From: Sebaldella termitidis ATCC 33386
Lineage (GTDB): Bacteria; Fusobacteriota; Fusobacteriia; Fusobacteriales; Leptotrichiaceae
DNA: 64,000 nt
Assembly (NCBI RefSeq): GCF_000024405.1
Contig: NC_013517.1
Location: 3,007,989-3,071,988, forward strand
Direction: 5' to 3'
Shown: positions 1 to 64,000 of the stretch, in pieces
Layout of the letters: the number at the start of each line of letters is the position of its first letter
Numbering within the stretch: the stretch's first letter is position 1
Made by a program: the position numbers and the translations under genes
The notes under the pieces: model-generated
Databases searched by the model: none
Told to the model about the DNA's origin: nothing
Seen by the model: the letters and a program-made list of their open reading frames with translations, nothing else

Positions 1-585
1 AATTCCACCATGTAAATGATTTTTACCGCTTATGCCATCTGAAATATGATCCTCTGCTGTACTACTTCCTTTAATAGTTAAATTTCCTTCATGAGTCCAT
101 TCTCCGCTTGTTAAAATTTTACCTTCTTCAGTTATCCTTATATATGTTCCAGAAGTATGTAAAATATAAAAATCTTCCGGATATTTATTTTCATCTGCAA
201 AACCACCTACAACAATTCCATCATTGAAAGAAAACTGCCTGTAATCTTGCGTCGCTGTTGGTTCTTTATGCTTTAAAAATAATATTTCATCAATACTTCT
301 TTCAGAAAAATCAACTTTCACTACATCTCCTATTGCATAAGGAACATTACACATAAATTTACCAGCTGAAAAAATAGGTTTTATTGGTACATTATCTGTA
401 TCAGGAGGAAAAACTTGTTCTCCTTGTTGTAATGCCGGTTGTAAGAAAGTGATACTACAGGTCATTTTTACATTATTTACTCTTGTTATTTTTGCAAGTA
501 ATGTTGTATGTATCTCATCTTTCGCCCCTTGTTTTGTTTTTTCAGATATTTCATTTAAGATAATTACATCATCTCTTGTACTCAC
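1..585 (-). CDS. Baseplate central spike protein (Gp138/gpV-like), partial
   Basis: This 195-codon open frame is cut by the window edge. It starts at GTG 585, overlapping the hub gene stop as GTGA, with an upstream GGAGG. The first ~130 residues have the layout of Gp138-type spike N-termini: a short helix, then an OB-like part with a Val-Pro...Gly-Asp pattern (NVPYAIGDVVKVDF). The last visible residues, SDGISGKNHLHGG, carry the His-x-His seen near the tips of phage central spikes. The homologous position in the second tail locus is the gene at 62911. Role: membrane-piercing spike under the baseplate hub. Confidence 0.6.
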   Translation of the reverse strand, partial: MSTRDDVIILNEISEKTKQGAKDEIHTTLLAKITRVNNVKMTCSITFLQPALQQGEQVFPPDTDNVPIKPIFSAGKFMCNVPYAIGDVVKVDFSERSIDEILFLKHKEPTATQDYRQFSFNDGIVVGGFADENKYPEDFYILHTSGTYIRITEEGKILTSGEWTHEGNLTIKGSSTAEDHISDGISGKNHLHGGI

Positions 586-1553
586 TTTTTGCTTTCCTCC
601 TTTTTTTTATCTTTCTCTATTTTTTTATTCAGTTGCTCCTGCGCATCATTTCTTACTTCAGTCAGCTCTTCACCTATTTTCCTTGATAATAATGTTACAT
701 CAACAACTTCTACTTCTATATGGAACTCTCCCGTTTCAAATTCACCAATATAAGTCACTTTATCAACTATCATTTCACCTAAATTTTGAATATTTATCTT
801 AACATTAGGTTTAATATTTCCATTCATAAAAGTTTTAAATTTATACCCTAAGTCAGTTTCCTCAATCTTATCTATTATTTCAGAGAAATCTATATCAATA
901 AGATCATTAAGAGAAGATAAAGCAGGTGTAAAATATAATAGATCTTCTTCAATATAAAAAATACTTTGTGAGTTTTTCGCAATATCCTCTAACAATTTCT
1001 TTAAATTTCCTTGTTCTGAATATCCCCGTGGATAAGGCAAATCAACTGTTAATTCTATCTTTCCTATTCCTAATCCTATCAAGTTTGCTATATTTTTTAT
1101 AACTTCACTATAATGAATTCCCTCGGCATATTTTACATTTACTATTGTTTTGTACCATTTATCATTAGCTTGCCCACATATGATTTTATACCCAATATCA
1201 TTCCCTTCAAAAAATGGTTTTATATCTTCAACATACCCTTTGAACAATATATCAAATTGTGTATTTTCATATCCAGCACTTAAAAAAACAACAGGCTTTC
1301 TACTCAAAATATCTATATCTACTTGGTTTTGTTCTCCAGTATCTTCAGTCCCTATCTCTTTAGCTCCAATATTAAAAAGTGTTATTTCTAAAGTATTGCT
1401 ATATCCTGTTCTATCTTTTTCAATATTAAAAGATAAATCAAAGTTTTTTAGATCGTATATAAGTGATCTATCATCCTTTATAAATTCTACTTCCATTAAT
1501 TTCCCAAATGGTTTATCATAATTAAATTTTTTTACATCTACATTAAGACTCAT
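582..1553 (-). CDS. Baseplate hub protein (phage late control D / XkdQ-like)
   Basis: This 323-residue protein lies between the plug-like protein and the spike, the place of the hub protein in Mu/PBSX-type tails. The N-terminal segment FDLSFNIEKDRTGYSNTLEI is followed by a beta-rich domain with NIG and GY turns, typical of gpD/XkdQ/gp27-like hubs. The C-terminus is a Lys/Glu-rich tail (residues ~295-323). The equivalent in the second locus, at 61975, shows the same N-terminal pattern (NIEKDDHAIYSNKASITIYN). The stop overlaps the GTG of the spike gene, indicating translational coupling. Confidence 0.7.
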   Translation of the reverse strand: MSLNVDVKKFNYDKPFGKLMEVEFIKDDRSLIYDLKNFDLSFNIEKDRTGYSNTLEITLFNIGAKEIGTEDTGEQNQVDIDILSRKPVVFLSAGYENTQFDILFKGYVEDIKPFFEGNDIGYKIICGQANDKWYKTIVNVKYAEGIHYSEVIKNIANLIGLGIGKIELTVDLPYPRGYSEQGNLKKLLEDIAKNSQSIFYIEEDLLYFTPALSSLNDLIDIDFSEIIDKIEETDLGYKFKTFMNGNIKPNVKINIQNLGEMIVDKVTYIGEFETGEFHIEVEVVDVTLLSRKIGEELTEVRNDAQEQLNKKIEKDKKKEESKK

Positions 1554-1965
1554 TTTTTATCTCCATTAAATATAGTTTTATTATCCCGTTTTTGAGATTT
1601 TCAAGTGAAACTTCCTTGGAAATATTTTTATTATTATTCGGGATCGCAAGCATATGTATATTCTCTAAATCTGTAAATCTATACTTTATATTTTCAAAAA
1701 AGTTATAAAATGTAACAACATTTGTAGTTGATATCAAAGTTTTATCCACATCATATATATTTAATATTATTGGAATTTCATTTGTAAATAAATCAAATTT
1801 CGGTTTTATAGCCAAAAGCTTGAATTTAAATCTTATTTTATCCAAAATATTCAATTCTATACTGCTTGTTTTTGCATCAATATTTTTGTAGTCGAATGGA
1901 ATTTCATATACTGTGACATCTTTATTTTTTATAAGATCTATATAATTATTTATAAACAACATCAA
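1543..1965 (-). CDS. Small baseplate protein, plug-like position
   Basis: This 140-residue, beta-rich, acidic protein has no motif I can name with certainty. Its place between the distal-tail-like protein and the hub, and its length, match the small baseplate plug proteins of simple contractile tails (Pam3 gp18-like, DUF6983). The gene at 61641 occupies the same slot in the second locus. It overlaps both neighbours by a few bases, so it is translated with them. Function is inferred from position. Confidence 0.45.
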   Translation of the reverse strand: MMLFINNYIDLIKNKDVTVYEIPFDYKNIDAKTSSIELNILDKIRFKFKLLAIKPKFDLFTNEIPIILNIYDVDKTLISTTNVVTFYNFFENIKYRFTDLENIHMLAIPNNNKNISKEVSLENLKNGIIKLYLMEIKNES

Positions 1966-2459
1966 TCAAACCACCCCGTTAAATCTTTTAAAAATGTTTT
2001 GGCTTGAGTGAATATACTACCGTTTTCAGTTGTATTTTCAGCATTTGCTCCTGATATTATTACATCTCCTGTTTTTAACTGCCTAAATTCTACTTCTACA
2101 TCTATATGAAAATCAAATTCACTTATAATTTCTTTTAAACTAGCAATCCCAACATAAGGGTAAGCTTGAGTATACTTCCTTACAAATAATACCCCTATTT
2201 GTTTTTCATTCGCCATTTGTTTAAACATAGTATATCTTTGATAGTAGCCTATTCCATCAAAACGAATAACCATTGGGTATCTTTCAATACCCTTTGTTAT
2301 ATGATCTGTAAAAGTTGATTTTGTGGAAAGTTTTTTTTCAGAAAATTCAAATGGATATTCAAATGTTGTAGGCATTACCCAAAATAAAACACCATTCCAT
2401 ACTCCTTCACATGTATAAGTAAGATTTTGAACTTCTGTCAATAAATCTTGTAATGCCAT
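1962..2459 (-). CDS. Distal tail / baseplate adaptor protein
   Basis: This 165-residue protein sits directly after the tape measure (TAATG overlap) and before the baseplate hub. It is rich in aromatic beta-strand segments (WNGVLFWVMP, YPMVIRFDG, YPYVGIASLKE) and ends in a Gly/Asn/Thr-rich stretch. This is the slot of LysM-containing XkdP or Dit-like proteins, though I see no LysM repeat. It probably joins tube and tape measure to the hub. Confidence 0.5.
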   Translation of the reverse strand: MALQDLLTEVQNLTYTCEGVWNGVLFWVMPTTFEYPFEFSEKKLSTKSTFTDHITKGIERYPMVIRFDGIGYYQRYTMFKQMANEKQIGVLFVRKYTQAYPYVGIASLKEIISEFDFHIDVEVEFRQLKTGDVIISGANAENTTENGSIFTQAKTFLKDLTGWFD

Positions 2460-5140
2460 TATTGAAGCCCTCCTCTCACCTGTGCTAATTTAAACAGACT
2501 TCCTAATGTTGTATTCTCATTAACTCCGTCAACATTTCTATTTAAATCTCCTATTTGTATAGTTACTGTGTCTATATTTGTAGACTCGTCAATATTTGTT
2601 GCACCATATCCTTCTGACGGGGATATCATCCCACCTGTTGTAATTCCTTTATTTCCTCCACCCTGTACCATATTCATAGCTTTATCTTTTATGCTACTAT
2701 ATCCTTCTTTCCATACTTTTGGATCTGTCCAGCCACCAAAAGCTTCTTTAATAAGTGCCAAATTTGATTTGTGTTGTACTTCTCTTATTACAGCTGTTTC
2801 TATTGCTTTTCTTTGTGCCTGAAATAATGAGGCTCTTTTTATTTCTTGAGAAGGATCAAATCCGATAGCTTTAAGTACATCATTTACACTTTTAATGATT
2901 TCCTCTAAGAACCTTTTGTCATCACCCGATCCTTTTTTTTCTTTTCCGCCTTTACCACCTTTTTTGCCATCATTGGCAGCATCTGTTGCTTTTCCCATTT
3001 GATCTTTCATTATATCTTCAAGTTCTTTTCCGGATTTTTCAGCATTTTTATTTCTTTGACCTAATGCTCCTGCAAAATTAACTCCTGATTTTTTTATATC
3101 TTTCGCAGTATTTCTAAAATCATTTTTTAAATTTGAATTTTGACCTTGAATATTTTGTACATTTACTTTTGTTGCATCTGCCATTTTAACGGTAGATTTC
3201 TTTATGCTTCCTTTAGCACTATTTATATTTGCTTCAAATCCTCCGGCATCAATTTTCAATTTTCCTAAAAAATCTCCTACCATTCCACCTAAAGCTCCGA
3301 AGCTATTAACCAAATTAATTACAGCATCAATTATGCTATTTATCGCATTGACAAATACAACAGCAATTTTATTAGCTGCAATAACTGCTGCTTGAATCAT
3401 TATGTTAGTTCCTTCTTGAAACCATACAACAAACATATTCCAAATAGCTTTTAAATATTCTGCATTCCCTGTGAATAAATAAGCTATCAAATTAAGCACT
3501 ATACTTGCCTGTCCTAATAAGAACCACCAATCCTCCACCAGAGTGTTAAAGAATTCAAGTGCAGCTTCAAGGATCATTCCAAATACTATTTGAACAGCAA
3601 GCCAAATCAATTCCCAAACAAGAGTTACAAAATTAAGAAAATCTTGCCAAGTTTGCTTTAAACTTTCAATATCACCTGTTATAAGCTCATATATCATTTT
3701 TATAATATACATATAATAAGAAAATGTAATGTAAAGTGCACCTAACAATAAATTAACTGCCTGATCTATAAATGGTTTTATTTGTTGCCATACTTCCTGA
3801 ATTTTTAATTTTATTGCATCCCACATAGCAATCCACCAATTTTTTATTTCAACTAAAGTAGTTTTAAAATCTTTTCCTTTATTGATAAATTGAGTGAATG
3901 CGTCTAACCAAGGAAGCAATGTTGAATCTCCACCTTCAAAACCTTTTTTCAAATCCTGCCAAGCCCAGATTAAAATCATTACGGCTGCTGCTATAGCTAA
4001 TATTACGGCTGCTATGGCTAATAATACAGGATTTGCAATTAAAGTAGAAGCAGCAGCTGAAACTGCTAAAAATCCTAATGCTAATACTCCCAATGTAGCC
4101 GTTAATATGGTAAAACCTACTATTAACCCAAATATAACTTTAGATAATGCAGGATTTTTCTTTAAAAACTCTCCTATTTTTTCAATAGTAGAATTCAATC
4201 CTTTCAAAAAACCGTTAATAAGTTCTTTATTTGCTTCATATAAGTTAAATTTTAGTGCTGTTAATGAATCTGACATATTAGAAACTATACCGTTTGTTTC
4301 ATTCATTTGGACTGCCATTGAACCAGCAACACCATCCATTGCTCCAAACTCTAAAAGAGCTTTATACATTTCGTCAGCTGTCGCTTTTATTGTCTTTGTC
4401 TGCCCCTTAAAATCTAGTGTAACTTGATTTCCTGCTTTACGAGCTTTTATACCGAATTCTTTTAGTCTTTCAAATTCCATCATCTGAGCATCTAATATGG
4501 CTTCTATCCACATATCTATTGGTTTAGCTTGTGAAGATGCCAAATCTCCAAGATTTGTCATTTGATCTTTAGTTGGTATAATTCCTCTATTTACTAATTT
4601 AAGAAATGAACCAGACAATTCATCAAGTTCATAGGGTGTCTCTTCTGCAAATCTTTGAATTTGTTGGAACATTTGTTCTCCAGCTTTTTCACTTTGTAAA
4701 GCATTTTTATATACGGACTGGATCTGTGACATATTTCCGCCCGTTGTTGCTATATCTTTTATAATATTCCCTGAGCTTCTAGCTGCGGAAATTCCACCTA
4801 TAGCAGTAGCTCCTTGTTGTAACATTTCTCCTGTATCTACTTTTTTTGGCGGTTTTATTTTCTGAGAATTAGCAGCAACTTTCCCGGCTTCTTTGGCTGC
4901 ATTTGAAAAACTTTTTGTTACCCTGTCAATATTCTTTTTCATAGAAGAAGTGATATTAGAGGCACTTTTTAAAGCTGTCAATAATCTACCTGGACCATTT
5001 GCATTTAAATTAGCCACTCCACTTTTAAGCATTTTTATAGCTTTTAAAGCTCGTGATATTTTTTTTAATACCTGATCTAAGCTTTTTTGATCTAATTTAG
5101 CCTTAATATCTACATAACCGCCTGCAATTGCTTCTGCCAC
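2459..5140 (-). CDS. Tail tape measure protein
   Basis: This is an 893-residue protein. It starts at GTG 5140, chosen because AGAGGTGATATA precedes it at proper spacing. Residues ~1-130 are basic and helical. A tape-measure-like conserved block follows (EKAGEQMFQQIQRFAEETPY...ELDELSGSFLKL). Several long hydrophobic segments lie between ~330 and 640, and a Lys/Gly-rich linker lies near 735-755. Length, hydrophobic centre and location between chaperones and baseplate are diagnostic. It sets tail length and is ejected with DNA. It is unrelated in sequence to the repeat-built protein at 58569. Confidence 0.85.
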   Translation of the reverse strand: MAEAIAGGYVDIKAKLDQKSLDQVLKKISRALKAIKMLKSGVANLNANGPGRLLTALKSASNITSSMKKNIDRVTKSFSNAAKEAGKVAANSQKIKPPKKVDTGEMLQQGATAIGGISAARSSGNIIKDIATTGGNMSQIQSVYKNALQSEKAGEQMFQQIQRFAEETPYELDELSGSFLKLVNRGIIPTKDQMTNLGDLASSQAKPIDMWIEAILDAQMMEFERLKEFGIKARKAGNQVTLDFKGQTKTIKATADEMYKALLEFGAMDGVAGSMAVQMNETNGIVSNMSDSLTALKFNLYEANKELINGFLKGLNSTIEKIGEFLKKNPALSKVIFGLIVGFTILTATLGVLALGFLAVSAAASTLIANPVLLAIAAVILAIAAAVMILIWAWQDLKKGFEGGDSTLLPWLDAFTQFINKGKDFKTTLVEIKNWWIAMWDAIKLKIQEVWQQIKPFIDQAVNLLLGALYITFSYYMYIIKMIYELITGDIESLKQTWQDFLNFVTLVWELIWLAVQIVFGMILEAALEFFNTLVEDWWFLLGQASIVLNLIAYLFTGNAEYLKAIWNMFVVWFQEGTNIMIQAAVIAANKIAVVFVNAINSIIDAVINLVNSFGALGGMVGDFLGKLKIDAGGFEANINSAKGSIKKSTVKMADATKVNVQNIQGQNSNLKNDFRNTAKDIKKSGVNFAGALGQRNKNAEKSGKELEDIMKDQMGKATDAANDGKKGGKGGKEKKGSGDDKRFLEEIIKSVNDVLKAIGFDPSQEIKRASLFQAQRKAIETAVIREVQHKSNLALIKEAFGGWTDPKVWKEGYSSIKDKAMNMVQGGGNKGITTGGMISPSEGYGATNIDESTNIDTVTIQIGDLNRNVDGVNENTTLGSLFKLAQVRGGLQ

Positions 5141-5144
5141 TATA

Positions 5145-5480
5145 TCACCTCTTTCTAAATTTACTTTTTGATTTTGGATTTATAGCTTGTTCTTTTCTCT
5201 TTTTTTGTTCTGTAACTTTTAAGAAAGAATAAGCTTCTATTATTTTTGATATTCTCCAAGTTTTCTCTATTTCCAAAGGGTTTATTTTAAATTCAAGTGC
5301 TATACTATAAATCATAGAATTTAAAAAATCATTTTCAATCGTTTCCTTATATATCTTTTGATAATCTATTAATCCTGAAGATATAGGCATTAAAGAAACT
5401 AGAGATTTATTTATATTTTTTCTTTTATTTTTAAGCTTCGCTGGGATCTTCCTCATCAACACCGCATATATATCTTGCAA
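5145..5480 (-). CDS. Tail assembly chaperone, downstream (+1) frame
   Basis: This open frame overlaps the end of the upstream chaperone gene and has no good start: its first possible codon is a TTG inside the overlap and no strong ribosome site is present. It is most simply read as an extension made by frameshifting, like lambda gpGT. A +1 slip at CCC-A (5445-5442) would join 161 residues of the upstream protein to 98 residues here, a 259-residue fusion. The product is basic and helical at its C-terminus (QKKRKEQAINPKSKSKFRKR). Alternative: internal initiation at an ATG just upstream of the slip site. Confidence 0.6.
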   Translation of the reverse strand: MQDIYAVLMRKIPAKLKNKRKNINKSLVSLMPISSGLIDYQKIYKETIENDFLNSMIYSIALEFKINPLEIEKTWRISKIIEAYSFLKVTEQKKRKEQAINPKSKSKFRKR

Positions 5481-5925
5481 AATCTATTATTTTTCTTATA
5501 GATTTTTTTTGTATTTTTTCTATATTTATATTAGATGTGATAATGTTTTTCTTTATAAAATTAAGTTCTTTTGCTAAATATGAAGTAAAGATTACCTTTG
5601 TATTTTCTACATTTGTTTTAGAATTACCCATTTCAATATCCATAGCAAATCCTTCTCTTTTTAGCTCGGCATATTCAAGTTGTTTGATATCCGAAGGTAT
5701 TGTAAACCATACAACAATATTTTTAATACCTTCCTTTTCTCTAAAGCCAACTTTAATTCCAAATTTTGCTCCAGGTTCTTCTCTCATATCTATATCACTA
5801 GAACCAACTGCTAGTTCACCATATTTTTTTAAAATTTCATCTACTTTGCTGTTTTCATTGTCTTCATTAATTTCGCTACTTTCAATTATTTCATTGTCTT
5901 TAGTAGCTTTTTCTATATCAGTCAT
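5431..5925 (-). CDS. Tail assembly chaperone (gpG-like)
   Basis: This is a 164-residue acidic protein encoded between the tube and the tape measure, the invariant place of tail chaperones. An acidic N-terminus (EDNENSKVDEILKKYG) leads into a domain with a conserved-looking FREKEGIKNIVVWFTIPSD segment. It ends GVDEEDPSEA, and the last five codons contain CCC AGC, the candidate slip site into the next frame. It binds the tape measure and helps tube polymerisation; it is not normally part of the particle. Confidence 0.65.
   Translation of the reverse strand: MTDIEKATKDNEIIESSEINEDNENSKVDEILKKYGELAVGSSDIDMREEPGAKFGIKVGFREKEGIKNIVVWFTIPSDIKQLEYAELKREGFAMDIEMGNSKTNVENTKVIFTSYLAKELNFIKKNIITSNINIEKIQKKSIRKIIDFARYICGVDEEDPSEA
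5442..5445 (-). other. Candidate +1 programmed frameshift site (CCC-A)
   Basis: On the minus strand, the in-frame codon CCC (5445-5443) is followed by A. A Pro-tRNA can re-pair with CCA one base ahead, moving ribosomes into the open frame 5145-5480. The +1 frame is closed just upstream of 5480 by TAG, and the zero frame closes at 5431, so any slip must occur in this ~50-base window. The tail chaperone gene of the second locus has the same CCC-AG context at 58254. Confidence 0.5.
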
Positions 5926-5942
5926 ATTTCCTCCTATTTATT

Positions 5943-6377
5943 TTATGCTGCTGTATATCCATCTACCATACCTGTCCATTTAACAGGTGTTGTTGTAAAA
6001 TCCTCACTCCCGATAGATCCTGGAAGTATTATGCTTGTATCTTTACAATTAGAAAATCTAAACTTTATATCATTATCTCCTGTTCTCAAATACGCGACCA
6101 CTGAGAATACGCCTCTTGTTCCTTTAAAAAATTCATCTAATTCAGTCACGTTTGGATGATCTATAGGTAGATTAAATTCACAATTTGCTGCAACTGTTTT
6201 TTTAGCTGCATACAATGGTCTATTCGTACTTGAAAAAGATACTACTGCTTTATCTTGTGCTGCCTCAAATGTCATTTCTTCTACCCACTCATCAACTACT
6301 ACTGTTTTGCCTAAAGAATTAGAAAAAACTAAATAACATTCATCACTATATATTACTCCTGCTCCACTATTAGCCAT
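5943..6377 (-). CDS. Tail tube protein
   Basis: This 144-residue protein is directly downstream of the sheath and upstream of the chaperones, where contractile phages encode the inner tube. The sequence is beta-rich with the profile of tube folds: MANSGAGVIYSDECYLVFSN at the start, FEAAQDKAVVSFSSTNRPLY in the middle and VKWTGMVDGYTAA at the end. Hexamers of this protein stack to form the rigid channel inside the sheath. A strong GGAGGAAAA precedes the ATG. Confidence 0.75.
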   Translation of the reverse strand: MANSGAGVIYSDECYLVFSNSLGKTVVVDEWVEEMTFEAAQDKAVVSFSSTNRPLYAAKKTVAANCEFNLPIDHPNVTELDEFFKGTRGVFSVVAYLRTGDNDIKFRFSNCKDTSIILPGSIGSEDFTTTPVKWTGMVDGYTAA

Positions 6378-6385
6378 TTTTCCTC

Positions 6386-7447
6386 CTAACTTACACTTGT
6401 TTTTTCATTTATATCCAATACATTTGATATAGCTATTATACATCCGCTAAATGTTAAAGTTGTTTTGTATTCAATCTTTCTATTTGAATAAACTACTACA
6501 ACTAAATCACCTAAACCGTCTGAAAATGGATTACCATTTATATTATCTAGCCAATCATATGTTACAAATCCTTGTATAATTTGACGTCCAATTTCATTTA
6601 GTTCAGCTGAACCATATCTTACATCAAATTTCCCAGTCGCATTTCTTTCTATAAGTGCCTGCGTCCATCCTTTTCTTAACGCTTCATCTATCATGTCAGC
6701 TCCAATTACATTGTCAGCCCATGTTATACCATCAACAGATTTACCGTATGTCGTTGTTACTATTCCTTCTTCATTTGTCACAACATTTATTCCTGTTGCT
6801 CTTTCAACATCATCTCCTGCCATTTGATTAATCTCAGTTAATGAATATGAGCTTTCAGGTATTGTCATAACTGCTTCTGCCATTGGCGTAGAATAAGGTA
6901 AAACGCTTGATTTAGTACCTACTAAATTTGCATCTGCTCTATAATCTTTATCATAAGCTAACACCAATAATCTTTTACTTGTTAGTTCTTCTTGTAAAGC
7001 GATTATATCTGCCACCGCAGCATCTTTACTAGGTGACACAACTGCATAATGAGTATATTTACTTGCTTTCATGAAATTATCTAAGCTTTTAAGATTATCT
7101 AACTTAGTGTCATCTAAAGCAACAAAATAAAATGAATCTTTTGCTCTTTGCTCTAATGATGACAATACATATTCTACTGTATTAGTCGTACTTACAACTT
7201 CGCCATAAATTTGTAAACTTGATGGCTTAGGATTTGAACCAAAAAAGTCAATCACATACCGATATGCTAAATCTGTGTCTGTAAACCCTAAATCAATCAA
7301 TTCTTGTAAACTTGTGATTGTATAAGGCAAAGAATCAGAATCTATTGCTTTATTAGTCACTAACAACAAAGTGGCTCCAAAATCTCTGTTTGTTAACGCT
7401 ACATTAGTAGAAACATCTGTTATTTCTACCATTCTATTTCTAGACAT
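6386..7447 (-). CDS. Tail sheath protein (DUF3383-like)
   Basis: This 353-residue protein has features of the short sheath family DUF3383. The N-terminal strand is followed by FGATLLLVTNK; an early segment reads SLQELIDLGFTDTDLAYRYVIDFFG with SLQIYGEV after it; and a C-terminal block runs GRQIIQGFVTYDWLDNIN to TLTFSGCIIAISNVLD. It lies next to the tube gene. The protein contracts to drive the tube through the target envelope. The ATG overlaps the preceding gene by one base (TAATG). The second locus has its own sheath at 56187, clearly diverged. Confidence 0.85.
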   Translation of the reverse strand: MSRNRMVEITDVSTNVALTNRDFGATLLLVTNKAIDSDSLPYTITSLQELIDLGFTDTDLAYRYVIDFFGSNPKPSSLQIYGEVVSTTNTVEYVLSSLEQRAKDSFYFVALDDTKLDNLKSLDNFMKASKYTHYAVVSPSKDAAVADIIALQEELTSKRLLVLAYDKDYRADANLVGTKSSVLPYSTPMAEAVMTIPESSYSLTEINQMAGDDVERATGINVVTNEEGIVTTTYGKSVDGITWADNVIGADMIDEALRKGWTQALIERNATGKFDVRYGSAELNEIGRQIIQGFVTYDWLDNINGNPFSDGLGDLVVVVYSNRKIEYKTTLTFSGCIIAISNVLDINEKTSVS

Positions 7448-8328
7448 TAATTTCCTCCTTTTACTTCCATTTCATTATCTACAAACAATATGTTTTCTGT
7501 TTCATATGGTCTGTAAACTTCTATTAAAAAATCTACATTATATACATCATGTGTATATGGAATTTCACTTAAATATGTTCCTTCCTCTTCTATATTCCTT
7601 ACTCTTGTTCTTAAATTTATTTTCCGAAAATTAGTTAATGACTCATTATATATAAAATCATGAAACATTCGTGGTTTATTTAGCAAAAATAATAGTTCGT
7701 CTATACTTGAATAGTCATTATGATTTCTAAAAACTTCAATAGTAAGTGTATAAGTTATTAAATGTCTTATTATTGACTGCTTACCTTTCACAATATTCTG
7801 GCTATCTATTTCTTGTTTGTATATATGAAAAACAAGCTTAGGATATTTTTTATTGTCACTTAATTCTGTTGATCTCAAAATATTTATTTTGGGATCTATT
7901 TTTGCTTTTATAATTTTATAGAAAAATGAATACAATTCTTCTAATAATCCTGTTCTATTTTCAATATCCGGATTATATAGAGCTGCTTTAAAAGCTATGT
8001 AAGAATCATTATCCCAAACTTGAGTTATTAAAAAATCTTTTTCTTGGTATACAATCAAGTCATTTTCTGAAATAACAAAATCACTATCTATTGTATTATC
8101 TACTTCTTTTCTTGCAATAATCGGTGATATGACTTCAAATTTAAGCCCTGAGACTTCTTTATGCCCTATATTAGGATTTGTCTCTGAATAAACAATATCT
8201 TTTGTATGTGCCATAATTATGTAATTTTCATAACTTATAACCTGTTTTCCATCCACATAATCTGTTATAGCCCTTTTTATTTTGTATTCTTTTCTATTTA
8301 ATTTTAATGCAGCTTCATTAATCATCAT
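7447..8328 (-). CDS. Neck / tail terminator-like protein
   Basis: This 293-residue protein sits between a gp10-like protein and the sheath, where head-closure and tail-terminator genes are found. The C-terminal half (~130-293) looks like a neck terminator: an N-terminal helix (LLEELYSFFYKIIKAKIDP), a strand (YPKLVFHIYKQ), then ITYTLTIEVFRNH and a final VYNVDFLIEVYRPYETENI strand. The N-terminal half may be a head-closure domain, so two usually separate neck proteins may be fused here. That fusion is inference. Confidence 0.5.
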   Translation of the reverse strand: MMINEAALKLNRKEYKIKRAITDYVDGKQVISYENYIIMAHTKDIVYSETNPNIGHKEVSGLKFEVISPIIARKEVDNTIDSDFVISENDLIVYQEKDFLITQVWDNDSYIAFKAALYNPDIENRTGLLEELYSFFYKIIKAKIDPKINILRSTELSDNKKYPKLVFHIYKQEIDSQNIVKGKQSIIRHLITYTLTIEVFRNHNDYSSIDELLFLLNKPRMFHDFIYNESLTNFRKINLRTRVRNIEEEGTYLSEIPYTHDVYNVDFLIEVYRPYETENILFVDNEMEVKGGN

Positions 8329-8810
8329 TTGCTCCCATAAAATTTATTATTTACCTTATATCCTAGACTTTTTGCTAATGTTCCTGTTTCATAAAACGGC
8401 ATATCAAATCCTTTTTTACGTGTAGTTGACTCTGCATTTCCAGGATTAAAATACCCTTTATAGATTTCAAGCCTAACCATTTTCAAAAGCTTCTTCCCGG
8501 CTTTATGTCCTATATCTTCTGTTTTCAATGAACCTTTGCTCACCCTTGCAAACCCACTTGTAAGCTCTTTATTTATCTGTTCCTGATTATCAGATAATGT
8601 ACTTTGCAAGATGGGTCTGCCAGGTATTGTTACACTATGATTTCGACCAGCTCTATTAGTTCCTTTAGTCAATGTTTCCATTAATCCAATAGCATCAAAC
8701 CCTTTTCCAATTTTATAATTGTTTTCTGAAAACATTCCAACAGAAATAGTAACAGGTTTTATCATTTCATAATAAATTGGTTTTTTAACCATCTTGACTT
8801 TGACTTCCAT
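8325..8810 (-). CDS. gp10/gpG-like neck or virion morphogenesis protein
   Basis: This 161-residue basic protein contains HSVTIPGRPILQSTL, the Arg-x-Pro...Arg-Pro-(Phe/Ile)-Leu pattern common in Mu gpG/HK97 gp10-type neck proteins. An amphipathic helix follows, then a C-terminal MPFYETGTLAKSLGYKV where a tail-joining helix is usual. Start at ATG 8810, overlapping the preceding small gene. Likely role: joining head and tail. Confidence 0.5.
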   Translation of the reverse strand: MEVKVKMVKKPIYYEMIKPVTISVGMFSENNYKIGKGFDAIGLMETLTKGTNRAGRNHSVTIPGRPILQSTLSDNQEQINKELTSGFARVSKGSLKTEDIGHKAGKKLLKMVRLEIYKGYFNPGNAESTTRKKGFDMPFYETGTLAKSLGYKVNNKFYGSK

Positions 8811-9006
8811 TTTGTTCGCCTTCTTCTTTTTTAGAATTTTCAGCTATCTCTATTTCTAATTGGCGATCTTTAATTACTTTTTTTGTTCTTTCAAGTTCCA
8901 AGTCTGATAACTCTATACTGTTATTTCCTTTTTTTATTTCTATTTTCCTCCCTGTCTGAGGTATTATAATAAGTTCTTCTTTTTTACTGCTTATTTTATA
9001 TTTCAC
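8785..9006 (-). CDS. Small structural-cluster protein of unknown function
   Basis: This is a 73-residue charged protein with an early beta pair (ELIIIPQTGRKIEIKKGNNSIEL) and an acidic/Gln-rich C-terminus. Its first half resembles that of the small protein at 9427 (short strands, then SIELSDLELERTKKVI versus LELEDNEIKELK). Both may be small capsid-surface or neck accessories. No family recognised. It overlaps the next gene by 26 bases. Confidence 0.5.
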   Translation of the reverse strand: MKYKISSKKEELIIIPQTGRKIEIKKGNNSIELSDLELERTKKVIKDRQLEIEIAENSKKEEGEQNGSQSQDG

Positions 9007-9019
9007 TTTACACCTCCCA

Positions 9020-9424
9020 TTACGAATAAATATTTAAGAAATTTTGTGGTAATTTTGCTAAATCATCCGTATTTTCAAATTTTTCAGTATAAGGTCTTAT
9101 CAATACTTTAAATTGTTGTCCGAAAACAGTTTGATCAAATCCTAATCCATCAGAAGTCTTTATAAAATTCGTTGAATTCTCAGGTAAATTAAATTGATTT
9201 ACCTTATATCTGTCTATGTTTATTAAAACCAAATGTTTAGAAAGATATTCTTCTAAAATATCTTTTATTGACTCTATGCCTTCTACATCAGATAACATAA
9301 CTTCAGATTGATTTATATAATGTTGAATATCGTCATCACTCATCTGATATGTGTAGGAACCATCAACTTCTTTTGTTTCTAGTTCAATGATTCCTCGTCT
9401 TATATCTTCAATACTTACTCCCAT
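9020..9424 (-). CDS. Head-tail connector / adaptor protein (gp6-like)
   Basis: This 134-residue protein is encoded soon after the capsid gene. The N-terminal helices DDIQHYINQSEVMLSDV and IKDILEEYLSKHLVLINIDRY fit the all-helical gp6/YqbG-type adaptors that dock on the portal. The C-terminus is loop-rich (FNLPENSTNFIKTSDGLGFDQ, LAKLPQNFLNIYS). The call rests on position, length and helical N-terminus. Confidence 0.55.
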   Translation of the reverse strand: MGVSIEDIRRGIIELETKEVDGSYTYQMSDDDIQHYINQSEVMLSDVEGIESIKDILEEYLSKHLVLINIDRYKVNQFNLPENSTNFIKTSDGLGFDQTVFGQQFKVLIRPYTEKFENTDDLAKLPQNFLNIYS

Positions 9425-9426
9425 AA

Positions 9427-9663
9427 TTAAACATTCCCTTGTTCAAAGTTTATTTTATCTACCTCTTCCTGCAGCTTTTCTCTATCTGTTGTATTTGATA
9501 TTTTAAGAATTTCTTTCTTAAAAAAATAATGTGTTTTAAGCTCTTTTATTTCATTATCTTCAAGTTCTAACACTTTCGCTCCTGGAACTATGCTGACAAT
9601 TTTCTTTTCTAAAGGTATTTTTATTACACTCTTAGTTCTATTTATAATTGCAATCTCTTTCAT
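9427..9663 (-). CDS. Small capsid-cluster protein of unknown function
   Basis: I chose ATG 9663 because AAAGGAGAGAAT lies directly before it; an ATG at 9678 overlapping the capsid stop lacks such a site. The 78-residue product has short beta strands (KEIAIINRTKSVIKIPL) and an acidic helical C-terminus. It may be a capsid accessory, but I recognise no family. Confidence 0.5.
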   Translation of the reverse strand: MKEIAIINRTKSVIKIPLEKKIVSIVPGAKVLELEDNEIKELKTHYFFKKEILKISNTTDREKLQEEVDKINFEQGNV

Positions 9664-9677
9664 ATTCTCTCCTTTCA

Positions 9678-10586
9678 TTAAGCCGGATATCCAGCAAATG
9701 TAACTTCCATAATTGATTCTGGTCTATATGCCATTACTTCACTATCTTTAAGCTCTACTCCACCTTCAATTTCTCTTTTTATTTCATATTCAAATGTTCT
9801 TGGAGCTATAATTTCTTTAAATTCATAGTTTTCTTGCTTAGCATCAAGAACTATTGCCCCTGCTTCTCCTGTAGTAGGCGAAATTAAGTTTTTAACCATT
9901 TGAATACTTCCAAATAAATTCTTTCTTTCTATTACCGTCAAAGAATCAAGATCACTATTTGCATCTGAATTATATACTTCTAAAAATTTGTAATATATAT
10001 CTTGATGAACAGCAAATATTAAAGGTTCATATTTACCTTTTATTCCTGTAGTAAATTCCTTACTCACTCTAACCAATTCATTTACTATTTCAATTCCAGT
10101 TGCTGTCGCTAAATTAAGAGTTGATGCATACAATCTTTTACCTTCAACTGTGAATAAACCTATTCTTCCACCTAAAACATCATCACCATATAATAGAAGA
10201 TCATTCTCTCTATCAGCCACAGAGTTAACCGCTGTTCTAATTTCTCTTTCAGGATCTTTTTTACCGGAAGCAATAAGTTGGATATCTTGTACTGTAAATT
10301 TATATCCTGAAGTTATAACAAATGTTCTTGCATATTTTTTTTCCTCACCTGTATTTACGAAAGGAATATCATTTATCAGCTCATCTGATACGATCGCTTT
10401 AAATTTGCCTGCCCATTCTCTGTATATAATCACATCTGTAGCTATATCCATGCCGTCTGAGGCAGAACTAAAAGGAATAAGTTTTCTTGCTTCAAATTCA
10501 TCTACTTTTTCATCCAAAACTTTGTCTAAAGTTACCTTGAATTTTTCATCAACCTTATTAGGATCAAAATTATATCTATTTAACAT
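9678..10586 (-). CDS. Major capsid protein (HK97/encapsulin-like fold)
   Basis: This 302-residue protein follows protease/scaffold and decoration genes. The segment YARTFVITSGYKFTVQDIQL, the long helix ending ADRENDLLLYGDD and the loop GGRIGLFTVEGKRLY match the DUF2184/encapsulin-like capsid group. The C-terminal EYEIKREIEGGVELKDSEVM strand block is also typical. No obvious N-terminal delta domain is present, consistent with scaffold supplied by the upstream gene. Confidence 0.8.
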   Translation of the reverse strand: MLNRYNFDPNKVDEKFKVTLDKVLDEKVDEFEARKLIPFSSASDGMDIATDVIIYREWAGKFKAIVSDELINDIPFVNTGEEKKYARTFVITSGYKFTVQDIQLIASGKKDPEREIRTAVNSVADRENDLLLYGDDVLGGRIGLFTVEGKRLYASTLNLATATGIEIVNELVRVSKEFTTGIKGKYEPLIFAVHQDIYYKFLEVYNSDANSDLDSLTVIERKNLFGSIQMVKNLISPTTGEAGAIVLDAKQENYEFKEIIAPRTFEYEIKREIEGGVELKDSEVMAYRPESIMEVTFAGYPA

Positions 10587-10590
10587 TTAT

Positions 10591-11031
10591 CTACCCTCCA
10601 TATACCGTATTTTGTAATATTATTATTGTTTCTCCGTCTGTTGCTGCCGTTTCGTCATAAAAAGCATTGATTGCCGTTGCTCCTGATGCACCTTCTACAA
10701 CGAATTTACCTGTTGCATCTAATGCTGCTCTTGCTCCTTCGGTTACATTAGCACCAGCAATTACATATAAATTCCCACTTCTTAATACCTTTACACTTGA
10801 ACCGCCCTGTATAAGTTTATTATTATTTGAATCAACATAATTATGATCTGTATGCATTACTATTCCTGCAAATACTCCACCTGTTACATATGGTTCTACA
10901 TGATCTTCCTTTCCTGACACATATTGAACAGGAGTTCCGATTATTAAGTCTACATCAGTATAAAAAGTTCTATAATCAGTTCCTTGTGTACTGTACGCTT
11001 CTTTTCCTGCTTGATTTACTACAACTGCCAT
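10591..11031 (-). CDS. Head decoration / capsid cement protein (DUF2190-like)
   Basis: This 146-residue beta-rich protein is encoded between the protease/scaffold and the capsid. Hallmarks are GGVFAGIVMHTDHN, LRSGNLYVIAGANVTEGARAAL and the Ala/Gly-rich KFVVEGASGATAINAFYD end, all of the DUF2190/gp24 cement type. It would bind the outside of the capsid lattice. Its ATG overlaps the preceding stop by one base (TAATG). Confidence 0.7.
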   Translation of the reverse strand: MAVVVNQAGKEAYSTQGTDYRTFYTDVDLIIGTPVQYVSGKEDHVEPYVTGGVFAGIVMHTDHNYVDSNNNKLIQGGSSVKVLRSGNLYVIAGANVTEGARAALDATGKFVVEGASGATAINAFYDETAATDGETIIILQNTVYGG

Positions 11032-12053
11032 TATTTTTCCTCCTTACTTTTGCTTCTGAATTTTTTGAAATATCCACTATTGAATTTTTTTCTTTCTGTA
11101 GTATCTTCTGATTTTCCGTCATTATTTAATTTTGTTTTTTTGTCAGGTTTTGAATTTTCAGATGATTCATAACAAAAATTAAATACTCCGATTAGTTGAT
11201 CTTCATCAATATCTTCTGATTCATTGAAAGTAGGATTTACATTCATTATTACCGCTTTCATAAGTTCTTTTGTATCATCCTTTGCTTTTTCATATTCTTC
11301 CGAATTCAACACTTCTTGTGCTTTTAATTTTATTTCCTCATCATTTCTTTCTGACAACAATGCATCATAATCTTCCTTTAATTCATTGAATTCTTTGGTC
11401 TTATCCTTCAAATCTTTTATATTTTTTTCATTTTCTTGATTCAACCTCACTGCTTCCTGATAAATTGTATTTTCATCTACTTCTTTTCCGTTCCATTTAA
11501 ATTTCATTGTATTACCTCCATCTTCTTTATAGTTATAAATTAATTTTATATCTGTTCCTGCTCGACCGTTTCCACTTAAAAGAGCCACATGATTTCCCAC
11601 AATATTAGTCTGAATATATTCATCTTTGTTTATCTGCACTATATTTGCATAATATCCAGCACTTAATTGTATATCCTCGCCACTTGCTCTTTTTTGATTG
11701 ATAAAGTCTATTGCATCTTTACTCTCAACTTGTAAAATTGCCCCAAGCTTGTTATCTTCTTCAAAAACACTTATAATCGTGCCTTTCTTATGCTTACTTA
11801 CATTTTCGTTAGTTATCATTGTTAAAAGACCATTTTCTTCCGGATGTTCCAATGTAACTGTTTTATATTCAAAACTTTTCACTGTATTATAATTAAATAA
11901 ATTTTGATAATTTATTTTTTCTTTTATACGCTGATTAGATTCTAAATAATAATCCATATACTTATCCGCTTCTAACATGTACCCTTTTATTCTTAAAAAC
12001 CCTTCCTCAGTTACTTCGAAATGTGTCATTTCCCCTAAATTAAATCTTATCAA
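11031..12053 (-). CDS. Prohead protease-scaffold fusion (DUF2213-like)
   Basis: This is a 340-residue protein. Residues ~1-170 carry the DUF2213 protease pattern: TLEHPEENG with a candidate His, IQLSAGYYA with a candidate Ser, and NHVALLSGNGRAGTD at the domain end. Residues ~190-300 are charged and helical (ENEKNIKDLKDKTKEFNELKED), as expected of an internal scaffold later cut by the protease. The C-terminus is very basic. It overlaps the MuF-like gene by four bases. It acts inside the assembling procapsid. Confidence 0.7.
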   Translation of the reverse strand: MIRFNLGEMTHFEVTEEGFLRIKGYMLEADKYMDYYLESNQRIKEKINYQNLFNYNTVKSFEYKTVTLEHPEENGLLTMITNENVSKHKKGTIISVFEEDNKLGAILQVESKDAIDFINQKRASGEDIQLSAGYYANIVQINKDEYIQTNIVGNHVALLSGNGRAGTDIKLIYNYKEDGGNTMKFKWNGKEVDENTIYQEAVRLNQENEKNIKDLKDKTKEFNELKEDYDALLSERNDEEIKLKAQEVLNSEEYEKAKDDTKELMKAVIMNVNPTFNESEDIDEDQLIGVFNFCYESSENSKPDKKTKLNNDGKSEDTTERKKFNSGYFKKFRSKSKEEK

Positions 12054-12757
12054 ATCATATTCACCGCCTTTCTAATTACATCATCAGGTATTTTAAATTT
12101 ACAGCGACATCCTGGGTCTTCCTGTGGTAATTTTTGTGAGATACTAGGATCGCTCAAACAATTACCATATAAATCAAACCTTAATCCATGTCTATATTTG
12201 TGATCTAACCTCACTCTACTATCATGCATCGTCCACCATATAAATCCATCTATTTGAAGTTCCTCCAAAACCTGTACATTATATGAAGTATGATAATTAC
12301 CGCTTTCAAGTGTAGAATGGTAAAGATTTCCACTTTTCATTCTCTGTTTTGTTACTTTTATTATTTCTTTTACTTCATTTTTCGTCTTTAATGATTGAGC
12401 AATATCTTTGAATCTATTACTTGTCGCAGATAAAGTTAATAATATTGTCGTTGACCATAACAGTAATTTTTTAAGATTTTTTTTCTTTGATTTAGTAAGT
12501 AATTGCTTTATTTTTTTCAATTTAGATTTTTTAGTTCTTTTGATATACTCATTATCTATATCTTCCATTATTTCTAAAAGTATCAATCCTACTTCATCTT
12601 CGTATTTAGAATTATATTCATATTCATCCAAAGCTTTGTAAAGTTCATCTTCACTATTGATATCTTTCTTTCCTAAATAACTTAATAGTTTGTTCAATTC
12701 TTTGTCATAAATCTTCTGTAATTCCAGCTCTCTTTCTCTTTTTATTCCTATCTCCAT
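12050..12757 (-). CDS. Minor head protein (Mu gpF / SPP1 gp7-like)
   Basis: This 235-residue protein has the PF04233 signature at its C-terminus. YHTSYNVQVLEE is followed by FIWWTMHDSRVRLDHKYRHG and the metal-binding-like GCRCKFKIP near the end. The N-terminal half is Lys-rich and helical. Start ATG 12757 follows AGGTGG at good spacing; a GTG at 12769 is the alternative. Such proteins sit near the portal and can travel with the DNA. Confidence 0.75.
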   Translation of the reverse strand: MEIGIKRERELELQKIYDKELNKLLSYLGKKDINSEDELYKALDEYEYNSKYEDEVGLILLEIMEDIDNEYIKRTKKSKLKKIKQLLTKSKKKNLKKLLLWSTTILLTLSATSNRFKDIAQSLKTKNEVKEIIKVTKQRMKSGNLYHSTLESGNYHTSYNVQVLEELQIDGFIWWTMHDSRVRLDHKYRHGLRFDLYGNCLSDPSISQKLPQEDPGCRCKFKIPDDVIRKAVNMI

Positions 12758-12758
12758 C

Positions 12759-14300
12759 TTATCTACCACCTAACATTGAGATAACATCATCAAATGTAAA
12801 ATTATTATTTTCATCTCCAAGCTTTTTAACAATATCTGTAAATTCATCTAAAGAATTTGATTCTTGAGCTGTTGTGTAAGCATTTAGGAAAATTGTTAAT
12901 GAATCTGTATTTATCTTACGTATTTCTGCTTTTTGTTTCTCAAGATCAAGATCCATTTTTGAAAATTCATCAGCATCAATATAAAGTTCTGCTAAATCTT
13001 GACCAGTTATGTCTTTATTAAACTCTAAAGTAGAAATTAGTTTCTTAACTTTGTCTGATTTTGGTTTTAAGCCTACTCTAGCCATCAAGTCAATTGCTCC
13101 GTTAATAAGTCCTAGTTTATCTTGATAACTTTTAGTTCTTGCACTTTCTGTCTCAGCCTTTTCTTTATCATCTATTTCTATAAGACTTGGCAATAATACC
13201 TCAAAATATAAATTATCTTTTCTAAGTGATTTTAAAATTTTACCTACAATATCATTTATGACTGGCTTTGCCTCATCATTAAATAGTCTTTGTAAAAATT
13301 CAGCATACTTCTTACCATCTTCTTCGGCTCCTGAAATAGCTCCTGCGGTATTTCCAATAAGTCTTTGCTTTGGGATATTTGTATGTATACTGAGAATTGT
13401 TCCGGCTGTATTTATAAATTTTTCTGGATCAAATCCTAAACTTGTATTCAATACTTCCAACTTATCATCTGTTCCTTTAACCACTAAGCTGCTTGCATTA
13501 AATTCCTGTTCTTTGGTTGCAATTCCACCATTTTTTTCTATATCTTTTGCATTAGCTTTATCTGTGCTATAAATAAGTAAATTAGCTCTGTATATTATTT
13601 GACCTATTGACCATTCAACAGTATCAGTTATAACTAACTGATCCCATAATCTCGTCAATATACTTTCGCCTATTTTCCCTATATATTCATTTGTTCTTGC
13701 CAGATATGCCCGTGTAGGATTGACTATTGTTCTAATTTGCATCTTGGTATCATCATCATACTCTGCTATCGTCAATTCCTTTATTTCAGATTTTTTTTCA
13801 TATTTCCCTTGATTTAATTTAATAGATGCTATTTCAGGTTTTTCATATATTGCCAAATTATAAATATCAAAACTTTCTCCTAATGGTTCTGAAATATTTT
13901 TCTCTATATCTTCTGTTACTGCATAAACTAAAGCACTATATCCATATTTCCTGGAAGCTTTCAGCATATATTTTAGTTTACTTATGAAATCTAATTTATT
14001 AAGCTGTTCCCATACTTTGTCGTATACATCTTGATTTTCATTTCCTGAACTATCATAAAACTTTAAATCAAAATCATTTTTCAACATATCATCAATTGGT
14101 GCATCTATAATATTGACTGCTAATTGATTGCTGCTTATAATAGTATTTATTTCTGAATCGTCCAAAACCTTTTTTACAGGAGTCTGTTTATTCAATACAT
14201 CTCTTTCTGTTCCTTTTGTACTATTAGCTGACGAGCTTTCCATCATGTTCATTTTCTCCTGTGATTTTCCTCGCCCTATTCCTTTAAAAAATTTCAACAT
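12759..14300 (-). CDS. Portal protein (DUF1073-like)
   Basis: This 513-residue protein sits between large terminase and MuF-like genes. The N-terminal motif NQLAVNIIDAPIDDMLKNDF, followed by ASRKYGYSALVYAV, matches the DUF1073 portal family. IHTNIPKQRLIGNTAGAISG is also characteristic, and a Glu/Lys-rich C-terminal helix region follows. It forms the dodecameric ring through which DNA enters and leaves the capsid. Confidence 0.8.
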   Translation of the reverse strand: MLKFFKGIGRGKSQEKMNMMESSSANSTKGTERDVLNKQTPVKKVLDDSEINTIISSNQLAVNIIDAPIDDMLKNDFDLKFYDSSGNENQDVYDKVWEQLNKLDFISKLKYMLKASRKYGYSALVYAVTEDIEKNISEPLGESFDIYNLAIYEKPEIASIKLNQGKYEKKSEIKELTIAEYDDDTKMQIRTIVNPTRAYLARTNEYIGKIGESILTRLWDQLVITDTVEWSIGQIIYRANLLIYSTDKANAKDIEKNGGIATKEQEFNASSLVVKGTDDKLEVLNTSLGFDPEKFINTAGTILSIHTNIPKQRLIGNTAGAISGAEEDGKKYAEFLQRLFNDEAKPVINDIVGKILKSLRKDNLYFEVLLPSLIEIDDKEKAETESARTKSYQDKLGLINGAIDLMARVGLKPKSDKVKKLISTLEFNKDITGQDLAELYIDADEFSKMDLDLEKQKAEIRKINTDSLTIFLNAYTTAQESNSLDEFTDIVKKLGDENNNFTFDDVISMLGGR

Positions 14301-14308
14301 ACCTCCTC

Positions 14309-15880
14309 CTATAATAAAAAATGATTTGAAGCAGTATATTTATCTCTTATTACGATTCCTGCATAGCTTGCACAATCGACCATATCATCATGAGTGCCAT
14401 TAGGAAATTCTAACAGCTGCCTTTCATATGCTTCTACTTCAGGATCTTCTTTGTGGAGTCTATGATATACTCTTCTATTTCCATATAAATTTATAATACT
14501 TGATGCTCTAAATACTTTGTCACCTTGTGCTTGAAGTTCTTCAATTAAGAACCCTTCTTCTTTAAATTTCTGTATTAAGTAGGTTCCTGATTGTTTATCT
14601 TCAATATAAGTTGTATCTGGACTTAAATTTAAAATCTGATTCCTTAATATTCTTTCTTGATCCGGTATCTTTAACCTATTATGATAAATATTTAGCAGCA
14701 ACAGCTCCTTATCAGGTGTTAATGCCCAATGAAAGATCGCCGTTTCGTCGTTTTCATCTTTTTCTTTCATTGCAGTATCTACCGTGAAAAATCTTACACA
14801 ATCCCTTTTAAGTATTGTTTTCGTATTCCCGTCATTATATAAGTAATAGAAATGGTTATCTTCTTTGAAATACTTAAAATCTTCTCTGTGGAAATAGTCT
14901 CCTTCTTCCGGTGTCGGTCTTTGCTGAAACAATGAAGCCCATGTCCTCGGATTAGATTTATATGGTTCATAAAATGCTTCATCAAATCCACCTTCTTCCC
15001 ACAATAATTCCCCTTTTTTTCTAAGTAAGATGTCTGTTTCTTCATTCTCACATTCTGCTGCCAGAATCAATTCAGCAAACTTCTCACTTTCATCTTCTTT
15101 AAGCCTTCCTGCCAGATCATCATAATGCCATCTAGTCATAACTACTAAAGCTATCATGACTTCCCCAGGATTAATTCTTGTACTCGCATCATCTTTCCAA
15201 GTTTCCCATAATCTGTCTCTATATCTTTTGGAATTTGCTTCAAGTCTGTTCTTTACAGGATCATCTATTATTAATAAACTTGATCCTTCTCCTGTCATTC
15301 TACCTTGTAGTGGGGTACTAATTACTCTAGCTGCTTTTTCTGTTTCCCATGTCGTACTCCCCTTAACCTTTAAATCTATATTTCCAAAATACTTCTTATA
15401 TTCTATATATAGATCTTTATTTCTTGCCCCTGCCTTAGCTGCTAAATCTTTTCCATATGCACCTAATATAACCGGCTTTTGTGTTTTTAAAACAAACCAA
15501 CTAGGGAATGTATTTGTTATACTTGTACTTTTTAAATGCCTCGGCGGCATATTAATTATCATCTTAAATCTTCGCTTGTCTGTTTTTATTACACCCAGAC
15601 TTGCTAATGTCAGAATGTCACAAATAAGTTCTATATGCCTGCCTCTTATAAGAGGATTACTATTCGGAAAAGTATTCTTAAAATAACTGTAATATGATTC
15701 TGTTATCAAGTATTTATTCAAGGTTATTATTTCTTTCATTTCTTCAACTTTTAACTTATTAATCTCTAAGTTCTCAATATACTTCTCTATATTTTTTATT
15801 TCCAAAAATTTTTCGTATCTTTCCTTATTGAGAATTTCTAAATTATTAAGTTCTAAGAATCTATTCAGAGCCTTCATCAT
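14309..15880 (-). CDS. terL: Large terminase subunit
   Basis: This ~523-residue packaging ATPase/nuclease carries a Walker A variant INMPPRHLKST (residues ~108-118) and Walker B SSLLIIDDPV (~205-214). The C-terminal RNase H-like nuclease domain has FFTVDTAMKEKDE, TYIEDKQSG and the final HDDMVDCASYAG with paired Asp. Adjacent ATGs at 15880 and 15877 follow AAAGGTG; either is possible. It overlaps the small subunit gene, as is usual for terminase pairs. Confidence 0.92.
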   Translation of the reverse strand: MMKALNRFLELNNLEILNKERYEKFLEIKNIEKYIENLEINKLKVEEMKEIITLNKYLITESYYSYFKNTFPNSNPLIRGRHIELICDILTLASLGVIKTDKRRFKMIINMPPRHLKSTSITNTFPSWFVLKTQKPVILGAYGKDLAAKAGARNKDLYIEYKKYFGNIDLKVKGSTTWETEKAARVISTPLQGRMTGEGSSLLIIDDPVKNRLEANSKRYRDRLWETWKDDASTRINPGEVMIALVVMTRWHYDDLAGRLKEDESEKFAELILAAECENEETDILLRKKGELLWEEGGFDEAFYEPYKSNPRTWASLFQQRPTPEEGDYFHREDFKYFKEDNHFYYLYNDGNTKTILKRDCVRFFTVDTAMKEKDENDETAIFHWALTPDKELLLLNIYHNRLKIPDQERILRNQILNLSPDTTYIEDKQSGTYLIQKFKEEGFLIEELQAQGDKVFRASSIINLYGNRRVYHRLHKEDPEVEAYERQLLEFPNGTHDDMVDCASYAGIVIRDKYTASNHFLL

Positions 15881-16634
15881 TAACACCTTTTAATCCTTGA
15901 ATTTTTTTAACAATATTTTTGACATCTTCTTCATTTACTTCTTCATTAGTTCCGTTTAAATCTCTTGCTTTTTCTTTACTTAATTCAAACTTATCAATTT
16001 CTATATTCTCTTCTGTTAACTGCTTTTCGTATTCTGCCTGAGTATAAATAGATATTACCTGTAAATCTGTCTGTATTTCCTTTTCTATTAATCTTATATT
16101 TGTTATAGCTTTATTGATTGCTATTTGAAGGTCTTTGTCTGTCGAATTCTCCTCTATAGAATCCACTAAATCCATTAGTATTTTTTTCTTTTTTGCTTTT
16201 ACTTTTTTTAATATCTCTGTACCCTCTGGATAAGCAAACTTTACTGTATCTTCAAGTATCCTTCTAGCTCTTTCTATCAGATATGGTCTTATCGGTTTCT
16301 TATATTCATAAAAAGATCCGTTTGATACTCCATGTTTTTCCATTATTTCTTTATCTGTAAGATTTTCAGGATTTGCTATTATTTCTGCTTGTACTTTTGT
16401 TTTTTTGTCTTGTCCTGTTGTCCTATTTTTTTTGTCCTGTCTTTGGTTTTTTTGTCCTGTTTTTTTGTCCTGTCCTGTTTCTTTTTTTTTGAGATATCTC
16501 TCATGTTTTCTTTTTATACTGTCCGTTTGCATTTCAAGGGATAACTCTCTTTTTATCCGCTCATATACTTCTTTTTTTGTCTTGTACTCAGGACTAAGTT
16601 TTATATATAACTGATCTATTAATTTTATATCCAT
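15861..16634 (-). CDS. Small terminase subunit-like DNA-binding protein
   Basis: This 257-residue protein is directly upstream of terL. An N-terminal basic region carries imperfect repeats of Gln-Asp-Lys-Lys-Thr-Gly (residues ~50-80). A helix-turn-helix-like part follows (NLTDKEIMEKHGVSNGSFYEY), then a long helical segment (~125-190) and an acidic C-terminus. This is the layout of TerS proteins, which bind pac/cos DNA and load TerL. The DNA of the repeat part is a run of T-tracts with TCCTG steps, prone to slippage. Confidence 0.7.
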   Translation of the reverse strand: MDIKLIDQLYIKLSPEYKTKKEVYERIKRELSLEMQTDSIKRKHERYLKKKETGQDKKTGQKNQRQDKKNRTTGQDKKTKVQAEIIANPENLTDKEIMEKHGVSNGSFYEYKKPIRPYLIERARRILEDTVKFAYPEGTEILKKVKAKKKKILMDLVDSIEENSTDKDLQIAINKAITNIRLIEKEIQTDLQVISIYTQAEYEKQLTEENIEIDKFELSKEKARDLNGTNEEVNEEDVKNIVKKIQGLKGVNDEGSE

Positions 16635-16765
16635 TCATCCATTAGTCCTCCTTTTATATCTATTCTGTTTTTCTATTTTTTTATATTCACAAGATATTGT
16701 ATTTCATGTTATATTTTGTCGGGAAAATACAATACAAAATACTACATATTGTGTTTTAAAAAAAA

Positions 16766-16816
16766 GGAGCCTCTAAGTAATAGACTATATTCCGTCTATT
16801 TTCACTTAGAAGCTCC
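16766..16816 (-). terminator. Strong intrinsic terminator
   Basis: GGAGC-CTCTAAGT-AATAGAC pairs with the reverse complement ending at 16816, a ~20-bp stem. Read on the minus strand it is followed by a run of eight T. It lies just after the lipoprotein gene and separates that upstream unit from the terminase operon. Confidence 0.9.
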
Positions 16817-16885
16817 CAAATTCATGAGCAATAACTCCCTTATTTATTTTCTATATTATAATATTTATCATACAAAAAGTCAAAT

Positions 16886-17443
16886 TTACCTCATTGTATA
16901 CTCGTATTTCTCGCCTTCAATTTCAAAAATAAGTTTCAAAGGATTTTGTGTTTCTTCAACCTCTTGAGGCACAGACAACAAATATCTGACGCCTAAAGTT
17001 TTTAATGGATCTATAGCAGTAATATTAGCATATGTAAATCCTGTCTGTGAATCTTCCGGTATTGGCTCTGCCGAATATGTATAACCACCATTATAATCTG
17101 CCGTTACCGTCATAATTTCGTCAGCCCCTAGTTGCTGCTTTTGAATATTTTTTACATCTGTGTCTACATGGATATATACATTTCCACTTTCAGCTGGATA
17201 ATGCGTATAAAAACCTGAAGTATCATCTGGTAACACATCATAACTAAATTCTATTTTTTTTATTGTTATTTCAGCCTTAGAGTTTTTTATAGTATCACCT
17301 ATTTTCAAAGTTTTTATTTCATTTTTCTTTTCCTCGACAACTTCATTTTTGTTCTCTGCTTCTTTTTTAGTAACAGTATTTTTTTGGGTTCCACACGACA
17401 TTATCAAACTTAACATTAACAAAATATACAGAATTTTTTTCAT
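16886..17443 (-). CDS. Prophage lipoprotein (DUF4352-like)
   Basis: This 185-residue exported lipoprotein has a signal peptide with lipobox LIMSC (lipidated Cys17). A short Lys/Glu linker then leads to a beta-rich domain starting LKIGDTIKNSKAEITIKKIEFS, the typical opening of DUF4352-like domains. It is isolated between small early genes and the terminase operon, with its own terminator. That placement and a surface-exposed product suggest a lysogenic-conversion gene, for example surface exclusion; this is inference. Confidence 0.75.
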   Translation of the reverse strand: MKKILYILLMLSLIMSCGTQKNTVTKKEAENKNEVVEEKKNEIKTLKIGDTIKNSKAEITIKKIEFSYDVLPDDTSGFYTHYPAESGNVYIHVDTDVKNIQKQQLGADEIMTVTADYNGGYTYSAEPIPEDSQTGFTYANITAIDPLKTLGVRYLLSVPQEVEETQNPLKLIFEIEGEKYEYTMR

Positions 17444-17494
17444 TGCATACCTCCTTTGTATTTATGATTATTTTATCATTTTTTTAAACTTATA

Positions 17495-17656
17495 TCAAAA
17501 TTTTTCTTTTTTTATTGTATCTATAAGTTTACCTTTTGTCATTTTTACTTCTACCCAACCAGTCCAGCCTTCTTTTTTTAGATTTATAATTTTTAATACC
17601 GCACTTTTTATCCCTATATCTTCATTTATTATTTCTAATATTTCATTATCACTCAT
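17495..17656 (-). CDS. Small protein of unknown function (53 aa)
   Basis: An ATG preceded by GGAGGACAA begins a 53-residue frame with an acidic helix (SDNEILEIINEDIG) and the segment KKEGWTGWVEVKMTKG. Clean ribosome site and coding-like composition support it. It lies 51 bases upstream of the lipoprotein gene. No family recognised. Confidence 0.6.
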   Translation of the reverse strand: MSDNEILEIINEDIGIKSAVLKIINLKKEGWTGWVEVKMTKGKLIDTIKKEKF

Positions 17657-17716
17657 TTGTCCTCCCTAACTTCATTTCTTAAATGCACAAGTTCGTTTCA
17701 TTCAAATTCGATCTTT

Positions 17717-17923
17717 TCATTTGCTTCCTGGTATTTTCTTGGGCTTTGGACTACTTGGCACTTTTGGCTTTTCCGGAAACAAAGCCTCTAATATTTTAAT
17801 TGGAATCCCTATAAATATATGGCACATTAAACTTATTATTCCTATAAAAAGAATCCCACACCAGAACAAACCTATACAAAAAAGTATCGCAATGAATATC
17901 ATTTTTATACCTTCTATTACCAT
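17717..17923 (-). CDS. Small membrane protein with Pro-rich tail
   Basis: The 68-residue product has a long hydrophobic N-terminal part, probably two membrane segments (residues ~5-45). A Lys/Pro/Ser tail follows (PEKPKVPSSPKPKKIPGSK). The ATG overlaps the upstream stop with AGGTGATAA ahead of it. A holin-like role cannot be excluded, but no lysin is adjacent. Confidence 0.6.
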   Translation of the reverse strand: MVIEGIKMIFIAILFCIGLFWCGILFIGIISLMCHIFIGIPIKILEALFPEKPKVPSSPKPKKIPGSK

Positions 17924-18276
17924 TATTTATCACCTGTTTCCATAAGCTCAAATATTGCTTTTAACATTCCTGTTGTTTCTATTTCATAGATCCCTTTTGA
18001 CAAAGTTGTAACTATTTTTTCTTCCATATCTTTTTCAATATCCAAATTTAAATTTATTCCCCATTCATGAAACAGACCATGAAGGAACTCATGTATTATC
18101 GTTTCTTTTTGTGTGCTTAAATCCATATCCCTATTAATATTTATTTCTTTTCTAACTAAGTCTATAAAACCACTCATTCTTTGCTCTAAATATTTATCAT
18201 TTATTTCTCTTTCTGATAAAAATAGTATTTTATAGTCATAGACACCTATTCTCACAGGTATAATAGTTTTTTGCAT
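17923..18276 (-). CDS. Putative zinc metallopeptidase (HExxH)
   Basis: This 117-residue protein starts at the ATG after GGAGGAATA. It contains KETIIHEFLHGLFHEWG: His62 and His66 of HEFLH would bind zinc with Glu63 as catalyst, and a Glu near residue 85 could be a third ligand. The size and domain look like small phage or IrrE-like/SprT-like peptidases. No partner repressor is adjacent, so its substrate is unknown. Its stop overlaps the next ATG. Confidence 0.65.
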   Translation of the reverse strand: MQKTIIPVRIGVYDYKILFLSEREINDKYLEQRMSGFIDLVRKEININRDMDLSTQKETIIHEFLHGLFHEWGINLNLDIEKDMEEKIVTTLSKGIYEIETTGMLKAIFELMETGDK

Positions 18277-18284
18277 TATTCCTC

Positions 18285-18476
18285 CTATTTTTTTTGAAAT
18301 AGTTCTTCTATCCATAAAATTATAGCTGTTGATGCAGAAAAGTATATTATAAACCAAAACGTTAATATTAAAGGATTTTGATATCTCAAAAGCTTATCAA
18401 AAATTTCAAAAAATTTAACCTCTCTGATCAAACAAAATGATAACATTAAAAGAAACATTTTTAAAAATTCTTTCAT
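18285..18476 (-). CDS. Small membrane protein (63 aa)
   Basis: Two hydrophobic segments (residues ~4-18 and ~37-56) with basic and aromatic flanks predict an inner-membrane protein. It lies in a run of small membrane-protein genes with short gaps. I do not recognise a family. Confidence 0.5.
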   Translation of the reverse strand: MKEFLKMFLLMLSFCLIREVKFFEIFDKLLRYQNPLILTFWFIIYFSASTAIILWIEELFQKK

Positions 18477-18487
18477 TCTTCACCTCT

Positions 18488-18685
18488 CTAATTCCAGATC
18501 TTATATGCTGCATAAATAAAGATTATAAACATTGCAATCTGTGCTAATATTCTACCTAAATTTTCCGGTATAAATACTTCTTTTATGCTTTTTATATTTT
18601 TCGAATAGTCCTTTGCTTTTTCCAAATTAGCCATAGCTAATGCTATAAGAACAAAAACTATAAATGTATTTATAAAGTTTTTCAT
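18488..18685 (-). CDS. Small membrane protein (65 aa)
   Basis: An N-terminal hydrophobic stretch (FINTFIVFVLIALAMANLE) and a C-terminal one (ILAQIAMFIIFIYAAYKIW) flank a short charged linker. It sits beside another two-segment membrane protein of similar size, possibly a functional pair. No family recognised. Confidence 0.5.
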   Translation of the reverse strand: MKNFINTFIVFVLIALAMANLEKAKDYSKNIKSIKEVFIPENLGRILAQIAMFIIFIYAAYKIWN

Positions 18686-18725
18686 CTTTTAACCTTCTTC
18701 CCAGATCTTTTCTTCAGAAACTCTT

Positions 18726-18797
18726 TTAAGCAATTTCCATTTTTATTTCCTCGCCCCCTATATTCATTATTAGATACATTTCACCATGTTCGCCCAT
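18726..18797 (-). CDS. Possible 23-residue peptide
   Basis: An ATG with an excellent GGGAGG site opens a 23-codon frame (MGEHGEMYLIMNIGGEEIKM...). It fits the gap between two operon genes. The good ribosome site is the main support; it may be a leader rather than a protein gene. Confidence 0.35.
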   Translation of the reverse strand: MGEHGEMYLIMNIGGEEIKMEIA

Positions 18798-18810
18798 TTA
18801 AAATACCTCC

Positions 18811-19602
18811 CTATTTCTTTTTTAGATAATCATACTTGCCTTCTTTAAGCTCTTTCCGGAATAACTTGAAATGATTTTTATATGTATCAAGTAAATCAAA
18901 TACAAGCTTTTCATTGAGCCATACACCCTTTAATACATATCTTTCTTCAAAATCTTTTCGCCCCAAACTGTGCTTTTCCTGATGATGTTTTCTGCATAAT
19001 GTTATAAACCTTGTCTTTAGACCGTTATCAAATTCATAACCACCTATAGAGTTGGCATTATCCCAATGTTCCAAATCAACTATATAACTATTTTCAGGAT
19101 CATGTCTTTGATTACAAACAGCACATTTTCGCTCCCTTAAACATGCTATGACATACTGGTCAATCTCTTTTATAAAATGTCTTGCATGTCTTAAAATGCC
19201 TGTTCCTTTTTCTTTGAGGAATAAATTAACATCAAGATGCAGAGCCTTTTCTATTGTCCAGTTTATAAATTCACTCGCCAGTTCCATTGAAAGAACATCT
19301 TTAGATGCCCTTTCAAAAGTAAAAACTGGAATTTCTTTCAGCCGGCAGAACTCATTTTTAAGATCTATTTTTACATTTTCCCTTTCATCCCCTATTGCAT
19401 CTCCTATTTGCTTAAAGAGTATGTGTAGCAGGGCGTTTTGTTCCTGTGATAACATTGAAACCGGAATAACCCTGATAGGATAATTATTTAATTCTTCTTC
19501 CCATTCCTGAGCTTTTTTCTTTGCTTCTCTTAATTTCTTTTTTTCTACCGGAAAGAAAGCATTTATACAGTTATTTTCTCTATCTATTTCAAAATATGAC
19601 AT
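18811..19602 (-). CDS. NinB-like / HNH nuclease protein (HNHc_6 type)
   Basis: This 263-residue phage recombination-type protein has an N-terminal half like lambda NinB (MLSQEQNALLHILFKQIGDAIGD and following helices). The C-terminal half is an HNH nuclease domain: CAVCNQRHD, VDLEHWDNA and ITLCRKHHQEKHSLG supply the zinc Cys pairs and catalytic His/His. The arrangement matches putative HNHc nucleases of Firmicutes phages, thought to act on recombination intermediates. Confidence 0.75.
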   Translation of the reverse strand: MSYFEIDRENNCINAFFPVEKKKLREAKKKAQEWEEELNNYPIRVIPVSMLSQEQNALLHILFKQIGDAIGDERENVKIDLKNEFCRLKEIPVFTFERASKDVLSMELASEFINWTIEKALHLDVNLFLKEKGTGILRHARHFIKEIDQYVIACLRERKCAVCNQRHDPENSYIVDLEHWDNANSIGGYEFDNGLKTRFITLCRKHHQEKHSLGRKDFEERYVLKGVWLNEKLVFDLLDTYKNHFKLFRKELKEGKYDYLKKK

Positions 19603-19611
19603 ATAATCACC

Positions 19612-20040
19612 TTAGCTTTTATTTTCATATATATTCCCTACAATTTTTATTTCTTTTTCAATATCATTTTCTGTCCTATCATCATTTTCAGCCCTCCAAA
19701 GTACTTTTTTATCTTCATCAGATGCTTCAAAGTAAAAACCCCACATTTTTACTTTTTTAAGCGTTTGATTATATTTAGACAGTACCATATGTTCGAGTTC
19801 CCCATATCTAACTATCATTTTCCCAGCGTTTCCGTCATTGTCATGAAACTGAATAATATCTCCCTCAAATATATCTTTGCCTGTTATATCTTTTTTCATT
19901 AAAGGCTTCATAAAGATTGCATCTTCTGAACGGAATCCGCCCCATTGACCTACTACCCAGACTATTTTATCAATATAATTTACCTCTCTTACTTCACCTA
20001 ATAATTTTTTCTTTTCTATCCAAACTCTTAATTTATCCAT
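19612..20040 (-). CDS. YopX family protein
   Basis: This 142-residue protein shows YopX hallmarks: the early W, KDITGKDIFEGDIIQ in the middle and the KIVGNIYEN end. YopX proteins are common in phage early regions and their biochemical role is unknown. A second YopX gene is at 33988 in the other arm. Confidence 0.85.
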   Translation of the reverse strand: MDKLRVWIEKKKLLGEVREVNYIDKIVWVVGQWGGFRSEDAIFMKPLMKKDITGKDIFEGDIIQFHDNDGNAGKMIVRYGELEHMVLSKYNQTLKKVKMWGFYFEASDEDKKVLWRAENDDRTENDIEKEIKIVGNIYENKS

Positions 20041-20170
20041 GAATCCTCCTAACTTTTATTTTCTCCCTGACTCTTCTTTTTCTATTCTGCCTGTATATTT
20101 TGTAAGTCTGGCATTGCCATTTATGGACACATACCGGACACATTTCATTCATTACAGTACACGGTGTCAT
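20033..20170 (-). CDS. Small Cys-rich basic protein (45 aa)
   Basis: The ATG overlaps the preceding stop (ATGA) and the frame ends inside the YopX start region. The product has CPVC, a nearby QC and an earlier Cys, followed by an Arg/Lys-rich C-terminus (RQNRKRRVREKIKVRR). This suggests a small zinc-binding nucleic-acid protein. No family assigned. Confidence 0.55.
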   Translation of the reverse strand: MTPCTVMNEMCPVCVHKWQCQTYKIYRQNRKRRVREKIKVRRIHG

Positions 20171-20337
20171 TTTTTCCCCCTGACATCATTCAATTCATTT
20201 AAATGTCTTTTTAGCACATTCAAAGTATTTTCTGCTGTTTTTATTATTTTTTCTTGTGTTCTCATATTATGTAAACAATAAGATATTTCACTTTCTATTT
20301 CTCTATTTGTCATATTTTTTATTAATTTTTCTGGCAT
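20167..20337 (-). CDS. Small helical protein (56 aa)
   Basis: An ATG preceded by GAGGTGAG encodes a 56-residue mostly helical protein (MTNREIESEISYCLHNMRTQEK). It couples by ATGA overlap to the Cys-rich gene downstream. Function unknown. Confidence 0.55.
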   Translation of the reverse strand: MPEKLIKNMTNREIESEISYCLHNMRTQEKIIKTAENTLNVLKRHLNELNDVRGKK

Positions 20338-20341
20338 TGTC

Positions 20342-20746
20342 TCACCTCATTCTTTCTAATAAATACTTATTTTTTATGTACATGTCTTTCTCTCTGAGTT
20401 TCTTCTCATTCTCCAAAAAATATCCTTCTTTCTGAAGATCTATTATTATTTTTCTCCTGAAGTTTCTTATTGTTGAAATTGCCGGAATTTTCTTTTTAAA
20501 CTCTTGAGGAGTTATTTTATTAATATCTATATTCTTTGCTCGCATTAAGTAAAGCAGTAATTCCGTGTCAGGTGCATTATGTTCAAATACTATTTCTGGA
20601 TGCATCACAATTATTTTTTTTAATTCTGTATCTCTTGGATAACCACTATTTACATGATCACGTACCACTTGCCGTCCATAAAGGTCATTTTTTATTGTTT
20701 TTAGATCTCTGAAAAATTCATCTTTTTCATCTACTTGAATTGCCAT
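20342..20746 (-). CDS. Hypothetical protein, helical, DNA-binding-like
   Basis: The start MAIQVDEK at 20746 is preferred because GGGAGCTGATA precedes it. The 134-residue protein is Lys/Arg/Ile-rich. The second half (ISTIRNFRRKIIIDLQKEGYFL) reads like a small winged-helix ending. It lies in a replication/recombination operon and may bind DNA, but I recognise no family. Confidence 0.55.
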   Translation of the reverse strand: MAIQVDEKDEFFRDLKTIKNDLYGRQVVRDHVNSGYPRDTELKKIIVMHPEIVFEHNAPDTELLLYLMRAKNIDINKITPQEFKKKIPAISTIRNFRRKIIIDLQKEGYFLENEKKLREKDMYIKNKYLLERMR

Positions 20747-20750
20747 ATTA

Positions 20751-20876
20751 TCAGCTCCCATTCATAAAAGCTGCCATTGCTAATATTACTATTGCAAATT
20801 TAGTCCATGTATAATCCTTTAATAAATATATACCTACTACAGCAGCTATCATCACACCAATGTTATTAATTGACAT
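20751..20876 (-). CDS. Small membrane protein (41 aa)
   Basis: The product has two hydrophobic segments separated by LLKDYTWTK. The start at 20876 is chosen over an ATG at 20888 because of the GGGAAG upstream. It lies immediately after the methyltransferase stop. Holin-like in size, but function unknown. Confidence 0.5.
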   Translation of the reverse strand: MSINNIGVMIAAVVGIYLLKDYTWTKFAIVILAMAAFMNGS

Positions 20877-20889
20877 AAAACTTCCCATT

Positions 20890-22008
20890 TTAAAATAACT
20901 TATACTCTCCTATTTCTTCTTCCAAAAACAAACTTTTAAATATTGCTTCCGGTACATTTACAACTATGCTATTACCTGCCTGTTTGTATAATTGTGTGTC
21001 ACTCATCCCAAGTGCTTTTACTTTGTCAAAATCATTATCAGTAAATCCCATAAGTCTGAAACATTCGTGGGGTGTCAGTCTCCTTATTCTATAATCTGTA
21101 AAAATTTTAGGTGGATCTTTATAATCTGTTGAAGTTAAACTTCCTATTGTTCCACTTGGACTATATATCCTTCCTCTTTGAACTCCGTGACCGTCCAATA
21201 ATCCTACTAAATACAATCCTGTTTTTGCTCCAAGTCCTCCACCTTGTGAACTTAATGTCACAGATACATCAGGCATATAAATTCTTTCCCCTTGGCTATT
21301 TTTTTCAGATAAACTCCCTATTAAATTTACTTTTTCTAAGTTTTCTATTTCTAGTATTTTGTCTTTGTATTTTTCTATAAATGCTTTAGTCTTTTCTTCA
21401 TTTATAAAATACTTTTCATCTACTTCTTTTTCTAATAGATCCTTGAGTAATATATTTAATTTTTTCGGTCCTGGAAAGTTATATTTTACTTTATCATCAA
21501 GTATACTCAGACAGAACAGCCTTTCACGGTTTTGAGGTATCTCATAATTTAAAGCATTCAATACTTTATAAAAGTTTTTATAGCCTAGTTTTTCTAAAAA
21601 TACTAAATAATTCTGAAATTCCCATCTGTGGTTTTTACTCAAAATATTAGCTACATTTTCTAATAACAAATATTTTGGTAGTTTCTTTCTCTCTTTGTAA
21701 TTTTCTAAAAGTCTCAATACTTCTAACAAAAGTCCTGAACGTGTTCCTTCTTGTATTCCTTGGTGTTTGCCGGCTATCGAAATATCCTGACATGGTGAAC
21801 CATATATCAGAAGATCTGTTTCAGGCAGCTCTTTTATTTTTTCAATATCTCCCAAGTTAGGAGTTAAAAAGTCATTGTGAATTGCTCGGTATGAATCTAT
21901 AGCGAATCTGTCAATCTCTGAAAAAGCAATGACTTTATGATGTATATTTAATTTTTCAAGTGCTTTTCTTGGTGATCCTATGCCTGCAAATAATTCAATG
22001 ACTTTCAT
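20890..22008 (-). CDS. DNA cytosine-5 methyltransferase
   Basis: This 372-residue enzyme has all core m5C motifs: I FAGIGSPRKAL (residues 7-17), IV GSPCQD with catalytic Cys73, VI LLLENV, VIII QNRERLF and X KQAGNSIVVNV. The target-recognition region lies between motifs VIII and IX. No restriction endonuclease gene is adjacent, so it is an orphan phage methyltransferase, probably protecting phage DNA or marking its own sites. The recognition sequence cannot be read from sequence. Confidence 0.9.
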   Translation of the reverse strand: MKVIELFAGIGSPRKALEKLNIHHKVIAFSEIDRFAIDSYRAIHNDFLTPNLGDIEKIKELPETDLLIYGSPCQDISIAGKHQGIQEGTRSGLLLEVLRLLENYKERKKLPKYLLLENVANILSKNHRWEFQNYLVFLEKLGYKNFYKVLNALNYEIPQNRERLFCLSILDDKVKYNFPGPKKLNILLKDLLEKEVDEKYFINEEKTKAFIEKYKDKILEIENLEKVNLIGSLSEKNSQGERIYMPDVSVTLSSQGGGLGAKTGLYLVGLLDGHGVQRGRIYSPSGTIGSLTSTDYKDPPKIFTDYRIRRLTPHECFRLMGFTDNDFDKVKALGMSDTQLYKQAGNSIVVNVPEAIFKSLFLEEEIGEYKLF

Positions 22009-22019
22009 ATTTCCTCCTA

Positions 22020-22535
22020 CTAATAATTTTCTTTAAATAATTTTAATACCTGATGTTCTTTGTCTAAATTAAATATATCTTCTATCTCATATCTATAATT
22101 AGTCCTTAGTTTTTTTTGATTTATTAATATTCCTATCTCAGCACATTCAATTGCTTTAATTGATTTTTTCCCTGTTCTCAGTAAAAATTTTTCAAGTTCA
22201 TGAGTAGTTACTAAGTAAGTTTTTTCCAGTTCTCTAAAGTTTATAATGAAAGCTTTTACACTATTTTCAAAATCACCAAGTTTTTTAAAGCTTTCTAACT
22301 GATTATAGGCACTTTTATTTAAACTATATGTTTTTCCCTGTGTTGTTTTTAGCTCTAATAAATAAAGATATGGAGCTTTAAACATAAAACAATCACATAC
22401 ATTCCGTGGGGTAAATCTTGAAAATTCACCAGCATTTGCACCGCCAAAATTCGCACTATCTTTAAACCTATAAAAAAGTATATTTTGAGGTACTGAGGCT
22501 TTTATATCAGCCTCAAACCTCTTACCCACATTCAT
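22020..22535 (-). CDS. RecU-like Holliday junction resolvase
   Basis: This 171-residue protein has the start chosen at MNVGKRFE, one base after the upstream stop. It has the RecU layout: GKRFEADIKAS at the N-terminus, YRFKDSANFGG, then NVCDCFMFKAPYLYLLELKTT with the Asp...Glu-x-Lys nuclease core, and a Gln-containing helix after it. Phage RecU-type enzymes resolve recombination intermediates before packaging. Confidence 0.75.
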   Translation of the reverse strand: MNVGKRFEADIKASVPQNILFYRFKDSANFGGANAGEFSRFTPRNVCDCFMFKAPYLYLLELKTTQGKTYSLNKSAYNQLESFKKLGDFENSVKAFIINFRELEKTYLVTTHELEKFLLRTGKKSIKAIECAEIGILINQKKLRTNYRYEIEDIFNLDKEHQVLKLFKENY

Positions 22536-22536
22536 T

Positions 22537-23688
22537 TTATTCACTACCTTTTGCATGCATACTGATACCTGAACCACCTATTAATACTGTACTTGTACTT
22601 TTAGTTTTTTTAGTCTCTGTTTCTTGATATTCCAAAGTTGCTCCGTAAATTCGATCTTTCCCTTTTTTCGTTACTCTTATTTTGCCTTCAAAAATTAATT
22701 GTATTATTAGCTGTGTGCATTCTTTTGATTTTATATCAACCAGCTTTTGAAGCAATGTAGGTCTAAACTCGTAAGGTGTGTTTTTCGATAGAAATAAAAG
22801 TATCTTTTTCTTTTTATCTTCCAGATCTTCTATTTCTTCATCACTTATCATTGCCTGTAATTCCTCATCTGTCATTGCATTTCCTTTTATTTCAGCAATA
22901 TCTTTTTTGGCTTTTATTTCTGTTATTACTGTTACTGTTTCGTCTTTTCCGCTTGCAAGATCATAACCAATCATTAGCGGACCATATTCACCATTCTCAA
23001 TTCTCGTGATAGTTCTATCTATTTTTCCTTTTGCTATTTTAATTATCTTTTCTATTGCAGTAGCATTTAGAAAACTTGATTTTTCAACTATACCCTTAAT
23101 CATATTTATAACTAATTTTGTTTTCTTTAGTTGTATAGCTACTACCAAACAATCAGCTATTTCTTCTATTACATCATCTTCATGTTTTGTCCAGAATGAT
23201 GTTCTTCTTTTATTTACAGCTTCTTGCAATTCTTGTATTTCCTCAAATAATTTACCTTCCTGTGCTTTTTCTCCAAAAAAGCTTTTTATATATTTCAGTT
23301 TTGCTCTATATTCTGAATCTAGTATAATTTCATCTCTTTCTTTTGAACCAAATAATTTACCAGAATTTACAGACTTTATAATTCTATTGATAATGTCATG
23401 AAAATCCTTAGATGTTTCTATATTTCTTACAGCTAAAATATCATTGAATCTTGCTGTAAAATCATCTTCTGTCATATTTTCTGTTTGAAAATCATCAAGG
23501 AAATTATGATATATTATTTCAGCTATTTTCTTTTGACTGAATACTACAGTTAATTGTAAATCAGATCTTTTCCATCCAAATTTCAATTTTCCAGATTGAT
23601 CGTTATTTATGTCAAAATCACTATGATTTAAATTATATTGTGATTCACACATCCCTATTATAAAGTCTCTCATTTCATTACTTATCAT
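22537..23688 (-). CDS. Protein with embedded MazG-like NTP pyrophosphohydrolase domain
   Basis: This is a 383-residue multidomain protein. Residues 149-179 give the MazG metal-binding pattern E150-x-x-E153 ... E176-x-x-D179 with the proper spacing of 22. A YDLASGKDETV segment follows at ~245, and the C-terminus (~300-360) looks like a winged helix (TPYEFRPTLLQKLVDIKSKECT...GKIRVTKKG). MazG domains hydrolyse non-canonical or alarmone nucleotides. The N-terminal ~140 residues are unrecognised. Placement in the replication operon suggests nucleotide-pool control. Confidence 0.6.
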   Translation of the reverse strand: MISNEMRDFIIGMCESQYNLNHSDFDINNDQSGKLKFGWKRSDLQLTVVFSQKKIAEIIYHNFLDDFQTENMTEDDFTARFNDILAVRNIETSKDFHDIINRIIKSVNSGKLFGSKERDEIILDSEYRAKLKYIKSFFGEKAQEGKLFEEIQELQEAVNKRRTSFWTKHEDDVIEEIADCLVVAIQLKKTKLVINMIKGIVEKSSFLNATAIEKIIKIAKGKIDRTITRIENGEYGPLMIGYDLASGKDETVTVITEIKAKKDIAEIKGNAMTDEELQAMISDEEIEDLEDKKKKILLFLSKNTPYEFRPTLLQKLVDIKSKECTQLIIQLIFEGKIRVTKKGKDRIYGATLEYQETETKKTKSTSTVLIGGSGISMHAKGSE

Positions 23689-23705
23689 ATTTTTATCACT
23701 CCCTA

Positions 23706-23891
23706 TTATTTATATTTTCCTTTTTTATTTAGTGTTTCTTTTATATCTTTGAATAGTTTTATTTGTTCCTTGTATTCTTTTAGATTCTCCGGCTGCCTAA
23801 GCTTAAATAAGTAAATTGACAAGCCGTCTTTTTCTGCTGTATATTCTTGATGTAATGCTGCTAACTTTGCATCTTCCTCAGACTTAAACAC
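23706..23891 (-). CDS. Small helical protein (61 aa)
   Basis: A charged helical protein of 61 residues lies between the helicase-loader-like gene and the MazG-domain gene, overlapping the former by one base. No motif recognised. Confidence 0.5.
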   Translation of the reverse strand: MFKSEEDAKLAALHQEYTAEKDGLSIYLFKLRQPENLKEYKEQIKLFKDIKETLNKKGKYK

Positions 23892-24418
23892 TAGATTACC
23901 TCTTTTCCAAAAAACTGATTTTCTATCATAAGAGTAACTTTATTTTCTATTACGTCATATCCTTTCTGCTGTCTTTCATACTTGCTGTTAAAGCTATTTC
24001 TTATCTGTGCTTTAAATGTTCCTATATCATCATCTTTTAAGTGTCTAGCATCATGTTTATTGTTTAGATAAATCTCTCTGCCTATTTCTCCATATTCCTG
24101 ATATATAGCAGCTTCCATATTGTCTGCCCCTAATCTACGCACTAAGTACATAAACCTTTCAGCAAACTCCTGCCCTATATTTTGTTTTTCCATTTCTGGA
24201 TTTAATAAAGTCATTAGATGGGCTATGCTTGGAGTACCGAAAGTATGTTTATGTAATAATTCAATAACTTTAACCTGCACAATCCTAGATTCATATTTTT
24301 TTAGTGAATAATACCAAGTGTCTATTTTTTGTGCTATTCTTTCATCATCTTCCGGAACAAAATCCTTATATTCATTTCCTATCGCATAAATTACTTCTTT
24401 TACTTCTTCACGTGTCAT
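23891..24418 (-). CDS. G39P-like replicative helicase loader
   Basis: This 175-residue protein has an N-terminal helical domain DERIAQKIDTWYYSLKKYESRIVQVKVIELLHKHTFGTPSIAHLMTLL. That matches the loader/inhibitor family of SPP1 G39P: a Trp-containing helix, a tyrosine-rich turn and a final ...P-x-I-A-x-L. The C-terminus is flexible. Such proteins bring the host DnaB helicase to the phage origin. It overlaps the initiator gene by four bases, consistent with joint function. Confidence 0.7.
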   Translation of the reverse strand: MTREEVKEVIYAIGNEYKDFVPEDDERIAQKIDTWYYSLKKYESRIVQVKVIELLHKHTFGTPSIAHLMTLLNPEMEKQNIGQEFAERFMYLVRRLGADNMEAAIYQEYGEIGREIYLNNKHDARHLKDDDIGTFKAQIRNSFNSKYERQQKGYDVIENKVTLMIENQFFGKEVI

Positions 24419-25269
24419 AATTCCATAAGCCTCCTGAATTTATCATTTGTTTTTTTGCTTTCTTTACTCTCATAATTTTTCTGTCTTATCTTCTCAAAAC
24501 TGCTAGCAGTTACTAAAAAATCAAATGTTGCTCTAAAATCATTTACCTCACCTCTTAGGAATTTAGAATTCCTTATCATTCCCATAACTTCTAAAAACCT
24601 TTCTAGTCCATGTTTTTTTATTCTTGCATTTAAATTACTTAATCTTTTTCCGTCTATTTTATCTATTTTAGGCAAGTCCAATTCATTAGCTAAACTATTC
24701 CATTCTTCCTGTACTTTTTGGATATTATCTTTAGATAATATCTTTTTATTATTTATATTATTATTATTTAAATTATATATATTCTGTGTAACAATTTTGT
24801 TACCGGTACCGTCCTCAATATTGTTACCCGTACCAGTAACATTTTTGTTACCGGTAACGTTTGTGTTACTGGTGTACTCTTTATAATTTCTTTCATTTAC
24901 TGTTACTGTTGTTTCATCTCCATCCTCTGTCTTTTCTTTTATACAGTATGTCTTTATTGTCTTTTTCTCTTCGTGACTTTGTAAATCCTCTAAATAGGTT
25001 TTATATGATTCTTCAGCATATAGCCGTCTCTCTTCTGTTACATTTCCTTTTTCCAAAGCAATCATATATAAGTACCCTTTTTTAATTAAAGAACCTATTA
25101 ACCTTGACATGCTTTTTTCATGCTTCCCTAGTATTTTAGAAAAATACGAATTTGTCGCATAACAATATCCTGCATTGTTATTCCCTAACTCTTTTATTAA
25201 CATGTATAATCTAAATTCACCATCTTTCAACTCTTTATCATTAAGAGCCTTATATATAAATTGATTCAT
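24415..25269 (-). CDS. Replication initiator (winged-helix, DnaD/O-like)
   Basis: This is a 284-residue protein. Residues ~10-75 form a winged helix (DGEFRLYMLIKELGNNNAGYCYATNSYFSKILGKHEKSMSRLI...KKGYLY). A low-complexity Asn/Thr/Gly linker lies at ~135-175 and is encoded by the iteron block. A helical C-terminal domain (~185-270, FLEVMGMIRNSKFLRGEVNDFRATFDFLV) resembles DnaD-type or phage initiator ends. Together with the downstream helicase loader it forms a lambda O/P-like replication pair. Confidence 0.7.
   Translation of the reverse strand: MNQFIYKALNDKELKDGEFRLYMLIKELGNNNAGYCYATNSYFSKILGKHEKSMSRLIGSLIKKGYLYMIALEKGNVTEERRLYAEESYKTYLEDLQSHEEKKTIKTYCIKEKTEDGDETTVTVNERNYKEYTSNTNVTGNKNVTGTGNNIEDGTGNKIVTQNIYNLNNNNINNKKILSKDNIQKVQEEWNSLANELDLPKIDKIDGKRLSNLNARIKKHGLERFLEVMGMIRNSKFLRGEVNDFRATFDFLVTASSFEKIRQKNYESKESKKTNDKFRRLMEL
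24721..24873. repeat. Candidate prophage replication origin: iterons, AT-rich tract, palindrome
   Basis: GTTACC(C/G)GT-type repeats occur at 24799-24808, 24823-24832 and 24847-24858 (the last is the full palindrome GTTACCGGTAAC), with GTTACTGGT forms at 24832-24840 (inverted) and 24865-24873. Next to them lies a ~45-bp nearly pure A/T tract (24743-24785) and the 10-2-10 palindrome GATATTATCT/AGATAATATC (24721-24742). All are inside the initiator gene, as in the lambda O gene. Confidence 0.6.
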
Positions 25270-25304
25270 AGAATCATCACTTCCTATTTCATATTTTTAA
25301 TAAT

Positions 25305-25332
25305 TTGATTTTTTATATAAATGTGTTATAAT
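25305..25332 (+). promoter_or_regulatory. Sigma70-type promoter
   Basis: TTGATT (25305-25310), a 16-bp spacer and TATAAT (25327-25332) point rightward into a region without a protein gene for ~190 bases. Confidence 0.6.
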
Positions 25333-25338
25333 TTAGTT

Positions 25339-25445
25339 GATTAAAACATTGTAGCCCTTTATGGGCTTTTTTTATTTCCCCAGAATAAGCAAACTGGGGT
25401 AACATATATAGTGAGGTTGAATGGTAGTCACCTCACTTTTATTTT
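25339..25445 (+). ncRNA. Candidate short structured transcript with three stem-loops
   Basis: Downstream of the promoter are three consecutive hairpins: AGCCC/GGGCT (25353-25367) followed by T7; CCCCAG/CTGGGG (25378-25399); and GTGAGGT/ACCTCAC (25411-25436) followed by TTTTATTTT. No frame of useful length runs through. It could be a small RNA, an attenuator-like leader, or stacked terminators between divergent units. The first hairpin itself looks like a terminator, giving a ~35-nt RNA unless read through. Confidence 0.4.
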
Positions 25446-25522
25446 ATTTTGCTTATTTTTTCTATATCACTTCCTTTCATGATATAATTGATCTGTTACA
25501 ATAAAACACCATAGGAGGTTTT

Positions 25523-25687
25523 ATGTACGTAAATATCATGCGTGATGACGAAGGTGTTAAGTTTATTCTCTTAGATGACAATAAAGAAGTGTTCTATACT
25601 TCTCATGGATTCACAGATATTGATGAGTGTGAAGCTGTCATTGAAAAAATCAAAGAAAATAAAACTTTCGTCAAATGGTTACCTTAG
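25523..25687 (+). CDS. Small protein of unknown function (54 aa), opposite to its neighbours
   Basis: This plus-strand gene sits inside the minus-strand arm. The ATG follows AGGAGG, a TATAAT lies at 25493-25498, and an intrinsic terminator follows directly. The 54-residue acidic product (MYVNIMRDDEGVKFILLDDNKE...) has a beta-beta-alpha feel and ends FVKWLP. A complete private promoter/terminator set suggests expression in the lysogen. No family recognised. Confidence 0.65.
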   Translation: MYVNIMRDDEGVKFILLDDNKEVFYTSHGFTDIDECEAVIEKIKENKTFVKWLP

Positions 25688-25693
25688 TATTTA

Positions 25694-25722
25694 TTCAGGA
25701 GCTGCAACTCCTGAATTTTTTT
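25694..25722 (+). terminator. Intrinsic terminator
   Basis: TTCAGGAG-CTGCAA-CTCCTGAA followed by T7, directly after the small plus-strand gene and touching the convergent gene's stop. Confidence 0.9.
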
Positions 25723-25957
25723 ACTTTAAAAATAGTTTTACCATGATGAAAATTAACAGAATAGCAGTATTAGAAATTGTAAATATTTTATAAATCCTAA
25801 ATATTTTATCAGAGCTTTTTTGTATATTTTTTATTACTCTTATTTCACGTTCTAGGATTTTAGCCTGTTTATCATGCCTATCATGTTCATAATCTTTTAG
25901 TATTTTGTCAGCCTGAATTTTTAGTATACACTCATGTATTCCGCCAACTAACCCCAT
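25721..25957 (-). CDS. Small protein with C-terminal membrane anchor
   Basis: The ~78-residue product has a charged helical body (KILKDYEHDRHDKQAKILEREIRVIKNIQ) and a C-terminal hydrophobic anchor (ISNTAILLIFIMVKLFLK), so it faces the cytoplasm. The start is uncertain: ATG 25957 or an in-frame TTG at 25981. Function unknown. Confidence 0.5.
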   Translation of the reverse strand: MGLVGGIHECILKIQADKILKDYEHDRHDKQAKILEREIRVIKNIQKSSDKIFRIYKIFTISNTAILLIFIMVKLFLK

Positions 25958-26056
25958 ATCTATTTCACCATCTTTTTCCAAAGTATCTAAAATTTTAAAA
26001 AGCTTTTTTTATATTCTTAGTTTCTATTATCACTCTTTCTCCTTTCCTTTAGTTAT

Positions 26057-26275
26057 TTATTCACCTGTTTTTACTGATGCATCTCTTAAAACATCTTCCA
26101 ACTTTACATCTTTTTTTCCTTCCGGAACTTTTAAAATAATTGGTTCAGTAATTTTCCTTATTTCATATTGTGTAATTAATCCCTCTAACATTCCCTTAAA
26201 AAGCTTTATTTCATATGTTAAGTTATAAAGCCAAGCTATGATTAAAACTTGTAAGAAAATTATTATATATTCCAT
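26057..26275 (-). CDS. Small N-terminally anchored membrane protein (72 aa)
   Basis: A hydrophobic N-terminus (YIIIFLQVLIIAWLYNL) is followed by a charged tail with ILKVPEGKKDVKLEDVLRD. It is the first gene behind a promoter that contains a repressor operator, so it is silenced in the lysogen. Function unknown. Confidence 0.55.
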   Translation of the reverse strand: MEYIIIFLQVLIIAWLYNLTYEIKLFKGMLEGLITQYEIRKITEPIILKVPEGKKDVKLEDVLRDASVKTGE

Positions 26276-26293
26276 CCCTCCTCCTTCCTTTTT

Positions 26294-26322
26294 TTATACA
26301 CAAACGTATAATTAGTTGTCAA
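26294..26322 (-). promoter_or_regulatory. Leftward promoter with CI operator (O1)
   Basis: On the minus strand TTGACA (26322-26317), an 18-bp spacer and TATAAA form a promoter for the gene starting at 26275. The operator TTATACACAAACGTATAA (26294-26311) fills the spacer and -10. Confidence 0.75.
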
Positions 26323-26521
26323 AAAAATTTTCATATTTTACACCTGTTATTTCACTTAATAATTTTATTTTATCTGGTGAAAAAGTAAGTTTATTCATTT
26401 TCAAATTTGCATAATGATGTGAAAAATTTTGCCTCGACATATTAATGTTTTTAGCTAGTTTTGAACAACTAATATTATTTTCTTCTAAATATTTCTTTAT
26501 TTTTTTATATGCTATATTCAT
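26312..26521 (-). CDS. Cro-like HTH regulator
   Basis: This 69-residue one-domain HTH protein contains NISCSKLAKNINMSRQNFSHHYANLKM, which carries the helix-turn-helix. The start MNIAYKK is chosen for the GAGGTGGA site. It is the first gene left of the CI-like repressor, behind an operator-containing promoter, which is the position of Cro. Confidence 0.7.
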   Translation of the reverse strand: MNIAYKKIKKYLEENNISCSKLAKNINMSRQNFSHHYANLKMNKLTFSPDKIKLLSEITGVKYENFFDN

Positions 26522-26540
26522 AAATTCCACCTCACATTAT

Positions 26541-26568
26541 TTATACAACAACGTATAAGAAATGTCAA
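26541..26568 (-). promoter_or_regulatory. Early left promoter with CI operator (O2)
   Basis: Minus-strand TTGACA (26568-26563), 17-bp spacer, TATAAA. The operator TTATACAACAACGTATAA spans 26541-26558, so bound repressor would occlude the polymerase. It drives the Cro-like gene. Confidence 0.8.
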
Positions 26569-26633
26569 ATTTTTTTTTACAAAATAAAAAATGCCTAAGC
26601 ATTTTAAATTATGAAAATTTCCCCACCCGTTTT

Positions 26634-27296
26634 CTAAAATAATTTTCTACTGACTAAAGTGGTAAAAGTTCCAACATATTTTATATTCTCATCTACCAAA
26701 ATATTTTTTTCATATCCTGTTAGACTTTTTAATATTGCTTCTCCATCATAAAAACCTACTCTTTTTGCAAATTTCTCATTTTTAATATCTATTACAACTA
26801 TTTTCCCATCTAATTCACGCCAGTTATTAAAATTAAAACTTTCAACAAGTATTCTATCGCCATTTAATATCTCTGGTGCCAGTTTATCTCCTCTTATTTC
26901 TACTATAAAAGAATCTTCATATATTTCTAAATCTGCCGGCAATACAAACACCTCCTTAGATAATTCCTGTAAAAGCCCTTCTCCGGCAGTATTTAAAGAA
27001 AATACAGTAAGACGTGGAGTTTCTTTTTTATTATGTAACTTTATTCGGTCTTTTAAAAAAGGTGACCTGTCTAATTCTATTAAAGCCTTAATTTCATTTT
27101 TTTGTTCTTTAGACAAATTAAAATAAGATGCAAAGTTATCAATAAATACATCTTTTGGAATTCTTTTGCCAGTTGTATAATGACTTAAAGAACCAAAAGA
27201 TACATTTAGATCTTCGGCTAAAGACTCTAATGTATAATCTCTTTCTTTTATAAAATTTTTCAAGTAATCAGCAAAGCTATTAAAATTTTTTTTCAT
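26634..27296 (-). CDS. CI-like repressor with degenerate S24 domain
   Basis: This is a 220-residue repressor. Its N-terminal HTH (LESLAEDLNVSFGSLSHYTTGKR, residues ~23-45) binds operators and its C-terminal S24/LexA-like domain dimerises. The usual Gly-x-Ser-Met-x-Pro reads GDKLAP, with Lys138 in place of the catalytic Ser. The Ala104-Gly105 cleavage-type site and Lys178 (AKRV) remain. Without the Ser nucleophile, RecA-stimulated self-cleavage should fail, so induction probably depends on an antirepressor; the gene at 30030 is a candidate. Confidence 0.85.
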   Translation of the reverse strand: MKKNFNSFADYLKNFIKERDYTLESLAEDLNVSFGSLSHYTTGKRIPKDVFIDNFASYFNLSKEQKNEIKALIELDRSPFLKDRIKLHNKKETPRLTVFSLNTAGEGLLQELSKEVFVLPADLEIYEDSFIVEIRGDKLAPEILNGDRILVESFNFNNWRELDGKIVVIDIKNEKFAKRVGFYDGEAILKSLTGYEKNILVDENIKYVGTFTTLVSRKLF

Positions 27297-27318
27297 TTTT
27301 CCTCCTTGTTTTTATAGA

Positions 27319-27350
27319 ATTATACCATTTTTTTATACAAAAATGTAAAA
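27319..27350 (-). promoter_or_regulatory. Repressor promoter with overlapping operator (O3)
   Basis: Minus-strand TATAAT (27324-27319) and a weak TTACAT (27348-27343) at 18-bp spacing precede the repressor gene. The half-degenerate operator TTATACAAAAATGTAAAA (27333-27350) covers the -35, allowing autoregulation. Confidence 0.55.
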
Positions 27351-27356
27351 TTATAT

Positions 27357-27385
27357 TTGACATTTTTTATACGTTAGTGTATAAT
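27357..27385 (+). promoter_or_regulatory. Early right promoter with CI operator (O4)
   Basis: A consensus promoter TTGACA-N17-TATAAT (27357-27362 and 27380-27385) with operator TTATACGTTAGTGTATAA (27367-27384) inside. It drives the right arm. Confidence 0.85.
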
Positions 27386-27437
27386 TATTTTAAAGATAGG
27401 AAAATAAAGGATACTATCAAATTTTTTTAAACAATTA

Positions 27438-27455
27438 TTATACATTAATGTATAA
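27438..27455 (+). promoter_or_regulatory. Repressor operator (O5)
   Basis: TTATACATTAATGTATAA, a perfect TTATAC-N6-GTATAA site between the early right promoter and the ribosome site of the first gene. Confidence 0.75.
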
Positions 27456-27470
27456 AAGGAGCTGGTAGAA

Positions 27471-27758
27471 ATGACGAAAGAAGAAATAAAAGAAATAATA
27501 TATAACGCCGACTTAGATTATTCATCTTTGAACATAAAAGACGGCAGAGTAAAAGGACACATTACAGTATTGGTAGATGAGGAAGAATTACAGGAACTTT
27601 CAGATATACCCTACTTTTACTTAGATAGTTTTGAAATAGATAAGAAAAAATATTATAAGGAATCTCTTGGTGTCATATTAGCTAGTGAAGATGAAAATTA
27701 CACTTTTCATGATGTAGAGTTCCAATTTAAGAAAGAAACAGTAAAGGGGGTGGCATAA
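27471..27758 (+). CDS. Early right-arm protein of unknown function (95 aa)
   Basis: First gene of the right operon, directly behind the repressor-controlled promoter and operator O5, with AAGGAGC upstream. The acidic product has the segments GRVKGHITVLVDEEELQEL and YYKESLGVILASEDENYTFHD. No family recognised; first right-arm genes often act early after induction. Confidence 0.6.
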   Translation: MTKEEIKEIIYNADLDYSSLNIKDGRVKGHITVLVDEEELQELSDIPYFYLDSFEIDKKKYYKESLGVILASEDENYTFHDVEFQFKKETVKGVA

Positions 27759-27959
27759 ATGAATTTAGAAATTGAAGATATTGTAGCATGTGCAATGTTT
27801 TTACAAAGAGAGTTTCCAGATGAAATATTATCTTATACCGCTGAAGAAATTGTAAAAATATGTGAATCTATTATTGTTGAATATGAACCATATATGAATT
27901 CTTTAGATGAGTATTTAGAATCTGAAGAAACAAGAAAATTCATAGAAAAAATTATTTAG
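27759..27959 (+). CDS. Early right-arm protein of unknown function (66 aa)
   Basis: A 66-residue acidic helical protein begins immediately after the preceding stop, with AAAGGGGGTGG as ribosome site. MFLQREFPDEILSYTAEEIVKICES suggests a compact helical bundle. Function unknown. Confidence 0.55.
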   Translation: MNLEIEDIVACAMFLQREFPDEILSYTAEEIVKICESIIVEYEPYMNSLDEYLESEETRKFIEKII

Positions 27960-28000
27960 AGAGGAAGTGGCGTAATGCTGCTTCCAAGAAGGAGAATCCA

Positions 28001-28228
28001 ATGACACAAAAAGAAATTAAAAAGCTTAAAGCTAGAATACAAGAAGGATTTAAATATATTGCTAGAGATGAAACAGGAGATATTTATACATATGAAAAAA
28101 TACCTAATAAAAGTTTATATGGCGAATGGAAAGACGGGGGAAAACTTCAATGTATTGGTAATTATAAATTCTTACCATTTATTGCTTCTAATGAAAATCC
28201 TACTCTTATATCCAAACTAATAAAATAA
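28001..28228 (+). CDS. Early right-arm protein of unknown function (75 aa)
   Basis: A 75-residue basic protein with the beta-rich segments KYIARDETGDIYTYEK and GKLQCIGNYKFLPF. The pattern resembles the C-terminal part of the gene at 34575 (FFIARSENNSLCIFEKMP...GHWGRIW...FPFI), so the two may share a small domain. Two hairpins follow the gene. Function unknown. Confidence 0.55.
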   Translation: MTQKEIKKLKARIQEGFKYIARDETGDIYTYEKIPNKSLYGEWKDGGKLQCIGNYKFLPFIASNENPTLISKLIK

Positions 28229-28279
28229 GCAAGATATATTCTTGCTCAGGTATATGACGCCTCTGCTCGTCGTATACCT
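28229..28279 (+). promoter_or_regulatory. Two intercistronic hairpins
   Basis: GCAAGA-TATAT-TCTTGC (28229-28245) is followed by a 12-bp stem AGGTATATGACG/CGTCGTATACCT (28248-28259/28268-28279) with an 8-base loop. No T-run follows, so these are not classic terminators; RNA processing or stability sites are possible. Confidence 0.55.
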
Positions 28280-28309
28280 CAGTAAGAATTTATTTGAAGG
28301 AGGAATTAT

Positions 28310-28447
28310 ATGTATAAAGTAATATGCCCTATTGATAATGAAATTAAGTGGCAGACTAAAGACAGAAAAGAAGCTATTGCACATGGTAAAAAGGATCAAG
28401 CATTAGTTTACAAAGGAAAAGAAGTAATATATGACTTTTCAAAATAA
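28310..28447 (+). CDS. Small protein (45 aa)
   Basis: An ATG after AAGGAGGAATTAT encodes a 45-residue Lys-rich protein, MYKVICPIDNEIKW... with AIAHGKKDQALVYKGKEVIYD. The strong ribosome site and operon position support it. Function unknown. Confidence 0.6.
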   Translation: MYKVICPIDNEIKWQTKDRKEAIAHGKKDQALVYKGKEVIYDFSK

Positions 28448-28465
28448 ATAATAGGAGGAATAAAT

Positions 28466-28585
28466 ATGCTGGAGGAAGAAAGAAATTATTTAGAGTTTGT
28501 AATAAATCAAATAAAAGGAATGCAGGACGATATAAAAGAATCTGAAATAAGATTAGAAGAAAATAGGAAGGTGGTATTGGAATGA
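28466..28585 (+). CDS. Small helical protein (39 aa) coupled to rha
   Basis: An ATG after TAGGAGGAATAA encodes a 39-residue charged helix (LEEERNYLEFVINQIKGMQ...). Its stop overlaps the next ATG (ATGA), so it couples translation into the Rha gene. Function unknown. Confidence 0.6.
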   Translation: MLEEERNYLEFVINQIKGMQDDIKESEIRLEENRKVVLE

Positions 28586-29262
28586 ATGAATTAGTGTTAA
28601 TAAAGCATAATGAACCCGTTACTACTAGTATAATTATAGCTAAAGAAACTAAAAACCAACACAAAGGAATAGTGCAATTAATAAGAAAATATACCACTGA
28701 ATTCAGTAAATTCGGACTGTTACATTTCAAATGTACCGGTCAAAAAGGGAAAAAAGGATATAAAACTTGGTATGAATTAAACGAACCACAAGCCACTTTA
28801 CTAATGAGTTTTCTTGATAACAATGAAGTAGTTGTAGAATTCAAAGTCAAACTTGTTAAAGGTTTTTACACAATGAAACAATTTATCTTGAATCAACAAA
28901 ATAATCAGTGGCTAGATACTAGAAACAACGGTAAACAAATAAGACATGAGTTTACAGATATTTTATCTCTGTTTATAGATTATGCGTATTCTCAGGGCAG
29001 TAAGTCAGCCGATAAATATTTTATGATCTATACTAAACTAGTTAACAATACATTGGAATTAGAACCCAAACAAAGAGATATGATAGGAATTGCAACACTT
29101 AATGCTATTTCATTACTGGAAAACACTATGGGAAATATAGTTATCACTGAAATGGAAAAAGGAACTTACTACAAAGATATTTATAAAATGTGTCGTGATA
29201 ATTGTGTCGAATTTATGAAAGGTCTTTTTATTCAAAAGCCTGCATTACCAAAAGCTATATAA
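28582..29262 (+). CDS. Rha family phage regulatory protein
   Basis: This 226-residue protein has an N-terminal pRha domain (~1-95): SIIIAKETKNQHKGIVQLIRKY, then KGYKTWYELNEPQATLLMSFL and VKLVKGFYTMKQF. The C-terminal half is helical, with a hydrophobic ISLLENTMGN segment. Rha proteins are phage regulators that interfere with growth in hosts lacking IHF in the phi80 case; elsewhere the role is unclear. The gene is followed by the structured block. Confidence 0.8.
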   Translation: MNELVLIKHNEPVTTSIIIAKETKNQHKGIVQLIRKYTTEFSKFGLLHFKCTGQKGKKGYKTWYELNEPQATLLMSFLDNNEVVVEFKVKLVKGFYTMKQFILNQQNNQWLDTRNNGKQIRHEFTDILSLFIDYAYSQGSKSADKYFMIYTKLVNNTLELEPKQRDMIGIATLNAISLLENTMGNIVITEMEKGTYYKDIYKMCRDNCVEFMKGLFIQKPALPKAI

Positions 29263-29313
29263 AAAACTACCCCGCAGTAACTACAGGGCAATTCGATATT
29301 ATATTCGCAATTG

Positions 29314-29359
29314 AATTTGATACAAATTTATATCATACATCAACTGCATTTGTCAAATT
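29314..29359 (+). promoter_or_regulatory. Stem-loop downstream of rha
   Basis: AATTTGATACAAAT (29314-29327) pairs with ATTTGTCAAATT (29348-29359), 12 bp with a two-base bulge. It lies 5' of the larger two-unit structured block. No T-run follows. The rest of the gene-free stretch 29263-29370 shows nothing else I can name. Confidence 0.45.
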
Positions 29360-29370
29360 GCTAAAAGAAA

Positions 29371-29661
29371 AATCCCTCAACTGTACTGTCTATTAAGGGG
29401 GTTAGAAAAATAGACAGTACGGTTCAAGGATTGATATTAAGTATTAAATGGAATAACTCAATTTTCAGATTATTGGGTAATAGAAGAATGAGTTATTCCA
29501 CAAGAAACTTAATTTTACATCTGCACTGTCTTTTGGAGAGATTTCAGAGAATTAAAATCAGGCAGTGCAGAAAGGTATTAAACCTTTGACGGAGCAACTC
29601 AATAGGACTAGCCTCCTATTTACTCTCTCTAAAACTTGGGTTGTTCCATTAAAGGCTTAAT
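29371..29661 (+). ncRNA. Tandemly duplicated two-hairpin structured element
   Basis: Four long hairpins fill this gene-free stretch. C: 29371-29394/29409-29432, 24 positions, two mismatches. D: 29436-29460/29489-29513, with 12 perfect inner pairs TGGAATAACTCA/TGAGTTATTCCA. F: 29521-29530/29561-29570, 10 pairs. E: 29577-29600/29638-29661, 24 positions, two mismatches, with an inner 7-bp hairpin. C+D and F+E are related copies: CTGTACTGTCT vs CTGCACTGTCT, GGAATAACTCAAT vs GGAGCAACTCAAT, and a shared GTATTAAA and CTTAATT. Changes keep pairing: T84-A419 becomes C524-G567, and T454-A495 becomes C595-G643. Either strand could carry it. Function unknown. Confidence 0.6.
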
Positions 29662-29866
29662 TCTCATCAGGGATATACTCTATTAAGTCTTGGATCGTGC
29701 AGTTGAATAATTTACAAAAAGCATTTAAATGTTCTCTATTTATTCTAACAATAGTGTCATTATAATACTTGTTCATTACAGAGGGTTGAATTCCTGTAGC
29801 AATAGAAACATCTTTTTGTGACATTCTATGCTCTGCCATTAAAATATGTATTTTTAATTTAATCAT
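29657..29866 (-). CDS. Small Cro/YozG-like HTH regulator
   Basis: This 69-residue HTH_26-type regulator contains MSQKDVSIATGIQPSVMNKYYNDTI (helix-turn-helix) and LNAFCKLFNCTIQDLIEYIP, a near-canonical match for this family. It runs opposite to Rha and divergent from the antirepressor gene, with its own promoter. It may control the antirepressor. Its last codons lie in the right arm of hairpin E. Confidence 0.8.
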   Translation of the reverse strand: MIKLKIHILMAEHRMSQKDVSIATGIQPSVMNKYYNDTIVRINREHLNAFCKLFNCTIQDLIEYIPDEN

Positions 29867-29892
29867 AAATGCTTCCTCCTTTGTATAAAGAA

Positions 29893-29921
29893 ATTATATC
29901 ACTTTAAAGTTCTTTATTCAA
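29893..29921 (-). promoter_or_regulatory. Promoter of the small HTH regulator
   Basis: Minus-strand TTGAAT (29921-29916), 17-bp spacer and TATAAT (29898-29893). The spacer contains the perfect palindrome ACTTTAAAGT (29901-29910), a possible operator. Confidence 0.7.
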
Positions 29922-29961
29922 GAGTTTTAAAAATAAAATTCTTTTTAAATGAATTATTTTC

Positions 29962-29990
29962 TTGACAAATAAATTTAAATGGTATATTAT
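29962..29990 (+). promoter_or_regulatory. Promoter of the antirepressor gene
   Basis: TTGACA (29962-29967), 17-bp spacer, TATTAT (29985-29990), divergent from the HTH promoter about 40 bases away. Confidence 0.75.
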
Positions 29991-30029
29991 TTTTTTAGAG
30001 AGAATAAAATTTATTTAGGAGGTATCGAA

Positions 30030-30650
30030 ATGCTTAAAAAAGAAATAGTGTTCCATGAGGACAAAATTTTGACAATTAAGGAAAATGGAAAAATCTATGT
30101 AAGTGTGAAACATATATGCAATGGCTTAGGCATGACTGAATCACAATGTAAAAATCAAAGAGACAAAGTCAACAATGACTATACTTTGAAAGGTGGGAGA
30201 ATTTTCGCCCCCCTTGAAACAAACGGCGGAATACAACAGGTTTTAATGCTTGAACTGGACTACTTGCCAATATGGTTAGCCAAAATAAACCCTTCAAGAT
30301 TCAACGAGGAACTTAAACAGAAACTGTTAGATTATCAGCTCCATTGTAAAGACATACTCGCTGATGAATTTTTCGGGAAAAGGGAAATGGTATTACCGGG
30401 CAAAGATGATACAAAAGTAAACCCACACTTAAATGATATTGACGACAGGTCTTTAATCATTAGAGGTATAGAAGCAGAACTTACAAGACTATACGATGAA
30501 TTAGTGTATCACTACAACTGGATAAGGAACAGATCAGAAACTAAAAGAGATGAATATATCGGAAATATCAGAAAAGCTAAACAAAAACATTTTATTGATA
30601 ACGGAAAAGAGCTTACTACTAAGGATATTGACAAGTTAAACGGAAGATAG
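30030..30650 (+). CDS. Phage antirepressor (P22_AR_N domain)
   Basis: This is a 206-residue protein starting at the ATG after TTAGGAGG. Residues ~1-115 show the P22 antirepressor N-terminal domain: ENGKIYVSVKHICNGLGMTESQCKNQRDKV, then LELDYLPIWLAKINPSRF and LLDYQLHCKDILADEFF. The C-terminus is a basic helical tail. Antirepressors bind and inactivate repressors. With the main repressor lacking its catalytic Ser, this gene is a plausible induction trigger. Confidence 0.8.
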   Translation: MLKKEIVFHEDKILTIKENGKIYVSVKHICNGLGMTESQCKNQRDKVNNDYTLKGGRIFAPLETNGGIQQVLMLELDYLPIWLAKINPSRFNEELKQKLLDYQLHCKDILADEFFGKREMVLPGKDDTKVNPHLNDIDDRSLIIRGIEAELTRLYDELVYHYNWIRNRSETKRDEYIGNIRKAKQKHFIDNGKELTTKDIDKLNGR

Positions 30651-30670
30651 CAAAGAAACTTAATATAAAA

Positions 30671-30690
30671 GAGAGGCTTAATTGCCTCTC
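30671..30690 (+). promoter_or_regulatory. Intercistronic hairpin
   Basis: GAGAGGC-TTAATT-GCCTCTC, a perfect 7-bp stem between the antirepressor and ERF genes, followed by A-rich sequence and no T-run. Confidence 0.5.
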
Positions 30691-30765
30691 AAAGAAAAAA
30701 TTTTTATTAGTTATTGCAAAAAAAAATATAACAAATTTCAAAATAAATATCAAGGAGGAATAGAT

Positions 30766-31380
30766 ATGTCAATTTATGAAAAGTTATCTAATATACAGCA
30801 GGAATTAATAGTACCGAAAAATCAAAGAAATGATTTTGGTGGATATAATTTCAGAAGTGCTGAAGATATACTAACTGCATTAAAACCACACTTAAAAGAA
30901 CAAAAAGTTACTATATTCTTTAGTGATAGTGTTATTGAAAAAGGAAATAGAATATATGTTGAAACTACACTAAACTTTGTAGATATAGAAAACGGTGAAA
31001 AAATAGAAACAAAAGCCGCAGCACGTGAAGATGAAGAAAAGAAGAAATATGACGGTTCACAATTAACAGGTTCAAGTTCATCTTATGCAAGAAAATATGC
31101 TCTTAATGGATTATTTGCAATTGATGATGTAAAAGATAGCGATTTTACGAATACTGGCGAAAACAACAAAGCAAGCGAAAAATCAGCAAAAAATCCTAAA
31201 CGAGATGGACAAATCAAATTTATTAAGCAGCATCAAAAGGAATACCAATCATATATAACAGAATGTCTAAGCAAAGCCGGAAAGGAAACTATTGAGGAAT
31301 TAGACGATAAACAAATAGACTACTTAAAAAATAACATTGCCAAGAAATTAGGAAGTCGAAATAAGGAAGGAGTGGCATAA
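30766..31380 (+). CDS. erf: ERF family single-strand annealing recombinase
   Basis: This 204-residue protein starts at the ATG after CAAGGAGGAATAG. The ERF core is clear: GGYNFRSAEDILTALKPHLKEQ, IETKAAAREDEEKK, then QLTGSSSSYARKYALNGLFAIDDVKD. The C-terminus (~140-204) is a Lys-rich helical region. ERF proteins anneal single strands in phage recombination; the adjacent SSB gene fits. Confidence 0.9.
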   Translation: MSIYEKLSNIQQELIVPKNQRNDFGGYNFRSAEDILTALKPHLKEQKVTIFFSDSVIEKGNRIYVETTLNFVDIENGEKIETKAAAREDEEKKKYDGSQLTGSSSSYARKYALNGLFAIDDVKDSDFTNTGENNKASEKSAKNPKRDGQIKFIKQHQKEYQSYITECLSKAGKETIEELDDKQIDYLKNNIAKKLGSRNKEGVA

Positions 31381-31757
31381 TGAATTTAGTTACTTTAATG
31401 GGAAGATTAACAAGGGATCCGGAACTGAAATATTCTCAATCAGGAAAAGCTTTCACAAAATTCAGTATTGCAGTAACAAGGGAATTTAACAGAGATGAAG
31501 CAGATTTTATAAACTGTATAGCTTGGGACAAAAGAGCAGAAACTATCTGCGAGTATTTAAGAAAAGGCAGAAGAATAGCACTACAAGGTAGATTAAGTGT
31601 GAGAAACTATGAAAAAGACGGAGAAACTAAATGGATTACAGAAGTTATTGTTGATAAGTTTGACTTTATTGATTACCAAAAATCTGATACTGAAGAAAAT
31701 GATAATTATGAGCATAATGATGCTCCAGAATCAGATCCGGAGGAATTTCCATTTTGA
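31380..31757 (+). CDS. ssb: Single-stranded DNA-binding protein
   Basis: This 125-residue SSB has OB-fold hallmarks: MNLVTLMGRLTRDPELKYSQSGKAFTKFSIAV, DFINCIAWDKRAETICEYLRKG and IALQGRLSVRNYE. The short acidic tail ends DPEEFPF, the partner-binding tip. It overlaps the ERF stop by one base and would protect ssDNA in phage replication and recombination. Confidence 0.93.
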   Translation: MNLVTLMGRLTRDPELKYSQSGKAFTKFSIAVTREFNRDEADFINCIAWDKRAETICEYLRKGRRIALQGRLSVRNYEKDGETKWITEVIVDKFDFIDYQKSDTEENDNYEHNDAPESDPEEFPF

Positions 31758-31770
31758 ATAAATAAAAATA

Positions 31771-31792
31771 GAGTGTAGCGACCGCTGCACTC
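31771..31792 (+). promoter_or_regulatory. Intercistronic hairpin
   Basis: GAGTGTAGC-GACC-GCTGCACTC (9 pairs, one G-T) lies between ssb and the next ribosome site. No T-run follows. Confidence 0.5.
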
Positions 31793-31804
31793 TTAGGAGG
31801 AACT

Positions 31805-32080
31805 ATGAATGATACTCAGATAGAAAAAGTTAAGTTTTTCAAAAAAGAACGTGACCGTTTAAACGCCCGTAGCAGAGCTTTATCTATGTCAAAGGTTAAT
31901 TGTGTAAGGATAACATTAGGAAGTCGAACAGAGGGCAAATATGACTATGAAGAAGCATTTTTTGATGATGAAATAACTGTATCAGTCATAAAAGAATTTG
32001 TAAAACTTTTACAAGAAAATGACGAAATAAATTTTGAAAAATTGAAAGCAAAATTAAAGCACGTAAAAATAAAATTCTAG
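31805..32080 (+). CDS. Hypothetical protein (91 aa)
   Basis: A 91-residue basic protein with VRITLGSRTEGKYDYEEAFFDDEIT then helices (VIKEFVKLLQENDEINFEKLKAKL). It follows a strong GGAGG site. No family recognised; it is co-transcribed with the recombination genes. Confidence 0.6.
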   Translation: MNDTQIEKVKFFKKERDRLNARSRALSMSKVNCVRITLGSRTEGKYDYEEAFFDDEITVSVIKEFVKLLQENDEINFEKLKAKLKHVKIKF

Positions 32081-32088
32081 GAGGTAAT

Positions 32089-32925
32089 ATGAAAAAAGCA
32101 TACAAAGTATTCGAACCAGATTGGATATGTAGGGATTATGACTATAAAAGAAATGGAAATGTAATAGGCGAAATATATGAAATGGATGGAGAAATTGAAA
32201 TATGTGAAAGAGGTTTCCATTACTGCCCTAAATTAGTTAATTGTTTTAATTACTATGGTTTTAATAGCAATAATAAAGTAGCAGAAATAGAAATTTTAGG
32301 TGACATAAAAAATGATGGTGACGATAAAGAAGTTACTAATAAATTTAAGATTATAAGAGAATTATCATGGCATGAGGTACTTGAATTAGTTAATGTAGGT
32401 TCTGGCAATACAGGAAACAGGAACTCAGGAGACTGGAACTCAGGAGACTGGAACTCAGGAGACGGGAACTCAGGAGACTGGAACTCAGGAGACTGGAACT
32501 CAGGAAACTGGAACTCAGGAAACAGGAACTCAGGAAACAGGAACTCAGGAGACTGGAACTCAGGAAACTGGAACTCAGGATATCTAAATACTATTACACC
32601 TGATACTATACTAGTTTTCAATAAAGAGTGTAGCCGAGAAACATGGAATAAAGCTATTAAACCTGATTTCATGTATTTCGATGTTTTAAATAAGTTCATT
32701 TATACTTGTGACATGACAGATGAAGAAAAAGAAAATAATCCTGATTATGAAGCTTTAGGCGGATGTTTAAGAAAAATGACATATAAAGAAGCATGGAAAT
32801 ATAGCTGGAATAATGCTAATAAAGAAAATAGAAAACTTATATTAAAGCTGCCAAACTTTGACAATGAAATTTTCAAAGAAATAACAGGAATAGATGTTTG
32901 CAAAGAGCTTGAAATAGATAAATAA
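32089..32925 (+). CDS. DUF7666-like protein with pentapeptide (NSGxx) repeat domain
   Basis: This is a 278-residue protein. The N-terminal part (~1-100) has EGEIEICERGFHYCPKLVNCFNYY-like features (ERGFHYC...C...YY), as in DUF7666. Eleven pentapeptide repeats of the Asn-x-x-Asn-Ser-Gly/Asp-Trp type follow at ~110-164. The C-terminal part (~165-278) is helical (ALGGCLRKMTYKEAWKYSWNNANKENRK). Pentapeptide-like repeats can fold into a regular stack. The function in phages is unknown; DNA mimicry is only a guess. Confidence 0.6.
   Translation: MKKAYKVFEPDWICRDYDYKRNGNVIGEIYEMDGEIEICERGFHYCPKLVNCFNYYGFNSNNKVAEIEILGDIKNDGDDKEVTNKFKIIRELSWHEVLELVNVGSGNTGNRNSGDWNSGDWNSGDGNSGDWNSGDWNSGNWNSGNRNSGNRNSGDWNSGNWNSGYLNTITPDTILVFNKECSRETWNKAIKPDFMYFDVLNKFIYTCDMTDEEKENNPDYEALGGCLRKMTYKEAWKYSWNNANKENRKLILKLPNFDNEIFKEITGIDVCKELEIDK
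32416..32580 (+). repeat. 15-bp tandem repeat, 11 units, in frame
   Basis: The unit is AACTCAGGAGACTGG and variants, encoding Asn-Ser-Gly-(Asp/Asn)-(Trp/Arg/Gly). The unit length is a multiple of three, so copy-number change would alter protein length without breaking the frame. Confidence 0.9.
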
Positions 32926-32929
32926 TTCT

Positions 32930-32947
32930 GAGGGGATCACTCCCCTC
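32930..32947 (+). promoter_or_regulatory. Intercistronic hairpin
   Basis: GAGGGGA-TCAC-TCCCCTC, a perfect 7-bp stem just before the next ribosome site, without a T-run. Confidence 0.5.
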
Positions 32948-32962
32948 TTGATTGGAGGAATG

Positions 32963-33232
32963 ATGAATTTTAGAGAACATAAAGAAGAAATAAGAAACTG
33001 GATAAAAAATAACATTGAGAAAGATGATTATATTTTAATAGGTAAAAACTCAATAAATTTAACAGGATATTTTGATTCTGGCAGAGTTAATCATGCTGAA
33101 ATATCTGAAATATCTGAAAAATTTGAATTTAGAATAATATTAGATGGCGAGGAGCCTATTTTTGAGATAGATTACGAAGATATGAGTTTTATATTTAGTC
33201 TAATAAAATTCTTATATACATTAAAATCTTAG
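32963..33232 (+). CDS. Hypothetical protein (89 aa)
   Basis: Start ATG 32963 is chosen for best spacing to GGAGG at 32954-32958; ATG 32960 is the alternative. The product has a helical start (FREHKEEIRNWIKNNIEKDD) then strands (FRIILDGEEPIFEIDYEDM). It resembles the protein at 33727 in layout and may be a diverged copy. Function unknown. Confidence 0.55.
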   Translation: MNFREHKEEIRNWIKNNIEKDDYILIGKNSINLTGYFDSGRVNHAEISEISEKFEFRIILDGEEPIFEIDYEDMSFIFSLIKFLYTLKS

Positions 33233-33240
33233 GAGGAAAG

Positions 33241-33396
33241 ATGGAAGAACTTATTTGTGATAACTGTAGATTTGCTGTAGATTACGAAGCAAGAGAAGGA
33301 ACATATTACTGTTTCTTTTATGAAGGTACTGTGGAACCACATGAAACTTGTGATTGTCATGAATTGAGAGCAGAAAGGAGCAGCAATGACGACTGA
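33241..33396 (+). CDS. Small Cys-rich protein (51 aa), likely zinc-binding
   Basis: An ATG after AGGAGGAAAG. Cys pairs in ICDNC and CDCH plus a central YYC suggest one zinc site. It overlaps the following ATG by about ten bases. Unknown family; one of three small Cys-rich proteins in this prophage. Confidence 0.6.
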   Translation: MEELICDNCRFAVDYEAREGTYYCFFYEGTVEPHETCDCHELRAERSSNDD

Positions 33397-33730
33397 TAAA
33401 GCTAGAAAAATATTCAATGAGTACTTTACATATAAAAATTTAAAAAAACAACATATATACTTATTAGTTTACTTTGTTCAAAATGAACTGGATAATTTTG
33501 AAAATAAATCAATGGAAGTTATCAAAATAAATATAAATATGAGAAAGAACGGACTTAAATTTGCAGAAATATTAGTAAAAGGTAGTAATTTTAAGAGCCG
33601 TGAAGGCATTACTTTCAATCAAGATGGATTTGTAGGCTTTGCCGGATGGGCTGATTCAGAGAATTGGAAACCTTTTGTTATTGGATTTTGCAAATGGATA
33701 GATTATATATTAATGAAGGAGAAGCTATGA
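33386..33730 (+). CDS. Hypothetical protein (114 aa)
   Basis: A basic helical N-terminus (FNEYFTYKNLKKQHIYLLVYFVQNEL) is followed by beta strands and GFAGWADSENWKPFVIGFCKWIDYI at the end. It is translationally coupled on both sides. No family recognised. Confidence 0.55.
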   Translation: MTTDKARKIFNEYFTYKNLKKQHIYLLVYFVQNELDNFENKSMEVIKININMRKNGLKFAEILVKGSNFKSREGITFNQDGFVGFAGWADSENWKPFVIGFCKWIDYILMKEKL

Positions 33731-33987
33731 CTTTTAAAGACAAGGAAAAAGAAATAGAAGAACTTATTGATGATGAGGAAATATATAAAAATTTCTCAAG
33801 TATAAATGTTTCAGGAGATACTTATTTAGAAGCTGAATTATCTGAAACATGTGAAAGTATTGCTATGATTTATAGAAAAAATAAAGTACATCTATATAAC
33901 AGCTTCTTAAACAGTCTAACAATAGAAAATACAACTGCTATTTTAGACCTTATGAAAAAAATTAAACGGATAATGGATGGTGAATAA
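33727..33987 (+). CDS. Hypothetical protein (86 aa)
   Basis: Start ATG 33727 overlaps the preceding TGA (ATGA). An acidic N-terminus (KDKEKEIEELIDDEEIYKNF) precedes strands and a final helix (NTTAILDLMKKIKRI). Similar in layout to the protein at 32963. Function unknown. Confidence 0.55.
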   Translation: MTFKDKEKEIEELIDDEEIYKNFSSINVSGDTYLEAELSETCESIAMIYRKNKVHLYNSFLNSLTIENTTAILDLMKKIKRIMDGE

Positions 33988-34368
33988 ATGAGAGAGATTA
34001 AGTTTAGAGCGTGGAGTAGCGGAAGAAAAGAAATGGCAGAAGTAGAGAGCATTCATTTTAAGGGTAATGCTGTATATTTAATATCTAAACATCTAAGACT
34101 TGTAGCTAATTTAGATGAGACAGAATTAATGCAATTTACAGGGCAAAAGGATATGAATGGTAAGGAAGTTTTTGAAGAAGATATATTAAAACTGGAAAAC
34201 GGAGATTTTGGCATAGTTCAATATAACAATTTAAATTGTAACTATTATATTCAATTAATCAATTACCCTTTTAATGTAGCAGTAGAATTCAAGAAAGTAT
34301 TTTCATATCAATCTAAAGTTGAGATTATTGGAAACATATACGAAAATCCTGAGTTGCTGGAGGTATAA
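33988..34368 (+). CDS. YopX family protein
   Basis: This 126-residue YopX protein has all the usual blocks: MREIKFRAWSSGRKEM at the start, LMQFTGQKDMNGKEVFEEDIL in the middle and KVEIIGNIYENPELL at the end. It is a second, more canonical copy than the one at 19612. Biochemical role unknown. Confidence 0.9.
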   Translation: MREIKFRAWSSGRKEMAEVESIHFKGNAVYLISKHLRLVANLDETELMQFTGQKDMNGKEVFEEDILKLENGDFGIVQYNNLNCNYYIQLINYPFNVAVEFKKVFSYQSKVEIIGNIYENPELLEV

Positions 34369-34369
34369 C

Positions 34370-34573
34370 ATGGGTATATTGCTAGATAAACTAAACATAA
34401 AGGAACTATCGGACACAAAATTAAGAGATGAGATTTTAAGGGCGGAAGAACAGATAAAAATTCTAAAACTAACGGAAAAAGAATATCAAGGATATTTAAG
34501 AATGCTAGAGGCAGAAAGAGAAAAACGAGCAATTGAACAAAACAAGAAAATCAACGGATATGGGAGGTATTGA
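34370..34573 (+). CDS. Small coiled-coil protein (67 aa)
   Basis: Start ATG 34370 after GGAGGTATAAC. Residues ~18-60 form a charged helix (ILRAEEQIKILKLTEKEYQGYL) likely to be a coiled coil. No family recognised. Confidence 0.55.
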   Translation: MGILLDKLNIKELSDTKLRDEILRAEEQIKILKLTEKEYQGYLRMLEAEREKRAIEQNKKINGYGRY

Positions 34574-34574
34574 A

Positions 34575-35045
34575 ATGCAAACAAAACACATAGAGAAACT
34601 GGAAGAATTAAAAGGGTATGAGTGGGAATACCATGGTAAAAAGTTTCTTCTCACCGGACAAGATTATCTTGTCTTAAAACAAACAGATACTTTTGATAAC
34701 AAAGGATTATTATGTTGTATCTCTTTAAGATTCATAGGCTTAGAAAACCTCGCAGAACTAGAATTCTACGGACTCAAAGTGATACTTAACGAAAAGCCTA
34801 AGCTTACGAGGAAAGAGAAAATACTTATAGAGTGTCACGAAGATGAATTTTTCATAGCAAGAAGCGAAAATAATAGTTTATGCATATTCGAGAAAATGCC
34901 ACAGCAATGTTCATTAGGTCACTGGGGCAGAATTTGGGGTGATGACAGACTTGTAATAAACAGCGAACTATTCCCCTTCATCACATGGGAATCGGGCAAA
35001 GCTTGGAGTAAATCAGAGCTTATGGAATTAGAGGTGACAGAGTGA
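34575..35045 (+). CDS. Hypothetical protein (156 aa)
   Basis: Start ATG 34575 after GGGAGGTAT. The first half is beta-rich (YEWEYHGKKFLLTGQDYLVLKQ). The second half has FFIARSENNSLCIFEKMPQQC, GHWGRIWGDDR and LFPFITW, resembling the small protein at 28001. It ends in an acidic LMELEVTE, a sequence repeated at the end of the next protein (LMELEVVE), suggesting local duplication of the gene ends. Confidence 0.55.
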   Translation: MQTKHIEKLEELKGYEWEYHGKKFLLTGQDYLVLKQTDTFDNKGLLCCISLRFIGLENLAELEFYGLKVILNEKPKLTRKEKILIECHEDEFFIARSENNSLCIFEKMPQQCSLGHWGRIWGDDRLVINSELFPFITWESGKAWSKSELMELEVTE

Positions 35046-35236
35046 TGACAGGAAGAGAAATTGATTTAATTCGTAAGTTAGCAATGTTGGTATCAAAAAG
35101 AACTTACTATTATTTAAAACTGGAAGAAGAAACAGACCAATTAAAAAGAAGCGAATATACTAATAAAATTTTAGATTTAAGAGAAAAAATAAGTGATGTA
35201 GAAGCAGAACTTATGGAATTAGAGGTGGTGGAATGA
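35045..35236 (+). CDS. Small helical protein (63 aa)
   Basis: ATG 35045 is preferred to GTG 35042; both overlap the upstream stop, with GAGGTGACAG before them. A mostly helical, charged protein ending AELMELEVVE, nearly the same as the upstream gene's end. Function unknown. Confidence 0.55.
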   Translation: MTGREIDLIRKLAMLVSKRTYYYLKLEEETDQLKRSEYTNKILDLREKISDVEAELMELEVVE

Positions 35237-35409
35237 AAACAGATATTACTATGAAAGACATGTCTACTATGTATGGAAAAATGATAGATGTTTTACTTAT
35301 AATAAAAGAAGCATTACCGCCTAGTGTTTACAATGAAATGACTGAAAATAGATGCACATTGTTTGATTTTATCTCAGCGTACAAAAAATATAAGGGGGTA
35401 GCGGAATGA
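35233..35409 (+). CDS. Small hypothetical protein (58 aa)
   Basis: An ATG after GAGGTGGTGG overlaps the preceding stop; the stop overlaps the next ATG. The product is a Met-rich helical protein (MKTDITMKDMSTMYGKMIDV). Function unknown. Confidence 0.55.
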   Translation: MKTDITMKDMSTMYGKMIDVLLIIKEALPPSVYNEMTENRCTLFDFISAYKKYKGVAE

Positions 35410-35732
35410 CAGCACTAGAAAAGTTTAACGAAATTAAAGGACTGGAGAAATTGAAAAAAGAATATCCTTGGTCTGATTTAAAAGTTTCAGAAGACACTAA
35501 CTACCCTAAAACTATGCTAATAATCGAGCCAAAGTGTTGTTTTCAACACGATTTTTTACACAGTATAACTTTTGAATATGATGAATCTATCGAAGAGATG
35601 AGAACGCCTTACATAACTGCTTTCGTTGGGTATAATTCAGATGTTTACGATACTGCACTTAGTATTTGCCAACTTGAAGAAACCATCAATTTTTTAAAAG
35701 AAGTAAATAAAATCTTAGGATTGGAGGACTAA
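35406..35732 (+). CDS. Hypothetical protein (108 aa)
   Basis: An acidic protein with FNEIKGLEKLKKEYPWSDLKVSED, then MLIIEPKCCFQHDFLHSITFEYDE, and a final helix with FLKEVNKILG. ATGA-coupled to the previous gene. No family recognised. Confidence 0.55.
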   Translation: MTALEKFNEIKGLEKLKKEYPWSDLKVSEDTNYPKTMLIIEPKCCFQHDFLHSITFEYDESIEEMRTPYITAFVGYNSDVYDTALSICQLEETINFLKEVNKILGLED

Positions 35733-35733
35733 C

Positions 35734-35892
35734 ATGTGGATATGCAAACTGTGTGGCGGTCTAATAGGATTTCAAAATGCTATGACACATGAAGGATATA
35801 GTGTTATTCATTCGGTTGTGTGTCTTGATTGTGGTAATACTAGTAAGGCTGGCGTAAAAGAAATAGCTTATTGGGTTGAAAAGGAGGACTGA
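35734..35892 (+). CDS. Small zinc-ribbon-like protein (52 aa)
   Basis: An ATG after TTGGAGGACTAAC. CKLCGG near the start and CLDCGN at ~30-35 make a Cys4 ribbon. Small ribbons of this type are common in phage early regions. Function unknown. Confidence 0.6.
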   Translation: MWICKLCGGLIGFQNAMTHEGYSVIHSVVCLDCGNTSKAGVKEIAYWVEKED

Positions 35893-36074
35893 TGAAAGAA
35901 ATACTTATAATTATAATATTGTTCATAATAGTAATATATTTAGTGGTGTTTGGAATATATCTACTATACACAAACAAGAAACGGAATGAAGATTACAAAA
36001 GAATGAAAAAAGAAAGTGACGAACAATTTAATAGGGCTAAAAATAAGATACTGGATAGAGATTTAAAGAAATAA
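35892..36074 (+). CDS. Small membrane protein (60 aa)
   Basis: An N-terminal membrane helix (ILIIIILFIIVIYLVVFGIYLLY) is followed by a charged cytoplasmic tail. The ATG overlaps the preceding TGA. Function unknown. Confidence 0.55.
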   Translation: MKEILIIIILFIIVIYLVVFGIYLLYTNKKRNEDYKRMKKESDEQFNRAKNKILDRDLKK

Positions 36075-36088
36075 GGATGGTGATATAG

Positions 36089-36172
36089 ATGAATAAGAAA
36101 GACAATATTAAATTAGCAATTATCAAAATGAAGGAACTGAAAGAGAAAATTGAACTGAAAAAAGGTGCATAA
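36089..36172 (+). CDS. Possible 27-residue peptide before the integrase
   Basis: An ATG with GGATGGTGA upstream opens a 27-codon Lys/Glu-rich helix ending two bases before the integrase ATG. It may serve mainly for translational coupling. Confidence 0.4.
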   Translation: MNKKDNIKLAIIKMKELKEKIELKKGA

Positions 36173-36173
36173 T

Positions 36174-37583
36174 ATGATTGAAGCTGTAAAATATACAAGA
36201 GTTAGCACAAATCAGCAGGATGCCCGTGGTTCCAAAGACGAACAGGATAAATTGATAGAGCTGTGGGCATCCAAAAATAATTATAAAATTATAGAAACAT
36301 TTTCAGATACAGATCATGGTGATAAAGAAAATAGAGCTGACTTTAACCGCCTGAAACACTTCTTAATTCTTAATACTCATATAAAACATGTAATTGTACT
36401 TTATTCAGATAGATTTTCCCGCGATTATAAACAGGGAATGAGATTCCTTTTTGATTTTGATGATCTTGGTGTTAAAGTTATATCAGTTAACGAGGGAGAA
36501 CTAAAAGCTGATGGAACTGTAGAAAGTTTAATATCCTCTTTCCGCTTCTCTCAGAATCAGGAAGAGAAAAATAAAATGGTAAAAAAAGTTACTGATAATA
36601 TGTTCAACTATGCAGAAACTAATAGATACCTTGGCGGTTCTTTATCCCCTTGGTTCACTACAGATAAGGGAATTGTTAACGGTATAAAATGTAAAGTTGT
36701 TATTCCTAATAATGAAACTTGGGATTTTTACCGTAAAGTATTTTTAGATATGATTAAATATAGATCTATAAAAGAAAGCTGTAGAGTGAATAATTTGAAA
36801 TACCGGACTGTTATTGATTGGTGTCTTATGCCAGAGCTTATAGGTTATCGAACATATGGAAAAAAAGGAAAAGTTGATAAAAATCATACAAAGGGCAGAA
36901 GAAAAGAATACCAAATATCAAGTGATAGAGTTTACCCAGCTATCCTCTCAGACGAAGAGTATGAAATAATTAAGGAAATTAGGCTTAAAAATAAACTTAA
37001 ATACATGAATATTGAAAGAGAATACTTATACTCTACTTTCCTAGAATGTTCATGCAACGGAAAGTTTGCAGGCGAGAAGATCAAAAAATATAATGATAAT
37101 GTTTTTCATTATTATAAGTGTGAGAAATGCGGTTCACGGTTTAATGCCGATAAATTAGAAAACTCCATTACTGAAAAAATATTATCAGAACCAAAGCTAA
37201 AAATGCTTAATGATTATCAGTTCAGAATTGCTGATATAATTGATGAAAAGATTCTCCTGGAAAAAAATTTAGATGAAAAATTAAAAGCTGAAGCTACAAT
37301 AGCATCACTTATAGTAAAAGGCTTTATGAGTGAAGAAGCAGCAGAAAAAGAATTGAAAGAATTAAATAAGATAAAAGACAAAATAAAAAAAGAGATTCAA
37401 CAAAAGGAAATTTTAATCACTGAGGAGACAAAAAAAGAGATTACGGAAGATAATATAGATACACTCAAATACTTGCTTAGAAACATAGATTTTGACCTTA
37501 TAGAGGACTTAAAAGAAATACTACACTTAATAATTAGAAAAATAAAAATACATGATATTCATAACATAGATATCATTTTTTAA
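36174..37583 (+). CDS. Large serine recombinase (prophage integrase)
   Basis: This is a 469-residue integrase. The N-terminal catalytic domain (~1-150) has YTRVSTNQQ with nucleophile Ser11 and YSDRFSRDYKQGMRFLFDF with the Arg cluster. A recombinase domain follows (~165-270). A zinc ribbon (~295-330) has two visible Cys pairs in SCNGKF and YKCEKCGSRF. A coiled-coil segment lies near 345-430. It is the last gene of the right arm. It integrates the phage at a specific site and with a directionality factor excises it. The start at 36174 follows AAGGTG. Confidence 0.92.
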   Translation: MIEAVKYTRVSTNQQDARGSKDEQDKLIELWASKNNYKIIETFSDTDHGDKENRADFNRLKHFLILNTHIKHVIVLYSDRFSRDYKQGMRFLFDFDDLGVKVISVNEGELKADGTVESLISSFRFSQNQEEKNKMVKKVTDNMFNYAETNRYLGGSLSPWFTTDKGIVNGIKCKVVIPNNETWDFYRKVFLDMIKYRSIKESCRVNNLKYRTVIDWCLMPELIGYRTYGKKGKVDKNHTKGRRKEYQISSDRVYPAILSDEEYEIIKEIRLKNKLKYMNIEREYLYSTFLECSCNGKFAGEKIKKYNDNVFHYYKCEKCGSRFNADKLENSITEKILSEPKLKMLNDYQFRIADIIDEKILLEKNLDEKLKAEATIASLIVKGFMSEEAAEKELKELNKIKDKIKKEIQQKEILITEETKKEITEDNIDTLKYLLRNIDFDLIEDLKEILHLIIRKIKIHDIHNIDIIF

Positions 37584-37605
37584 AAGAATGAGTTAGGGGA
37601 GATAC

Positions 37606-37623
37606 GGCGTACTTGGGTACGCC
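37606..37623. other. GC-rich palindrome after the integrase; possible attachment-site region
   Basis: GGCGTAC-TTGG-GTACGCC, a perfect 7-bp inverted repeat 22 bases after the integrase stop and unusually GC-rich for this window. Serine-integrase att sites lie next to the gene and have imperfect dyad symmetry. The other end is outside the window, so no duplicated core can be checked. Confidence 0.3.
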
Positions 37624-37670
37624 ACTTGTTAATCTTAATCAATTTAATTTGATTTCAAATTATAAATAAG

Positions 37671-37699
37671 AAAAAGAGTAGATTTATTCTACTCTTTTT
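37671..37699 (+). terminator. Bidirectional intrinsic terminator
   Basis: AAAAGAGTAGA-TTTAT-TCTACTCTTTTT, with T-rich ends in both directions, closes the integrase operon. Confidence 0.88.
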
Positions 37700-37896
37700 A
37701 GTTTGCTAACATATTTTTCTATTCTGTTTCTAATATCTGCATGATAACATCTAATGTTTGTATCATATTATACCAATTCGTAGTTCTGTTTAATTTTTTC
37801 AAGCTTCTGTTTTATTCATATCATTTCCTCAATATCCCGTACTTCTCCTTGCGAAGGTAAAAATACTCATGTTAGTATTACTTTTGATGTAATTTA
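37700..37896. other. Gene-free junction sequence
   Basis: No convincing gene. On the minus strand an open stretch without a start (reading TNIRCYHADIRNRIEKYVSKL) ends at the terminator and may be a decayed gene end. Nothing else recognisable. Confidence 0.4.
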
Positions 37897-38112
37897 TTAT
37901 TTTTTTTGCAGTTTTAGTAAATATGTCAGAACATCTGCATTTGCTTTAGTTTTGAGTTCTTTTTTTAAGATTTTGAACTCTGATTCAATATACTCCTTTT
38001 CTGAATCATTTATCATAAATCTTATTATATTATCCCGCTTTAATTCATTAGGAAGCTTTTTAGCTCCGGCCCCTGCTCTTTTACCACCGCTTTTCCCTTT
38101 TATTCCAGCCAT
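37897..38112 (-). CDS. Small basic DNA-binding-like protein (71 aa)
   Basis: Start MAGIKGK at 38112 after GAAAGGAGAAAAT. A Gly/Lys/Arg-rich N-terminus (GKSGGKRAGAGAKKL) is followed by IIRFMINDSEKEYIESEFKILKKEL. This is like ribbon-helix-helix/MobC-type proteins with a flexible basic arm. No plasmid transfer gene is adjacent. It may bind DNA; function unknown. Confidence 0.6.
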   Translation of the reverse strand: MAGIKGKSGGKRAGAGAKKLPNELKRDNIIRFMINDSEKEYIESEFKILKKELKTKANADVLTYLLKLQKK

Positions 38113-38241
38113 ATTTTCTCCTTTCTTCAAAATAGGCGTATAAATTTTTTTCTTATAAGTTCATTTAATTCAGATAATTTAAATTTATCATGAAATTTTT
38201 TCGATATCTCTCATTATTTTTACTATTTTAACTATTATCTT

Positions 38242-38637
38242 TTAAAATCCTAAAAATAATGATGCTAATGTTACCAAACATATAGCATAAACACACCCGC
38301 TGAATGCCATGTGGAATATGTTGTGATAGTATCTTTTGTCATTTTCCACATTTTCTTCTAATGTATAAGAAGCATATGGTAAATATATCCATATTAATGC
38401 CAACATGGATATACCAAATCCGTATAACCTGGTACTGTATAGATGTCCCAATATTATAATTGACAATGCTATATTCAATCTTTTAAAATTATTATTGAAA
38501 AAATCTTTAACTTTAAAGGACGGAAATTTAAAATTGAACTGTTTTTTATCCTTCTTTTTATTTGCCTTTTTAATTGTTAATTTGTTTCTTTTAATAATAC
38601 TTTCCACATCCGTGAATGCACTCTCCTTCTTTTTCAT
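38242..38637 (-). CDS. Small integral membrane protein (131 aa)
   Basis: Start MKKKESAF follows AAGGAGACGATA. A basic N-terminal ~50 residues precedes three hydrophobic segments (~55-75, ~80-92, ~110-130). No family recognised; apparently monocistronic. Confidence 0.6.
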   Translation of the reverse strand: MKKKESAFTDVESIIKRNKLTIKKANKKKDKKQFNFKFPSFKVKDFFNNNFKRLNIALSIIILGHLYSTRLYGFGISMLALIWIYLPYASYTLEENVENDKRYYHNIFHMAFSGCVYAICLVTLASLFLGF

Positions 38638-38796
38638 TATCGTCTCCTTCATATTTATTCAAAAATTCTAATAATGGATCTTATAATTTATTATACTACT
38701 TCATTTTGATTCTAACAACTGTTTCTTTCAAATGAAATATTTTTATAATAAAATTATCAGGCTTTATTTTTTGTCTTTACAAGAGATATGCACAAA

Positions 38797-39003
38797 CTAT
38801 TTAGCTTGATCTGGATTTTTCACCATAATACTTCCGTCAGAATTTAAACGTGGAGTAATCGCTATTCCCCCAGAAGCACCATGGATATTAATTTTTTCAT
38901 AGTTTTCTACAATTAGATATTCTACTCCTGTTTCTGGATCAATCCAAGTTGTAATCCTGTTATAGGCTTGCAGTTGATCTTTTCGTCCATTCGATAAAAC
39001 CAT
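38797..39003 (-). CDS. DUF6440-like protein (68 aa)
   Basis: ITTWIDPETGVEYLIVENYEK and GIAITPRLNSDGSIMV match the pattern of DUF6440: W-(V/I)-D-x-x-T-G-V-x-Y near the start and I-T-P-R-L-x-x-D-G at the end. Such small proteins are common in low-GC bacteria and phages and are uncharacterised. Confidence 0.65.
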   Translation of the reverse strand: MVLSNGRKDQLQAYNRITTWIDPETGVEYLIVENYEKINIHGASGGIAITPRLNSDGSIMVKNPDQAK

Positions 39004-39091
39004 TCTTATTTCCTCCTTAAGTTTTTATAATGTAAATATTCTGTTAAATAAAAAGAGAATTTTAAAAATCCTCTTGACGCCCTTTCCCCCT

Positions 39092-39307
39092 TTAATATAC
39101 ACGAAAAATATCAATAATAGCATTTATAGTAGCAAGAGAACCGGCAATTAACCATAGTAATCCAAGATTTTTCCGTGTTTTTACAGCTTCTTCTACAGAT
39201 TTATTTCTCATATTTTTAATCCATTTATCTGCATTTTCTTCATTAATATAAAACCGTTGAAAAATTCCTGCACTAATCATAATAATTCCACAAATTAACT
39301 TAAACAT
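39092..39307 (-). CDS. Small membrane protein (71 aa)
   Basis: Start MFKLICG at 39307 after GGGAAGGAGAAG. Two membrane segments (~2-18 and ~48-66) flank a cytoplasmic ADKWIKNMRNKSVEEAVKTRK loop. Family not recognised. Confidence 0.6.
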   Translation of the reverse strand: MFKLICGIIMISAGIFQRFYINEENADKWIKNMRNKSVEEAVKTRKNLGLLWLIAGSLATINAIIDIFRVY

Positions 39308-39704
39308 TCTTCTCCTTCCCAAACCAAATATTTATTGCTAAATTATAACTAATTCAATATTCAAAGTCAATTAGCCTGACTTTTAAAATTTTTTTCAATT
39401 AATTTACAGCTTTCTGTTTAAAAATATTTATTTCCTATATTTTACAATTCTTATTTTTTTCACCCTTAAGATTAGTATCAAAAATAAGCTCTAAAACTTT
39501 CATAAGAAAACTGCCAAGTGAAATTTTCTCCCAAAAAGAATCATAAATATTCTTAATCAAGCCTTTAAAGTTGATTTTGAAAATGGTATACTTATTATAA
39601 ACAGGTTTTGAAAAGTAAGCAGGTCTGCCATTAGAGCTGTAATATTCTCTGCTGATTCAGAAATCATAAGAGCTGCTATACTTAAATTAACGGAGGTGTA
39701 ACAT
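39308..39704. promoter_or_regulatory. Intergenic stretch with promoter for the acetyltransferase
   Basis: TTGATT (39571-39576), 16-bp spacer and TATTAT (39593-39598) point to the acetyltransferase. An open minus-strand stretch of ~34 codons near 39590-39690 (containing MISESAENITALMADLL) has no support as a gene and may be carried over with the transferred DNA. Confidence 0.45.
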
Positions 39705-40319
39705 ATGGAAATTATAATTAAACCACTCACGGAGGAGCTTGCAGCAGACTACTTTGACTTCCTTGACAACCGTGCATTTACTGATAATTCTCCATGGGGC
39801 GGGTGTTATTGTACCGGCTGGCAAATGACAAAGGAACAGGAAAAAACCGAATTATTGGACAAAATGGAAGAAGGTTTTTCATACGGCGATGAAAATTTTG
39901 TACGTGTACTTCGCGAAATTGTTATACGGCAAATTACATCAAAAGCTTTACAGGGTTATTTGGCATATGTTGATGGTATATCAATCGGCTGGTGTAATGC
40001 GAACAGTAAAGCAAATTTCCCCCTTGAATCTGCAAACGGATTTCGGCTCTACGCTCCTGCTGAAAAAAAGGAAAAAGCAGTAGTTTGCTTTGAAATCTCC
40101 CCGGAATATCGTGGAAAAGGCGTTGCCACCGCTTTGCTAAACAGAGCCGTGGCAGATGCGAAAGCTGAGGGATATGTTGCCGTTGAAGGTTTTCCTCAAA
40201 TACACACTGAAAGATTCGAATGGGACTATACCGGACCTGTCAGCTTGTTTGAAAAAGCAGGATTTACTGCCATTACAAAACAAGACGGCAGTATCATCAT
40301 GAGAAAAGAGTTAAAATAA
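39705..40319 (+). CDS. GNAT family N-acetyltransferase
   Basis: This 204-residue enzyme has the GNAT acetyl-CoA loop VCFEISPEYRGKGVATALLNRAV (residues ~125-147) and a C-terminal SLFEKAGFTAI. An early NSPWGGCYCTGWQ is typical of a Firmicutes subgroup. Codon use is visibly more GC-rich than the neighbours, suggesting horizontal acquisition. The substrate is not readable from sequence. GGAGGTG precedes the ATG. Confidence 0.88.
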   Translation: MEIIIKPLTEELAADYFDFLDNRAFTDNSPWGGCYCTGWQMTKEQEKTELLDKMEEGFSYGDENFVRVLREIVIRQITSKALQGYLAYVDGISIGWCNANSKANFPLESANGFRLYAPAEKKEKAVVCFEISPEYRGKGVATALLNRAVADAKAEGYVAVEGFPQIHTERFEWDYTGPVSLFEKAGFTAITKQDGSIIMRKELK

Positions 40320-40342
40320 CAGTCTATATTCTTAATCAGGGG

Positions 40343-40383
40343 AATGCACTCTTTTTATTTTCAGAGTTTTTCCAGTGCATTTT
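40343..40383 (+). terminator. Intrinsic terminator after the acetyltransferase
   Basis: AATGCACT (40343-40350) pairs with AGTGCATT (40374-40381), with inner CTC/GAG pairs, followed by TTT. Confidence 0.65.
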
Positions 40384-40560
40384 AGATGGCTAAATTTTTA
40401 TTCTACACAATTTTTCTTACAAAGTGGCTAATAATAAATATACTAAAGATATTTTTAATGCATATTATTAAAAAAATAGATAGCTGAAAATTAATTTAAG
40501 AAGAGTATTTATTTATTAATATTCTAAAACTTAAATATAATCAATATTCCCCTGATATTT

Positions 40561-40590
40561 AAAAGAGAGCAGAATAATCTGCTCTCTTTT
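40561..40590 (-). terminator. Bidirectional intrinsic terminator
   Basis: AAAAGAGAGCAGA-ATAA-TCTGCTCTCTTTT, a perfect 13-bp stem ending the small secreted-protein gene to its right. Confidence 0.9.
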
Positions 40591-40616
40591 ATTTTCACAT
40601 CTGTAAGTTAATACAC

Positions 40617-40832
40617 TTATCTGAATCTTGGCGGTCTTGAATTATTATGTCTATGATAAGGTATTCTCCTGTACTCATATCTTAAACATCTTCCCCGCCT
40701 GTCTCGTCTTATACATACTTTTTTATAAGCAGGTCTTCCGTTATTTGGTCTGTTATGTCTGTATGATCTTCCAAATCCTGCCGATGATATTGACATTAAT
40801 AAAATCAATATTGCTAAAAATACTTTTTTCAT
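40617..40832 (-). CDS. Small secreted Arg-rich protein (C-x8-C-[LI]-[RK]-Y-E family)
   Basis: Start MKKVFLAIL at 40832. A signal peptide (~1-20, ending SAGFG) precedes a very basic mature part with VCIRRDRRGRCLRYEYRR. The two Cys separated by eight residues and the LRYE that follows recur in the proteins at 48138 and 49142. The mature domain is low-complexity (Arg, Asn, Pro, His). Likely periplasmic or surface; function unknown. Confidence 0.6.
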   Translation of the reverse strand: MKKVFLAILILLMSISSAGFGRSYRHNRPNNGRPAYKKVCIRRDRRGRCLRYEYRRIPYHRHNNSRPPRFR

Positions 40833-41004
40833 ATTATCCTCCAAATCATAATATATCTAAATCCTAACATTTCTGTGTGAAGATAATGTGAATTGTTACA
40901 TTAATAGAAACTTTATTGTATATATTCTTTTTCCAATAATAAATCCATAAGTTCCTTAGTATTTGTTTCGAATAGATTTTATTAATACTGCCTTACTGTT
41001 TTTC

Positions 41005-41814
41005 TCATTTTTGCATAACCGGAACCTGAATTTCAGTCAGCCAGTCATTTTCTGATTCCTTATTCCAAATTCCGTCAATATAACTCTCTCTTGCATTATC
41101 TGCAACAATATATCCGTTTTCTTCTATCCATTTAAATATAAATGCATAGGCTGAACCAAAATCTTTATATGGACCCTTATGCATAACTGAAGCTACAGTA
41201 ACTGCCGGAATTTTCTTAAAAATTATCCCGTCACTTTCTATTCCAAATTCGACCACAGCCTCACATACTTCAACATCAATATCCTTTTCTTTGTATTCAC
41301 CATCATGATAAATATTAAAGCAATATTCCGGCTGAGCACATTTAAGTGTAGGATTTGCTGCTTTTACTTTTTTGCCTATAGACGGCACAAGCTCCATCAG
41401 TGTATTATAATTTTCGATAATTTGACGCTTTGAAAATACTATACACTCGGGAATTTCTTTGATAACTGCTTGATAATTCATGTTTCTACCTTCTTTCTTT
41501 TCTTTAATATAGTAATTTAAACGAAAGAGGCGGTTGATAATAATCCTGTATTCTGATTCAAGCTCTGCTTTTCGCTGTTCCAGAATTTTTTCAACATTGA
41601 AATTATTAAAAATACTTAGAATTTCAGGTATCGAAAAACCCATCTGCCTTAATGCAATAATTTCATGAAGATGAGAAAGCTGTTCTGTCGTATAATAGCG
41701 ATATCCTGTTTCTTCATCAATATAAGCAGGTCTGAGAAGCCCTACCTCATCATAATGACGTAATGTTTTTATTGTGACTTTACCATGCTTTGAAAACATA
41801 CCAATTTTATACAT
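41005..41814 (-). CDS. MerR family regulator with GyrI-like effector domain
   Basis: This 269-residue regulator has an N-terminal MerR winged helix (MFSKHGKVTIKTLRHYDEVGLLRP, DEETGYRYYT), a dimerisation helix (~75-110) and a C-terminal GyrI/BmrR-like domain (~115-269, ending ENDWLTEIQVPV). Such proteins sense small molecules and activate promoters with long spacers. No efflux gene is adjacent, so it may be self-controlled. Confidence 0.88.
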   Translation of the reverse strand: MYKIGMFSKHGKVTIKTLRHYDEVGLLRPAYIDEETGYRYYTTEQLSHLHEIIALRQMGFSIPEILSIFNNFNVEKILEQRKAELESEYRIIINRLFRLNYYIKEKKEGRNMNYQAVIKEIPECIVFSKRQIIENYNTLMELVPSIGKKVKAANPTLKCAQPEYCFNIYHDGEYKEKDIDVEVCEAVVEFGIESDGIIFKKIPAVTVASVMHKGPYKDFGSAYAFIFKWIEENGYIVADNARESYIDGIWNKESENDWLTEIQVPVMQK

Positions 41815-41845
41815 AATATACTATCCTTTCTTTCGTTAAGTTAAG

Positions 41846-41874
41846 TTTATATTCTCCCCTAACAGGAGAGTCAA
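41846..41874 (-). promoter_or_regulatory. Promoter with MerR-type dyad
   Basis: On the minus strand TTGACT (41874-41869) is followed by the dyad CTCTCCT-GTT-AGGGGAG (41870-41854), then TATAAA at 17-bp or TAAACT at 19-bp spacing. A dyad within a long spacer is the MerR activation layout, so the gene probably regulates itself. Confidence 0.75.
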
Positions 41875-42106
41875 GAATTATTTTCAATACTTTAATATTT
41901 TCCATTGATTATAATATTATAAAAATTGTTAAAAGGAAAGCATTTATGAAAAAACTATTATTGTTCAAAGCAGTATTTTTGAGAAATATAAAAAATTATC
42001 ACTGCATAGAGTTCAGCTTTTTCTTTTTAATTTAAGAATACGCATTTCTTTTAATTATATGTTATAATTGCTTTAGATTTTATAAATTTTTTAGGAGAGT
42101 CAAATT

Positions 42107-42451
42107 ATGAAAGCAATATTTTCTTTAATATTTACATTATTAACTTCATTTTCTTTCGGTGAGCCCAAAGATATTATTTCAAGTACAGGTAAAATTAATT
42201 TTGAGCTGTATAGCTGCTGTTATACCGAAAAAAAAACAGAAGTCTGCACTACTTGTGAAGATACATATATTATTTTAGATAATCCCGTTACATATAATAA
42301 ACAGACATATACAAAGCTAAAAATTGAAAATGATGATTACCAAAATAAAATATATGATTTATATGATAAAAAAGTGAAAATTAGCGGAGAAATCCTCTCC
42401 TCTCAGAATGATGTTTTAATTATTAAATTAATAAGATTATCTTCTGACTAA
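42107..42451 (+). CDS. Small secreted protein (114 aa)
   Basis: A signal peptide (~1-18, ending SFSFG) is followed by a mature domain with a SCCYTEKKTEVCTTCEDTYIIL Cys cluster and a beta-rich C-terminus (YDLYDKKVKISGEILSSQNDVLIIKL), which looks OB-like. TAGGAGAG precedes the ATG. Likely periplasmic; function unknown. Confidence 0.6.
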   Translation: MKAIFSLIFTLLTSFSFGEPKDIISSTGKINFELYSCCYTEKKTEVCTTCEDTYIILDNPVTYNKQTYTKLKIENDDYQNKIYDLYDKKVKISGEILSSQNDVLIIKLIRLSSD

Positions 42452-42471
42452 TTTTCATCTATTATGTTTAC

Positions 42472-42488
42472 AAGCAGGCTGCCTGTTT
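42472..42488 (+). terminator. Intrinsic terminator
   Basis: AAGCAGG-CTG-CCTGTTT followed by further T, directly after the secreted-protein gene. Confidence 0.65.
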
Positions 42489-42637
42489 TTATTATTCTCT
42501 ATTTCTTTGATCTCAGAATTTCTGCACTATAAATGCTGCGAACAAATTCACAAAGTGCCTTGACCTGAAAATAAGGTCTTTTTTTATTGGAATAAATAAA
42601 TTTTTCATGATATAATTTTTCTAAAAAGGAGAATACA

Positions 42638-42988
42638 ATGCCAATAAAAGCAAAATATGACAAGGATAAAAATTCTTTTGATTCTTTGGATATGAATATT
42701 GAAAAACAGCTCAAGCAGCAGTTAGATGAAAAATTTCATCCTGATACTCCGGCTAAAAATAATATAATCAGAATTGATTTTAATATCCTTTTCCCGCCTA
42801 AATTCATCCAGATGCATACTAATGAAAAATTCACAAGTATAGATGATTTCTTTAGTGCTGTTAATATTTTTACACATGATGATTTAGAAAATATTCCTCA
42901 GGAAACAATTGATAATCATATAAAGAAATATACAAATTTCAATAACCTTCAAGACTTTTTAAACAATGCCCTGTCTTTTAAAGGTTGA
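42638..42988 (+). CDS. Hypothetical cytosolic protein (116 aa)
   Basis: An ATG after AAAAGGAGAA. A charged N-terminus (KYDKDKNSFDSLDMNIEKQLKQQL) precedes NIIRIDFNILFPPKFIQMHT and two small helices. No family recognised. Confidence 0.55.
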   Translation: MPIKAKYDKDKNSFDSLDMNIEKQLKQQLDEKFHPDTPAKNNIIRIDFNILFPPKFIQMHTNEKFTSIDDFFSAVNIFTHDDLENIPQETIDNHIKKYTNFNNLQDFLNNALSFKG

Positions 42989-42991
42989 TAA

Positions 42992-43018
42992 AATCCCCAG
43001 CCTGAATAACTGGGGATT
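42992..43018 (+). terminator. Bidirectional terminator between convergent genes
   Basis: AATCCCCAG (42992-43000) pairs with CTGGGGATT (43010-43018), T-rich on both sides, between the hypothetical gene and the RNA ligase gene. Confidence 0.85.
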
Positions 43019-43048
43019 TATTCTTTTATTATCTATTTTCTTATATAT

Positions 43049-44059
43049 TTATTTCTCTTTAAGTAAAAAATCATTATTTATAACTTTAAATGAAAGAAAT
43101 TTCCCGTCTTCTGTATTTTCCTGACTTCTTATTACAATCCCTTCCTTATCCAGTCCGCTCGGATACTTCCCATTAGCTTTTTCAAGCAGTTCATCCAGTG
43201 AATAATTAAAGCTTTCTCCCTCTTCCTCCACCGGAACTGTTTCTAAGCCAAGATGTGCAATAATATCTCTGAAATCCCTATAATTATAATAAGTTGCTGT
43301 ATCGATATCATAAACATTAAATATAAAAAATTTAGGTTTTTGTAATTTTAACCGGTTTTTCTGAATTTTTTCCCCGCAGTATTCGCCCTGCAGTGCAATA
43401 TTTTTCCCGAGTCCTGTTAATTTTTCAGGTATTTTATACAAATGAGCAAGTTTCCAATAACCGCTTGCTGTCGTTTCTTTATATTCTTTATTTCTCCCGC
43501 AAACACCGACTTGTCCGTTGTTAAAATATATTGTACAGCTTGTCCCGTCCATTTTTGTCGCTATATAATATGGTTTGCCTGTCAGATCATCTATTAATTC
43601 CTGACTTGATTGAATACGAACCTCATCTGTTGTCGGAATACCATATGGCTTATCTCCTATTTCTATTCCAGCGGCTCCTTCTACTTCAGGCATCTGCCAT
43701 TTTTTCACATTAAGCAGCTCTGTTATCTCAGTTCCTTCAGCTAAATTTTTGTATTCCGGAAAATCTTTAAGTGGCAGGAAAAGGCCCTGAGATATCTTCC
43801 CGCGTAATTTTGCAGTTTTTATCCGAAAACCCTCACCCATAATATCGTTTTTAGCATAACTGCTTTTCCTTAAAAATTCAAATTTTTCCATTATTGGTAA
43901 AAAACTGTCAACTTCAAAATAGATTCCAAAATCTCCTATCTTAAATTCTCCTTTTTTAACAACACATTTCCACCCCATAATTTCAACTAACTCTATAAAA
44001 TCAGAATTCTCGATCGGTAAAATATTTTTGACTTTTTGAATTGTTACAAGCTTTCTCAT
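43049..44059 (-). CDS. RNA ligase, DRB0094 type
   Basis: This is a 336-residue nucleotidyltransferase. An N-terminal OB-like domain (~1-120) contains GDFGIYFEVDSFLP and FRIKTAKLRGKISQGLFLPL. The ligase core then has motif I IATKMDGTSC (Lys169 would carry AMP), LQGEYCGEKIQ, motif IV KEGIVIR and motif V SFKVIN. The N-terminal OB placement and motifs fit the DRB0094/Rnl5 group of RNA nick-sealing ligases. It stands alone; partners such as a kinase/phosphatase are not adjacent. Confidence 0.82.
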   Translation of the reverse strand: MRKLVTIQKVKNILPIENSDFIELVEIMGWKCVVKKGEFKIGDFGIYFEVDSFLPIMEKFEFLRKSSYAKNDIMGEGFRIKTAKLRGKISQGLFLPLKDFPEYKNLAEGTEITELLNVKKWQMPEVEGAAGIEIGDKPYGIPTTDEVRIQSSQELIDDLTGKPYYIATKMDGTSCTIYFNNGQVGVCGRNKEYKETTASGYWKLAHLYKIPEKLTGLGKNIALQGEYCGEKIQKNRLKLQKPKFFIFNVYDIDTATYYNYRDFRDIIAHLGLETVPVEEEGESFNYSLDELLEKANGKYPSGLDKEGIVIRSQENTEDGKFLSFKVINNDFLLKEK

Positions 44060-44143
44060 AGTATATTCCTCCTTGAAGCTTAATTATATACTAATCAAAG
44101 CATTTCCACAAGGCTGAATATTTAATTTTTCCAAAAAGAAAAA

Positions 44144-44156
44144 GAGCCTTTGGCTC
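44144..44156 (-). terminator. Intrinsic terminator
   Basis: Minus-strand GAGCC-AAA-GGCTC followed by T5, immediately after the small gene ending at 44161. Confidence 0.85.
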
Positions 44157-44160
44157 CCTT

Positions 44161-44301
44161 CTAATTTTTTATATTTTTACAGTATTCTCTTTTCAAAATC
44201 TCAAGTTCTGTTGCCAGTTCACCTAATCCGTCAGGATTCTCCAACAAAACATCTATTAATATACAACTATAGTATAAATAATCCATCTCTAAGTTTTCCA
44301 T
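44161..44301 (-). CDS. Small helical protein (46 aa)
   Basis: An ATG preceded by AAAAGGTAGGTAGGACT encodes MENLEMDYLYYSCILIDVLLENPDGLGELATEL..., with a terminator directly behind. Clean signals at both ends support a real gene. No family recognised. Confidence 0.6.
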   Translation of the reverse strand: MENLEMDYLYYSCILIDVLLENPDGLGELATELEILKREYCKNIKN

Positions 44302-44615
44302 AGTCCTACCTACCTTTTCTATAATAATATTACTATCAAAACTTAGAACAAGTTATTTATAGCATATTTTTTTTAAAAAGAAAAGAAAAATTTATTTTAT
44401 TAAAAATTTTGCTTCAATTTCACAACAATACAATTGAATGATATTATAAATAAAAAATTATTCAGCACAAAAATATAGAAAAATTATTTCGAATAAAAAT
44501 TATTTTTCTCTTTCGCTTTTCCGTCTTTCAGAATTAAAAATGAAACCGGAACTGTCTTCTGTATTTTCGCTCTGAAATAATATACTGAATTTTTATCCAT
44601 TGAAGAATCATAATT
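44302..44615. other. Gene-free AT-rich stretch
   Basis: Only a short open minus-strand stretch near 44480-44580 (reading ILFQSENTEDSSGFIFN) without a start is seen; no supported feature. Confidence 0.4.
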
Positions 44616-44873
44616 TTATAAGATTTCAAAACTATCTGGTTCCTCACTAGTCACACAGTAATTAAAATATATCCTGGATTTATCTTTAGCATATTCCCAG
44701 TACAAAACCATAAAACTATTCATATCAGCCCTATTTAACTTTACATCTTTATAATATAAATTTTTCTCATCTTTTGAATAATAACAATCTAAAATTACAA
44801 AAATTTTTGGATATTCTATATTCTACTTTTTTCTGTTAAGATATACAGCTTTTTTAAAGCTCGCATAATTCAT
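44616..44873 (-). pseudogene. Decayed DKNYY-like gene fragment
   Basis: One minus-strand frame reads MNYASFKKAVYLNRKK, then a TAG at 44823-44825, then NIEYPKIFVILDCYYSKDEK and LYYKDVKLNRADMNSF, with YAKDKSRIYFNYCV before the end ...SFEIL. The YAKDK...Y and ADxxSF pattern is that of DKNYY-family repeats. The in-frame stop and lack of a proper 5' end mark a remnant. Confidence 0.5.
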
Positions 44874-44970
44874 GCCCCATTCTTATATATTTCGCAATAT
44901 AACTTCCTCTCCCGAAGTTTCCGTTTTATATCTCCAGAAAAAGTTTCCTTTAAAATTCCCTAATCCGTTT

Positions 44971-45231
44971 CTATTTTTTATTTTTCAATAATCTGATTAC
45001 AGAAACAGCTGTTATCCCTGCTCCAAAACCTAAAAGAGCCATTCCCAGTGTATTTTGACCGACTTCACTTCTGTTATTCTTTGAAATCATTTCTGCTGCT
45101 TCCTGTGCATTTGTAGCATTCATAGCAATATCCAGATTATCCTGACTTCTGTTTTTGCTGCTAAATGTTAAAAATCCTCCTATTACAAGAGAAAGTATTC
45201 CAATTCCCAATAAAATTTTTATTTTATCCAT
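44971..45231 (-). CDS. Small two-helix membrane protein (86 aa)
   Basis: Hydrophobic segments at ~5-22 and ~62-80 flank a polar SSKNRSQDNLDIAMNATNAQEAAEMIS loop. This resembles DUF3185-type small membrane proteins. GGAGGTAATT precedes the ATG. Function unknown. Confidence 0.6.
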   Translation of the reverse strand: MDKIKILLGIGILSLVIGGFLTFSSKNRSQDNLDIAMNATNAQEAAEMISKNNRSEVGQNTLGMALLGFGAGITAVSVIRLLKNKK

Positions 45232-45613
45232 TATAATTACCTCCTGATTTTTAGTAATCTATTATTACTTTATGACTATTTATATTTTGATTACCCTGCA
45301 TGCATTTATTGCCCGCACTTCTCTTCAATTATTATTTCATTTAAATTGAGATTTTTTTAAATGATACTTCTGTTATTATAATTTTTAAAATTATAACATA
45401 TTTTTCAAAAATGAAAAAGTAACAAAAAACACATTTTTTCTTTCTAAATTATCTAAAAATTTAATACTTCTATATTTCTTCATGAATATATTCCTTTTTA
45501 AAATTACCTTATGTTAATATAACAGTGAAATTTTATATATTAACTGTTTTTTATTTCATATATACAACAAGAAAGTCTGGTTTTTACCAGACTTTCTTAT
45601 TTTCAAAATATAT
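45232..45613. terminator. Gene-free stretch with a 12-bp inverted repeat
   Basis: The only structure seen is AAGAAAGTCTGG (45569-45580) pairing with CCAGACTTTCTT (45587-45598), a terminator-like hairpin near the end of the acyltransferase gene. The rest is AT-rich with no gene. Confidence 0.5.
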
Positions 45614-46468
45614 TTAATTTTTCCATCTGTTATGCTGCCACATATACTCTCCCGGATTTTGCCGAATGACTTTTTCATACTCATAAAATAAATTCTGAAC
45701 ATTATGTTTTACAGTTTCTCTCAGATTACCCATCTTTTCAATTTCTATATTCTTAAGATAATTCAATTTTATCTTATATCCGTCATAATTCGAATAGGCA
45801 AAAAGAAGAGGTACCTTATATTTTATTGCCAATAAGATATTTCCTGCATTTGCTTTTGTCTTTTTTCCAAAAAATTCTACTTCCACATCATTCGAATACT
45901 GATCTGCTGCCAGTACAAGTATCCCTTTATTCTTAAATACATTTTGTATTTTTTCGTTAGAACCGTTTTCAATATTTTTCATTATTGAATTTGTCCCTGC
46001 TTTAGCTCTGCATTTTTCCATCATATCATTAATATACGGATTTTTCTGCTTTTTAAAAACAACATTAGTATCGTAATCTTTTCCCATAAAAAAACCTGCT
46101 TCAAAACCGGCCATATGTATTGTAGTTATGATCATTCCTCTGCCTTGAGCCATTAATTCTTTTACCAATCCATAGTTTTCTGCTTCTATATATCCTTTAG
46201 ATACTAATTCTGTCAAAAATAAAGGAATGATAGTATTTTTAGCAGTACTTTTATATGACTCTATTGCTAATTTCTTTATTTCTTTCTCATCTTTTTCAGG
46301 AAAAGCTATTCTTAAATTTTTATTTGTTATATCTCTGCGTTTTTTTATTGCATAATATGTTAAGACTCCCAGAAACTCCAAAATTTTAAACCTTAATTTT
46401 ACCGGTAAAATTCGTAATCCTGATTTTACTCCCACTACTAAAAAATATTCAACTTTATACTTCAACAT
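45614..46468 (-). CDS. Lipid A biosynthesis acyltransferase (LpxL/HtrB family)
   Basis: This 284-residue membrane-associated acyltransferase has an N-terminal hydrophobic helix, RRDITNKNLRIAFP (typical of the family), the catalytic His-x4-Glu in TTIHMAGFEAG (His118, Glu123) and the C-terminal YMWQHNRWK. It adds a secondary acyl chain to lipid A at the inner face of the cytoplasmic membrane. It shows that the host makes LPS. Confidence 0.9.
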   Translation of the reverse strand: MLKYKVEYFLVVGVKSGLRILPVKLRFKILEFLGVLTYYAIKKRRDITNKNLRIAFPEKDEKEIKKLAIESYKSTAKNTIIPLFLTELVSKGYIEAENYGLVKELMAQGRGMIITTIHMAGFEAGFFMGKDYDTNVVFKKQKNPYINDMMEKCRAKAGTNSIMKNIENGSNEKIQNVFKNKGILVLAADQYSNDVEVEFFGKKTKANAGNILLAIKYKVPLLFAYSNYDGYKIKLNYLKNIEIEKMGNLRETVKHNVQNLFYEYEKVIRQNPGEYMWQHNRWKN

Positions 46469-46641
46469 TTAGCACTTCCTTAAATTTTATATATTATTAT
46501 ACAACATTTTATTGAATAAATAAAGGAATGTATAAAAAAATATCACTGGATTTTTCATTCGTTAATACTAATTTTTCTCGAATCAGTAAACTATTGTCTC
46601 GGATTTTTCAAGTATCAGCTTATCTTTTGTTTTTTAAAAAA

Positions 46642-46663
46642 AGAGCCTTATCTTTTAGGCCCT
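46642..46663 (-). terminator. Intrinsic terminator
   Basis: Minus-strand AGGGCCT-AAAAGATA-AGGCTCT followed by T7, after the gene ending at 46693. Confidence 0.85.
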
Positions 46664-46692
46664 TATTCTTTCATATTTCAGTTTCTGCCTGA

Positions 46693-47061
46693 TTAAGCCG
46701 TTCCCCTCTTACCATACCTGCTGCTTTTAGTCTCTATAAAATCATACATCGAAACTCTCATTATTTCTTCTGAATTTTCCATTACATATTCTGCCAGCTC
46801 TTTTTCATGCTTGTTAATAATTTTATATGATTCTGCATTATTAAATAATATAAAAGAATATTTCAGAATATATATTTCCTCTTCCACGAGCTGTTTAGTC
46901 CTGTTATATTTATGTTTTCTCAGCAGTTCCTTTATTCTCATGCTTCTATGATCATTTGGATAACGCGAACACCCTATTTTATTCAGCGTTTCTTCCAGCT
47001 CCTTTTTTGTAAAAAAACTAACATAAGCATTCTCTGCCTCACTCTTCATTTCATCTCTCAT
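46693..47061 (-). CDS. Hypothetical cytosolic protein (122 aa)
   Basis: Start MRDEMKSE after AGGAGGTG at correct spacing. The charged helical product has FTKKELEETLNKIGCSRYPNDHRSMRIKELL and KQLVEEEIYILKYSFILF. No family recognised; own terminator. Confidence 0.55.
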   Translation of the reverse strand: MRDEMKSEAENAYVSFFTKKELEETLNKIGCSRYPNDHRSMRIKELLRKHKYNRTKQLVEEEIYILKYSFILFNNAESYKIINKHEKELAEYVMENSEEIMRVSMYDFIETKSSRYGKRGTA

Positions 47062-47413
47062 GATGAACACCTCCTGCTTTTTTTATGTAATGATTCTAAC
47101 ATTTAAATATAAATTTTTCTAAGCGGAATGCAGCTGAATAGGACTGTTTATAAAAATCCTCCATTAGGGTTTTTTAGTCATTTAAAACAATATTCTTTAT
47201 TTTTCTCCGTTTTTCATTTTTTAAGAAAAAAAGAACCTCATTGCAGAGGCTCTTAAAAATACTTTTTCTTACATCATTTTCTTAATATTTCTTTCTCTTT
47301 CCCGGATCATTTTACTACAGCAGTTCTTATCAAAATACTGCTTTGTATTCTCATTATTATTTGATTTTAACCAGATATTTTAAAGATAACAGCAGCTCGT
47401 TACGCCTCACTCT
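47062..47413. terminator. Intergenic stretch with intrinsic terminator (47231-47254)
   Basis: Minus-strand AAGAGCCTC-TGCAAT-GAGGTTCTT followed by T-rich sequence, serving the gene to its right. Nothing else recognisable in the stretch. Confidence 0.75.
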
Positions 47414-47686
47414 TTATTCCATATCTTTTAATACATTCAGAAATTTTTCAATCCTTTTTCTTACGGTTTTATGATATGACCTTATATCACAGTCATTACC
47501 GTAAAGCTTTATGGTATATATCAAATTTTCCTCTTCTGTATATCTCACTGTATATGTAACTTTATCTATCGTAAATGTAACAGGAGCTGTGTGTTCCAAA
47601 TACACAATTTCATGAAAAGATCTTTTAAACCATTTTTCAATTTCAAATATCTTCTTTACACCATTAAAAAAATAATATTCTGACAT
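47414..47686 (-). CDS. Hypothetical protein (90 aa)
   Basis: A 90-residue protein with a helical, aromatic N-terminus (YYFFNGVKKIFEIEKWFKRSF), strands VTFTIDKVTYTVRYTEEENL and a basic helix at the end. No family recognised. Confidence 0.5.
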   Translation of the reverse strand: MSEYYFFNGVKKIFEIEKWFKRSFHEIVYLEHTAPVTFTIDKVTYTVRYTEEENLIYTIKLYGNDCDIRSYHKTVRKRIEKFLNVLKDME

Positions 47687-47999
47687 AAATTAACACCTCT
47701 GATTCTCAAAAATATATTTCGATTCTAACACTAATATATATTTTTTTCTAAGTTGAATACACATGAATAACAGTGTTCTTAAAAATCGTTTTACTGCTTT
47801 TATCACATTTAAAACAATATTTTAGTTTTTTCGTTATTTTTCTAATTTATTTAAGATATAAGCTCACCTTTTGTTATCTGTTTTTCTGTGTTTTTTTATA
47901 TCCTGTAACCCTTCTCCGGTTTTCGAAGCTCTATTTCACATAAAAAAAGACTTTCTATCTCCGGATAATTTTATAATTCCGAATAGAAAAGTCTTTTGC
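47687..47999. terminator. Intergenic stretch with intrinsic terminator (47946-47996)
   Basis: AAAGACTTTCTAT pairs with ATAGAAAAGTCTTT (one bulge) with inner CCGGA/TCCG pairs. On the minus strand the A-run on its left becomes a T-run. It ends the short lipoprotein gene. Confidence 0.8.
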
Positions 48000-48122
48000 T
48001 CATCCTATTATTATTAAAGGCGGTCTTTTTACCCTTACTCTTGTTCCTCTGTAACCGTCTTCCACTACTATACACGATGTTACTGCCAAAGACAGTATTA
48101 ATACCATAAATAATTTTTTCAT
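48000..48122 (-). CDS. Short lipoprotein (40 aa)
   Basis: MKKLFMVLILSLAVTSC is a signal peptide with a lipobox ending in Cys17, followed by only ~23 residues rich in Arg and Val. AGGAGGAAATGA precedes the ATG. It is adjacent to a small secreted protein gene. The size is typical of entericidin-like or anchor lipopeptides; function unknown. Confidence 0.6.
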   Translation of the reverse strand: MKKLFMVLILSLAVTSCIVVEDGYRGTRVRVKRPPLIIIG

Positions 48123-48137
48123 TCATTTCCTCCTTTT

Positions 48138-48356
48138 TTATCTTGCTTTATTCATATTCTGTGGTTTATTTTTTATGTTATTCTTTTTATTATTTACTAC
48201 TTTCCTTGTTTCATATTTCAGACACTTTCCTGTCTTTCTGCTTTTTTGTACACATACCTTTTGTGTTACAGGCTTCTTTGCTGGTGTCGGCTTTGAAAAT
48301 CCCACTACTGACAGCCCCATTAGTAACATTGGTATTATTAATAAATTCTTTTTCAT
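48138..48356 (-). CDS. Small secreted Lys-rich protein (C-x8-C-[LI]-[RK]-Y-E family)
   Basis: Start MKKNLLI at 48356 after GAGGTGATAATA. A signal peptide (ending VVGFS) precedes a basic mature part with VCVQKSRKTGKCLKYETRKV. This aligns with VCIRRDRRGRCLRYEYRR of the protein at 40617. The tail is Lys/Asn-rich. Probably exported; function unknown. Confidence 0.6.
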   Translation of the reverse strand: MKKNLLIIPMLLMGLSVVGFSKPTPAKKPVTQKVCVQKSRKTGKCLKYETRKVVNNKKNNIKNKPQNMNKAR

Positions 48357-48477
48357 TATTATCACCTCATATTTATTTTATACACTTATATTAACAGCTC
48401 TTTGTGGCATAATAGTGAACTGGGAGTGAATTTTATGTGAACATTTTTAATTCTCTCTGATTATTTTTTACAAAAAT

Positions 48478-48511
48478 AAAGACAGGAACTCTTTGCTTCA
48501 TTCCTGTCTTT
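48478..48511 (-). terminator. Intrinsic terminator
   Basis: AAAGACAGGAA pairs with TTCCTGTCTTT (11 bp); minus-strand T-rich tail, after the gene ending at 48527. Confidence 0.85.
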
Positions 48512-48526
48512 ATCATATAAATCTAA

Positions 48527-48988
48527 CTATTTCTTTTTTTCGTCTTCTTTTGTCATCAGTTCCAATAAGGCATTTTTTTTGTCCGCTATCTGTTCAAAGT
48601 CATTTTTTTCCTTATTTATAAGTGCTGTCAGTTTCCCGTCTTTATATCCCAATGTTTCTAAAAAATTATTGTAATTTAAATAGGCTTCCGAGGCCTTATT
48701 TAAAATAACCTGAAAATCCGGATGACTGATTCCTGAGTTATACGGATGTCTTATTGAATAAGTTCTTGCACTATCCATATATTCATAACGTACCAAAGCC
48801 TCATATCCTAATTTTACCGATTTCAAAATAGTTTCATCTTTTTCCTTAATTATCTTCTCTTTTTCTGCAACTACCTTCTTAGTTTCGATAAGTTTTTTTC
48901 TATACTGCACTGCTTTAAAGGTCACTCCTCCAAAACCTATAAAACCTGCAATAATTACACCAAGCATAATCTTTTCCTTTTTGCTCAC
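48527..48988 (-). CDS. Membrane-anchored coiled-coil protein (153 aa)
   Basis: One N-terminal membrane helix (IMLGVIIAGFIGFGGVTF) is followed by a coiled coil (~30-55, IETKKVVAEKEKIIKEKDE) and a helical domain of ~100 residues. No family recognised. It has its own terminator. Confidence 0.6.
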   Translation of the reverse strand: MSKKEKIMLGVIIAGFIGFGGVTFKAVQYRKKLIETKKVVAEKEKIIKEKDETILKSVKLGYEALVRYEYMDSARTYSIRHPYNSGISHPDFQVILNKASEAYLNYNNFLETLGYKDGKLTALINKEKNDFEQIADKKNALLELMTKEDEKKK

Positions 48989-49085
48989 ACAATCCCTCCA
49001 TTTTTATGAATTTTTTTTACTGCTCCTGATTATTTTCATATTATTTAATTATACAGCATAGTATAGCACTTTATTCTGAAAATGA

Positions 49086-49114
49086 AAAACAGAGATTAAT
49101 TAAACCTCTGTTTT
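49086..49114 (-). terminator. Intrinsic terminator
   Basis: AAAACAGAG pairs with CTCTGTTTT, with A-run and T-run flanks, after the Asn-rich secreted protein gene. Confidence 0.75.
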
Positions 49115-49141
49115 CTTATTATTATAAAGAAAGACTCACAC

Positions 49142-49507
49142 TTATAATTTTGGCGGTTTGTTTGGAAGCTGCCCGCCGTTATAATTTTCATATCTTATAC
49201 ACTGATTAGAATTTCTCTTTTTCTCTGCACAGTATTTTCCGGAATTACCTGTGCTGTTATTATTCCATCCCGGATTTCTGTCATTTGTATTATTGTTATT
49301 ATTTCCAGGACGTGAATTATTGCCGGGACGGTTATTTCCGTTATTATGATTCTGATTGCCGCCGGGACGGCTGTTATTATTATGTCTATCTCCGTTATTG
49401 CTGTAATTTCCCGGTCTTCCATTATTATTCCTGTCATTATTCCGGCTAAAGCCTACCATAGAAATTCCCAACAAAACTATTAATATCAATGATCTATATC
49501 TTCTCAT
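49142..49507 (-). CDS. Secreted Asn-rich protein (C-x8-C-[LI]-[RK]-Y-E family)
   Basis: A signal peptide (~1-21, ending MVGFS) precedes ~70 residues almost wholly Asn, Gly, Arg and Pro in repeats such as NRPGNNSRPGNN. A C-terminal CAEKKRNSNQCIRYENY shares the paired Cys and RYE with the two smaller relatives at 40617 and 48138. Low-complexity secreted proteins of this kind may bind the envelope; function unknown. Confidence 0.6.
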   Translation of the reverse strand: MRRYRSLILIVLLGISMVGFSRNNDRNNNGRPGNYSNNGDRHNNNSRPGGNQNHNNGNNRPGNNSRPGNNNNNTNDRNPGWNNNSTGNSGKYCAEKKRNSNQCIRYENYNGGQLPNKPPKL

Positions 49508-49592
49508 ATTTTCACCTCGTCATAAATCTTATATCTGTATTATAAGGTTTACATATGAAGTTAATGTGAAGATTTTTAACTTTTATTATTTT

Positions 49593-50174
49593 TTATTCAA
49601 AAAAATTCATTTTTTCAATACGAGTATCGGGAATAATCCATAAAATTGCAGCACCTGTATAAATTATCATCGATACTGCCGGGGCAAATATTCCGAAAAT
49701 AATCCCCAGTGTGTAAAGAAATGGTGAAATTAATCCTTTTTTATCCTTGCCCACAGCTTTTTTCAGTTTTGAATTTTTCCCCTGCTGACGGATTATTGAA
49801 TTCTGTACTATATGGTATGCTATTGAACACATTAAAAGAATAAATCCGTATAACATAGTGGAAATATTTGAAAAATTTGTTTCTCCCATCCAGCTTGTAG
49901 TAAATGGTATTAATGAAAGCCAGAATAATAAATGTGTATTGGCCCATAAAATTTTCCCGTTTATTCTTTCTGCTGTTGAAAACATATGGTGATGATTATT
50001 CCAATATATTGCCACGTATATAAAGCTAAGCACATAACTGAAAAATTTTGGAAAAAGTTCTGTCAGTTCTGAGATATCCGCTTTATGCGGAGCCTTTAAT
50101 TCCAGTACCATTATTGTAATAATTATTGCCAAAACCCCGTCGCTAAATGCTTCTACCCTGCTCTTCCCAAACAT
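49593..50174 (-). CDS. TMEM175-like potassium channel (DUF1211)
   Basis: This 193-residue protein has six hydrophobic segments. The first carries RVEAFSDGVLAIIITIMVLEL, the FSDGV signature of TMEM175 channels. YWNNHHHMF and the WANTHLLFWLSLIPF helix are also typical. The bacterial form has one six-helix repeat and assembles as a tetramer for K+ conduction in the inner membrane. Confidence 0.85.
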   Translation of the reverse strand: MFGKSRVEAFSDGVLAIIITIMVLELKAPHKADISELTELFPKFFSYVLSFIYVAIYWNNHHHMFSTAERINGKILWANTHLLFWLSLIPFTTSWMGETNFSNISTMLYGFILLMCSIAYHIVQNSIIRQQGKNSKLKKAVGKDKKGLISPFLYTLGIIFGIFAPAVSMIIYTGAAILWIIPDTRIEKMNFFE

Positions 50175-50209
50175 AACTCTACCTCACCTCACTACAGATT
50201 TCTGTTCTT

Positions 50210-50401
50210 TTATTCAGCTTCCCATTTTCCGTTTATATTTTTATAATTTGTAGTTTTACTCTTTGTACTTACACTTACTGTATCCCCGTTATCTTCCAGT
50301 TTAACTGCGCATCTGAAATTTACATTTTCATATTTTGCTTTTGCTTCATCTACTGAAATATCCCCTGCTTTTCCATTTAGTATATATTCTATTTTTTTCA
50401 T
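50210..50401 (-). CDS. Small hypothetical protein (63 aa)
   Basis: A 63-residue protein with YILNGKAGDISVDEAKAKY then a beta-rich part (NFRCAVKLEDNGDTVSVSTK). GGAGGTAATAA precedes the ATG. Function unknown. Confidence 0.55.
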   Translation of the reverse strand: MKKIEYILNGKAGDISVDEAKAKYENVNFRCAVKLEDNGDTVSVSTKSKTTNYKNINGKWEAE

Positions 50402-50498
50402 TTTATTACCTCCGCATTTATTTTAATATATTATATCTTATTTAAATTTAAAAATTCAACCTATATTTTCCTTTGAAAAAATTTTGATTAAAAAAAAT

Positions 50499-50530
50499 CC
50501 TCTGTTATAATCAAAATGATCTAACAGAGG
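50499..50530 (-). terminator. Intrinsic terminator
   Basis: Minus-strand CCTCTGTTA (50530-50522) pairs with TAACAGAGG (50507-50499), followed by T8, after the DUF5362 gene. Confidence 0.9.
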
Positions 50531-50536
50531 TCTATT

Positions 50537-50959
50537 TTAATAGTAATAATCAGGCTGTGACAATGCTGCGATCATTGCACCCATAAAAAATATGCAAATA
50601 ATAACAGAAACTACTATTCCTATAATTAAAAGTACCAGATAAATTTTTGAAGCATCTGAAAGTTCACATAACCCTCTTTTCAAATCCTCCCCGCTGGAAT
50701 TCATTAAAGCATCTTTATAGGCCCCTCCGGATTTAAATACCTTTATTCCTACCAAAATTACAGGAACCCCTACTATTGCCGTAAATATACCAATACATAG
50801 AAATGCCCCGTATATAATAGCTAAAACTCCCATAACCTGCTGAAAAGTTCCCAAAAATCCCAATTTTTTCTTAAAAACCTCATCAAGCTGAACTGTCATT
50901 GGATTCTCTTTTGATGTGTCAAAACTACTCTTTGAATATAGTTCTTCTAAATCGTTCAT
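50537..50959 (-). CDS. DUF5362-like membrane protein (140 aa)
   Basis: An acidic N-terminus precedes two hydrophobic hairpins (~38-70 and ~105-130). VLAIIYGAFLCIGIFTAIVGVPVILVGIKVF followed by SGGAYKDAL and LYKLSDASKIY-like GLCELSDASKIYLV matches the DUF5362 layout. Inner membrane; function unknown. Confidence 0.65.
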   Translation of the reverse strand: MNDLEELYSKSSFDTSKENPMTVQLDEVFKKKLGFLGTFQQVMGVLAIIYGAFLCIGIFTAIVGVPVILVGIKVFKSGGAYKDALMNSSGEDLKRGLCELSDASKIYLVLLIIGIVVSVIICIFFMGAMIAALSQPDYYY

Positions 50960-51153
50960 TACTCCTCCTTAATTTTTTTATATTTTTTACACTTTTCTTT
51001 CATATTATATAATATTTATCTGCATTTTCCAAATAATTCTTTATTTAATCCATATTTATTAGCTAAAAAACAGTGCTTTCCGGCTATGAAAATATAATTA
51101 TTTTTCAAAAAAACAATGCCAAAAGATAATTTTTTCTTTTTCTAAAAAATATA

Positions 51154-51184
51154 TATTGCTTTTTTGCAAAAAAAGAGTTATAAT
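51154..51184 (+). promoter_or_regulatory. Repressor promoter with overlapping dyad
   Basis: TTGCTT (51156-51161), 17-bp spacer, TATAAT (51179-51184). The dyad TATTGC-TTTTTT-GCAAAA (51154-51171) covers the -35. A related dyad lies at 52052. Confidence 0.7.
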
Positions 51185-51201
51185 AACATTGGGTGATATT
51201 T

Positions 51202-51855
51202 ATGAATAAATTAGAAGCGCTTGGTAATAAAATCAGAGAATTGCGTGAGAGAAAAAACTGGTCTCTTGACAGGCTTTCAGAAGAGCTTGAGAAAGAAGAT
51301 ATCGATATTGTTCCTTCTACTTTATTTAGAATAGAAAAAGGACAGAGAAAAAAAATCGATACTCTCCTTCTCCTTGGTCTTTCCAAAATTTTAAATTATA
51401 ATTTCTTTCAAATGCTCGACAGTCAGATTTTCAGATCTGAAGATTATATTGAAGTAGATGATCAGAAATTATATATTTACGGTTTTGCTTCTGCGGGAAA
51501 CGGATATCTGGATACCACAGATTATGAAATTATGGAAGTTTCACTTCCAAAAAATATAAGACATAAAAAAGGACTTTTCGGAATTAAAGTTCACGGAGAA
51601 AGCATGGAACCCGAATTTTACAATAACGATATTCTTATCCTTGATCCTTCATGTCCTGAATGGGAAGAACTAAACAATAAGGTTATTGTTGTAGATCTGA
51701 ACAATGAAAGATACGTAAAGCTTTTGAAGTATTATAACGACGGCAGAGCTTATCTTTTCAGCTATAATGAGATTTACCCCCCTATTCAGATCACGGAAAA
51801 TGATAATATTAAATGTATCGGAAAAGTCGTTTACAGTTTTAGATCATACTCATAA
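51202..51855 (+). CDS. LexA/CI-like repressor with intact S24 peptidase
   Basis: This is a 217-residue repressor. The N-terminal HTH (~5-60) has NKIRELRERKNWSLDRLSEEL. The C-terminal S24 domain has the cleavage-type Ala98-Gly99 in FASAGNG, catalytic Ser134 in GESMEP and Lys173 in YVKLL. All parts for RecA-stimulated self-cleavage are present, so DNA damage should induce this locus, unlike the first prophage. Start ATG 51202 follows GGGTGAT. Confidence 0.88.
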   Translation: MNKLEALGNKIRELRERKNWSLDRLSEELEKEDIDIVPSTLFRIEKGQRKKIDTLLLLGLSKILNYNFFQMLDSQIFRSEDYIEVDDQKLYIYGFASAGNGYLDTTDYEIMEVSLPKNIRHKKGLFGIKVHGESMEPEFYNNDILILDPSCPEWEELNNKVIVVDLNNERYVKLLKYYNDGRAYLFSYNEIYPPIQITENDNIKCIGKVVYSFRSYS

Positions 51856-51886
51856 AACAGATTTTTCTGGCAGCAAAATCTGTTTT
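51854..51886 (+). terminator. Intrinsic terminator of the repressor gene
   Basis: AAAACAGATTTT (51854-51865) pairs with AAAATCTGTTTT (51875-51886), overlapping the stop codon. Confidence 0.85.
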
Positions 51887-51921
51887 ATAGTTATCTAAAT
51901 ATTATATTTATAAAATTTATA

Positions 51922-51950
51922 TTGACAAAAAGCAACAAAAATGTTATTAT
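51922..51950 (+). promoter_or_regulatory. Strong promoter of the tail-locus early genes
   Basis: TTGACA (51922-51927), 17-bp spacer, TATTAT (51945-51950), reading toward the zinc-ribbon genes. Confidence 0.75.
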
Positions 51951-52051
51951 ATATCTAACAATAAAAATCACCTTTCCATGAATCAAAAGTATATTTTTCC
52001 TGTTTTTAAAAAATAAAAACTTTTTCAATATACTTTTTATTTTTTATCTTT

Positions 52052-52069
52052 TTTTGCTAAAAGGCAAAA
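52052..52069 (+). promoter_or_regulatory. Candidate repressor operator
   Basis: TTTTGC-TAAAAG-GCAAAA, a perfect 6-6-6 dyad related to the one at 51154, about 100 bases past the early promoter. Confidence 0.55.
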
Positions 52070-52142
52070 TCATATTCAATAAGTTAATTAATTATTAAAT
52101 ATATTAACACACAAAATAATAAATCGAAAGCGGGGAATGAAT

Positions 52143-52292
52143 GTGATAAAAATACAGATACGTTGTAAAACCTGTGGTAAATTGCATATGGAAATTGAGG
52201 TAGAGGGAAGAGTAAAATATGATTTTAAATGTAAAAGGTGTAAAAATACAAATATAGGAGTAATAACACAAAAATTTAACAGTACAACTTAA
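52143..52292 (+). CDS. Com-like Cys4 zinc-ribbon protein, copy 1
   Basis: This 49-residue product has CKTCGK and KCKRCK pairs (Cys8, Cys11, Cys30, Cys33), like Mu Com-type small zinc fingers that bind RNA. GTG 52143 is chosen because it aligns with the ATG of copy 2 and is well spaced from GGGG; an in-frame ATG at 52137 is possible. A 13-base leader CGAAAGCGGGGAA (52125-52137) is shared with copy 2, and a structured element follows the gene. Confidence 0.7.
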   Translation: MIKIQIRCKTCGKLHMEIEVEGRVKYDFKCKRCKNTNIGVITQKFNSTT

Positions 52293-52298
52293 AATATC

Positions 52299-52348
52299 AG
52301 CGTCCCAAGCGGACCTTTCGTATAGAAATATGCGCAGGGTCTCTTTTT
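52299..52348 (+). ncRNA. Structured element / terminator after zinc-ribbon copy 1
   Basis: The block starts AGCGTCCCAAGCGGACCTT, shared with copy 2. Inner hairpin CGTATA-GAAA-TATGCG (52319-52334); outer arms AGCGGACCT (52308-52316) and AGGGTCTCT (52336-52344) pair partly, followed by T-rich sequence. It may act as terminator and as an RNA-protein site. The stretch 52349-52585 after it shows no feature. Confidence 0.6.
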
Positions 52349-52602
52349 ATTACCAAAGCTATCTTTGCAGGCTTATACAATACTAATAATTTTGAATAAA
52401 GTGATAATTTCTAAAAAATGTTTAATTTGTTCACACTTACTTCATATATTCCCTATATAATGAAATATACACATATATCATACATAATTATCATTAACTA
52501 TTAGTTCTCATTTACATCATGTTTTCATTTTAAAAAATATAGTTTTTTATTTTCCATAAACAAAAAAATTAATTCTATTAATGAACGAAAGCGGGGAACA
52601 GC

Positions 52603-52752
52603 ATGATAAAAATTGAAATACGATGTAAAACCTGCGGGAAACTGCATATGGAAATTGAAGTAGAAGGAAAAGTAAAGTATGATTTTAAGTGTAAAAAATG
52701 TAAAATTCAAAATGTAGGAATTATAACCAAAAAATTTAATCAAATACTCTGA
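52603..52752 (+). CDS. Com-like Cys4 zinc-ribbon protein, copy 2
   Basis: A 49-residue paralogue of copy 1, about 80 percent identical by eye, with all four Cys kept (8, 11, 30, 33). The ATG follows GGGGAACAGC. The leader CGAAAGCGGGGAA (52586-52598) is identical to that of copy 1. A recent duplication of the whole leader-gene-hairpin unit is likely. By analogy with Mu Com it could bind an mRNA hairpin; that is inference. Confidence 0.7.
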   Translation: MIKIEIRCKTCGKLHMEIEVEGKVKYDFKCKKCKIQNVGIITKKFNQIL

Positions 52753-52802
52753 ATTACTATATCATCAGATTTTATGATTAAATTCATTGGTAAACAGAAA
52801 AC

Positions 52803-52855
52803 CAGCGTCCCAAGCGGACCTTCTGTATAGAAATATGCAGCAGGCCCGCTTTTTC
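52803..52855 (+). ncRNA. Structured element / terminator after zinc-ribbon copy 2
   Basis: Inner hairpin CTGTATA-GAAA-TATGCAG (52823-52840). Outer stem AGCGGACCT (52813-52821) with AGGCCCGCT (52842-52850), eight of nine paired, followed by TTTTT. Relative to copy 1 an inner C-G pair is T-A here (52824-52839), a compensatory change. Confidence 0.65.
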
Positions 52856-52919
52856 TTTTATCTTTTATTCCCCAAAAGGTAAAAAATAAATATTTAATAA
52901 TATTAAAAAGGAGGAAATT

Positions 52920-53708
52920 ATGAATTCTATCACTAAAAAATATACTTCAAACAAAAGAAAGACAAAATATCTCTTTGCCCTGATGAGTGACATAAATCTT
53001 ACAGAAGGCCATCAAAATCTAAAACTAGCAGAAAAACACCTGAAGGAAGCCAAAGAAAAAAATGCAAGAATTTTGCTTAATGGAAATACTCTTGATTTTT
53101 TTAAGGAAAATAAAAATTTTTATGCAAAAAGAAATCCTGAAAGTGAATTTCAAAAAAAACTCAGTATTGATTTTGCATATGAATTTTTAAGACCCTTTGC
53201 TTCAAATATTGACTTTATCTCATACAAAGACAGCGAACTTATAAATACACTGCCTTTGAAAAAGCTGACAAGCAGATTAAATTACAGCATGGACACCAAT
53301 ATTATCATATGTCCGTCCAAAAACTGGCTTACCTTAAATTTTCAAATGGGTCACTCCGGGTTTAAATACAGAATTTTTTCTGATGAGGGAAAAACTAAAT
53401 CACCTGTTACCAAAGGCAAAATCCAGCACAGCAGACTTGCTCAAAAGATTGACGGTGCAGATGTCATCTGGCTTTTTGGCAAAAACAGCGACTATGAACA
53501 CAGCCGTATTATCGAAACTTTAAATCCAAAAAATGAAATTCTTCATAAAGAAATTCTGGAATTAAGAACACCTTCATATTATAAGAAGAAAAATGATAAA
53601 ACAATCACTGAAATCCCAGAGTCTTCAGGCGGGAGATGGCTGGAAATAGAGCTTCACAGAACTGATAAATTCGGTATTCTAATGACACATAAAAGTTACA
53701 AAATCTAA
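52920..53708 (+). CDS. Phosphoesterase-like protein with lost catalytic residues
   Basis: This 262-residue protein has the layout of a calcineurin-like phosphoesterase, but each catalytic motif is altered. SDIN (24-26) replaces Asp-x-His, LNGNTLD (56) replaces Gly-Asp, SYKDSE (~101-106) replaces Gly-Asn-His-(Glu/Asp), and LFGKNSD stands where Gly-His-x-His is expected; MGHSG (His145) is kept. The family call is by pattern only. If right, it is a pseudoenzyme, perhaps binding nucleic acid. GGAGGAAATT precedes the ATG. Confidence 0.4.
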   Translation: MNSITKKYTSNKRKTKYLFALMSDINLTEGHQNLKLAEKHLKEAKEKNARILLNGNTLDFFKENKNFYAKRNPESEFQKKLSIDFAYEFLRPFASNIDFISYKDSELINTLPLKKLTSRLNYSMDTNIIICPSKNWLTLNFQMGHSGFKYRIFSDEGKTKSPVTKGKIQHSRLAQKIDGADVIWLFGKNSDYEHSRIIETLNPKNEILHKEILELRTPSYYKKKNDKTITEIPESSGGRWLEIELHRTDKFGILMTHKSYKI

Positions 53709-53741
53709 AAACTATTAAATAAAAAAACGGAGGTAAAACCT

Positions 53742-53951
53742 ATGCTTGCAATAACAATTATAATATGTATCTTTTTATTTTTAACTACTGCTCTTATACT
53801 AAGCACTATTGAAAAAAAATACATTGTTAATGATGAACTTGTAGAAATACTTGAAAACCTGAATGAAAGAATCATAATACTTGAAAAAAAATCTAATCCT
53901 GACAGTAACCCTTACTTTCATAAAGGAGGAAGCAATGAAAAAACAATATAA
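53742..53951 (+). CDS. Small membrane-anchored protein (69 aa)
   Basis: One N-terminal membrane helix (LAITIIICIFLFLTTALIL), then a coiled-coil-like LVEILENLNERIIILEKK and a polar tail. It sits shortly before the amidase gene and could be a lysis accessory, but the single helix gives no firm call. CGGAGGTAAAACC precedes the ATG. Confidence 0.5.
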   Translation: MLAITIIICIFLFLTTALILSTIEKKYIVNDELVEILENLNERIIILEKKSNPDSNPYFHKGGSNEKTI

Positions 53952-54360
53952 AGAATATAAAGTCTTTGATAAGGATATTTCTGAATTTATGCTTTCTGAG
54001 GAACTTTCCTTCTATACACACGAAGAAATTGAAATAGAAACCATTGAAGATATTTATGATCTTAATATTACCGATCTGAAAAAAATTATCAATGAAAAAA
54101 TAGAAGCCGGATCTTTTACAGATTTTCTAGAAAAACTATGCAGAAACAGACTTTTGAAAATTATTCCCATGCTTGTTTTAGATGAAAAGGAATTCTTTGT
54201 TTATGATTCATTTTATAAAAACAAAGAAACTCAGAGTGAAATAGGGAAAAAATTAGGAGTTACACGACAATCCGTAAATAAAGTAGTAAAAAAAATAAAT
54301 GATAAATTTGATTATGCCGGAAAGAACATAACTTTACACTATTATGAAGAAATAATATAA
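53935..54360 (+). CDS. Sigma-region-4-like transcription regulator
   Basis: Start ATG 53935 after AAAGGAGGAAGCA, overlapping the previous gene by 17 bases. The 141-residue protein has an N-terminal helical part and a C-terminal HTH: YKNKETQSEIGKKLGVTRQSVNKVVKKI reads like sigma70 region 4 / ArpU-type activators. Identical promoter-like boxes lie 0.6 kb downstream before the structural genes. A late activator is the likely role. Confidence 0.6.
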   Translation: MKKQYKEYKVFDKDISEFMLSEELSFYTHEEIEIETIEDIYDLNITDLKKIINEKIEAGSFTDFLEKLCRNRLLKIIPMLVLDEKEFFVYDSFYKNKETQSEIGKKLGVTRQSVNKVVKKINDKFDYAGKNITLHYYEEII

Positions 54361-54387
54361 GAATTCTATATAAAAAGGAGAAAAGCT

Positions 54388-54945
54388 ATGAAATATAACG
54401 AAGTAATAAAAAGACATCTTACCATTAACAAGAAGAGAACGGGAAAAAAACTAGATTTCAAATGGATCACTGTACATAACACCGGTAACCCGAAAAGCAG
54501 TGCCGATAATGAAAGACGCTGGCTTGATAATCCTGAAAACACCACATCTACCGGCTGGCATATTGTGGTAGACGGAAAAGAAGCTATTGAAGCAGTTCCC
54601 CTTGATGAAATAGCTTATCATGCCGGAACAGGCGAAGGCAATTCCACAAGCATTGGAATAGAAATATGTGACAGTGCGGGAACTGCCGCTGAAAAACAGG
54701 CCGTTGAACTTATCGCGGATCTTTTGATAAGAAAAAACTGGGGAATCGATAAAGTCCGGACACATAAATCTTGGAGCGGGAAAATCTGTCCGCATTTAAT
54801 CCTTCCCAGATGGAATCAGTTTACCAAAGATATTGAAGAGGAAATAAAAAAACAGAAATCTCTTTCTGGTGCTGACGGCTCTTCTAAAAAAGAGATTGAG
54901 CTCTTTGATAAATCAGGAAATTTACTCGGAAAAATTATACTGTAA
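54388..54945 (+). CDS. N-acetylmuramoyl-L-alanine amidase (Amidase_2)
   Basis: This 185-residue lysin has WITVHNTGNP (His30), STGWHIVVD, IAYHAGTGEGN, SIGIEICD (Glu92), VRTHKSWSGKICPHL (His126, Cys134). These give the zinc ligands and catalytic Glu of type-2 amidases. The ~30-residue C-terminal tail may bind the wall. It cuts the MurNAc-peptide bond and would release particles by lysis. The stop lies inside the first promoter box. Confidence 0.9.
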   Translation: MKYNEVIKRHLTINKKRTGKKLDFKWITVHNTGNPKSSADNERRWLDNPENTTSTGWHIVVDGKEAIEAVPLDEIAYHAGTGEGNSTSIGIEICDSAGTAAEKQAVELIADLLIRKNWGIDKVRTHKSWSGKICPHLILPRWNQFTKDIEEEIKKQKSLSGADGSSKKEIELFDKSGNLLGKIIL

Positions 54946-54977
54946 ACTATTTGGTTTACTAATCTGTATATATTGAG
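54941..54977 (+). promoter_or_regulatory. Promoter-like box 1 for tail genes
   Basis: TGTAAACTATTTGGTT (54941-54956), 10 bases, TATATATTGAG (54967-54977). The box contains the palindrome GTAAAC-TATTTG-GTTTAC when read two bases on. Identical layout to box 2. Confidence 0.65.
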
Positions 54978-54996
54978 AACAGCAAAAATTTTTCGG

Positions 54997-55033
54997 TGTA
55001 AACTATTTGGTTGTCTCTTTACTATATAGTGAG
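54997..55033 (+). promoter_or_regulatory. Promoter-like box 2 for tail genes
   Basis: TGTAAACTATTTGGTT (54997-55012), 10 bases, TATATAGTGAG (55023-55033). Same box, same spacing and near-identical -10 as box 1, 56 bases downstream. Confidence 0.65.
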
Positions 55034-55276
55034 GAGGGGTAAAAGTTATTCTCATTGCTTAATTATTTTCTGAAAATTAAGCACTTTGCATACCTTTTAT
55101 TCTGACTTATTCATATATATCATTTCAATATGACAGTTTTAAAATAAATATGATTTACTCAGTTTTGTTTTAAAAATGTCCAAAATACAGGAATGTCCCT
55201 GAAGAAAAATTTTTCACTTCTCTTCCTTGATTATCTAAAATTTTTCTTCATACAGTCTTAAATTCAGGAGGAAAAT
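55034..55276 (+). promoter_or_regulatory. Leader with two inverted repeats
   Basis: GCTTAATT/AATTAAGC (55057-55064/55075-55082) and a perfect 13-bp pair GAAGAAAAATTTT/AAAATTTTTCTTC (55201-55213/55237-55249) with a 23-base loop lie before the first structural gene. No T-run of terminator type; possible leader structures. Confidence 0.45.
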
Positions 55277-55675
55277 ATGTCAGAAAGCGCTTTCTTGGAA
55301 AAAATAAAAAAAGTTCATTTTCATGGTGAACTTATGACAAATTCATGTAAAACCCTGGAAAAAGAGGTGGCATTTCTTGAAAAAGAGCGTCACTCTTTGA
55401 AATCACAATTAGGTCATGCCCGAAAAGAAATAAGGGATTTTAAGGCACTTCTAAAAGAAAAAAACGTTCTTCTTACAAAAAAAGAAAAAGAACTCCAAAC
55501 TATTAATTTAGAAATCATTAAAAGAGACCTGATGGAAAAGCATATGGTTAATATGTGCTTCAAAAAGCATATCATAGTTCATTTTGATATGGATGAAAAG
55601 GAATTGGAAAAAAATATCCTGACTTTTAAGTCTAGTCTGGAAATATTTAAAAATGAAATTTTAAACAGATCATAG
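55277..55675 (+). CDS. Coiled-coil protein (132 aa)
   Basis: First gene after the promoter boxes, AGGAGGAAAAT before the ATG. Residues ~22-95 are strongly helical and charged (EKEVAFLEKERHSLKSQLGHARKEI), clearly a coiled coil. It may be a tail-assembly helper or regulator; no family recognised. Confidence 0.6.
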   Translation: MSESAFLEKIKKVHFHGELMTNSCKTLEKEVAFLEKERHSLKSQLGHARKEIRDFKALLKEKNVLLTKKEKELQTINLEIIKRDLMEKHMVNMCFKKHIIVHFDMDEKELEKNILTFKSSLEIFKNEILNRS

Positions 55676-55729
55676 TTCGCTTGACTGTTTAGAAAGCTGA
55701 ATTCTCTAATTTTTGAAAGGAGAAAAGCA

Positions 55730-56200
55730 TTGAATACTTTTGATATTACAAAGTTACTGAAAGGTGAAGCCAGAGCACTTATTCTGGAAAATGTCAATAT
55801 TACCGACATACATATTTATGATGATGACTTCACCAACAAATCAGATATACAGAATAATGATTCAATTATTCTGTATTCTGTAAGACTCTCCAAAGCATAT
55901 GAAGGTTTTGTTAATTATTTAAGTAATGACAAATCTATATGCAATCTGGTTTTTGAATCTTCTGTCACTCTTCAGACCAGAGACGAGTCAGTGAACCTTG
56001 GTGATCTTATGCTCTACATTTCAAATGACAGAGAAATCACCAAAAGATTTTCAAATTCCCATAATAAACTGGAAAAGAATATAAAAAATATCACTCCTAT
56101 TCAGAATTCCAATTTTATTGAGAACGATCAAAAATGGTTCAAACAGATTTTAACATTTAATTTTATTTACGAGGGGGAATATACAAATGGCAATATATAA
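55730..56200 (+). CDS. Tail terminator-like protein
   Basis: A 156-residue protein starting at TTG 55730, chosen because GAAAGGAG lies at proper spacing and no ATG is near. It sits just before the sheath gene, the place of the tail terminator that caps the tube. The C-terminal WFKQILTFNFIYEGEY strand fits. It overlaps the sheath gene by 14 bases. Call by position. Confidence 0.5.
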   Translation: MNTFDITKLLKGEARALILENVNITDIHIYDDDFTNKSDIQNNDSIILYSVRLSKAYEGFVNYLSNDKSICNLVFESSVTLQTRDESVNLGDLMLYISNDREITKRFSNSHNKLEKNIKNITPIQNSNFIENDQKWFKQILTFNFIYEGEYTNGNI

Positions 56201-57320
56201 GCCTACTTTAAACTTTTTAAATACTGTAAAAGTTGAGACAAAATACTCAAAGAGTTACGTACAGGATCCTAGAGATGCTCTGTTTTTATCCACTGTAAAA
56301 GACGTGGAGCCTACTATCATTACTGAAGCCGCTGATTTACTGGAATTAGGTTTTGCCGCTTCTGATGTTATGTATAAGAAAGTGGCTGACGCTCTGGCTC
56401 AGGGAGGGATAGACACAATTATAGTTTATGGTGTAGATGTATCTGCTGATGCTGTTAATCTCACACCTGAAAGAATTATGGAAAAGTATGAAAATGAACC
56501 GGCTGCATTAAACTACTCTATTCTTATACTTGATGTAGTTAATCTGGAAAATGCTAAAAAATGGGCTGCTGCTTTTAAGCCGTTAGTTGATTCAAAGCAC
56601 CTTTTTGTTCAGCTTGATAAAGTAAATAATACTTTGACAGATATAGAAGCATTCAGAGCTGCTTATGCCGCTGCAAATATAACTACTTTTATAGCTGATA
56701 ATGATGAAAATATTGATAATGTGGATGCTATTACATGGGCAAGAATGAGAAACAGAGATTTAGGATCATATATTGTTCACTCTACTGAGGTAAGAGGTGT
56801 TAGACAACCAGATTTTACTAAAACTGAACAGGTTACTATGAAAAATGCCGGTCTAAATTTTATCTCCAATCCTATAAGAGGAAAATTCCATATACAGAAC
56901 GGACTTGCCAATAACGGCGAGCCTGTAGAACTGCATCTTTATAAATTATGGGAATTGTGGACATTAAAAGAAAGACTTACAAGACTGCAGATAGAAATTG
57001 ATAAGATTCCTGTTAACCAAAGCGGTTTTGAAATGATAGAAGCTGTAATAAAAGGGGTTGTTTTTACTGCTAAGAATATGGGAATTGCAAAATCTGTCAA
57101 TGGAGATCCTTTTGCTATTGAAAGTAAAACAGATTCAGATGGAAATACCGTTAACTATTTGTTAGGTAAAGTAGAATTACAATTTCCATCTGAAGAAGAT
57201 ATCAGAAATTCTGATTTCAAATTCAGATATTTCCATACTTTATTAGATGGAGTAAGACATGTTGATGTAGCCGGATATATTTCACAAACCGGGGAACTTG
57301 TATTAGGAGGTAACAAATAA
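56187..57320 (+). CDS. Tail sheath protein
   Basis: This 377-residue protein shows a sheath layout. TIITEAADLLELGFAASDVMYKKVADALAQGG near residue 35 matches the early domain of DUF3383/XkdK-like sheaths (compare SLQELIDLGFTDTDLAYRYV in the prophage sheath). The end ...HVDVAGYISQTGELVLGG is the C-terminal strand that interlocks subunits. The next gene is the tube. Contraction drives the tube through the target envelope. Confidence 0.8.
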   Translation: MAIYKPTLNFLNTVKVETKYSKSYVQDPRDALFLSTVKDVEPTIITEAADLLELGFAASDVMYKKVADALAQGGIDTIIVYGVDVSADAVNLTPERIMEKYENEPAALNYSILILDVVNLENAKKWAAAFKPLVDSKHLFVQLDKVNNTLTDIEAFRAAYAAANITTFIADNDENIDNVDAITWARMRNRDLGSYIVHSTEVRGVRQPDFTKTEQVTMKNAGLNFISNPIRGKFHIQNGLANNGEPVELHLYKLWELWTLKERLTRLQIEIDKIPVNQSGFEMIEAVIKGVVFTAKNMGIAKSVNGDPFAIESKTDSDGNTVNYLLGKVELQFPSEEDIRNSDFKFRYFHTLLDGVRHVDVAGYISQTGELVLGGNK

Positions 57321-57757
57321 TGATTAATTATAACTGGCAGAATGTGCATATAACTATGATATCAGATGATTTACCTGGCGGGGTATTAAAATTTGAATGC
57401 CTTCATGAGGAGGGCTTCAAAGATGAGAAAAAAGAAGAAGCAATACAATCCGTAGCTTTAAGCTGCGGACAAACAATAAATATTTCTAATAATAACAATG
57501 AATACACTCTGACTTTAGGTCTAGGTTATGGTACTGAAGAAGAAAAAACTTTAAATACTTTTTATCAAAAAGTGGCAGCTTTGAAACCAACTTATGATTT
57601 AACTATAGTTGTAAAAGATAATAATAACGGATCAGTTATAACATATCCAGGAGCTATTATAACTAAACCTTCTACTATAGTTCACAAAAAAGACGGAGCC
57701 TTAGATGCTAAAGTTTGGGAGTTTAAGGCTGAGAATAGAACTATTATATATGTATAA
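57320..57757 (+). CDS. Tail tube protein
   Basis: A 145-residue beta-rich protein following the sheath (one-base overlap). Segments VALSCGQTINISNNNNEYTLTLGLG and the end KVWEFKAENRTIIYV fit the tube fold. Size matches the prophage tube (144). Hexamers form the inner tube of the particle. Confidence 0.72.
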   Translation: MINYNWQNVHITMISDDLPGGVLKFECLHEEGFKDEKKEEAIQSVALSCGQTINISNNNNEYTLTLGLGYGTEEEKTLNTFYQKVAALKPTYDLTIVVKDNNNGSVITYPGAIITKPSTIVHKKDGALDAKVWEFKAENRTIIYV

Positions 57758-57782
57758 AAAATAAAATTTGAGAGGGGAAAAA

Positions 57783-58289
57783 ATGGAAAAAAGAAATTTG
57801 AAAGCTAATAATTTTGATAAAGATAATGAAATAAAAAAAATACAGGAAGATTACCTTCAGGAAATAAAAAATGACAGTGGGATAATTGATTCTTTAATTC
57901 AACCAACAGAAGAACCTGTAAATTTAGAATTGTTAGCTAAAGAAAAAAATCTACAAGAAGCCTTGAGATTAAAAAATGAAACAAAAATAAAACAAGGTGA
58001 CAGAATAAATTATTTTATGATAGATTTAGATGAAAGATTACGAGAAATATCATTTAAATTTCCTGCTACAAAACTAATTATCGAACTATCCGAATACGGC
58101 ATTTCCAGCGACGGACGTTTATTTCTAGACCTTACAAAATCTGTTGATTTACTTATCAAAAACAATCTTTTTATTAATAAATTTGATATTGATGAATTTT
58201 ATCAGGATCAGATAGAAGGGTTTGGTGGTTTCTTAATAGGATTATTAAGAAATCCCAGAAAATTTATACAAGACATATCTGAAAGATAG
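57783..58289 (+). CDS. Tail assembly chaperone, upstream frame
   Basis: A 168-residue helical, charged protein between tube and tape measure. Start ATG 57783 after GAGAGGGG. Residues ~85-160 contain INYFMIDLDERLREISFKFPATKLIIELSEYG and EGFGGFLIGLLRNP. The Pro codon CCC (58254-58256) followed by A lies eleven codons before the stop and is the candidate slip site to the next frame. Confidence 0.65.
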   Translation: MEKRNLKANNFDKDNEIKKIQEDYLQEIKNDSGIIDSLIQPTEEPVNLELLAKEKNLQEALRLKNETKIKQGDRINYFMIDLDERLREISFKFPATKLIIELSEYGISSDGRLFLDLTKSVDLLIKNNLFINKFDIDEFYQDQIEGFGGFLIGLLRNPRKFIQDISER

Positions 58290-58551
58290 TTCAAAATTAA
58301 ATAGTGAACTTATAATTAAAGATATTAACTTTATAGAAACTTTAGCTTTTGAATTGGAAATAGAGGGTTTTTTCCCCTCTTTCAATTCATTAAAATTTTT
58401 ATCCCGTTATAAAAACGGTGAAATATCTGATTATGAATTTGATATTTTTTTAAAACAAATCTCCTATTCGAGATATCTTAAAGAAAATAAAATTGATAAT
58501 CAATTCATAGCAAATCAGTATATAACCGGCTTTGTAAAAAGTTTCAAATAA
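58255..58551 (+). CDS. Tail assembly chaperone, +1 frame extension
   Basis: The +1 frame is open from a stop at 58246-58248 to 58551 and passes through the upstream gene's stop. Its first start-like codon is TTG 58354 with no ribosome site, so it is best read as a frameshift extension. A +1 slip at CCC-A would give 158 + 97 = 255 residues, closely matching the 161 + 98 = 259 predicted in the prophage. The extension contains FPSFNSLKFLSRYKNGEIS. Confidence 0.6.
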   Translation, partial: PENLYKTYLKDSSKLNSELIIKDINFIETLAFELEIEGFFPSFNSLKFLSRYKNGEISDYEFDIFLKQISYSRYLKENKIDNQFIANQYITGFVKSFK

Positions 58552-58568
58552 TGATAAAGGGGTTAAAT

Positions 58569-61004
58569 ATGAGTATAGATAAAACGTTTATAAATCTGGA
58601 TTCTCTGATCGATTCTGCTGCACTAGAAAAAGTTATTAAAGATATTGAAAATAACATTAAGCATCTTGAGACTACTGCTGAAAAACTTCTTGAAATTTTA
58701 AATACAAAAGATGTTAAAAATACCTTGAAAACCACCGCACAATTTGGAATTTTAGCACTTAATGCTTCTGCTATTGCTAAAATAATAAAACTATTGGAAA
58801 ATAGTTACAAAAATATTGAAATTTCTAATCTAGATCATGTTATTTTAGTTTTAGAAAAAATGCTGGAAGTATTTGATGCATTTGAAGAGGTAAAAAATAA
58901 AATAAAGAGTACAAGCAAAGATAATGGTAATTTTTATAAAGATAATATATTTGATTCCTTAATGAATATTTTTCTGGTTGCCAAAGATACTTTAGAGATG
59001 CTTGCAATAGAAAAAATAATTGAAATACTTAAAAATAGTTTCAAAAGTTTAGATCTTTCTGAATTAGATGATTTAATGGATGCATTAAGAAAAATAATTG
59101 AGGTATTTGAAGCTATTGAAGAAGTAAAAAATAAGATAAAAAGTATGAGTATGGATAATGGTAATTTTTTCAAAGATAATATATTTGATTCTTTAAAAGA
59201 TATTTTTATTGTTTTAAAAGATGCTTTGGAAATTGGAATAGTTGAGGTTATCTTAAGATTATTGAGAAAATATCTAGAAACAGCAAATATGGCTGAATAT
59301 GATACTCTTATTGCTTCATTGGAAAAACTCATTGAAGTATTAGATGCTATTGAAGCTGTAAGAAATAAAATCAAAAGTATGAGTATTGACAGTAACTCCT
59401 TTTTTAAAGATAATGCCTTTGATTCATTAAAAAATCTTTTCATTGTTTTAAAAGACTCCATAGAAGTTATTTTAATTGATATGATTTTAAGGGCTTTACG
59501 AAGTTATATGAAAAAAATGGATATGGTTAAATATGACAATCTTATAGCTGCATTAAAAAAATTAACTGAGGTTTTAAAAGCAATTGAAGAAGTAAAAAAT
59601 ACTGTAAAAGGTATGACTACTTCTAATGGTGTTTTTAACTTAAGTAAAATTCTTGGATTTGTTCCTGCTTCTCTTGAACTTACTGTTGATATCGGATCTA
59701 TTATTTTTTTACAGGAAATCATAGAATTAATGGCTGGAGCATTCTCAAAAATAGATTCTAAAAAGATGGACCAGCTTATTGTTGATTTGAACAAAATGAA
59801 AGAAGTTTTAGTGACTATAAGAGAAGTTAAAGAATTTATTGAAGATATGACTGAGTCTAACGGAGTTTTTAATTTAAGTAAAATTCTCGGTTTTATTCCT
59901 GCCTCACTTGAACTTACAGTTGAAATCGGAGCTCTTACATTTATCCAGAAATTAATTGATTGGATGAGTGGACAATTCAGAAAAATAAAATCTCAGAATA
60001 TGAATAGACTTATTACAGATTTAAACAGACTAAAAAAAGTTCTAAAATCCATAAGGGAAGTTAAAGAATACATTGAAGATATGACACAGTCTAACGGAAT
60101 TTTTAAAGCGAGTACAATTTTTGGCTTTGTTCCTGATTCTATTGAAGCTGGTGTTGACATACTTGGATTAATTGCAATACAAAAATTAGTTGATCTTATG
60201 AGTGAGCAATTTCAAAATAATAAATTGACAAACCTCGAAAGTGTTACCGCTGAATTAGAAAAACTCAAAACCTTGCTCTCTTCAATAATGACAATCAAAA
60301 ACTATATTGAAAGTATGACAGATTCAGACGGTATGTTTAAAGGTACAAAAACTTTTGGCTTTGCAGCTGAAACTGCCGAAACTACTGTTGATATTATTGG
60401 AATAACTGCTATTCAAGGAATGTTAAAGTTAATGGAAGGAGCATTTAAAAAAATCAGTTTTAATGATGTTGAATTATTTACTGGAAAACTTAATAAATTA
60501 TTGGAAGTAGTCAGTAAAATTAAAGAGATTAAAGATACTATAGCTTCCCTAACCAATACTGATAATTTTTTCTCTAAAGACGGCATATTAAAAACACTTG
60601 CTACTTTTTTGGGATTTGGCAGCGAAGCTAAAGAAGAAGTAAATTTTCTAAAAACTATGCAGAAAAATATAAATGCAATAAATTCAGAAAGTATGGACAA
60701 ACTTTTGAACACTTTATCGAAAATGCTTGAGATTATTGAAAAAATAAAATTATTGAAAGGCAATCTGCAAATTCCAGAAAGTGGAAGCTCTTTATTAGAT
60801 TCGGGCAATATAAATGAATTGAATAATGGGATTTTAGATACTTCTCAAATTATTAAAAACAATATTACTAATGATAATTTGTTCAAAAATCCAGATGAAC
60901 AAACAAAACCACAAAATAACATAACTTTAAATATTGGAAATATAGCAAATAAATATGATTTTGACTATATTATAGAAAAATTAACCACACTTCATTTGAG
61001 TTAG
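58569..61004 (+). CDS. Tape measure protein built of ~78-residue repeats
   Basis: This 811-residue protein has start MSIDKTF after AAAGGGG. Eight copies of a ~78-residue helical unit end with motifs such as VKNKIKSMSMDNGNFFKDN. The marker positions are near 116, 195, 274, 351, 429, 506, 586 and 662. Copies 1-3 share DNGNF-KDNIFDSL; copies 4-7 share SNGVFNLSKILGF-type motifs. Location after the chaperones and length identify the tape measure, though its repetitive sequence differs from usual ones. Confidence 0.7.
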   Translation: MSIDKTFINLDSLIDSAALEKVIKDIENNIKHLETTAEKLLEILNTKDVKNTLKTTAQFGILALNASAIAKIIKLLENSYKNIEISNLDHVILVLEKMLEVFDAFEEVKNKIKSTSKDNGNFYKDNIFDSLMNIFLVAKDTLEMLAIEKIIEILKNSFKSLDLSELDDLMDALRKIIEVFEAIEEVKNKIKSMSMDNGNFFKDNIFDSLKDIFIVLKDALEIGIVEVILRLLRKYLETANMAEYDTLIASLEKLIEVLDAIEAVRNKIKSMSIDSNSFFKDNAFDSLKNLFIVLKDSIEVILIDMILRALRSYMKKMDMVKYDNLIAALKKLTEVLKAIEEVKNTVKGMTTSNGVFNLSKILGFVPASLELTVDIGSIIFLQEIIELMAGAFSKIDSKKMDQLIVDLNKMKEVLVTIREVKEFIEDMTESNGVFNLSKILGFIPASLELTVEIGALTFIQKLIDWMSGQFRKIKSQNMNRLITDLNRLKKVLKSIREVKEYIEDMTQSNGIFKASTIFGFVPDSIEAGVDILGLIAIQKLVDLMSEQFQNNKLTNLESVTAELEKLKTLLSSIMTIKNYIESMTDSDGMFKGTKTFGFAAETAETTVDIIGITAIQGMLKLMEGAFKKISFNDVELFTGKLNKLLEVVSKIKEIKDTIASLTNTDNFFSKDGILKTLATFLGFGSEAKEEVNFLKTMQKNINAINSESMDKLLNTLSKMLEIIEKIKLLKGNLQIPESGSSLLDSGNINELNNGILDTSQIIKNNITNDNLFKNPDEQTKPQNNITLNIGNIANKYDFDYIIEKLTTLHLS

Positions 61005-61012
61005 GAGGAAGA

Positions 61013-61669
61013 ATGAGTTTACTAAATGAATGGATTATGGAAAATCTGGGAATTGATATGAAAAGTTGGGAACAAAAATTAACAAAATCACAAAAGAAAG
61101 AAAACTCTACATTCAGAGAACCCAATGGAATGTTAGGTAATATTCCTGTTTCTATCATTGAATTTCAGTATTCTAATAATAACAATATAAGTAATAATAA
61201 AATGATTTATAACAAAGAAATTGCTGATCATATTAATAATGAAGCATTTTCTATAAATTTACAGATATTATGTTATGGTGAAGAATATTTAGAAGAAATA
61301 AAAAAATTACAAACTTTAATCAGGGAAGAATCTGCTTCAAGTGCAGTTATTCCACTTTATTATGCTGGAACAAATGAATATTATTTTCCACTGGCTATAA
61401 CAAGTTTAAATTTTTCCAACAATAGTAAAAGTAGATATTTTCAAAAGATTTCCTTACAATTAAAAGAAGTCAAAATATATAAAACACTCAATGATTATTC
61501 AGATAAACTAACTACAAATACTCTCAATAAAGAGGAATTTTTCCAGAATAAAAATCTTACTAAATTTGAAATACCTGCTAACCTAAAAGAAGAAATTCAA
61601 AAATCATCTGTATATAAGAAATTAGAAGGAGGTGTAAATAATGTTATCCAAAATATCTTTAGAGTATAA
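61013..61669 (+). CDS. Baseplate / distal tail protein
   Basis: A 218-residue protein directly after the tape measure, GGAGGAAG before the ATG. The middle (~60-165) is beta-rich with FSINLQILCYGEEYLEEIKKL. The N-terminus is amphipathic. It holds the slot of XkdP-like or Dit-like proteins, without a LysM repeat visible, as in the prophage counterpart at 1962. Confidence 0.5.
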   Translation: MSLLNEWIMENLGIDMKSWEQKLTKSQKKENSTFREPNGMLGNIPVSIIEFQYSNNNNISNNKMIYNKEIADHINNEAFSINLQILCYGEEYLEEIKKLQTLIREESASSAVIPLYYAGTNEYYFPLAITSLNFSNNSKSRYFQKISLQLKEVKIYKTLNDYSDKLTTNTLNKEEFFQNKNLTKFEIPANLKEEIQKSSVYKKLEGGVNNVIQNIFRV

Positions 61670-61982
61670 TACACTAAAAGAAAATAATATAAGAATACTT
61701 TTAAATGATGGAACTAACAATAAAATTATTAAATTATCCCTTTATTGTATAAGAAATAATTGGTATGTTGATATTTATGACAGCACTACACCTTTACTTT
61801 TAGGGCAAGTTTTAAATACATGGATTGATTTATTTGAAATTATAAAAATCCATTATAAAAACTTTCCAAATTTACTTCTCACTGCTTTACCGTCTAACAT
61901 AAATGGAATTAACAAGGAATTCAACAAATCTGTTGCTGGTATAACACAAGAAATATTTATAGTAGGAAATTCAAATGAATAA
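61641..61982 (+). CDS. Baseplate plug-like protein (DUF6983 type)
   Basis: A 113-residue protein with IIKLSLYCIRNNWYVDIYDSTTPLLLGQVLNTWIDLFE. This is the N-x-x-W-Y-x-D-I-x-D...L pattern of Pam3 gp18-like plug proteins, which seal the tube end at the baseplate. It overlaps the previous gene by 29 bases, with GGAGGTG before the ATG. Confidence 0.55.
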   Translation: MLSKISLEYNTLKENNIRILLNDGTNNKIIKLSLYCIRNNWYVDIYDSTTPLLLGQVLNTWIDLFEIIKIHYKNFPNLLLTALPSNINGINKEFNKSVAGITQEIFIVGNSNE

Positions 61983-62901
61983 AAAAGAATATCATTTTAA
62001 CAGATATATCAAGCTCATATTTACTTTAATGGACGGTGAAGAAACTTATGAGTTTGAACTTGATACTAGTTTCATAGATATAGAAACAAAAGTTAGTCTA
62101 AGTACTAATATCGAAAAAGATGACCATGCTATTTATTCAAACAAAGCTTCTATTACTATTTATAATCTTCCATTAAAAATAAAAAACGAATTGCTTGAGA
62201 ATACACCTGTTACAATTACTGCAGGATATCTTGATCTTCCAGAAACTCAAGGAGTAATTTATAATGGAATTATAGAAAATGTATCTGAATCTTCAGATGG
62301 AGTGACTTCGAGAACTCAAATTCAATGTAGTGAGGCTAATGATGAATTTCAAAAACTAAAATATATAATTTCTATAAAAAAAACACAAGTAAAAGCCAGT
62401 GAAGTTTTAAAACGTATTTCCGAACATAGTAAATTAGAATTTGAAATCCAAAAGCTAGGAATAGATCTCATATATACAAGGGCCAGAACTTACAACGGAA
62501 CATTGAAACAAATAATACAAAGTATAGCCAGAGACACAAACAGTCATGCATTTATAAGCAGAAGAAAAATATTTTTTTTGGATAATAAAGAACCTGTACT
62601 TGATGAATTAATCTGTGATATTGAAAAAGTAAAAAATATTACAGAGACTGATACCGGGTATTCTATTGACATGATTTTTGATCATAGAATGGAGCCAAAT
62701 TATAATTTAAGTATTAAATATGAAGGAAATCGATTTAAAAAATCTTTAGAAGGAATATACAAAATAATAAGAGTTGAACATGACCTTAGTGCTCTAAATA
62801 ATTCTTTTACTTCCAAAATAGAACTTGAAGATAGTTTAAAAAGTATACAGACTAAAGAAAAAAATGAAAATTATCCAAAAGAAATTAAAATTGAAATTTA
62901 G
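61975..62901 (+). CDS. Baseplate hub protein (gpD/XkdQ-like)
   Basis: A 308-residue protein with the hub N-terminal pattern SLSTNIEKDDHAIYSNKASITIYNLP. VTITAGYLDLPETQGVIYNGIIENV follows, then a C-terminal part with IRVEHDLSALNNSFTSKIELED, all typical of hub proteins under the spike. It overlaps the plug gene by 8 bases. Confidence 0.72.
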   Translation: MNKKEYHFNRYIKLIFTLMDGEETYEFELDTSFIDIETKVSLSTNIEKDDHAIYSNKASITIYNLPLKIKNELLENTPVTITAGYLDLPETQGVIYNGIIENVSESSDGVTSRTQIQCSEANDEFQKLKYIISIKKTQVKASEVLKRISEHSKLEFEIQKLGIDLIYTRARTYNGTLKQIIQSIARDTNSHAFISRRKIFFLDNKEPVLDELICDIEKVKNITETDTGYSIDMIFDHRMEPNYNLSIKYEGNRFKKSLEGIYKIIRVEHDLSALNNSFTSKIELEDSLKSIQTKEKNENYPKEIKIEI

Positions 62902-62910
62902 GAGATTTAT

Positions 62911-63549
62911 ATGAGAAAAAGTTTAGATTATATTTTTCAAAAAAAACAAAAAGATTTTTATGAAACATTAAATAATATCAATACAATTGCTTTAGCAAGA
63001 ATAATTGAAGTAGATAATCAGAAATTAGAAGCTAATATTCAGCTAACTGCCAAATCTGAATTTAGGGGTCAATTTATTGAAGAAGGCCCTATTTATATGG
63101 TTCCTATTCTTCCTATTTTTAATTCTTCTAATTTTTTTATTAATGCTCCTTATGAATCCGGTGATTTAATTGTTGTTGGATTTTGTCAGCACTCTCTGGA
63201 AGGAATAATTGATGAAACTGATCAAACTGAACCTTTATCAAAAGATAAATACTCACACAATGATGCAATTATTTTGGGTAATATTACTTCTCAATACAAG
63301 GATTCATTTCCAAATGATATATCTATCCTACATAAAAATACAGGAAATTATATTCGAATCACTTCTGCTGGTAATATAGAAATACAAGGAGATACTAAAA
63401 TAATTGGAAGTCTAGAAGTAACTGAAAAAGGAAAATACGGTGGATTACTGGAATCGAATACTGATGTACAAAGTAATAACGTCAGCCTAATAAATCATAT
63501 TCATACAAATGTGACATCAGGCTCTGAAAATACAGGAGGTCCAAAATAA
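62911..63549 (+). CDS. Central spike protein (Gp138/gpV-like)
   Basis: A 212-residue protein with an N-terminal OB-like domain (~20-110: ALARIIEVDNQKLEANIQL, MVPILPIFNSSNFFINAPYESGDLIVVGF). A beta-helical shaft follows (NYIRITSAGNIEIQGDTKIIGSLEV) and a tip NHIHTNVTSGSENTGGP with His-x-His that can bind a metal ion, as in phage spike tips. It pierces the target outer membrane. Confidence 0.75.
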   Translation: MRKSLDYIFQKKQKDFYETLNNINTIALARIIEVDNQKLEANIQLTAKSEFRGQFIEEGPIYMVPILPIFNSSNFFINAPYESGDLIVVGFCQHSLEGIIDETDQTEPLSKDKYSHNDAIILGNITSQYKDSFPNDISILHKNTGNYIRITSAGNIEIQGDTKIIGSLEVTEKGKYGGLLESNTDVQSNNVSLINHIHTNVTSGSENTGGPK

Positions 63550-63911
63550 TGAAAAGTAATGAAAATTGGTTAATGGACAATACAGGTGATATAAAAATCA
63601 AAAAAAATATTATATTAACTGAACCTGAGGAAACCATTGCACAAAGATTACAAAATAAAATTTCTCTTAATTATAAAGAATGGTTTCTTCATGAAAGCGA
63701 AGGAGTAAATTGGTTTGGAACAGAAAATTTAGAAGGAAATATTGGAAAAAAACTGACTGAACTTGTACTTGATTCACAAATAAAAAACTATATAAATTCT
63801 GACAAGGATGTAAGTAAAATTTTAGATTATACAACAGATTTTTCAAATAATGGAAACTATAATATTAAAATTTCTATTGCTACTAACAAGAATGGAATAA
63901 TAAAAATTTAA
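63549..63911 (+). CDS. gp25/XkdS-like baseplate wedge protein
   Basis: A 120-residue protein starting in the stop of the spike gene. ETIAQRLQNKISLNYKEWFLHESEGVNWFG is the helix and E-G-V-x-W core of DUF2634/gp25-like proteins, which link the baseplate to the first sheath ring. Confidence 0.8.
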   Translation: MKSNENWLMDNTGDIKIKKNIILTEPEETIAQRLQNKISLNYKEWFLHESEGVNWFGTENLEGNIGKKLTELVLDSQIKNYINSDKDVSKILDYTTDFSNNGNYNIKISIATNKNGIIKI

Positions 63912-63927
63912 AAGGAGGGAAATTTAA

Positions 63928-64000
63928 ATGGGAATACTCACTCCTATTGGATACAAAAAAGAAACATTTTCAGAACATTTAGCTAATATAGAAAAGCGTT
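63928..64000 (+). CDS. Baseplate J-like protein, N-terminal fragment
   Basis: An ATG after AAAGGAGGGAAATTT begins MGILTPIGYKKETFSEHLANI and runs off the window. The first residues and the place after gp25 fit gpJ/XkdT-type baseplate proteins. Confidence 0.55.
   Translation, partial: MGILTPIGYKKETFSEHLANIEKR

Follow-up and report, generated by a model that had tools for sequence, protein, structure and literature searches.

The window analysed here is a 64,000-nt stretch of the Sebaldella termitidis ATCC 33386 genome in which a Rha-family gene and a small HTH gene converge on a block of four hairpins, C to F (positions 29371-29661; Table 1). The hairpins lie where the first-pass annotation had placed them. 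A 331-nt stretch with the block folds with -106 kcal/mol on the plus strand (z -7.5; none of 100 shuffles was as good) and with -100 kcal/mol on the minus strand (z -7.05). The HTH stop codon (29657-29659) abuts hairpin F, which so starts at the end of the reading frame. Rfam 15 gave 0 matches in the window that reached a family gathering threshold, and a permissive scan gave scores far below threshold only. This agrees with the earlier failure to recognise a known RNA class. A blastn search of the block against phages had no match, and no description of the hairpin element was found in the literature searched. GGGG or GGAGG is frequent in hairpin loops (e.g., window 29395-29403 and the loci L035, L036 and L065) and resembles a Shine-Dalgarno sequence.

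Table 1. Features of the hairpin block and its surroundings (window positions).
Feature	Positions	Strand	Evidence and remarks
Rha-family gene, convergent	28582-29262	+	PF09669, E=3e-16; does not belong to the element
Terminator-like stem with T run	29264-29294	-	Consensus match; the sole site of this kind, outside the block
Hairpin C	29371-29432	+	G-rich loop AAGGGGG; nearer the family plan on the + strand
Hairpin D	29436-29513		Related to F; near-palindromic, strand ambiguous
Hairpin E	29520-29571		Inverted repeat, 12-nt arms, 92% complementary; sequence resembles C
Hairpin F	29578-29660	-	Member linked with the HTH gene; R2 29.5 bits
HTH_26 (Cro/C1-type) gene, 69 aa	29657-29866	-	PF13443, E=1.5e-21; PHROG matches to transcriptional repressors
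Promoter-like site for the HTH transcript, TTGAAT-17-TATAAT, TG before second hexamer	29893-29921	-	Consensus match

The HTH gene has a promoter-like site in front of it, and the terminator-like site lies on its strand; together they suggest a structured 3'UTR on the HTH mRNA, although promoter-like matches of this kind are no commoner than in shuffles. Such an mRNA would be ~630 nt long and would end at the terminator-like stem, with F, E, D and C as its 3'UTR. Further along the window, a 278-aa protein (32089-32925, plus strand) contains a run of NSGDW/NSGNW pentapeptide-like repeats.

Reading the sequence bore out both exchanges of base pairs that had been proposed between related hairpins. 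T29384-A29419 in C corresponds to C29524-G29567 in E, and T29454-A29495 in D to C29595-G29643 in F, with both sides changed each time. The 4.49-Mb genome (three contigs) holds a second copy of the block in another prophage (G000:C1:888343-888657, 96% identity). E and F are unchanged, and all nine differences between the copies fall within C and D. They include a further double change in C, where 29385 A>G is accompanied by 29418 T>C and an A-T pair becomes G-C.

The HTH flank is identical at the second copy, and the gene at the other end encodes a different Rha-like protein. The assignment of the block to the interval between rha and the HTH gene was therefore not confirmed; the block moves together with the HTH gene rather than with rha. 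A P22_AR_N antirepressor-like gene (window 30030-30650, plus strand; L002 521-1192, minus strand) is, like the HTH gene, identical in both prophages, and the Rha-like genes differ. From these sequences, a recent exchange between the resident prophages appears probable.

Relatives of the HTH protein (PF13443) were found in Fusobacteriota, viral contigs, phage Funu1 and a Fusobacterium animalis plasmid. A single-protein query of genome contigs gave no HTH relatives; an alignment query reached non-fusobacterial ones. In 17 of 18 fusobacterial relatives, a hairpin starts at or shortly after the HTH stop codon, and most of these hairpins have one common plan. The Leptotrichiaceae loci L039, L040 and L045 have hairpins at the same place, yet these are unrecognised by the family covariance models R1 and R2. 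The motif is absent from the HTH relatives outside Fusobacteriota, Clostridial, Bacillus, Acinetobacter and Faecalibacterium ones among them. Strong folds occur in 3 of 16 cases from these four named groups and are terminator-like in appearance.

Among 98 fusobacterial genomes, 10 had matches to model R1, 27 in all with one place counted on both strands, and R2 widened the family to 11 genomes. DNA-pattern scans of viral contigs gained just four loci, and two or more of these came from contigs that were part of the set before. The hairpins form arrays: six lie behind one HTH gene in G033:C10, and two each were found in G041, G022, G058 and G021. The ~80-nt hairpin that starts at or shortly after the HTH_26 stop codon recurs directly 5' of accessory ORFs that are unrelated to one another. 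In 29 of 37 cases, an ORF that has a ribosome-binding site starts 10-77 nt behind the hairpin (median 18 nt); the usual distance is 10-49 nt. The products include a SWIM-like protein, DUF2321, membrane proteins, a lipoprotein and a TIR-effector-like protein. The hairpin is not the private leader of one gene family; this was rejected because the accessory families also occur without it. A putative repressor-like HTH gene often lies further downstream, and the one of L102 has the sequence PVYGAASAG, as in S24 repressors.

Homology between copies often starts and stops at the hairpin itself. The two copies in L100 share 95% identity over a stretch that coincides exactly with the hairpin; copies in L099 are 96-98% identical (H1/H4 96%) and those in L048 93%. 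Small basic ORFs (MKKIKK...-like) on the opposite strand begin ~16 nt from the upstream edge of the hairpin in L099, L064, L048, L033 and L100. Some copies are chromosomal, are associated with a ~70-aa protein and retain a scrap of the HTH 3' end ahead of the hairpin. This protein (MLDLSK...; L103 4735-4947, L105, L112 and L104, genus g25) is often preceded by the family hairpin. It had no Pfam or PHROG match; by eye, its C-terminal half recalls Sm/Hfq-like sequences.

Covarying homologues, whose absence the first-pass annotation had named as a refutation, are numerous. The natural unit in these other loci is a single hairpin of ~80 nt, which replaces the two-hairpin unit proposed earlier. Twelve HTH-linked hairpins share a consensus of 21 pairs, 13 of them changed on both sides. 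For a larger set, 33 hairpins were aligned without using structure. In this alignment, 92.5% of the cells are paired and 16 of 23 pairs have changed on both sides. Covariation is 0.558, against 0.182 +/- 0.013 in shuffled and at most 0.148 in slid alignments. The conserved part consists of two mismatches, one 1x1 (mostly C.C) and one 2x2 (CA/CA), with their neighbouring letters. Outer stem, inner stem and loop are free to vary. As judged from aligned sequences, selection on the fold is strongly supported, well beyond two paralogous units. The structured element is real, undescribed and strongly covarying, and its genomic habit is unusual.

How far the window hairpins belong to this family was assessed with both models; R2 was built without window sequence. 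Hairpin F reached 29.5 bits with R2 (E=0.0017 for the 88 kb searched), best on the HTH strand. In a local search with R1, F, C and D ranged from 22 to 25 bits; C had 25.2 bits on the plus strand versus 14.3 on the minus strand, and D 21.8 and 18.9 bits. With R2, C had no match and D was marginal (17.6/17.5 bits). Hairpin E matched neither R1 nor R2 and is linked solely by its sequence similarity to C. A genome-wide R1 search (4.49 Mb, to E=10; 150 prefiltered candidates scored) had a sole match, the identical F of the second prophage, with a weak E=0.56. Judged by model score and position, at least one of the four hairpins, F at the HTH gene, is a distant copy of the family hairpin, and C and D are weaker members. 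The window array is atypical in its number of hairpins, four, and in its lack of a following accessory gene: no convincing minus-strand accessory ORF was present between C and the terminator-like site. The block may be terminal DNA of a mobile element.

The reading that we favour, though at somewhat less than even chances, takes the element as a conserved hairpin at boundaries in the lysogeny region of fusobacterial temperate phages that would act as RNA. In the lysogen, the region would be transcribed from the HTH promoter. Each hairpin would form an RNA structure, intercistronic or in a 5' leader, with its end ~18 nt upstream of the next start codon. RNase III-like processing might take place there, or the structure might simply insulate and stabilise each accessory mRNA. 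Exchanged genes would then be expressed alike, whatever their neighbourhood. Since the hairpin is repeated, it could also be the place where modules are exchanged. The intergenic RNase III processing hairpins of phage T7 are intercistronic, have internal loops and sit just ahead of phage-gene ribosome-binding sites. The family hairpins have the same placement and internal loops, shortly upstream of the next gene start. Unlike a T7-type site, the window hairpins have no gene behind them. The family also differs from T7 in sequence and in being tied to a small HTH gene and to interchangeable genes of the lysogeny region.

Several observations are in favour of an RNA: the position at the HTH stop codon, the covariation, the ORF start behind the hairpin, promoter-like and terminator-like sites on the same strand and the homology blocks bounded by hairpins. 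In related single copies, species share promoter-like sites that lie 17-20 nt upstream of the hairpin (L102/L107; L108 and the second L102 hairpin), although such sites are common by chance in DNA this AT-rich. Their conservation would make the hairpin a 5' leader. The base changes point the other way. One-sided changes at ordinary pair columns gave an A-C to G-U ratio of 14:16 on the coding strand, with four special columns left out. This parity is unlike RNA selected on one strand; decaying copies may blur it. Moreover, 27 of 35 hairpins are more stable on the opposite strand when RNA energies are used. Of the original proposal of selection on an RNA fold, selection on a fold stands, given the 16 pairs changed on both sides in 33 hairpins and the failure of the shuffled and slid controls; the fold may act as RNA. 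Between RNA and folded DNA, we lean narrowly to RNA.

The folded-DNA alternative is a cassette-boundary site, in which the strand opposite the accessory gene would extrude as a hairpin and a recombinase would insert or exchange cassettes. It would be attC-like, but without integron integrase, and is rather unlikely. Arrays in which unrelated genes each have a neighbouring hairpin (six in G033) suit this model, and so does the within-array homology that begins and ends at the hairpin (L100, L099 H1/H4 and L048). The greater stability of the opposite strand also fits; with DNA energies it is seen in 22 of 35 hairpins (p=0.06). An A-C excess of 37:16 (p=0.005) corresponds to G-T on the other strand; it comes from a crude minimum spanning tree and is confined to four columns. 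Against the DNA site, a TIGR02249 search of nine of these genomes gave no integron integrase that exceeded the cut-off, and no recombinase was seen adjoining the arrays. Two copies carry ~39 nt of the HTH 3' end before the hairpin, which puts that junction outside the hairpin. The one 'empty site' examined (genus g25) is a decayed half hairpin, a sign of decay and not of insertion. Integron attC sites are described in PMC6393395 as folded single-stranded hairpins with a strong bottom-strand preference. Like attC sites, the family hairpins are imperfect, of comparable size and set in arrays next to unrelated single-gene units, with a variable loop and similarity within arrays. Unlike attC, its conserved part is internal instead of outer boxes, it has symmetrical mismatches instead of bulged bases, and its hairpin starts a gene rather than ending it. 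The wider proposal of an integron-like phage system is unlikely. In it, single-stranded DNA hairpins would mark and exchange single-gene cassettes of the lysogeny region, anchored at the small HTH gene, by a recombinase other than integron integrase.

The near-palindrome could instead be used in both directions, as leader RNA for the gene on each side, which we consider improbable. The opposite-strand ORF starts beside the hairpins of L099 (several), L100, L064, L048 and L033 and the equal counts of G-U and A-C are what it would predict, but the HTH-linked hairpins have no opposite-strand gene there, the models mostly score one orientation higher and the second direction has no promoter evidence. 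Just as improbable is a dispersed, REP/MITE-like selfish hairpin that settles by chance beside phage accessory genes. REP/MITE hairpins are likewise short stand-alone repeats with sharp boundaries, and the family's own stand-alone copies with exact limits, like its chromosomal copies, some of them decaying, are in line with dispersal. The family is set apart by its low copy number (1-6 per genome in about 10 of the 98 genomes) and fixed gene context. Almost all copies have a fixed orientation and either follow the HTH stop codon or directly precede an ORF, and neither a transposase nor a target duplication or flanking tetranucleotide was found. Ordinary bidirectional terminators would explain the place of the window block between convergent genes and are very improbable indeed: no T run follows the hairpins, the hairpins of the relatives lie upstream of genes and not at gene ends, and the stems have at least 20 bp with fixed mismatches. 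The tandem structured repeats in a phage region also recall the RNA of type III toxin-antitoxin systems. The unit differs, being a ~80-nt hairpin without an Rfam match, and the window contains no candidate ORF for a type III toxin gene downstream of the repeats.

The element poses a clear question: whether a gene-boundary hairpin is retained because it serves mRNA handling or because it serves gene exchange. In the latter case, phages would own a cassette system. The covariance model provides a searchable mark for sites of interchangeable accessory genes in fusobacterial phages, one of which resembles a TIR defence effector. This post-hairpin ORF, containing FIVCPISDE, is present in L110 and L109 and matches the PADLOC TIR effector with E=7e-14.

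Follow-up and report, generated by a model that had tools for sequence, protein, structure and literature searches.

In R and F pyocins, a single genome encodes both contractile and flexible headless tails, with an autocleaving repressor, a late activator and shared lysis genes. A similar arrangement appears to exist in the genome of Sebaldella termitidis ATCC 33386, a member of a termite-gut genus, which would allow such work without recourse to a pathogen. In this genome a contractile locus, R1, is accompanied by a flexible-tail F locus and a second contractile locus of P2 type. R1 begins in the window analysed here, a stretch of 64,000 nucleotides (C1:3007989-3071988) of a 4,486,650-base genome in three contigs. 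The R and F pyocins are adjacent at trpE-trpG, whereas the Sebaldella loci are ~1-3 Mb apart (contig coordinates), and the putative Sebaldella activator is sigma-like, with its own copy in R1 and in the F locus, the third locus having the operator only. Control of three unlinked tailocins by one repressor would fit a logic similar to that of PrtR/PrtN in the R/F pyocins. PBSX of Bacillus subtilis has an Xre repressor and a small sigma-like late activator, Xpf, and R1 would resemble it in making a bactericidal particle of phage-tail type under a repressor and a late activator that is sigma-like; in the F locus, the sigma-like protein weakly matches the NCBIfam 'positive control sigma-like factor' (E=0.014). 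PBSX retains head genes and packages host DNA, whereas R1 has no head.

Diffocin of Clostridioides difficile is an SOS-induced R-type tailocin from outside the Proteobacteria (PMC6088184). R1 is also found outside the Proteobacteria and, judging from its sequence, would likewise be SOS-induced; it differs in that its sheath profile matched no solved structure by sequence. The Sebaldella host has an outer membrane, unlike that of diffocin. In Pseudomonas chlororaphis, double tailocin clusters hold tailocins of different origin with shared lysis (PMC12090994), although these sit in a single cluster and the putative ones of Sebaldella at three unlinked loci. A 2024 review noted that a genome with multiple tailocins would have to coordinate them carefully (PMC12090994), and the Sebaldella genome offers a testable answer in operator and late-promoter motifs common to unlinked loci. 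A literature search, with most subscription papers outside its reach, returned no tailocin described in Sebaldella or other Fusobacteriota; on the literature searched, the new part is the joint control of three unlinked headless loci to which the DNA motifs point. We consider it highly likely that R1 is a domesticated R-type (contractile) tailocin; its repressor probably acts on the F and P2-type loci too, which would make R1 the control and lysis hub of the three.

Organization of the R1 locus

R1 is a 17.7-kb locus at 51193-68898, positions above 64000 being extended window coordinates read from the window's own genome. Ordinary host genes occupy the left flank (45.6-51 kb), and on the right radC (69393) is followed by two PSP1 genes, a methyltransferase gene, the sigma factor gene rpoD and the primase gene dnaG. 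The locus opens with the repressor, two Com-like mini-genes, the 262-aa ORF, a 69-aa membrane protein, the sigma-like factor and the amidase, continues through the 132-aa ORF, completion-type protein, sheath, tube, chaperone, tape measure, Dit-like protein, plug and hub, and ends with the spike, gp25-like protein, J, I, fibre, two tip proteins and a small membrane protein. All of its ORFs are intact.

51155..51190, +, repressor promoter with palindromic box TTGCTTTTTTGCAA, putative autoregulatory operator; conserved upstream of the repressor gene in G000-G003
51193..51855, +, HTH and S24 peptidase repressor (SOS-type) with SAGNG, GESM and Lys motifs; Pfam Peptidase_S24 3.7e-20, PHROG repressor 1e-36, 82-96% identity in three congeners
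51922..51960, +, early promoter/putative operator TTGACAAAAAGCAA with a -10-like box downstream; exact 14-mer 3x in the genome, conserved in 4 genomes
52137..52292, +, Com-like zinc-ribbon mini-protein 1; CxxC..CxxC ORF conserved in R1, the F locus and one prophage
52296..52352, +, terminator-type hairpin 1 with conserved CAGCGTCCCAAGCGGA leader; compensatory changes, 9 copies
52603..52752, +, Com-like zinc-ribbon mini-protein 2; PHROG 'translational regulator' 0.005
52801..52857, +, terminator-type hairpin 2; compensatory changes, 9 copies
52920..53708, +, 262-aa ORF; in all four genomes, 68-93% identity
53742..53951, +, small membrane protein, 69 aa, one hydrophobic segment
53935..54360, +, sigma-like putative late activator with C-terminal sigma region-4-like HTH; sigma70 superfamily 6e-6, below cut-off
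54388..54945, +, N-acetylmuramoyl-L-alanine amidase (endolysin); Amidase_2 3e-18, PHROG amidase 1e-42
54942..55040, +, tandem putative late-promoter motif GTAAACTATTTGGTT-10-CTATATAGTGAGG, starts 54942 and 54998; conserved in 4 genomes
55277..55675, +, coiled-coil-like ORF, 132 aa
55730..56200, +, tail completion-type protein, 156 aa; 38% to the pre-sheath gene of the 0.91-Mb prophage
56187..57320, +, contractile tail sheath; PHROG tail sheath 1e-11, 68% to the prophage sheath
57320..57757, +, tail tube; 68% to the prophage tube, PHROG 280
57768..58289, +, tail assembly chaperone-type protein; 55% to the prophage homologue
58354..58551, +, second small ORF before the tape measure; similar ORF in G002
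58551..61004, +, tape measure protein, 817 aa, tandem 78-aa repeats; lag-78 autocorrelation, C-terminus common with other tape measures
61013..61669, +, Dit-like baseplate/hub protein; Pfam Dit_like 2.7e-6
61641..61982, +, baseplate plug, Pam3 gp18-like; Pfam 1.4e-4, just below cut-off, 53% to the prophage
61975..62901, +, baseplate hub, gp41-like; Pfam 3e-9, PHROG 1.7e-37
62911..63549, +, central spike with Apex motif; Pfam Apex 9e-6
63549..63911, +, gp25-like baseplate wedge; PHROG 1.7e-13
63928..65103, +, baseplate J, of which the window holds 63928..64000
65096-65749, gpI
65736-66908, fibre, gp10_C
66922-67728 and 67748-68584, tip proteins, two paralogues
68599-68898, small membrane protein

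ORFs and profile searches agree with the original prediction that regulators, a sigma-like factor and an amidase lead into contractile tail genes in a fusobacterium-like genome, the genus being Sebaldella (Leptotrichiaceae, Fusobacteriota). The tail set described there as full is complete when followed to 68898; inside the window it is not, since position 64000 falls within J, and I and the fibres come after that point. ORFs and profile searches revealed no terminase, portal, capsid, integrase, packaging or replication genes in R1 or on either side. The original prediction had named head genes beyond the baseplate as a finding that would count against it, and extension past 64000 gave no capsid, portal or terminase gene, an answer that favours the tailocin reading. 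The adjacent prophage (582-37583), which had been taken to show what a complete phage of this host looks like, does contain head genes and a serine recombinase. As in R-type tailocins, a contractile sheath, tube, tape measure, baseplate, spike and fibres are all present in R1, at a stable chromosomal locus that has no integrase and is under purifying selection; the capsid or packaging genes that would mark a gene transfer agent are absent from it. The headless order, missing integrase, S24 repressor, amidase, shared fixed site and purifying selection are all consistent with the R-type tailocin that had been proposed. The 262-aa and 132-aa ORFs, which have no assigned function, could instead be seen as hints of an extracellular contractile injection system with an effector (Afp/PVC/MAC-like) rather than a pore-forming tailocin, but profile searches found no AAA+ ATPase or toxin-like gene in the cluster, and the phage tape measure, SOS-type repressor, amidase and phage-like order make such a system extremely unlikely. 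As an R-type tailocin, R1 would probably be a weapon against related bacteria.

Conservation and head-bearing relatives

Four Sebaldella genomes were compared (G000-G003, with G001, G002 and G003 as congeners). In all three congeners, the R1 genes stand before radC and after the same host genes on the left, with no head genes in the assembled parts; the metagenome-assembled genomes of the genus are fragmented, those of G001 and G002 being broken inside the tail genes and the G001 sheath missing from its assembly. For R1 genes, comparison of the window genome with G001 or G002 gives dN/dS values of 0.03-0.22, indicating purifying selection. Many of these genes have a dS close to the radC values (0.17 and 0.68), a sign that they descended together with the chromosome. 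R1 is inherited at one chromosomal site across the genus. A decaying prophage remnant, functionless after losing its head genes, would share common stock with complete prophages as R1 does, but the intact ORFs, the low dN/dS, the missing integrase, the regulatory motifs conserved in four genomes and the site fixed in the genus render decay very unlikely.

Relative to G002, identity is 92-97% from the repressor to the sheath and 86-98% from J to the first tip protein, whereas between sheath and J it falls to 79% for the tube, 37% for the Dit-like protein, 66% for the spike and 62% for the gp25-like protein, and the tape measure cannot be aligned except for ~50 C-terminal residues. The tube, with a dS of 2.1 against G002, is an exception to the radC-like values. 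The inner cassette (tube to wedge) has thus been exchanged relative to G002 while the fibres were kept, whereas in tailocins it is usually the fibres that are most variable (PMC12090994). Relative to G003, the fibres differ as well.

A myoprophage in the same genome (C1:910-929 kb) has the R1 tail order, with tail genes 30-70% identical to those of R1, and terminase, portal, scaffold and capsid genes precede its tail. Because R1 is a headless, conserved locus under purifying selection while this related myoprophage keeps its head genes, the R-type tailocin is the best reading. The 68% identity of sheath and tube to this 0.91-Mb prophage, together with the several head sets in the genome, would also suit an R1 that supplies tails for heads encoded elsewhere, as a split phage or in phage interference or mobilisation. 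We regard this as very unlikely, however, since every related prophage encodes a full tail itself, the tape measures of R1 and the 0.91-Mb prophage are unlike, and the R1-type promoter motifs are absent from this and the other prophages scanned. Beyond the genus, sheath relatives occur in three family members (G005, G024 and G025), in head-bearing prophages; among the 60 nearest genomes, the sheath family is confined to Sebaldella and those prophages.

A putative shared operator at three headless loci

The F locus is a headless siphophage-type tail cluster (C1:62398-79086) between uppS-cdsA-dxr and frr-pyrH-tsf-rpsB, with a sigma-like gene, a tail tube gene (Phage_tube_2 3e-16), a 1734-aa tape measure and tip genes; like an F-type tailocin, it encodes a siphophage tail with neither sheath nor head. 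The related clusters, here and in other genomes, belong to complete prophages that carry terminase, portal and capsid. The P2-type locus is a headless contractile cluster (C1:973030-985886) with host genes on both sides, comprising a sheath (PHROG 23, 4.5e-70, scored on the G001 copy), an FII tube (9e-41), gpD, gpV, gpU, J, I and two fibres.

Read directly in its sequence, the R1 repressor carries the A-G, Ser and Lys residues typical of repressors that respond to RecA (SAGNG, GESM and YVKLL). Both TTGCTTTTTTGCAA and TTGACAAAAAGCAA are conserved in the four genomes, the former with small changes. The exact TTGACAAAAAGCAA 14-mer occurs three times in the 4.49-Mb genome (~0.2 expected; 0 for the reversed control), once each at R1, C1:62004 and C1:972386, each by a headless tail locus, and is absent from the prophages scanned. 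The motif was defined from the R1 and C1:62004 sites, so only C1:972386, which was a prediction, is independent; this match led to a previously unsuspected headless locus. TTGACAAAAAGCAA overlaps the -35 box (TTGACA), and promoter-like matches are therefore more probable by chance. The R1 repressor probably also controls the unlinked F and P2-type loci via the shared operator. Among the three headless loci, a repressor and a recognised amidase gene are found only in R1, and the F and P2-type loci could use lysis genes of other prophages. We lean toward a fuller reading, a dispersed tailocin regulon in the Fusobacteriota, in which one self-cleaving repressor encoded by R1 would act through a shared operator on three unlinked headless loci of separate phage origin, with R1 providing control and lysis and a dedicated sigma-like factor firing R1 and the F locus jointly.

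Proposed late control and order of events

Two tandem copies of GTAAACTATTTGGTT-10-CTATATAGTGAGG separate the R1 amidase from the tail genes. A matrix built from R1 sites alone picked out three matches in the F locus, scoring 34.1, 27.5 and 22.8 versus a null maximum of 16.0; nothing in the P2-type locus or in the scanned prophages scored similarly. The sigma-like gene is likewise present in R1 and the F locus and not in the P2-type locus, the paralogues being 71% identical, and mainly because gene and motif co-occur we infer that these promoters are recognised by the sigma-like protein. In the Pfam search, the paralogue from the F locus scores above the Sigma70_r4 cut-off; the R1 protein matches region 4 only, below most cut-offs, and its fold model gave weak matches (best E 0.03) with sigma factors at the top of the list.

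Downstream of each Com-like mini-gene of R1 and the F locus lie a hairpin and a T-run with a conserved leader, which in most copies reads CAGCGTCCCAAGCGGA, and the hairpins show compensatory changes at four pairs across nine copies. Transcripts from the early promoter must cross these terminators to reach the sigma-like gene, which makes antitermination at the Com-like hairpins possible, if speculative. In the proposed mechanism, DNA damage would lead to self-cleavage of the S24 repressor, opening the early promoter at TTGACAAAAAGCAA for expression of the Com-like proteins, 262-aa ORF, sigma-like factor and amidase. The sigma-like factor would then switch on the late promoters and with them the tail genes, the repeat-built tape measure would set the length of the assembling tail, and the amidase with a small holin-like protein would lyse the cell. 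Released particles would bind a related cell through their fibres and kill it by contraction.

Lysis, sheath and tape measure

The R1 amidase was recognised by profile searches, and assigning a holin from among the small membrane proteins is only a guess. A by-eye likeness of the 262-aa ORF to a degenerate metallophosphoesterase was dropped because there was no family match and the fold model was poor (pLDDT 39). The sole Rfam match was sub-threshold, to a plant-type miRNA family on the opposite strand, and was taken as chance. In viral collections neither the sheath nor the tape measure of R1 had a close relative, those found by profile reaching only 31-32%, and GenBank phages gave weak matches alone, to Acinetobacter phage sheaths.

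The tape measure has a 78-residue periodicity (mean BLOSUM62 1.57 at lag 78 versus a shuffled maximum of -0.45), a repeat absent elsewhere in 98 Fusobacteriota genomes, bar the shared C-terminus in G003. Because R1 ejects no DNA, its repeat-built tape measure offers a natural test of which features such a protein requires for setting tail length. At 0.15 nm per residue, its 817 aa would predict a tail of about 120 nm. The protein has no strong hydrophobic segments (Kyte-Doolittle maximum 1.73 versus 2.2-3.2 for other tape measures of the group) and may have lost its DNA-ejection function. In the P2-type locus, too, the tape measure has a low Kyte-Doolittle maximum, 1.28.

Within R1, the proposed R-type tailocin locus, the inner tail cassette from the tube gene to the gp25-like gene (window 57320-63911) is exchanged relative to another Sebaldella genome, G002, and outside this cassette the outer genes and fibres are still 86-98% identical to those of G002. 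The R1 tape measure (window 58551-61004) is built from tandem 78-aa repeats, and no other occurrence of this 78-aa-repeat tape measure was found among 98 Fusobacteriota genomes. Upstream lie two Com-like zinc-ribbon mini-genes (window 52137-52857). Downstream of each is a terminator hairpin whose leader is conserved, and the mini-genes and hairpins together possibly serve in antitermination control. A conserved 262-aa ORF lies at window 52920-53708; its likeness to a degenerate metallophosphoesterase was by eye, and profiles gave no support.

The genome that holds R1 also carries a headless siphophage-type (F-type) tail cluster (main contig C1:62398-79086; regions L050 and L053) with sigma-like and Com-like genes, at which the putative R1 operator and late promoters appear, from their motifs, to recur. 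This cluster is also present in G002, adjoining the same uppS-cdsA-dxr genes. A headless P2-type contractile tail cluster (C1:973030-985886; L105 and L106) was located via the operator motif, and a part homologous to it is carried by contig C164 of a further Sebaldella genome, G001. On contig C16 of G001, a copy of the putative operator in inverted orientation (L117:6061-6074) lies close to a small ORF and to the end of another set of tail genes.

In a prophage of the Leptotrichiaceae genome G005, the sheath gene is split into two ORFs (L035:9398-10557), and this prophage may therefore be inactive. The prophage adjacent to R1 contains an ORF with short, pentapeptide-like NSGDW/NSGN tandem repeats (window 32089-32925).

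Follow-up and report, generated by a model that had tools for sequence, protein, structure and literature searches.

A compact pair of genes and RNA elements stands in front of a phage-tail operon in this genome, and we consider it probable (about 60%) that the element is a transcription attenuator responding to a protein, with the Com-like zinc ribbon encoded upstream acting as its cognate RNA-binding protein and opening the late operon. Across unrelated phages the element has mutually exclusive helices that covary, a U-tailed terminator form and a linkage to both com-like genes and late operons. This suggests that the pair is an on/off switch, so far undescribed, for the phage and phage-tail assembly genes that follow it. 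Little is known of how phages and tailocins switch on their late genes in Fusobacteriota and in many anaerobes. If our reading is right, a 50-residue protein and a 55-nt RNA gating an entire operon would amount to a new module for late-gene control, and many phage proteins annotated as 'Com' or 'zinc-ribbon' without a mom gene would gain a function. Being compact, the module would also serve as a genetic part, and it lends itself to a direct test that takes a single protein and a single RNA.

The window, by which we mean the whole stretch of 64,000 nt that was analysed (G000:C1:3007989-3071988, from a genome of 4,486,650 bases in three contigs), holds two units between an HTH/S24 repressor and a contractile-tail operon. 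In each unit a leader precedes a com-like Cys4 ORF and a structured element follows it, and the genes, leaders, elements and promoter given here are all on the + strand. The repressor (51205..51855), an HTH and S24 peptidase protein of LexA/CI-like type upstream of the module, matches Pfam Peptidase_S24 at 3.5e-20 and PHROG phrog_4 (transcriptional repressor) at 2.4e-36. A consensus scan gave a candidate promoter at 51922..51950, TTGACA-17-TATTAT with TG ahead of the second hexamer (11/12 matches), whose first hexamer falls inside a match to the site TTGACAAAAAGCAA (51922-51935). Together with window positions 51156-51169 and 52054-52067, this makes three TTGC-N6-GCAA-like sites around the repressor gene and the candidate promoter, possibly an operator set; loose matches to the operator-like 14-mer across the whole window are about as many as in shuffles. 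The overlap of the promoter match at 51922 with TTGACAAAAAGCAA, and the like sites at 51156 and 52054, suggest that the first transcript may be under repressor (SOS-type) control.

The first unit comprises leader 1 (AAAGCGGGGA, 52125..52137), com-like ORF 1 (52137..52292) and attenuator element 1 (52297..52348), which has a small hairpin at 52302-52314, a terminator hairpin at 52311-52342 and a U tract at 52344-52348. It scores 71.9 bits with R1, a covariance model of the terminator structure built from seven com-adjacent copies, and 65.2 bits with R2, a second model built from 19 elements. The second unit is 84% identical to the first across 136 nt and comprises leader 2 (52586..52598), com-like ORF 2 (52603..52752, 49 aa) and attenuator element 2 (52802..52855; small hairpin 52807-52819, terminator hairpin 52812-52851, U tract 52850-52854; R1 85.9 bits, R2 79.1 bits). 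Comparison with 21 com-like genes makes both leaders likely ribosome-binding regions. The window elements have predicted folding energies of -16.6 and -21.6 kcal/mol, with z of -2.1 to -4.7 over four overlapping fragments. The initial annotation had given each copy a 49-residue Cys4 ribbon. Both do carry CxxC...CxxC and the length is right for ORF 2; ORF 1 reaches it only from an in-frame GTG at 52143 and has 51 aa from its ATG.

The first gene past the second candidate gate (52920..53708, 262 aa) has weak database matches, below cutoff, and its product looks by eye like a metallophosphatase or an exonuclease in which the metal ligands are altered (SDIN, NGN). Farther on are a sigma-70 region-4-like HTH protein (53935..54360; phrog_351, 2.4e-6), an amidase or endolysin that belongs to the putatively gated operon (54388..54945; Pfam Amidase_2, 3.1e-18; phrog_3088, 1.1e-42), a contractile tail sheath (56187..57320; phrog_205, 1e-11), a baseplate hub (61975..62901; phrog_196, 1.7e-37) and a baseplate wedge subunit (63549..63911; phrog_120, 1.7e-13); past the end of the window the cluster goes on with genes for baseplate and fibre proteins, followed by a gene for DNA repair. 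No terminase, portal or capsid was found among the scanned proteins from the repressor onward (a subset of ORFs plus three proteins of locus L174), which makes the cluster look like a tailocin. A small protein at 57320-57757 matches a family classed as head and packaging.

The 19-mer AGCGTCCCAAGCGGACC occurs at 52299 and 52804 and is absent elsewhere in the window even when up to 3 mismatches are allowed (shuffles: mean 0). It had been described as a hairpin with a GAAA loop; the element is indeed present twice, but what the 19-mer contains is the small hairpin GUCC-CAAGC-GGAC together with the 5' arm of a larger hairpin with a U tail, and the GAAA loop sits in that larger hairpin. The inner C-G pair that was said to become T-A between the copies does so (C52319-G52334 in copy 1, T52824-A52839 in copy 2). 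A genomic copy with two mismatches, AGCATCCCAAGCGGATC, lies directly 3' of another com-like gene at 62145, and since both of its changes retain the stem (GUCC/GGAC to AUCC/GGAU), we infer a small hairpin whose 3' arm doubles as the 5' arm of the terminator.

With R1, R2 and DNA patterns, 27 distinct elements were collected, whose sources are genomes of Fusobacteriota, a single Clostridia-class genome and phages of IMG/VR. Every one of them has a U-tailed terminator hairpin and a hairpin of 4 bp with a 5-nt loop, and the 3' arm of the small hairpin is the 5' arm of the terminator (alignment columns 15-18 are common to both). The structure used for fitting the alignment omitted the small hairpin. 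In the alignment of all 27 elements (A6), 97.2% of the 108 small-hairpin cells are nevertheless paired (105/108), and 19 cells are changed on both sides, compared with a shuffle mean of 4.9 and none of 500 shuffles as high, although related sequences entered as separate rows, so that such counts overstate independent events. The covariation score of the small hairpin is 0.564, against at most 0.138 for slid partners, and column pair 7-17 is UA in 18, AU in 3 and GC in 3 elements. Pairs with a double change and further pair types do not rise above shuffles in A6 (339/500 and 363/500); in the smaller A4 set, the count of pairs with a double change was reached by 10/500 shuffles. The terminator helices have 95.9% of 439 cells paired and double changes in 12 of 17 pairs. 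The small-hairpin loop is mostly CAAGC or CAAGA and is closed by C-G in 20/27 and U-A in 7/27 elements, with columns 4, 8 and 16 invariant. Loop sequences of L103 and L175 differ from the rest, and an A-A mismatch in L101, L102 and L108 leaves just three of the four pairs able to form.

Default folds range from -15.6 to -29.6 kcal/mol in 20 of the 21 elements folded. Forcing the small hairpin gives -7.6 to -16.5 kcal/mol across the 21, some 4-14 kcal/mol weaker than the default in 20 of them, and so a trapping factor would be needed. The exception is L042:1426-1485, for which the default fold (-9.6 kcal/mol) contains the small hairpin and the terminator form is not the predicted minimum. As both helices covary, the element looks like a genuine two-state attenuator, in which a terminator hairpin with a U tract is paired with a mutually exclusive alternative helix backed by covariation.

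An HMM built from 12 com-like proteins and run over 2,031 ORFs of element-bearing loci places a com-like ORF upstream and on the same strand for 20/27 elements, at a distance of -3 to 3,227 nt. Because the HMM contains proteins from several of the tested loci, hits there are not independent, and the fair test is given by the loci outside the HMM that were found through the RNA model or a DNA pattern alone (L152, L175, L176, L178, L179 and L180). All six have a com-like ORF, ending -3 to 172 nt from the element (HMM E 4.9e-9 to 0.025); two genomes of a single genus supplied L178 to L180. Among the loci examined, few small ORFs carry two CxxC pairs (21/1,065), and those that do are mostly com-like genes. 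Conversely, 15 com-like matches turned up in six of 60 Fusobacteriota genomes, of which 14 matches are followed by an element at most about 4 kb downstream. The initial annotation had made its reading hinge on the hairpin being kept beside homologous genes, and in both directions it is. The genes behind the element include terminases of distinct PHROG families (3717 and 2, 10250, 9, 15, 5902), portals (PHROG 156, 12) and tail sheaths (PHROG 205, 23), and the presence of such different late operons behind the same pair suggests a portable control module.

The sole com-like match without an element among the 15 is L033/L110. There (L110, about 8239-9530), the com-like gene is followed by what by eye is a RinA/ArpU-like regulator, and a simple terminator precedes an apparent small terminase gene. 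The Pfam-Com-like Clostridia loci L130-L149 have no element either (best 17.9 bits), which rules out that the broad Com family is always linked to one; with L033/L110, they imply that Com-like proteins also have other roles. Two of these Clostridia-class loci, L130 and L135, encode very short Com proteins (about 40 aa), beside a head-region gene at one and a ParB-like gene at the other (by eye), and would seem to represent a different Com subset.

Seven of the 27 elements have no com-like ORF upstream. L106 and L108 have just 47 and 1,083 nt of upstream sequence, and in the other five (L100, L109, L177, L102 and L158) a com-like ORF could have shown; the record of L158 spans 26.4 kb and holds none. 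Three of the five are one orthologous tail locus, with 1.6 kb of upstream sequence for L177. In this tail operon of three genomes (L100:6649-6706, L109:6199-6255, L177:5475-5532) the element has the form GGCU-CAAGC-AGCC, an additional upstream repeat is complementary to the 3' arm and no com-like gene is nearby; these elements may be served in trans. At L102:6065-6124 (G000:C1:2770564), likewise without a com-like gene, the element lies upstream of apparent two-partner-secretion haemagglutinin genes, the putative transporter of which has no PHROG match, and the gene ahead of it resembles the gene ahead of the prophage element in L108.

C8, C11, C30 and C33 are invariant in 12 aligned com-like proteins (CxxC...CxxC). 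These proteins have the traits of the PF10122 type, namely a Cys4 ribbon, 40-80 aa and a phage-borne gene, and their contexts are phage or tail. For the window proteins, PF10122 Zn_ribbon_Com is not listed at E up to 1 (curated cutoff 22.9 bits), and of 17 distinct com-like proteins one passes, that of the viral contig L025 (28.4 bits vs 22.9), with L152 (17.6), L175 (16.4) and L180 (15.3 bits) under the cutoff. The L025 protein also matches Com of Pseudomonas phage B3 (E 9e-3), and for the window proteins PHROG phrog_6417, 'translational regulator', gives weak matches (ORF 1 at 1.5e-4, ORF 2 at 5.1e-3). The likeness to Com that the initial annotation had noted is borne out at Pfam level by the element-linked L025 protein and not by the window proteins themselves, and its proposal of a regulatory pair of protein and hairpin is partly supported.

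In the attenuation that we favour, the nascent RNA would by default form the long U-tailed hairpin, and RNA polymerase would halt just ahead of the late operon of tail or head genes. The Com-like protein from the upstream gene would bind the small hairpin N4-CAAGC-N4', rather than the GNRA apex, and since the 3' arm of this hairpin is the 5' arm of the terminator, the trapped hairpin would block the terminator and allow read-through. The order com1, gate, com2, gate, tail operon in the window would place two gates in series, so that the first protein would open both, giving a switch with positive feedback or a delay.

It is highly improbable that the element is an ordinary intrinsic terminator which accompanies com-like genes and has no regulatory fold; the initial annotation had itself weighed a simple terminator against its reading. 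The terminator form is thermodynamically dominant, as it would be in that case, but the second helix covaries and the loop is conserved, a comparable small hairpin is found in 24/27 elements vs 1/79 other terminator-like hairpins of Fusobacteriota loci, and a fixed stop just ahead of the late operon would silence it. It is also unlikely that the protein acts with the opposite sign, by binding the terminator form (for example the A-GNRA-U apex) and stabilising termination as negative feedback on late genes. This apex is present in 27/27 elements, with several GNRA letter variants, vs 2/79 of the same other hairpins, and according to PMC6483171 Mu Com contacts a GA dinucleotide. However, the terminator is already the stable default, and the covarying small hairpin and its conserved loop would be left unexplained.

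There is a small chance that ribosomes ending the com-like ORF, and not its protein, set the fold, with a ribosome at the stop codon covering the small hairpin. Of the 20 linked elements, 11 have the com stop at a distance of -3 to 15 nt, with an overlap in L178 and L179, so ribosomes may influence the fold in these 11, but in the other nine the distance is 50 to 3,227 nt. A ribosome covering the small hairpin would moreover disrupt it and favour termination, and neither the constant zinc-ribbon ORF nor the kept loop CAAGC/A would be accounted for. We likewise give little credence to an antitermination signal acting in cis or through a host factor, like HK022 put RNA or EAR, with the Com-like protein controlling something else such as late-gene translation. 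The five elements without a detectable com-like gene would fit such a signal, and RNA-only systems are known (PMC8955417). Against it stands the tight linkage to a com-like ORF in unrelated late operons, including 6/6 of the blind loci, and against an action on late-gene translation the position of the next gene's ribosome-binding site, which by eye is outside the element in L025, L121, L105 and L101.

Among known systems, LicT/SacY RAT and HutP are protein-dependent terminator/antiterminator attenuators. As in these, an RNA-binding protein would stabilise a small hairpin with an arm overlapping the terminator, but here the protein is a zinc ribbon and the setting is phage and tailocin late operons. 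According to PMC6483171, the loop motif bound by Mu Com is CC(N)2-3GAG, on a short hairpin that is closed by C-G and partly overlaps an inhibitory structure. On that description, com/mom resembles our pair in having a small Cys4 zinc protein encoded just upstream of the putative RNA target, and in having as target a short hairpin whose loop of 5-6 nt is usually closed by C-G and which overlaps an inhibitory structure; the element-linked L025 protein, in addition, is a Pfam Com member. Compared at the level of sequence only, L101, L102 and L108 read CC-CAA-GAG at the Mu Com motif and most others CC-CAA-GCG. In contrast to Mu, where a hairpin hides the start codon, the inhibitory structure here is a U-tailed terminator, and instead of mom it is followed by terminase, portal or tail genes. 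In the single com-like locus of a Pseudomonas phage that was analysed, L069, R2 found no element. Searches of open-licence PMC papers turned up none in which a Com-type protein is described as working at a terminator, which is weak evidence of absence.

According to PMC8955417, conAn of pLS20 (ConAn1 protein and conAn2 RNA) is a bipartite protein-RNA antitermination system at the start of a long operon, a make-up and position that our proposed pair would share. However, the gene that, from its position, is presumed to open the operon region (pLS20 2564-3082) does not encode a zinc ribbon, and pLS20 1-50000 has no element by R2 (best 16.5 bits), so that identity with conAn finds no support in the first 50 kb and the one presumed gene compared. 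A scan for + strand terminator-like sites behind the window gates found none, and the same scan also missed both elements. Of other antiterminators, put is RNA alone, Q and AlpA are loaded at sites in the DNA, and we know of none among put, Q, P7 and AlpA that combines a zinc ribbon with a covarying attenuator. The likeness of HK022 put RNA, lambda Q, P7 and AlpA to our pair is that they are reported to govern entry into phage operons at terminators (PMC9378689, PMC6606751, PMC6624301, PMC9371919).

A broader reading, which we put forward tentatively and regard as rather doubtful, is that Com-type zinc ribbons are widespread phage antitermination proteins and have a dedicated attenuator RNA, so far undescribed, which they open before many phage and tailocin late operons; Mu com/mom would then be a specialised relative and the window tandem a two-gate, self-amplifying timer of tailocin release.

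The leader CGAAAGCGGGGAA is identical at 52125-52137 and 52586-52598, as had been stated at the outset, with no further exact copy and one 2-mismatch match in the window. Its place in the unit does not extend beyond the window in general: it is present in 9/21 com-like genes, all from one Sebaldella clade, in which a tenth AAGYGG match is a chance site. The leader is therefore ruled out as a component of the protein-RNA pair, and is likely a clade-specific ribosome-binding region. By eye, it is like the 5' arm of the terminator only, and a pairing with the 3' arm was ruled out, being kept neither in copy 1 nor in the copy-1 orthologue.

Rfam gave no match in the window at the gathering score, and at permissive thresholds the best match was rli56 (22.6 bits vs 47). 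Two gapped patterns found no match in viral contigs, the first of them being one T too long for the known example. Antisense matches to the terminator stem in the A3 alignment were dropped, as were L172 (genome G469) and the weak match L120, which on inspection have no small hairpin and non-phage neighbours. The exact core pattern across genome contigs gave 16 stretches, two of which (L022 and L023) have an element by R2, and in the viral scans 1/4, 2/9, 0/9 and 1/2 stretches were element-bearing by R2. The viral contigs with an element are L025, L152, L158 and L169, the last a copy of L105 and dropped as a duplicate. Of the Fusobacteriota genomes, 10/98 had a match, one of which (in G469) was later dropped. 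Eight of the nine Clostridia-class R2 matches proved on inspection to be plain terminators, and L121 alone has both hairpins and a com-like gene, giving an element in 1/391 genomes of that class.
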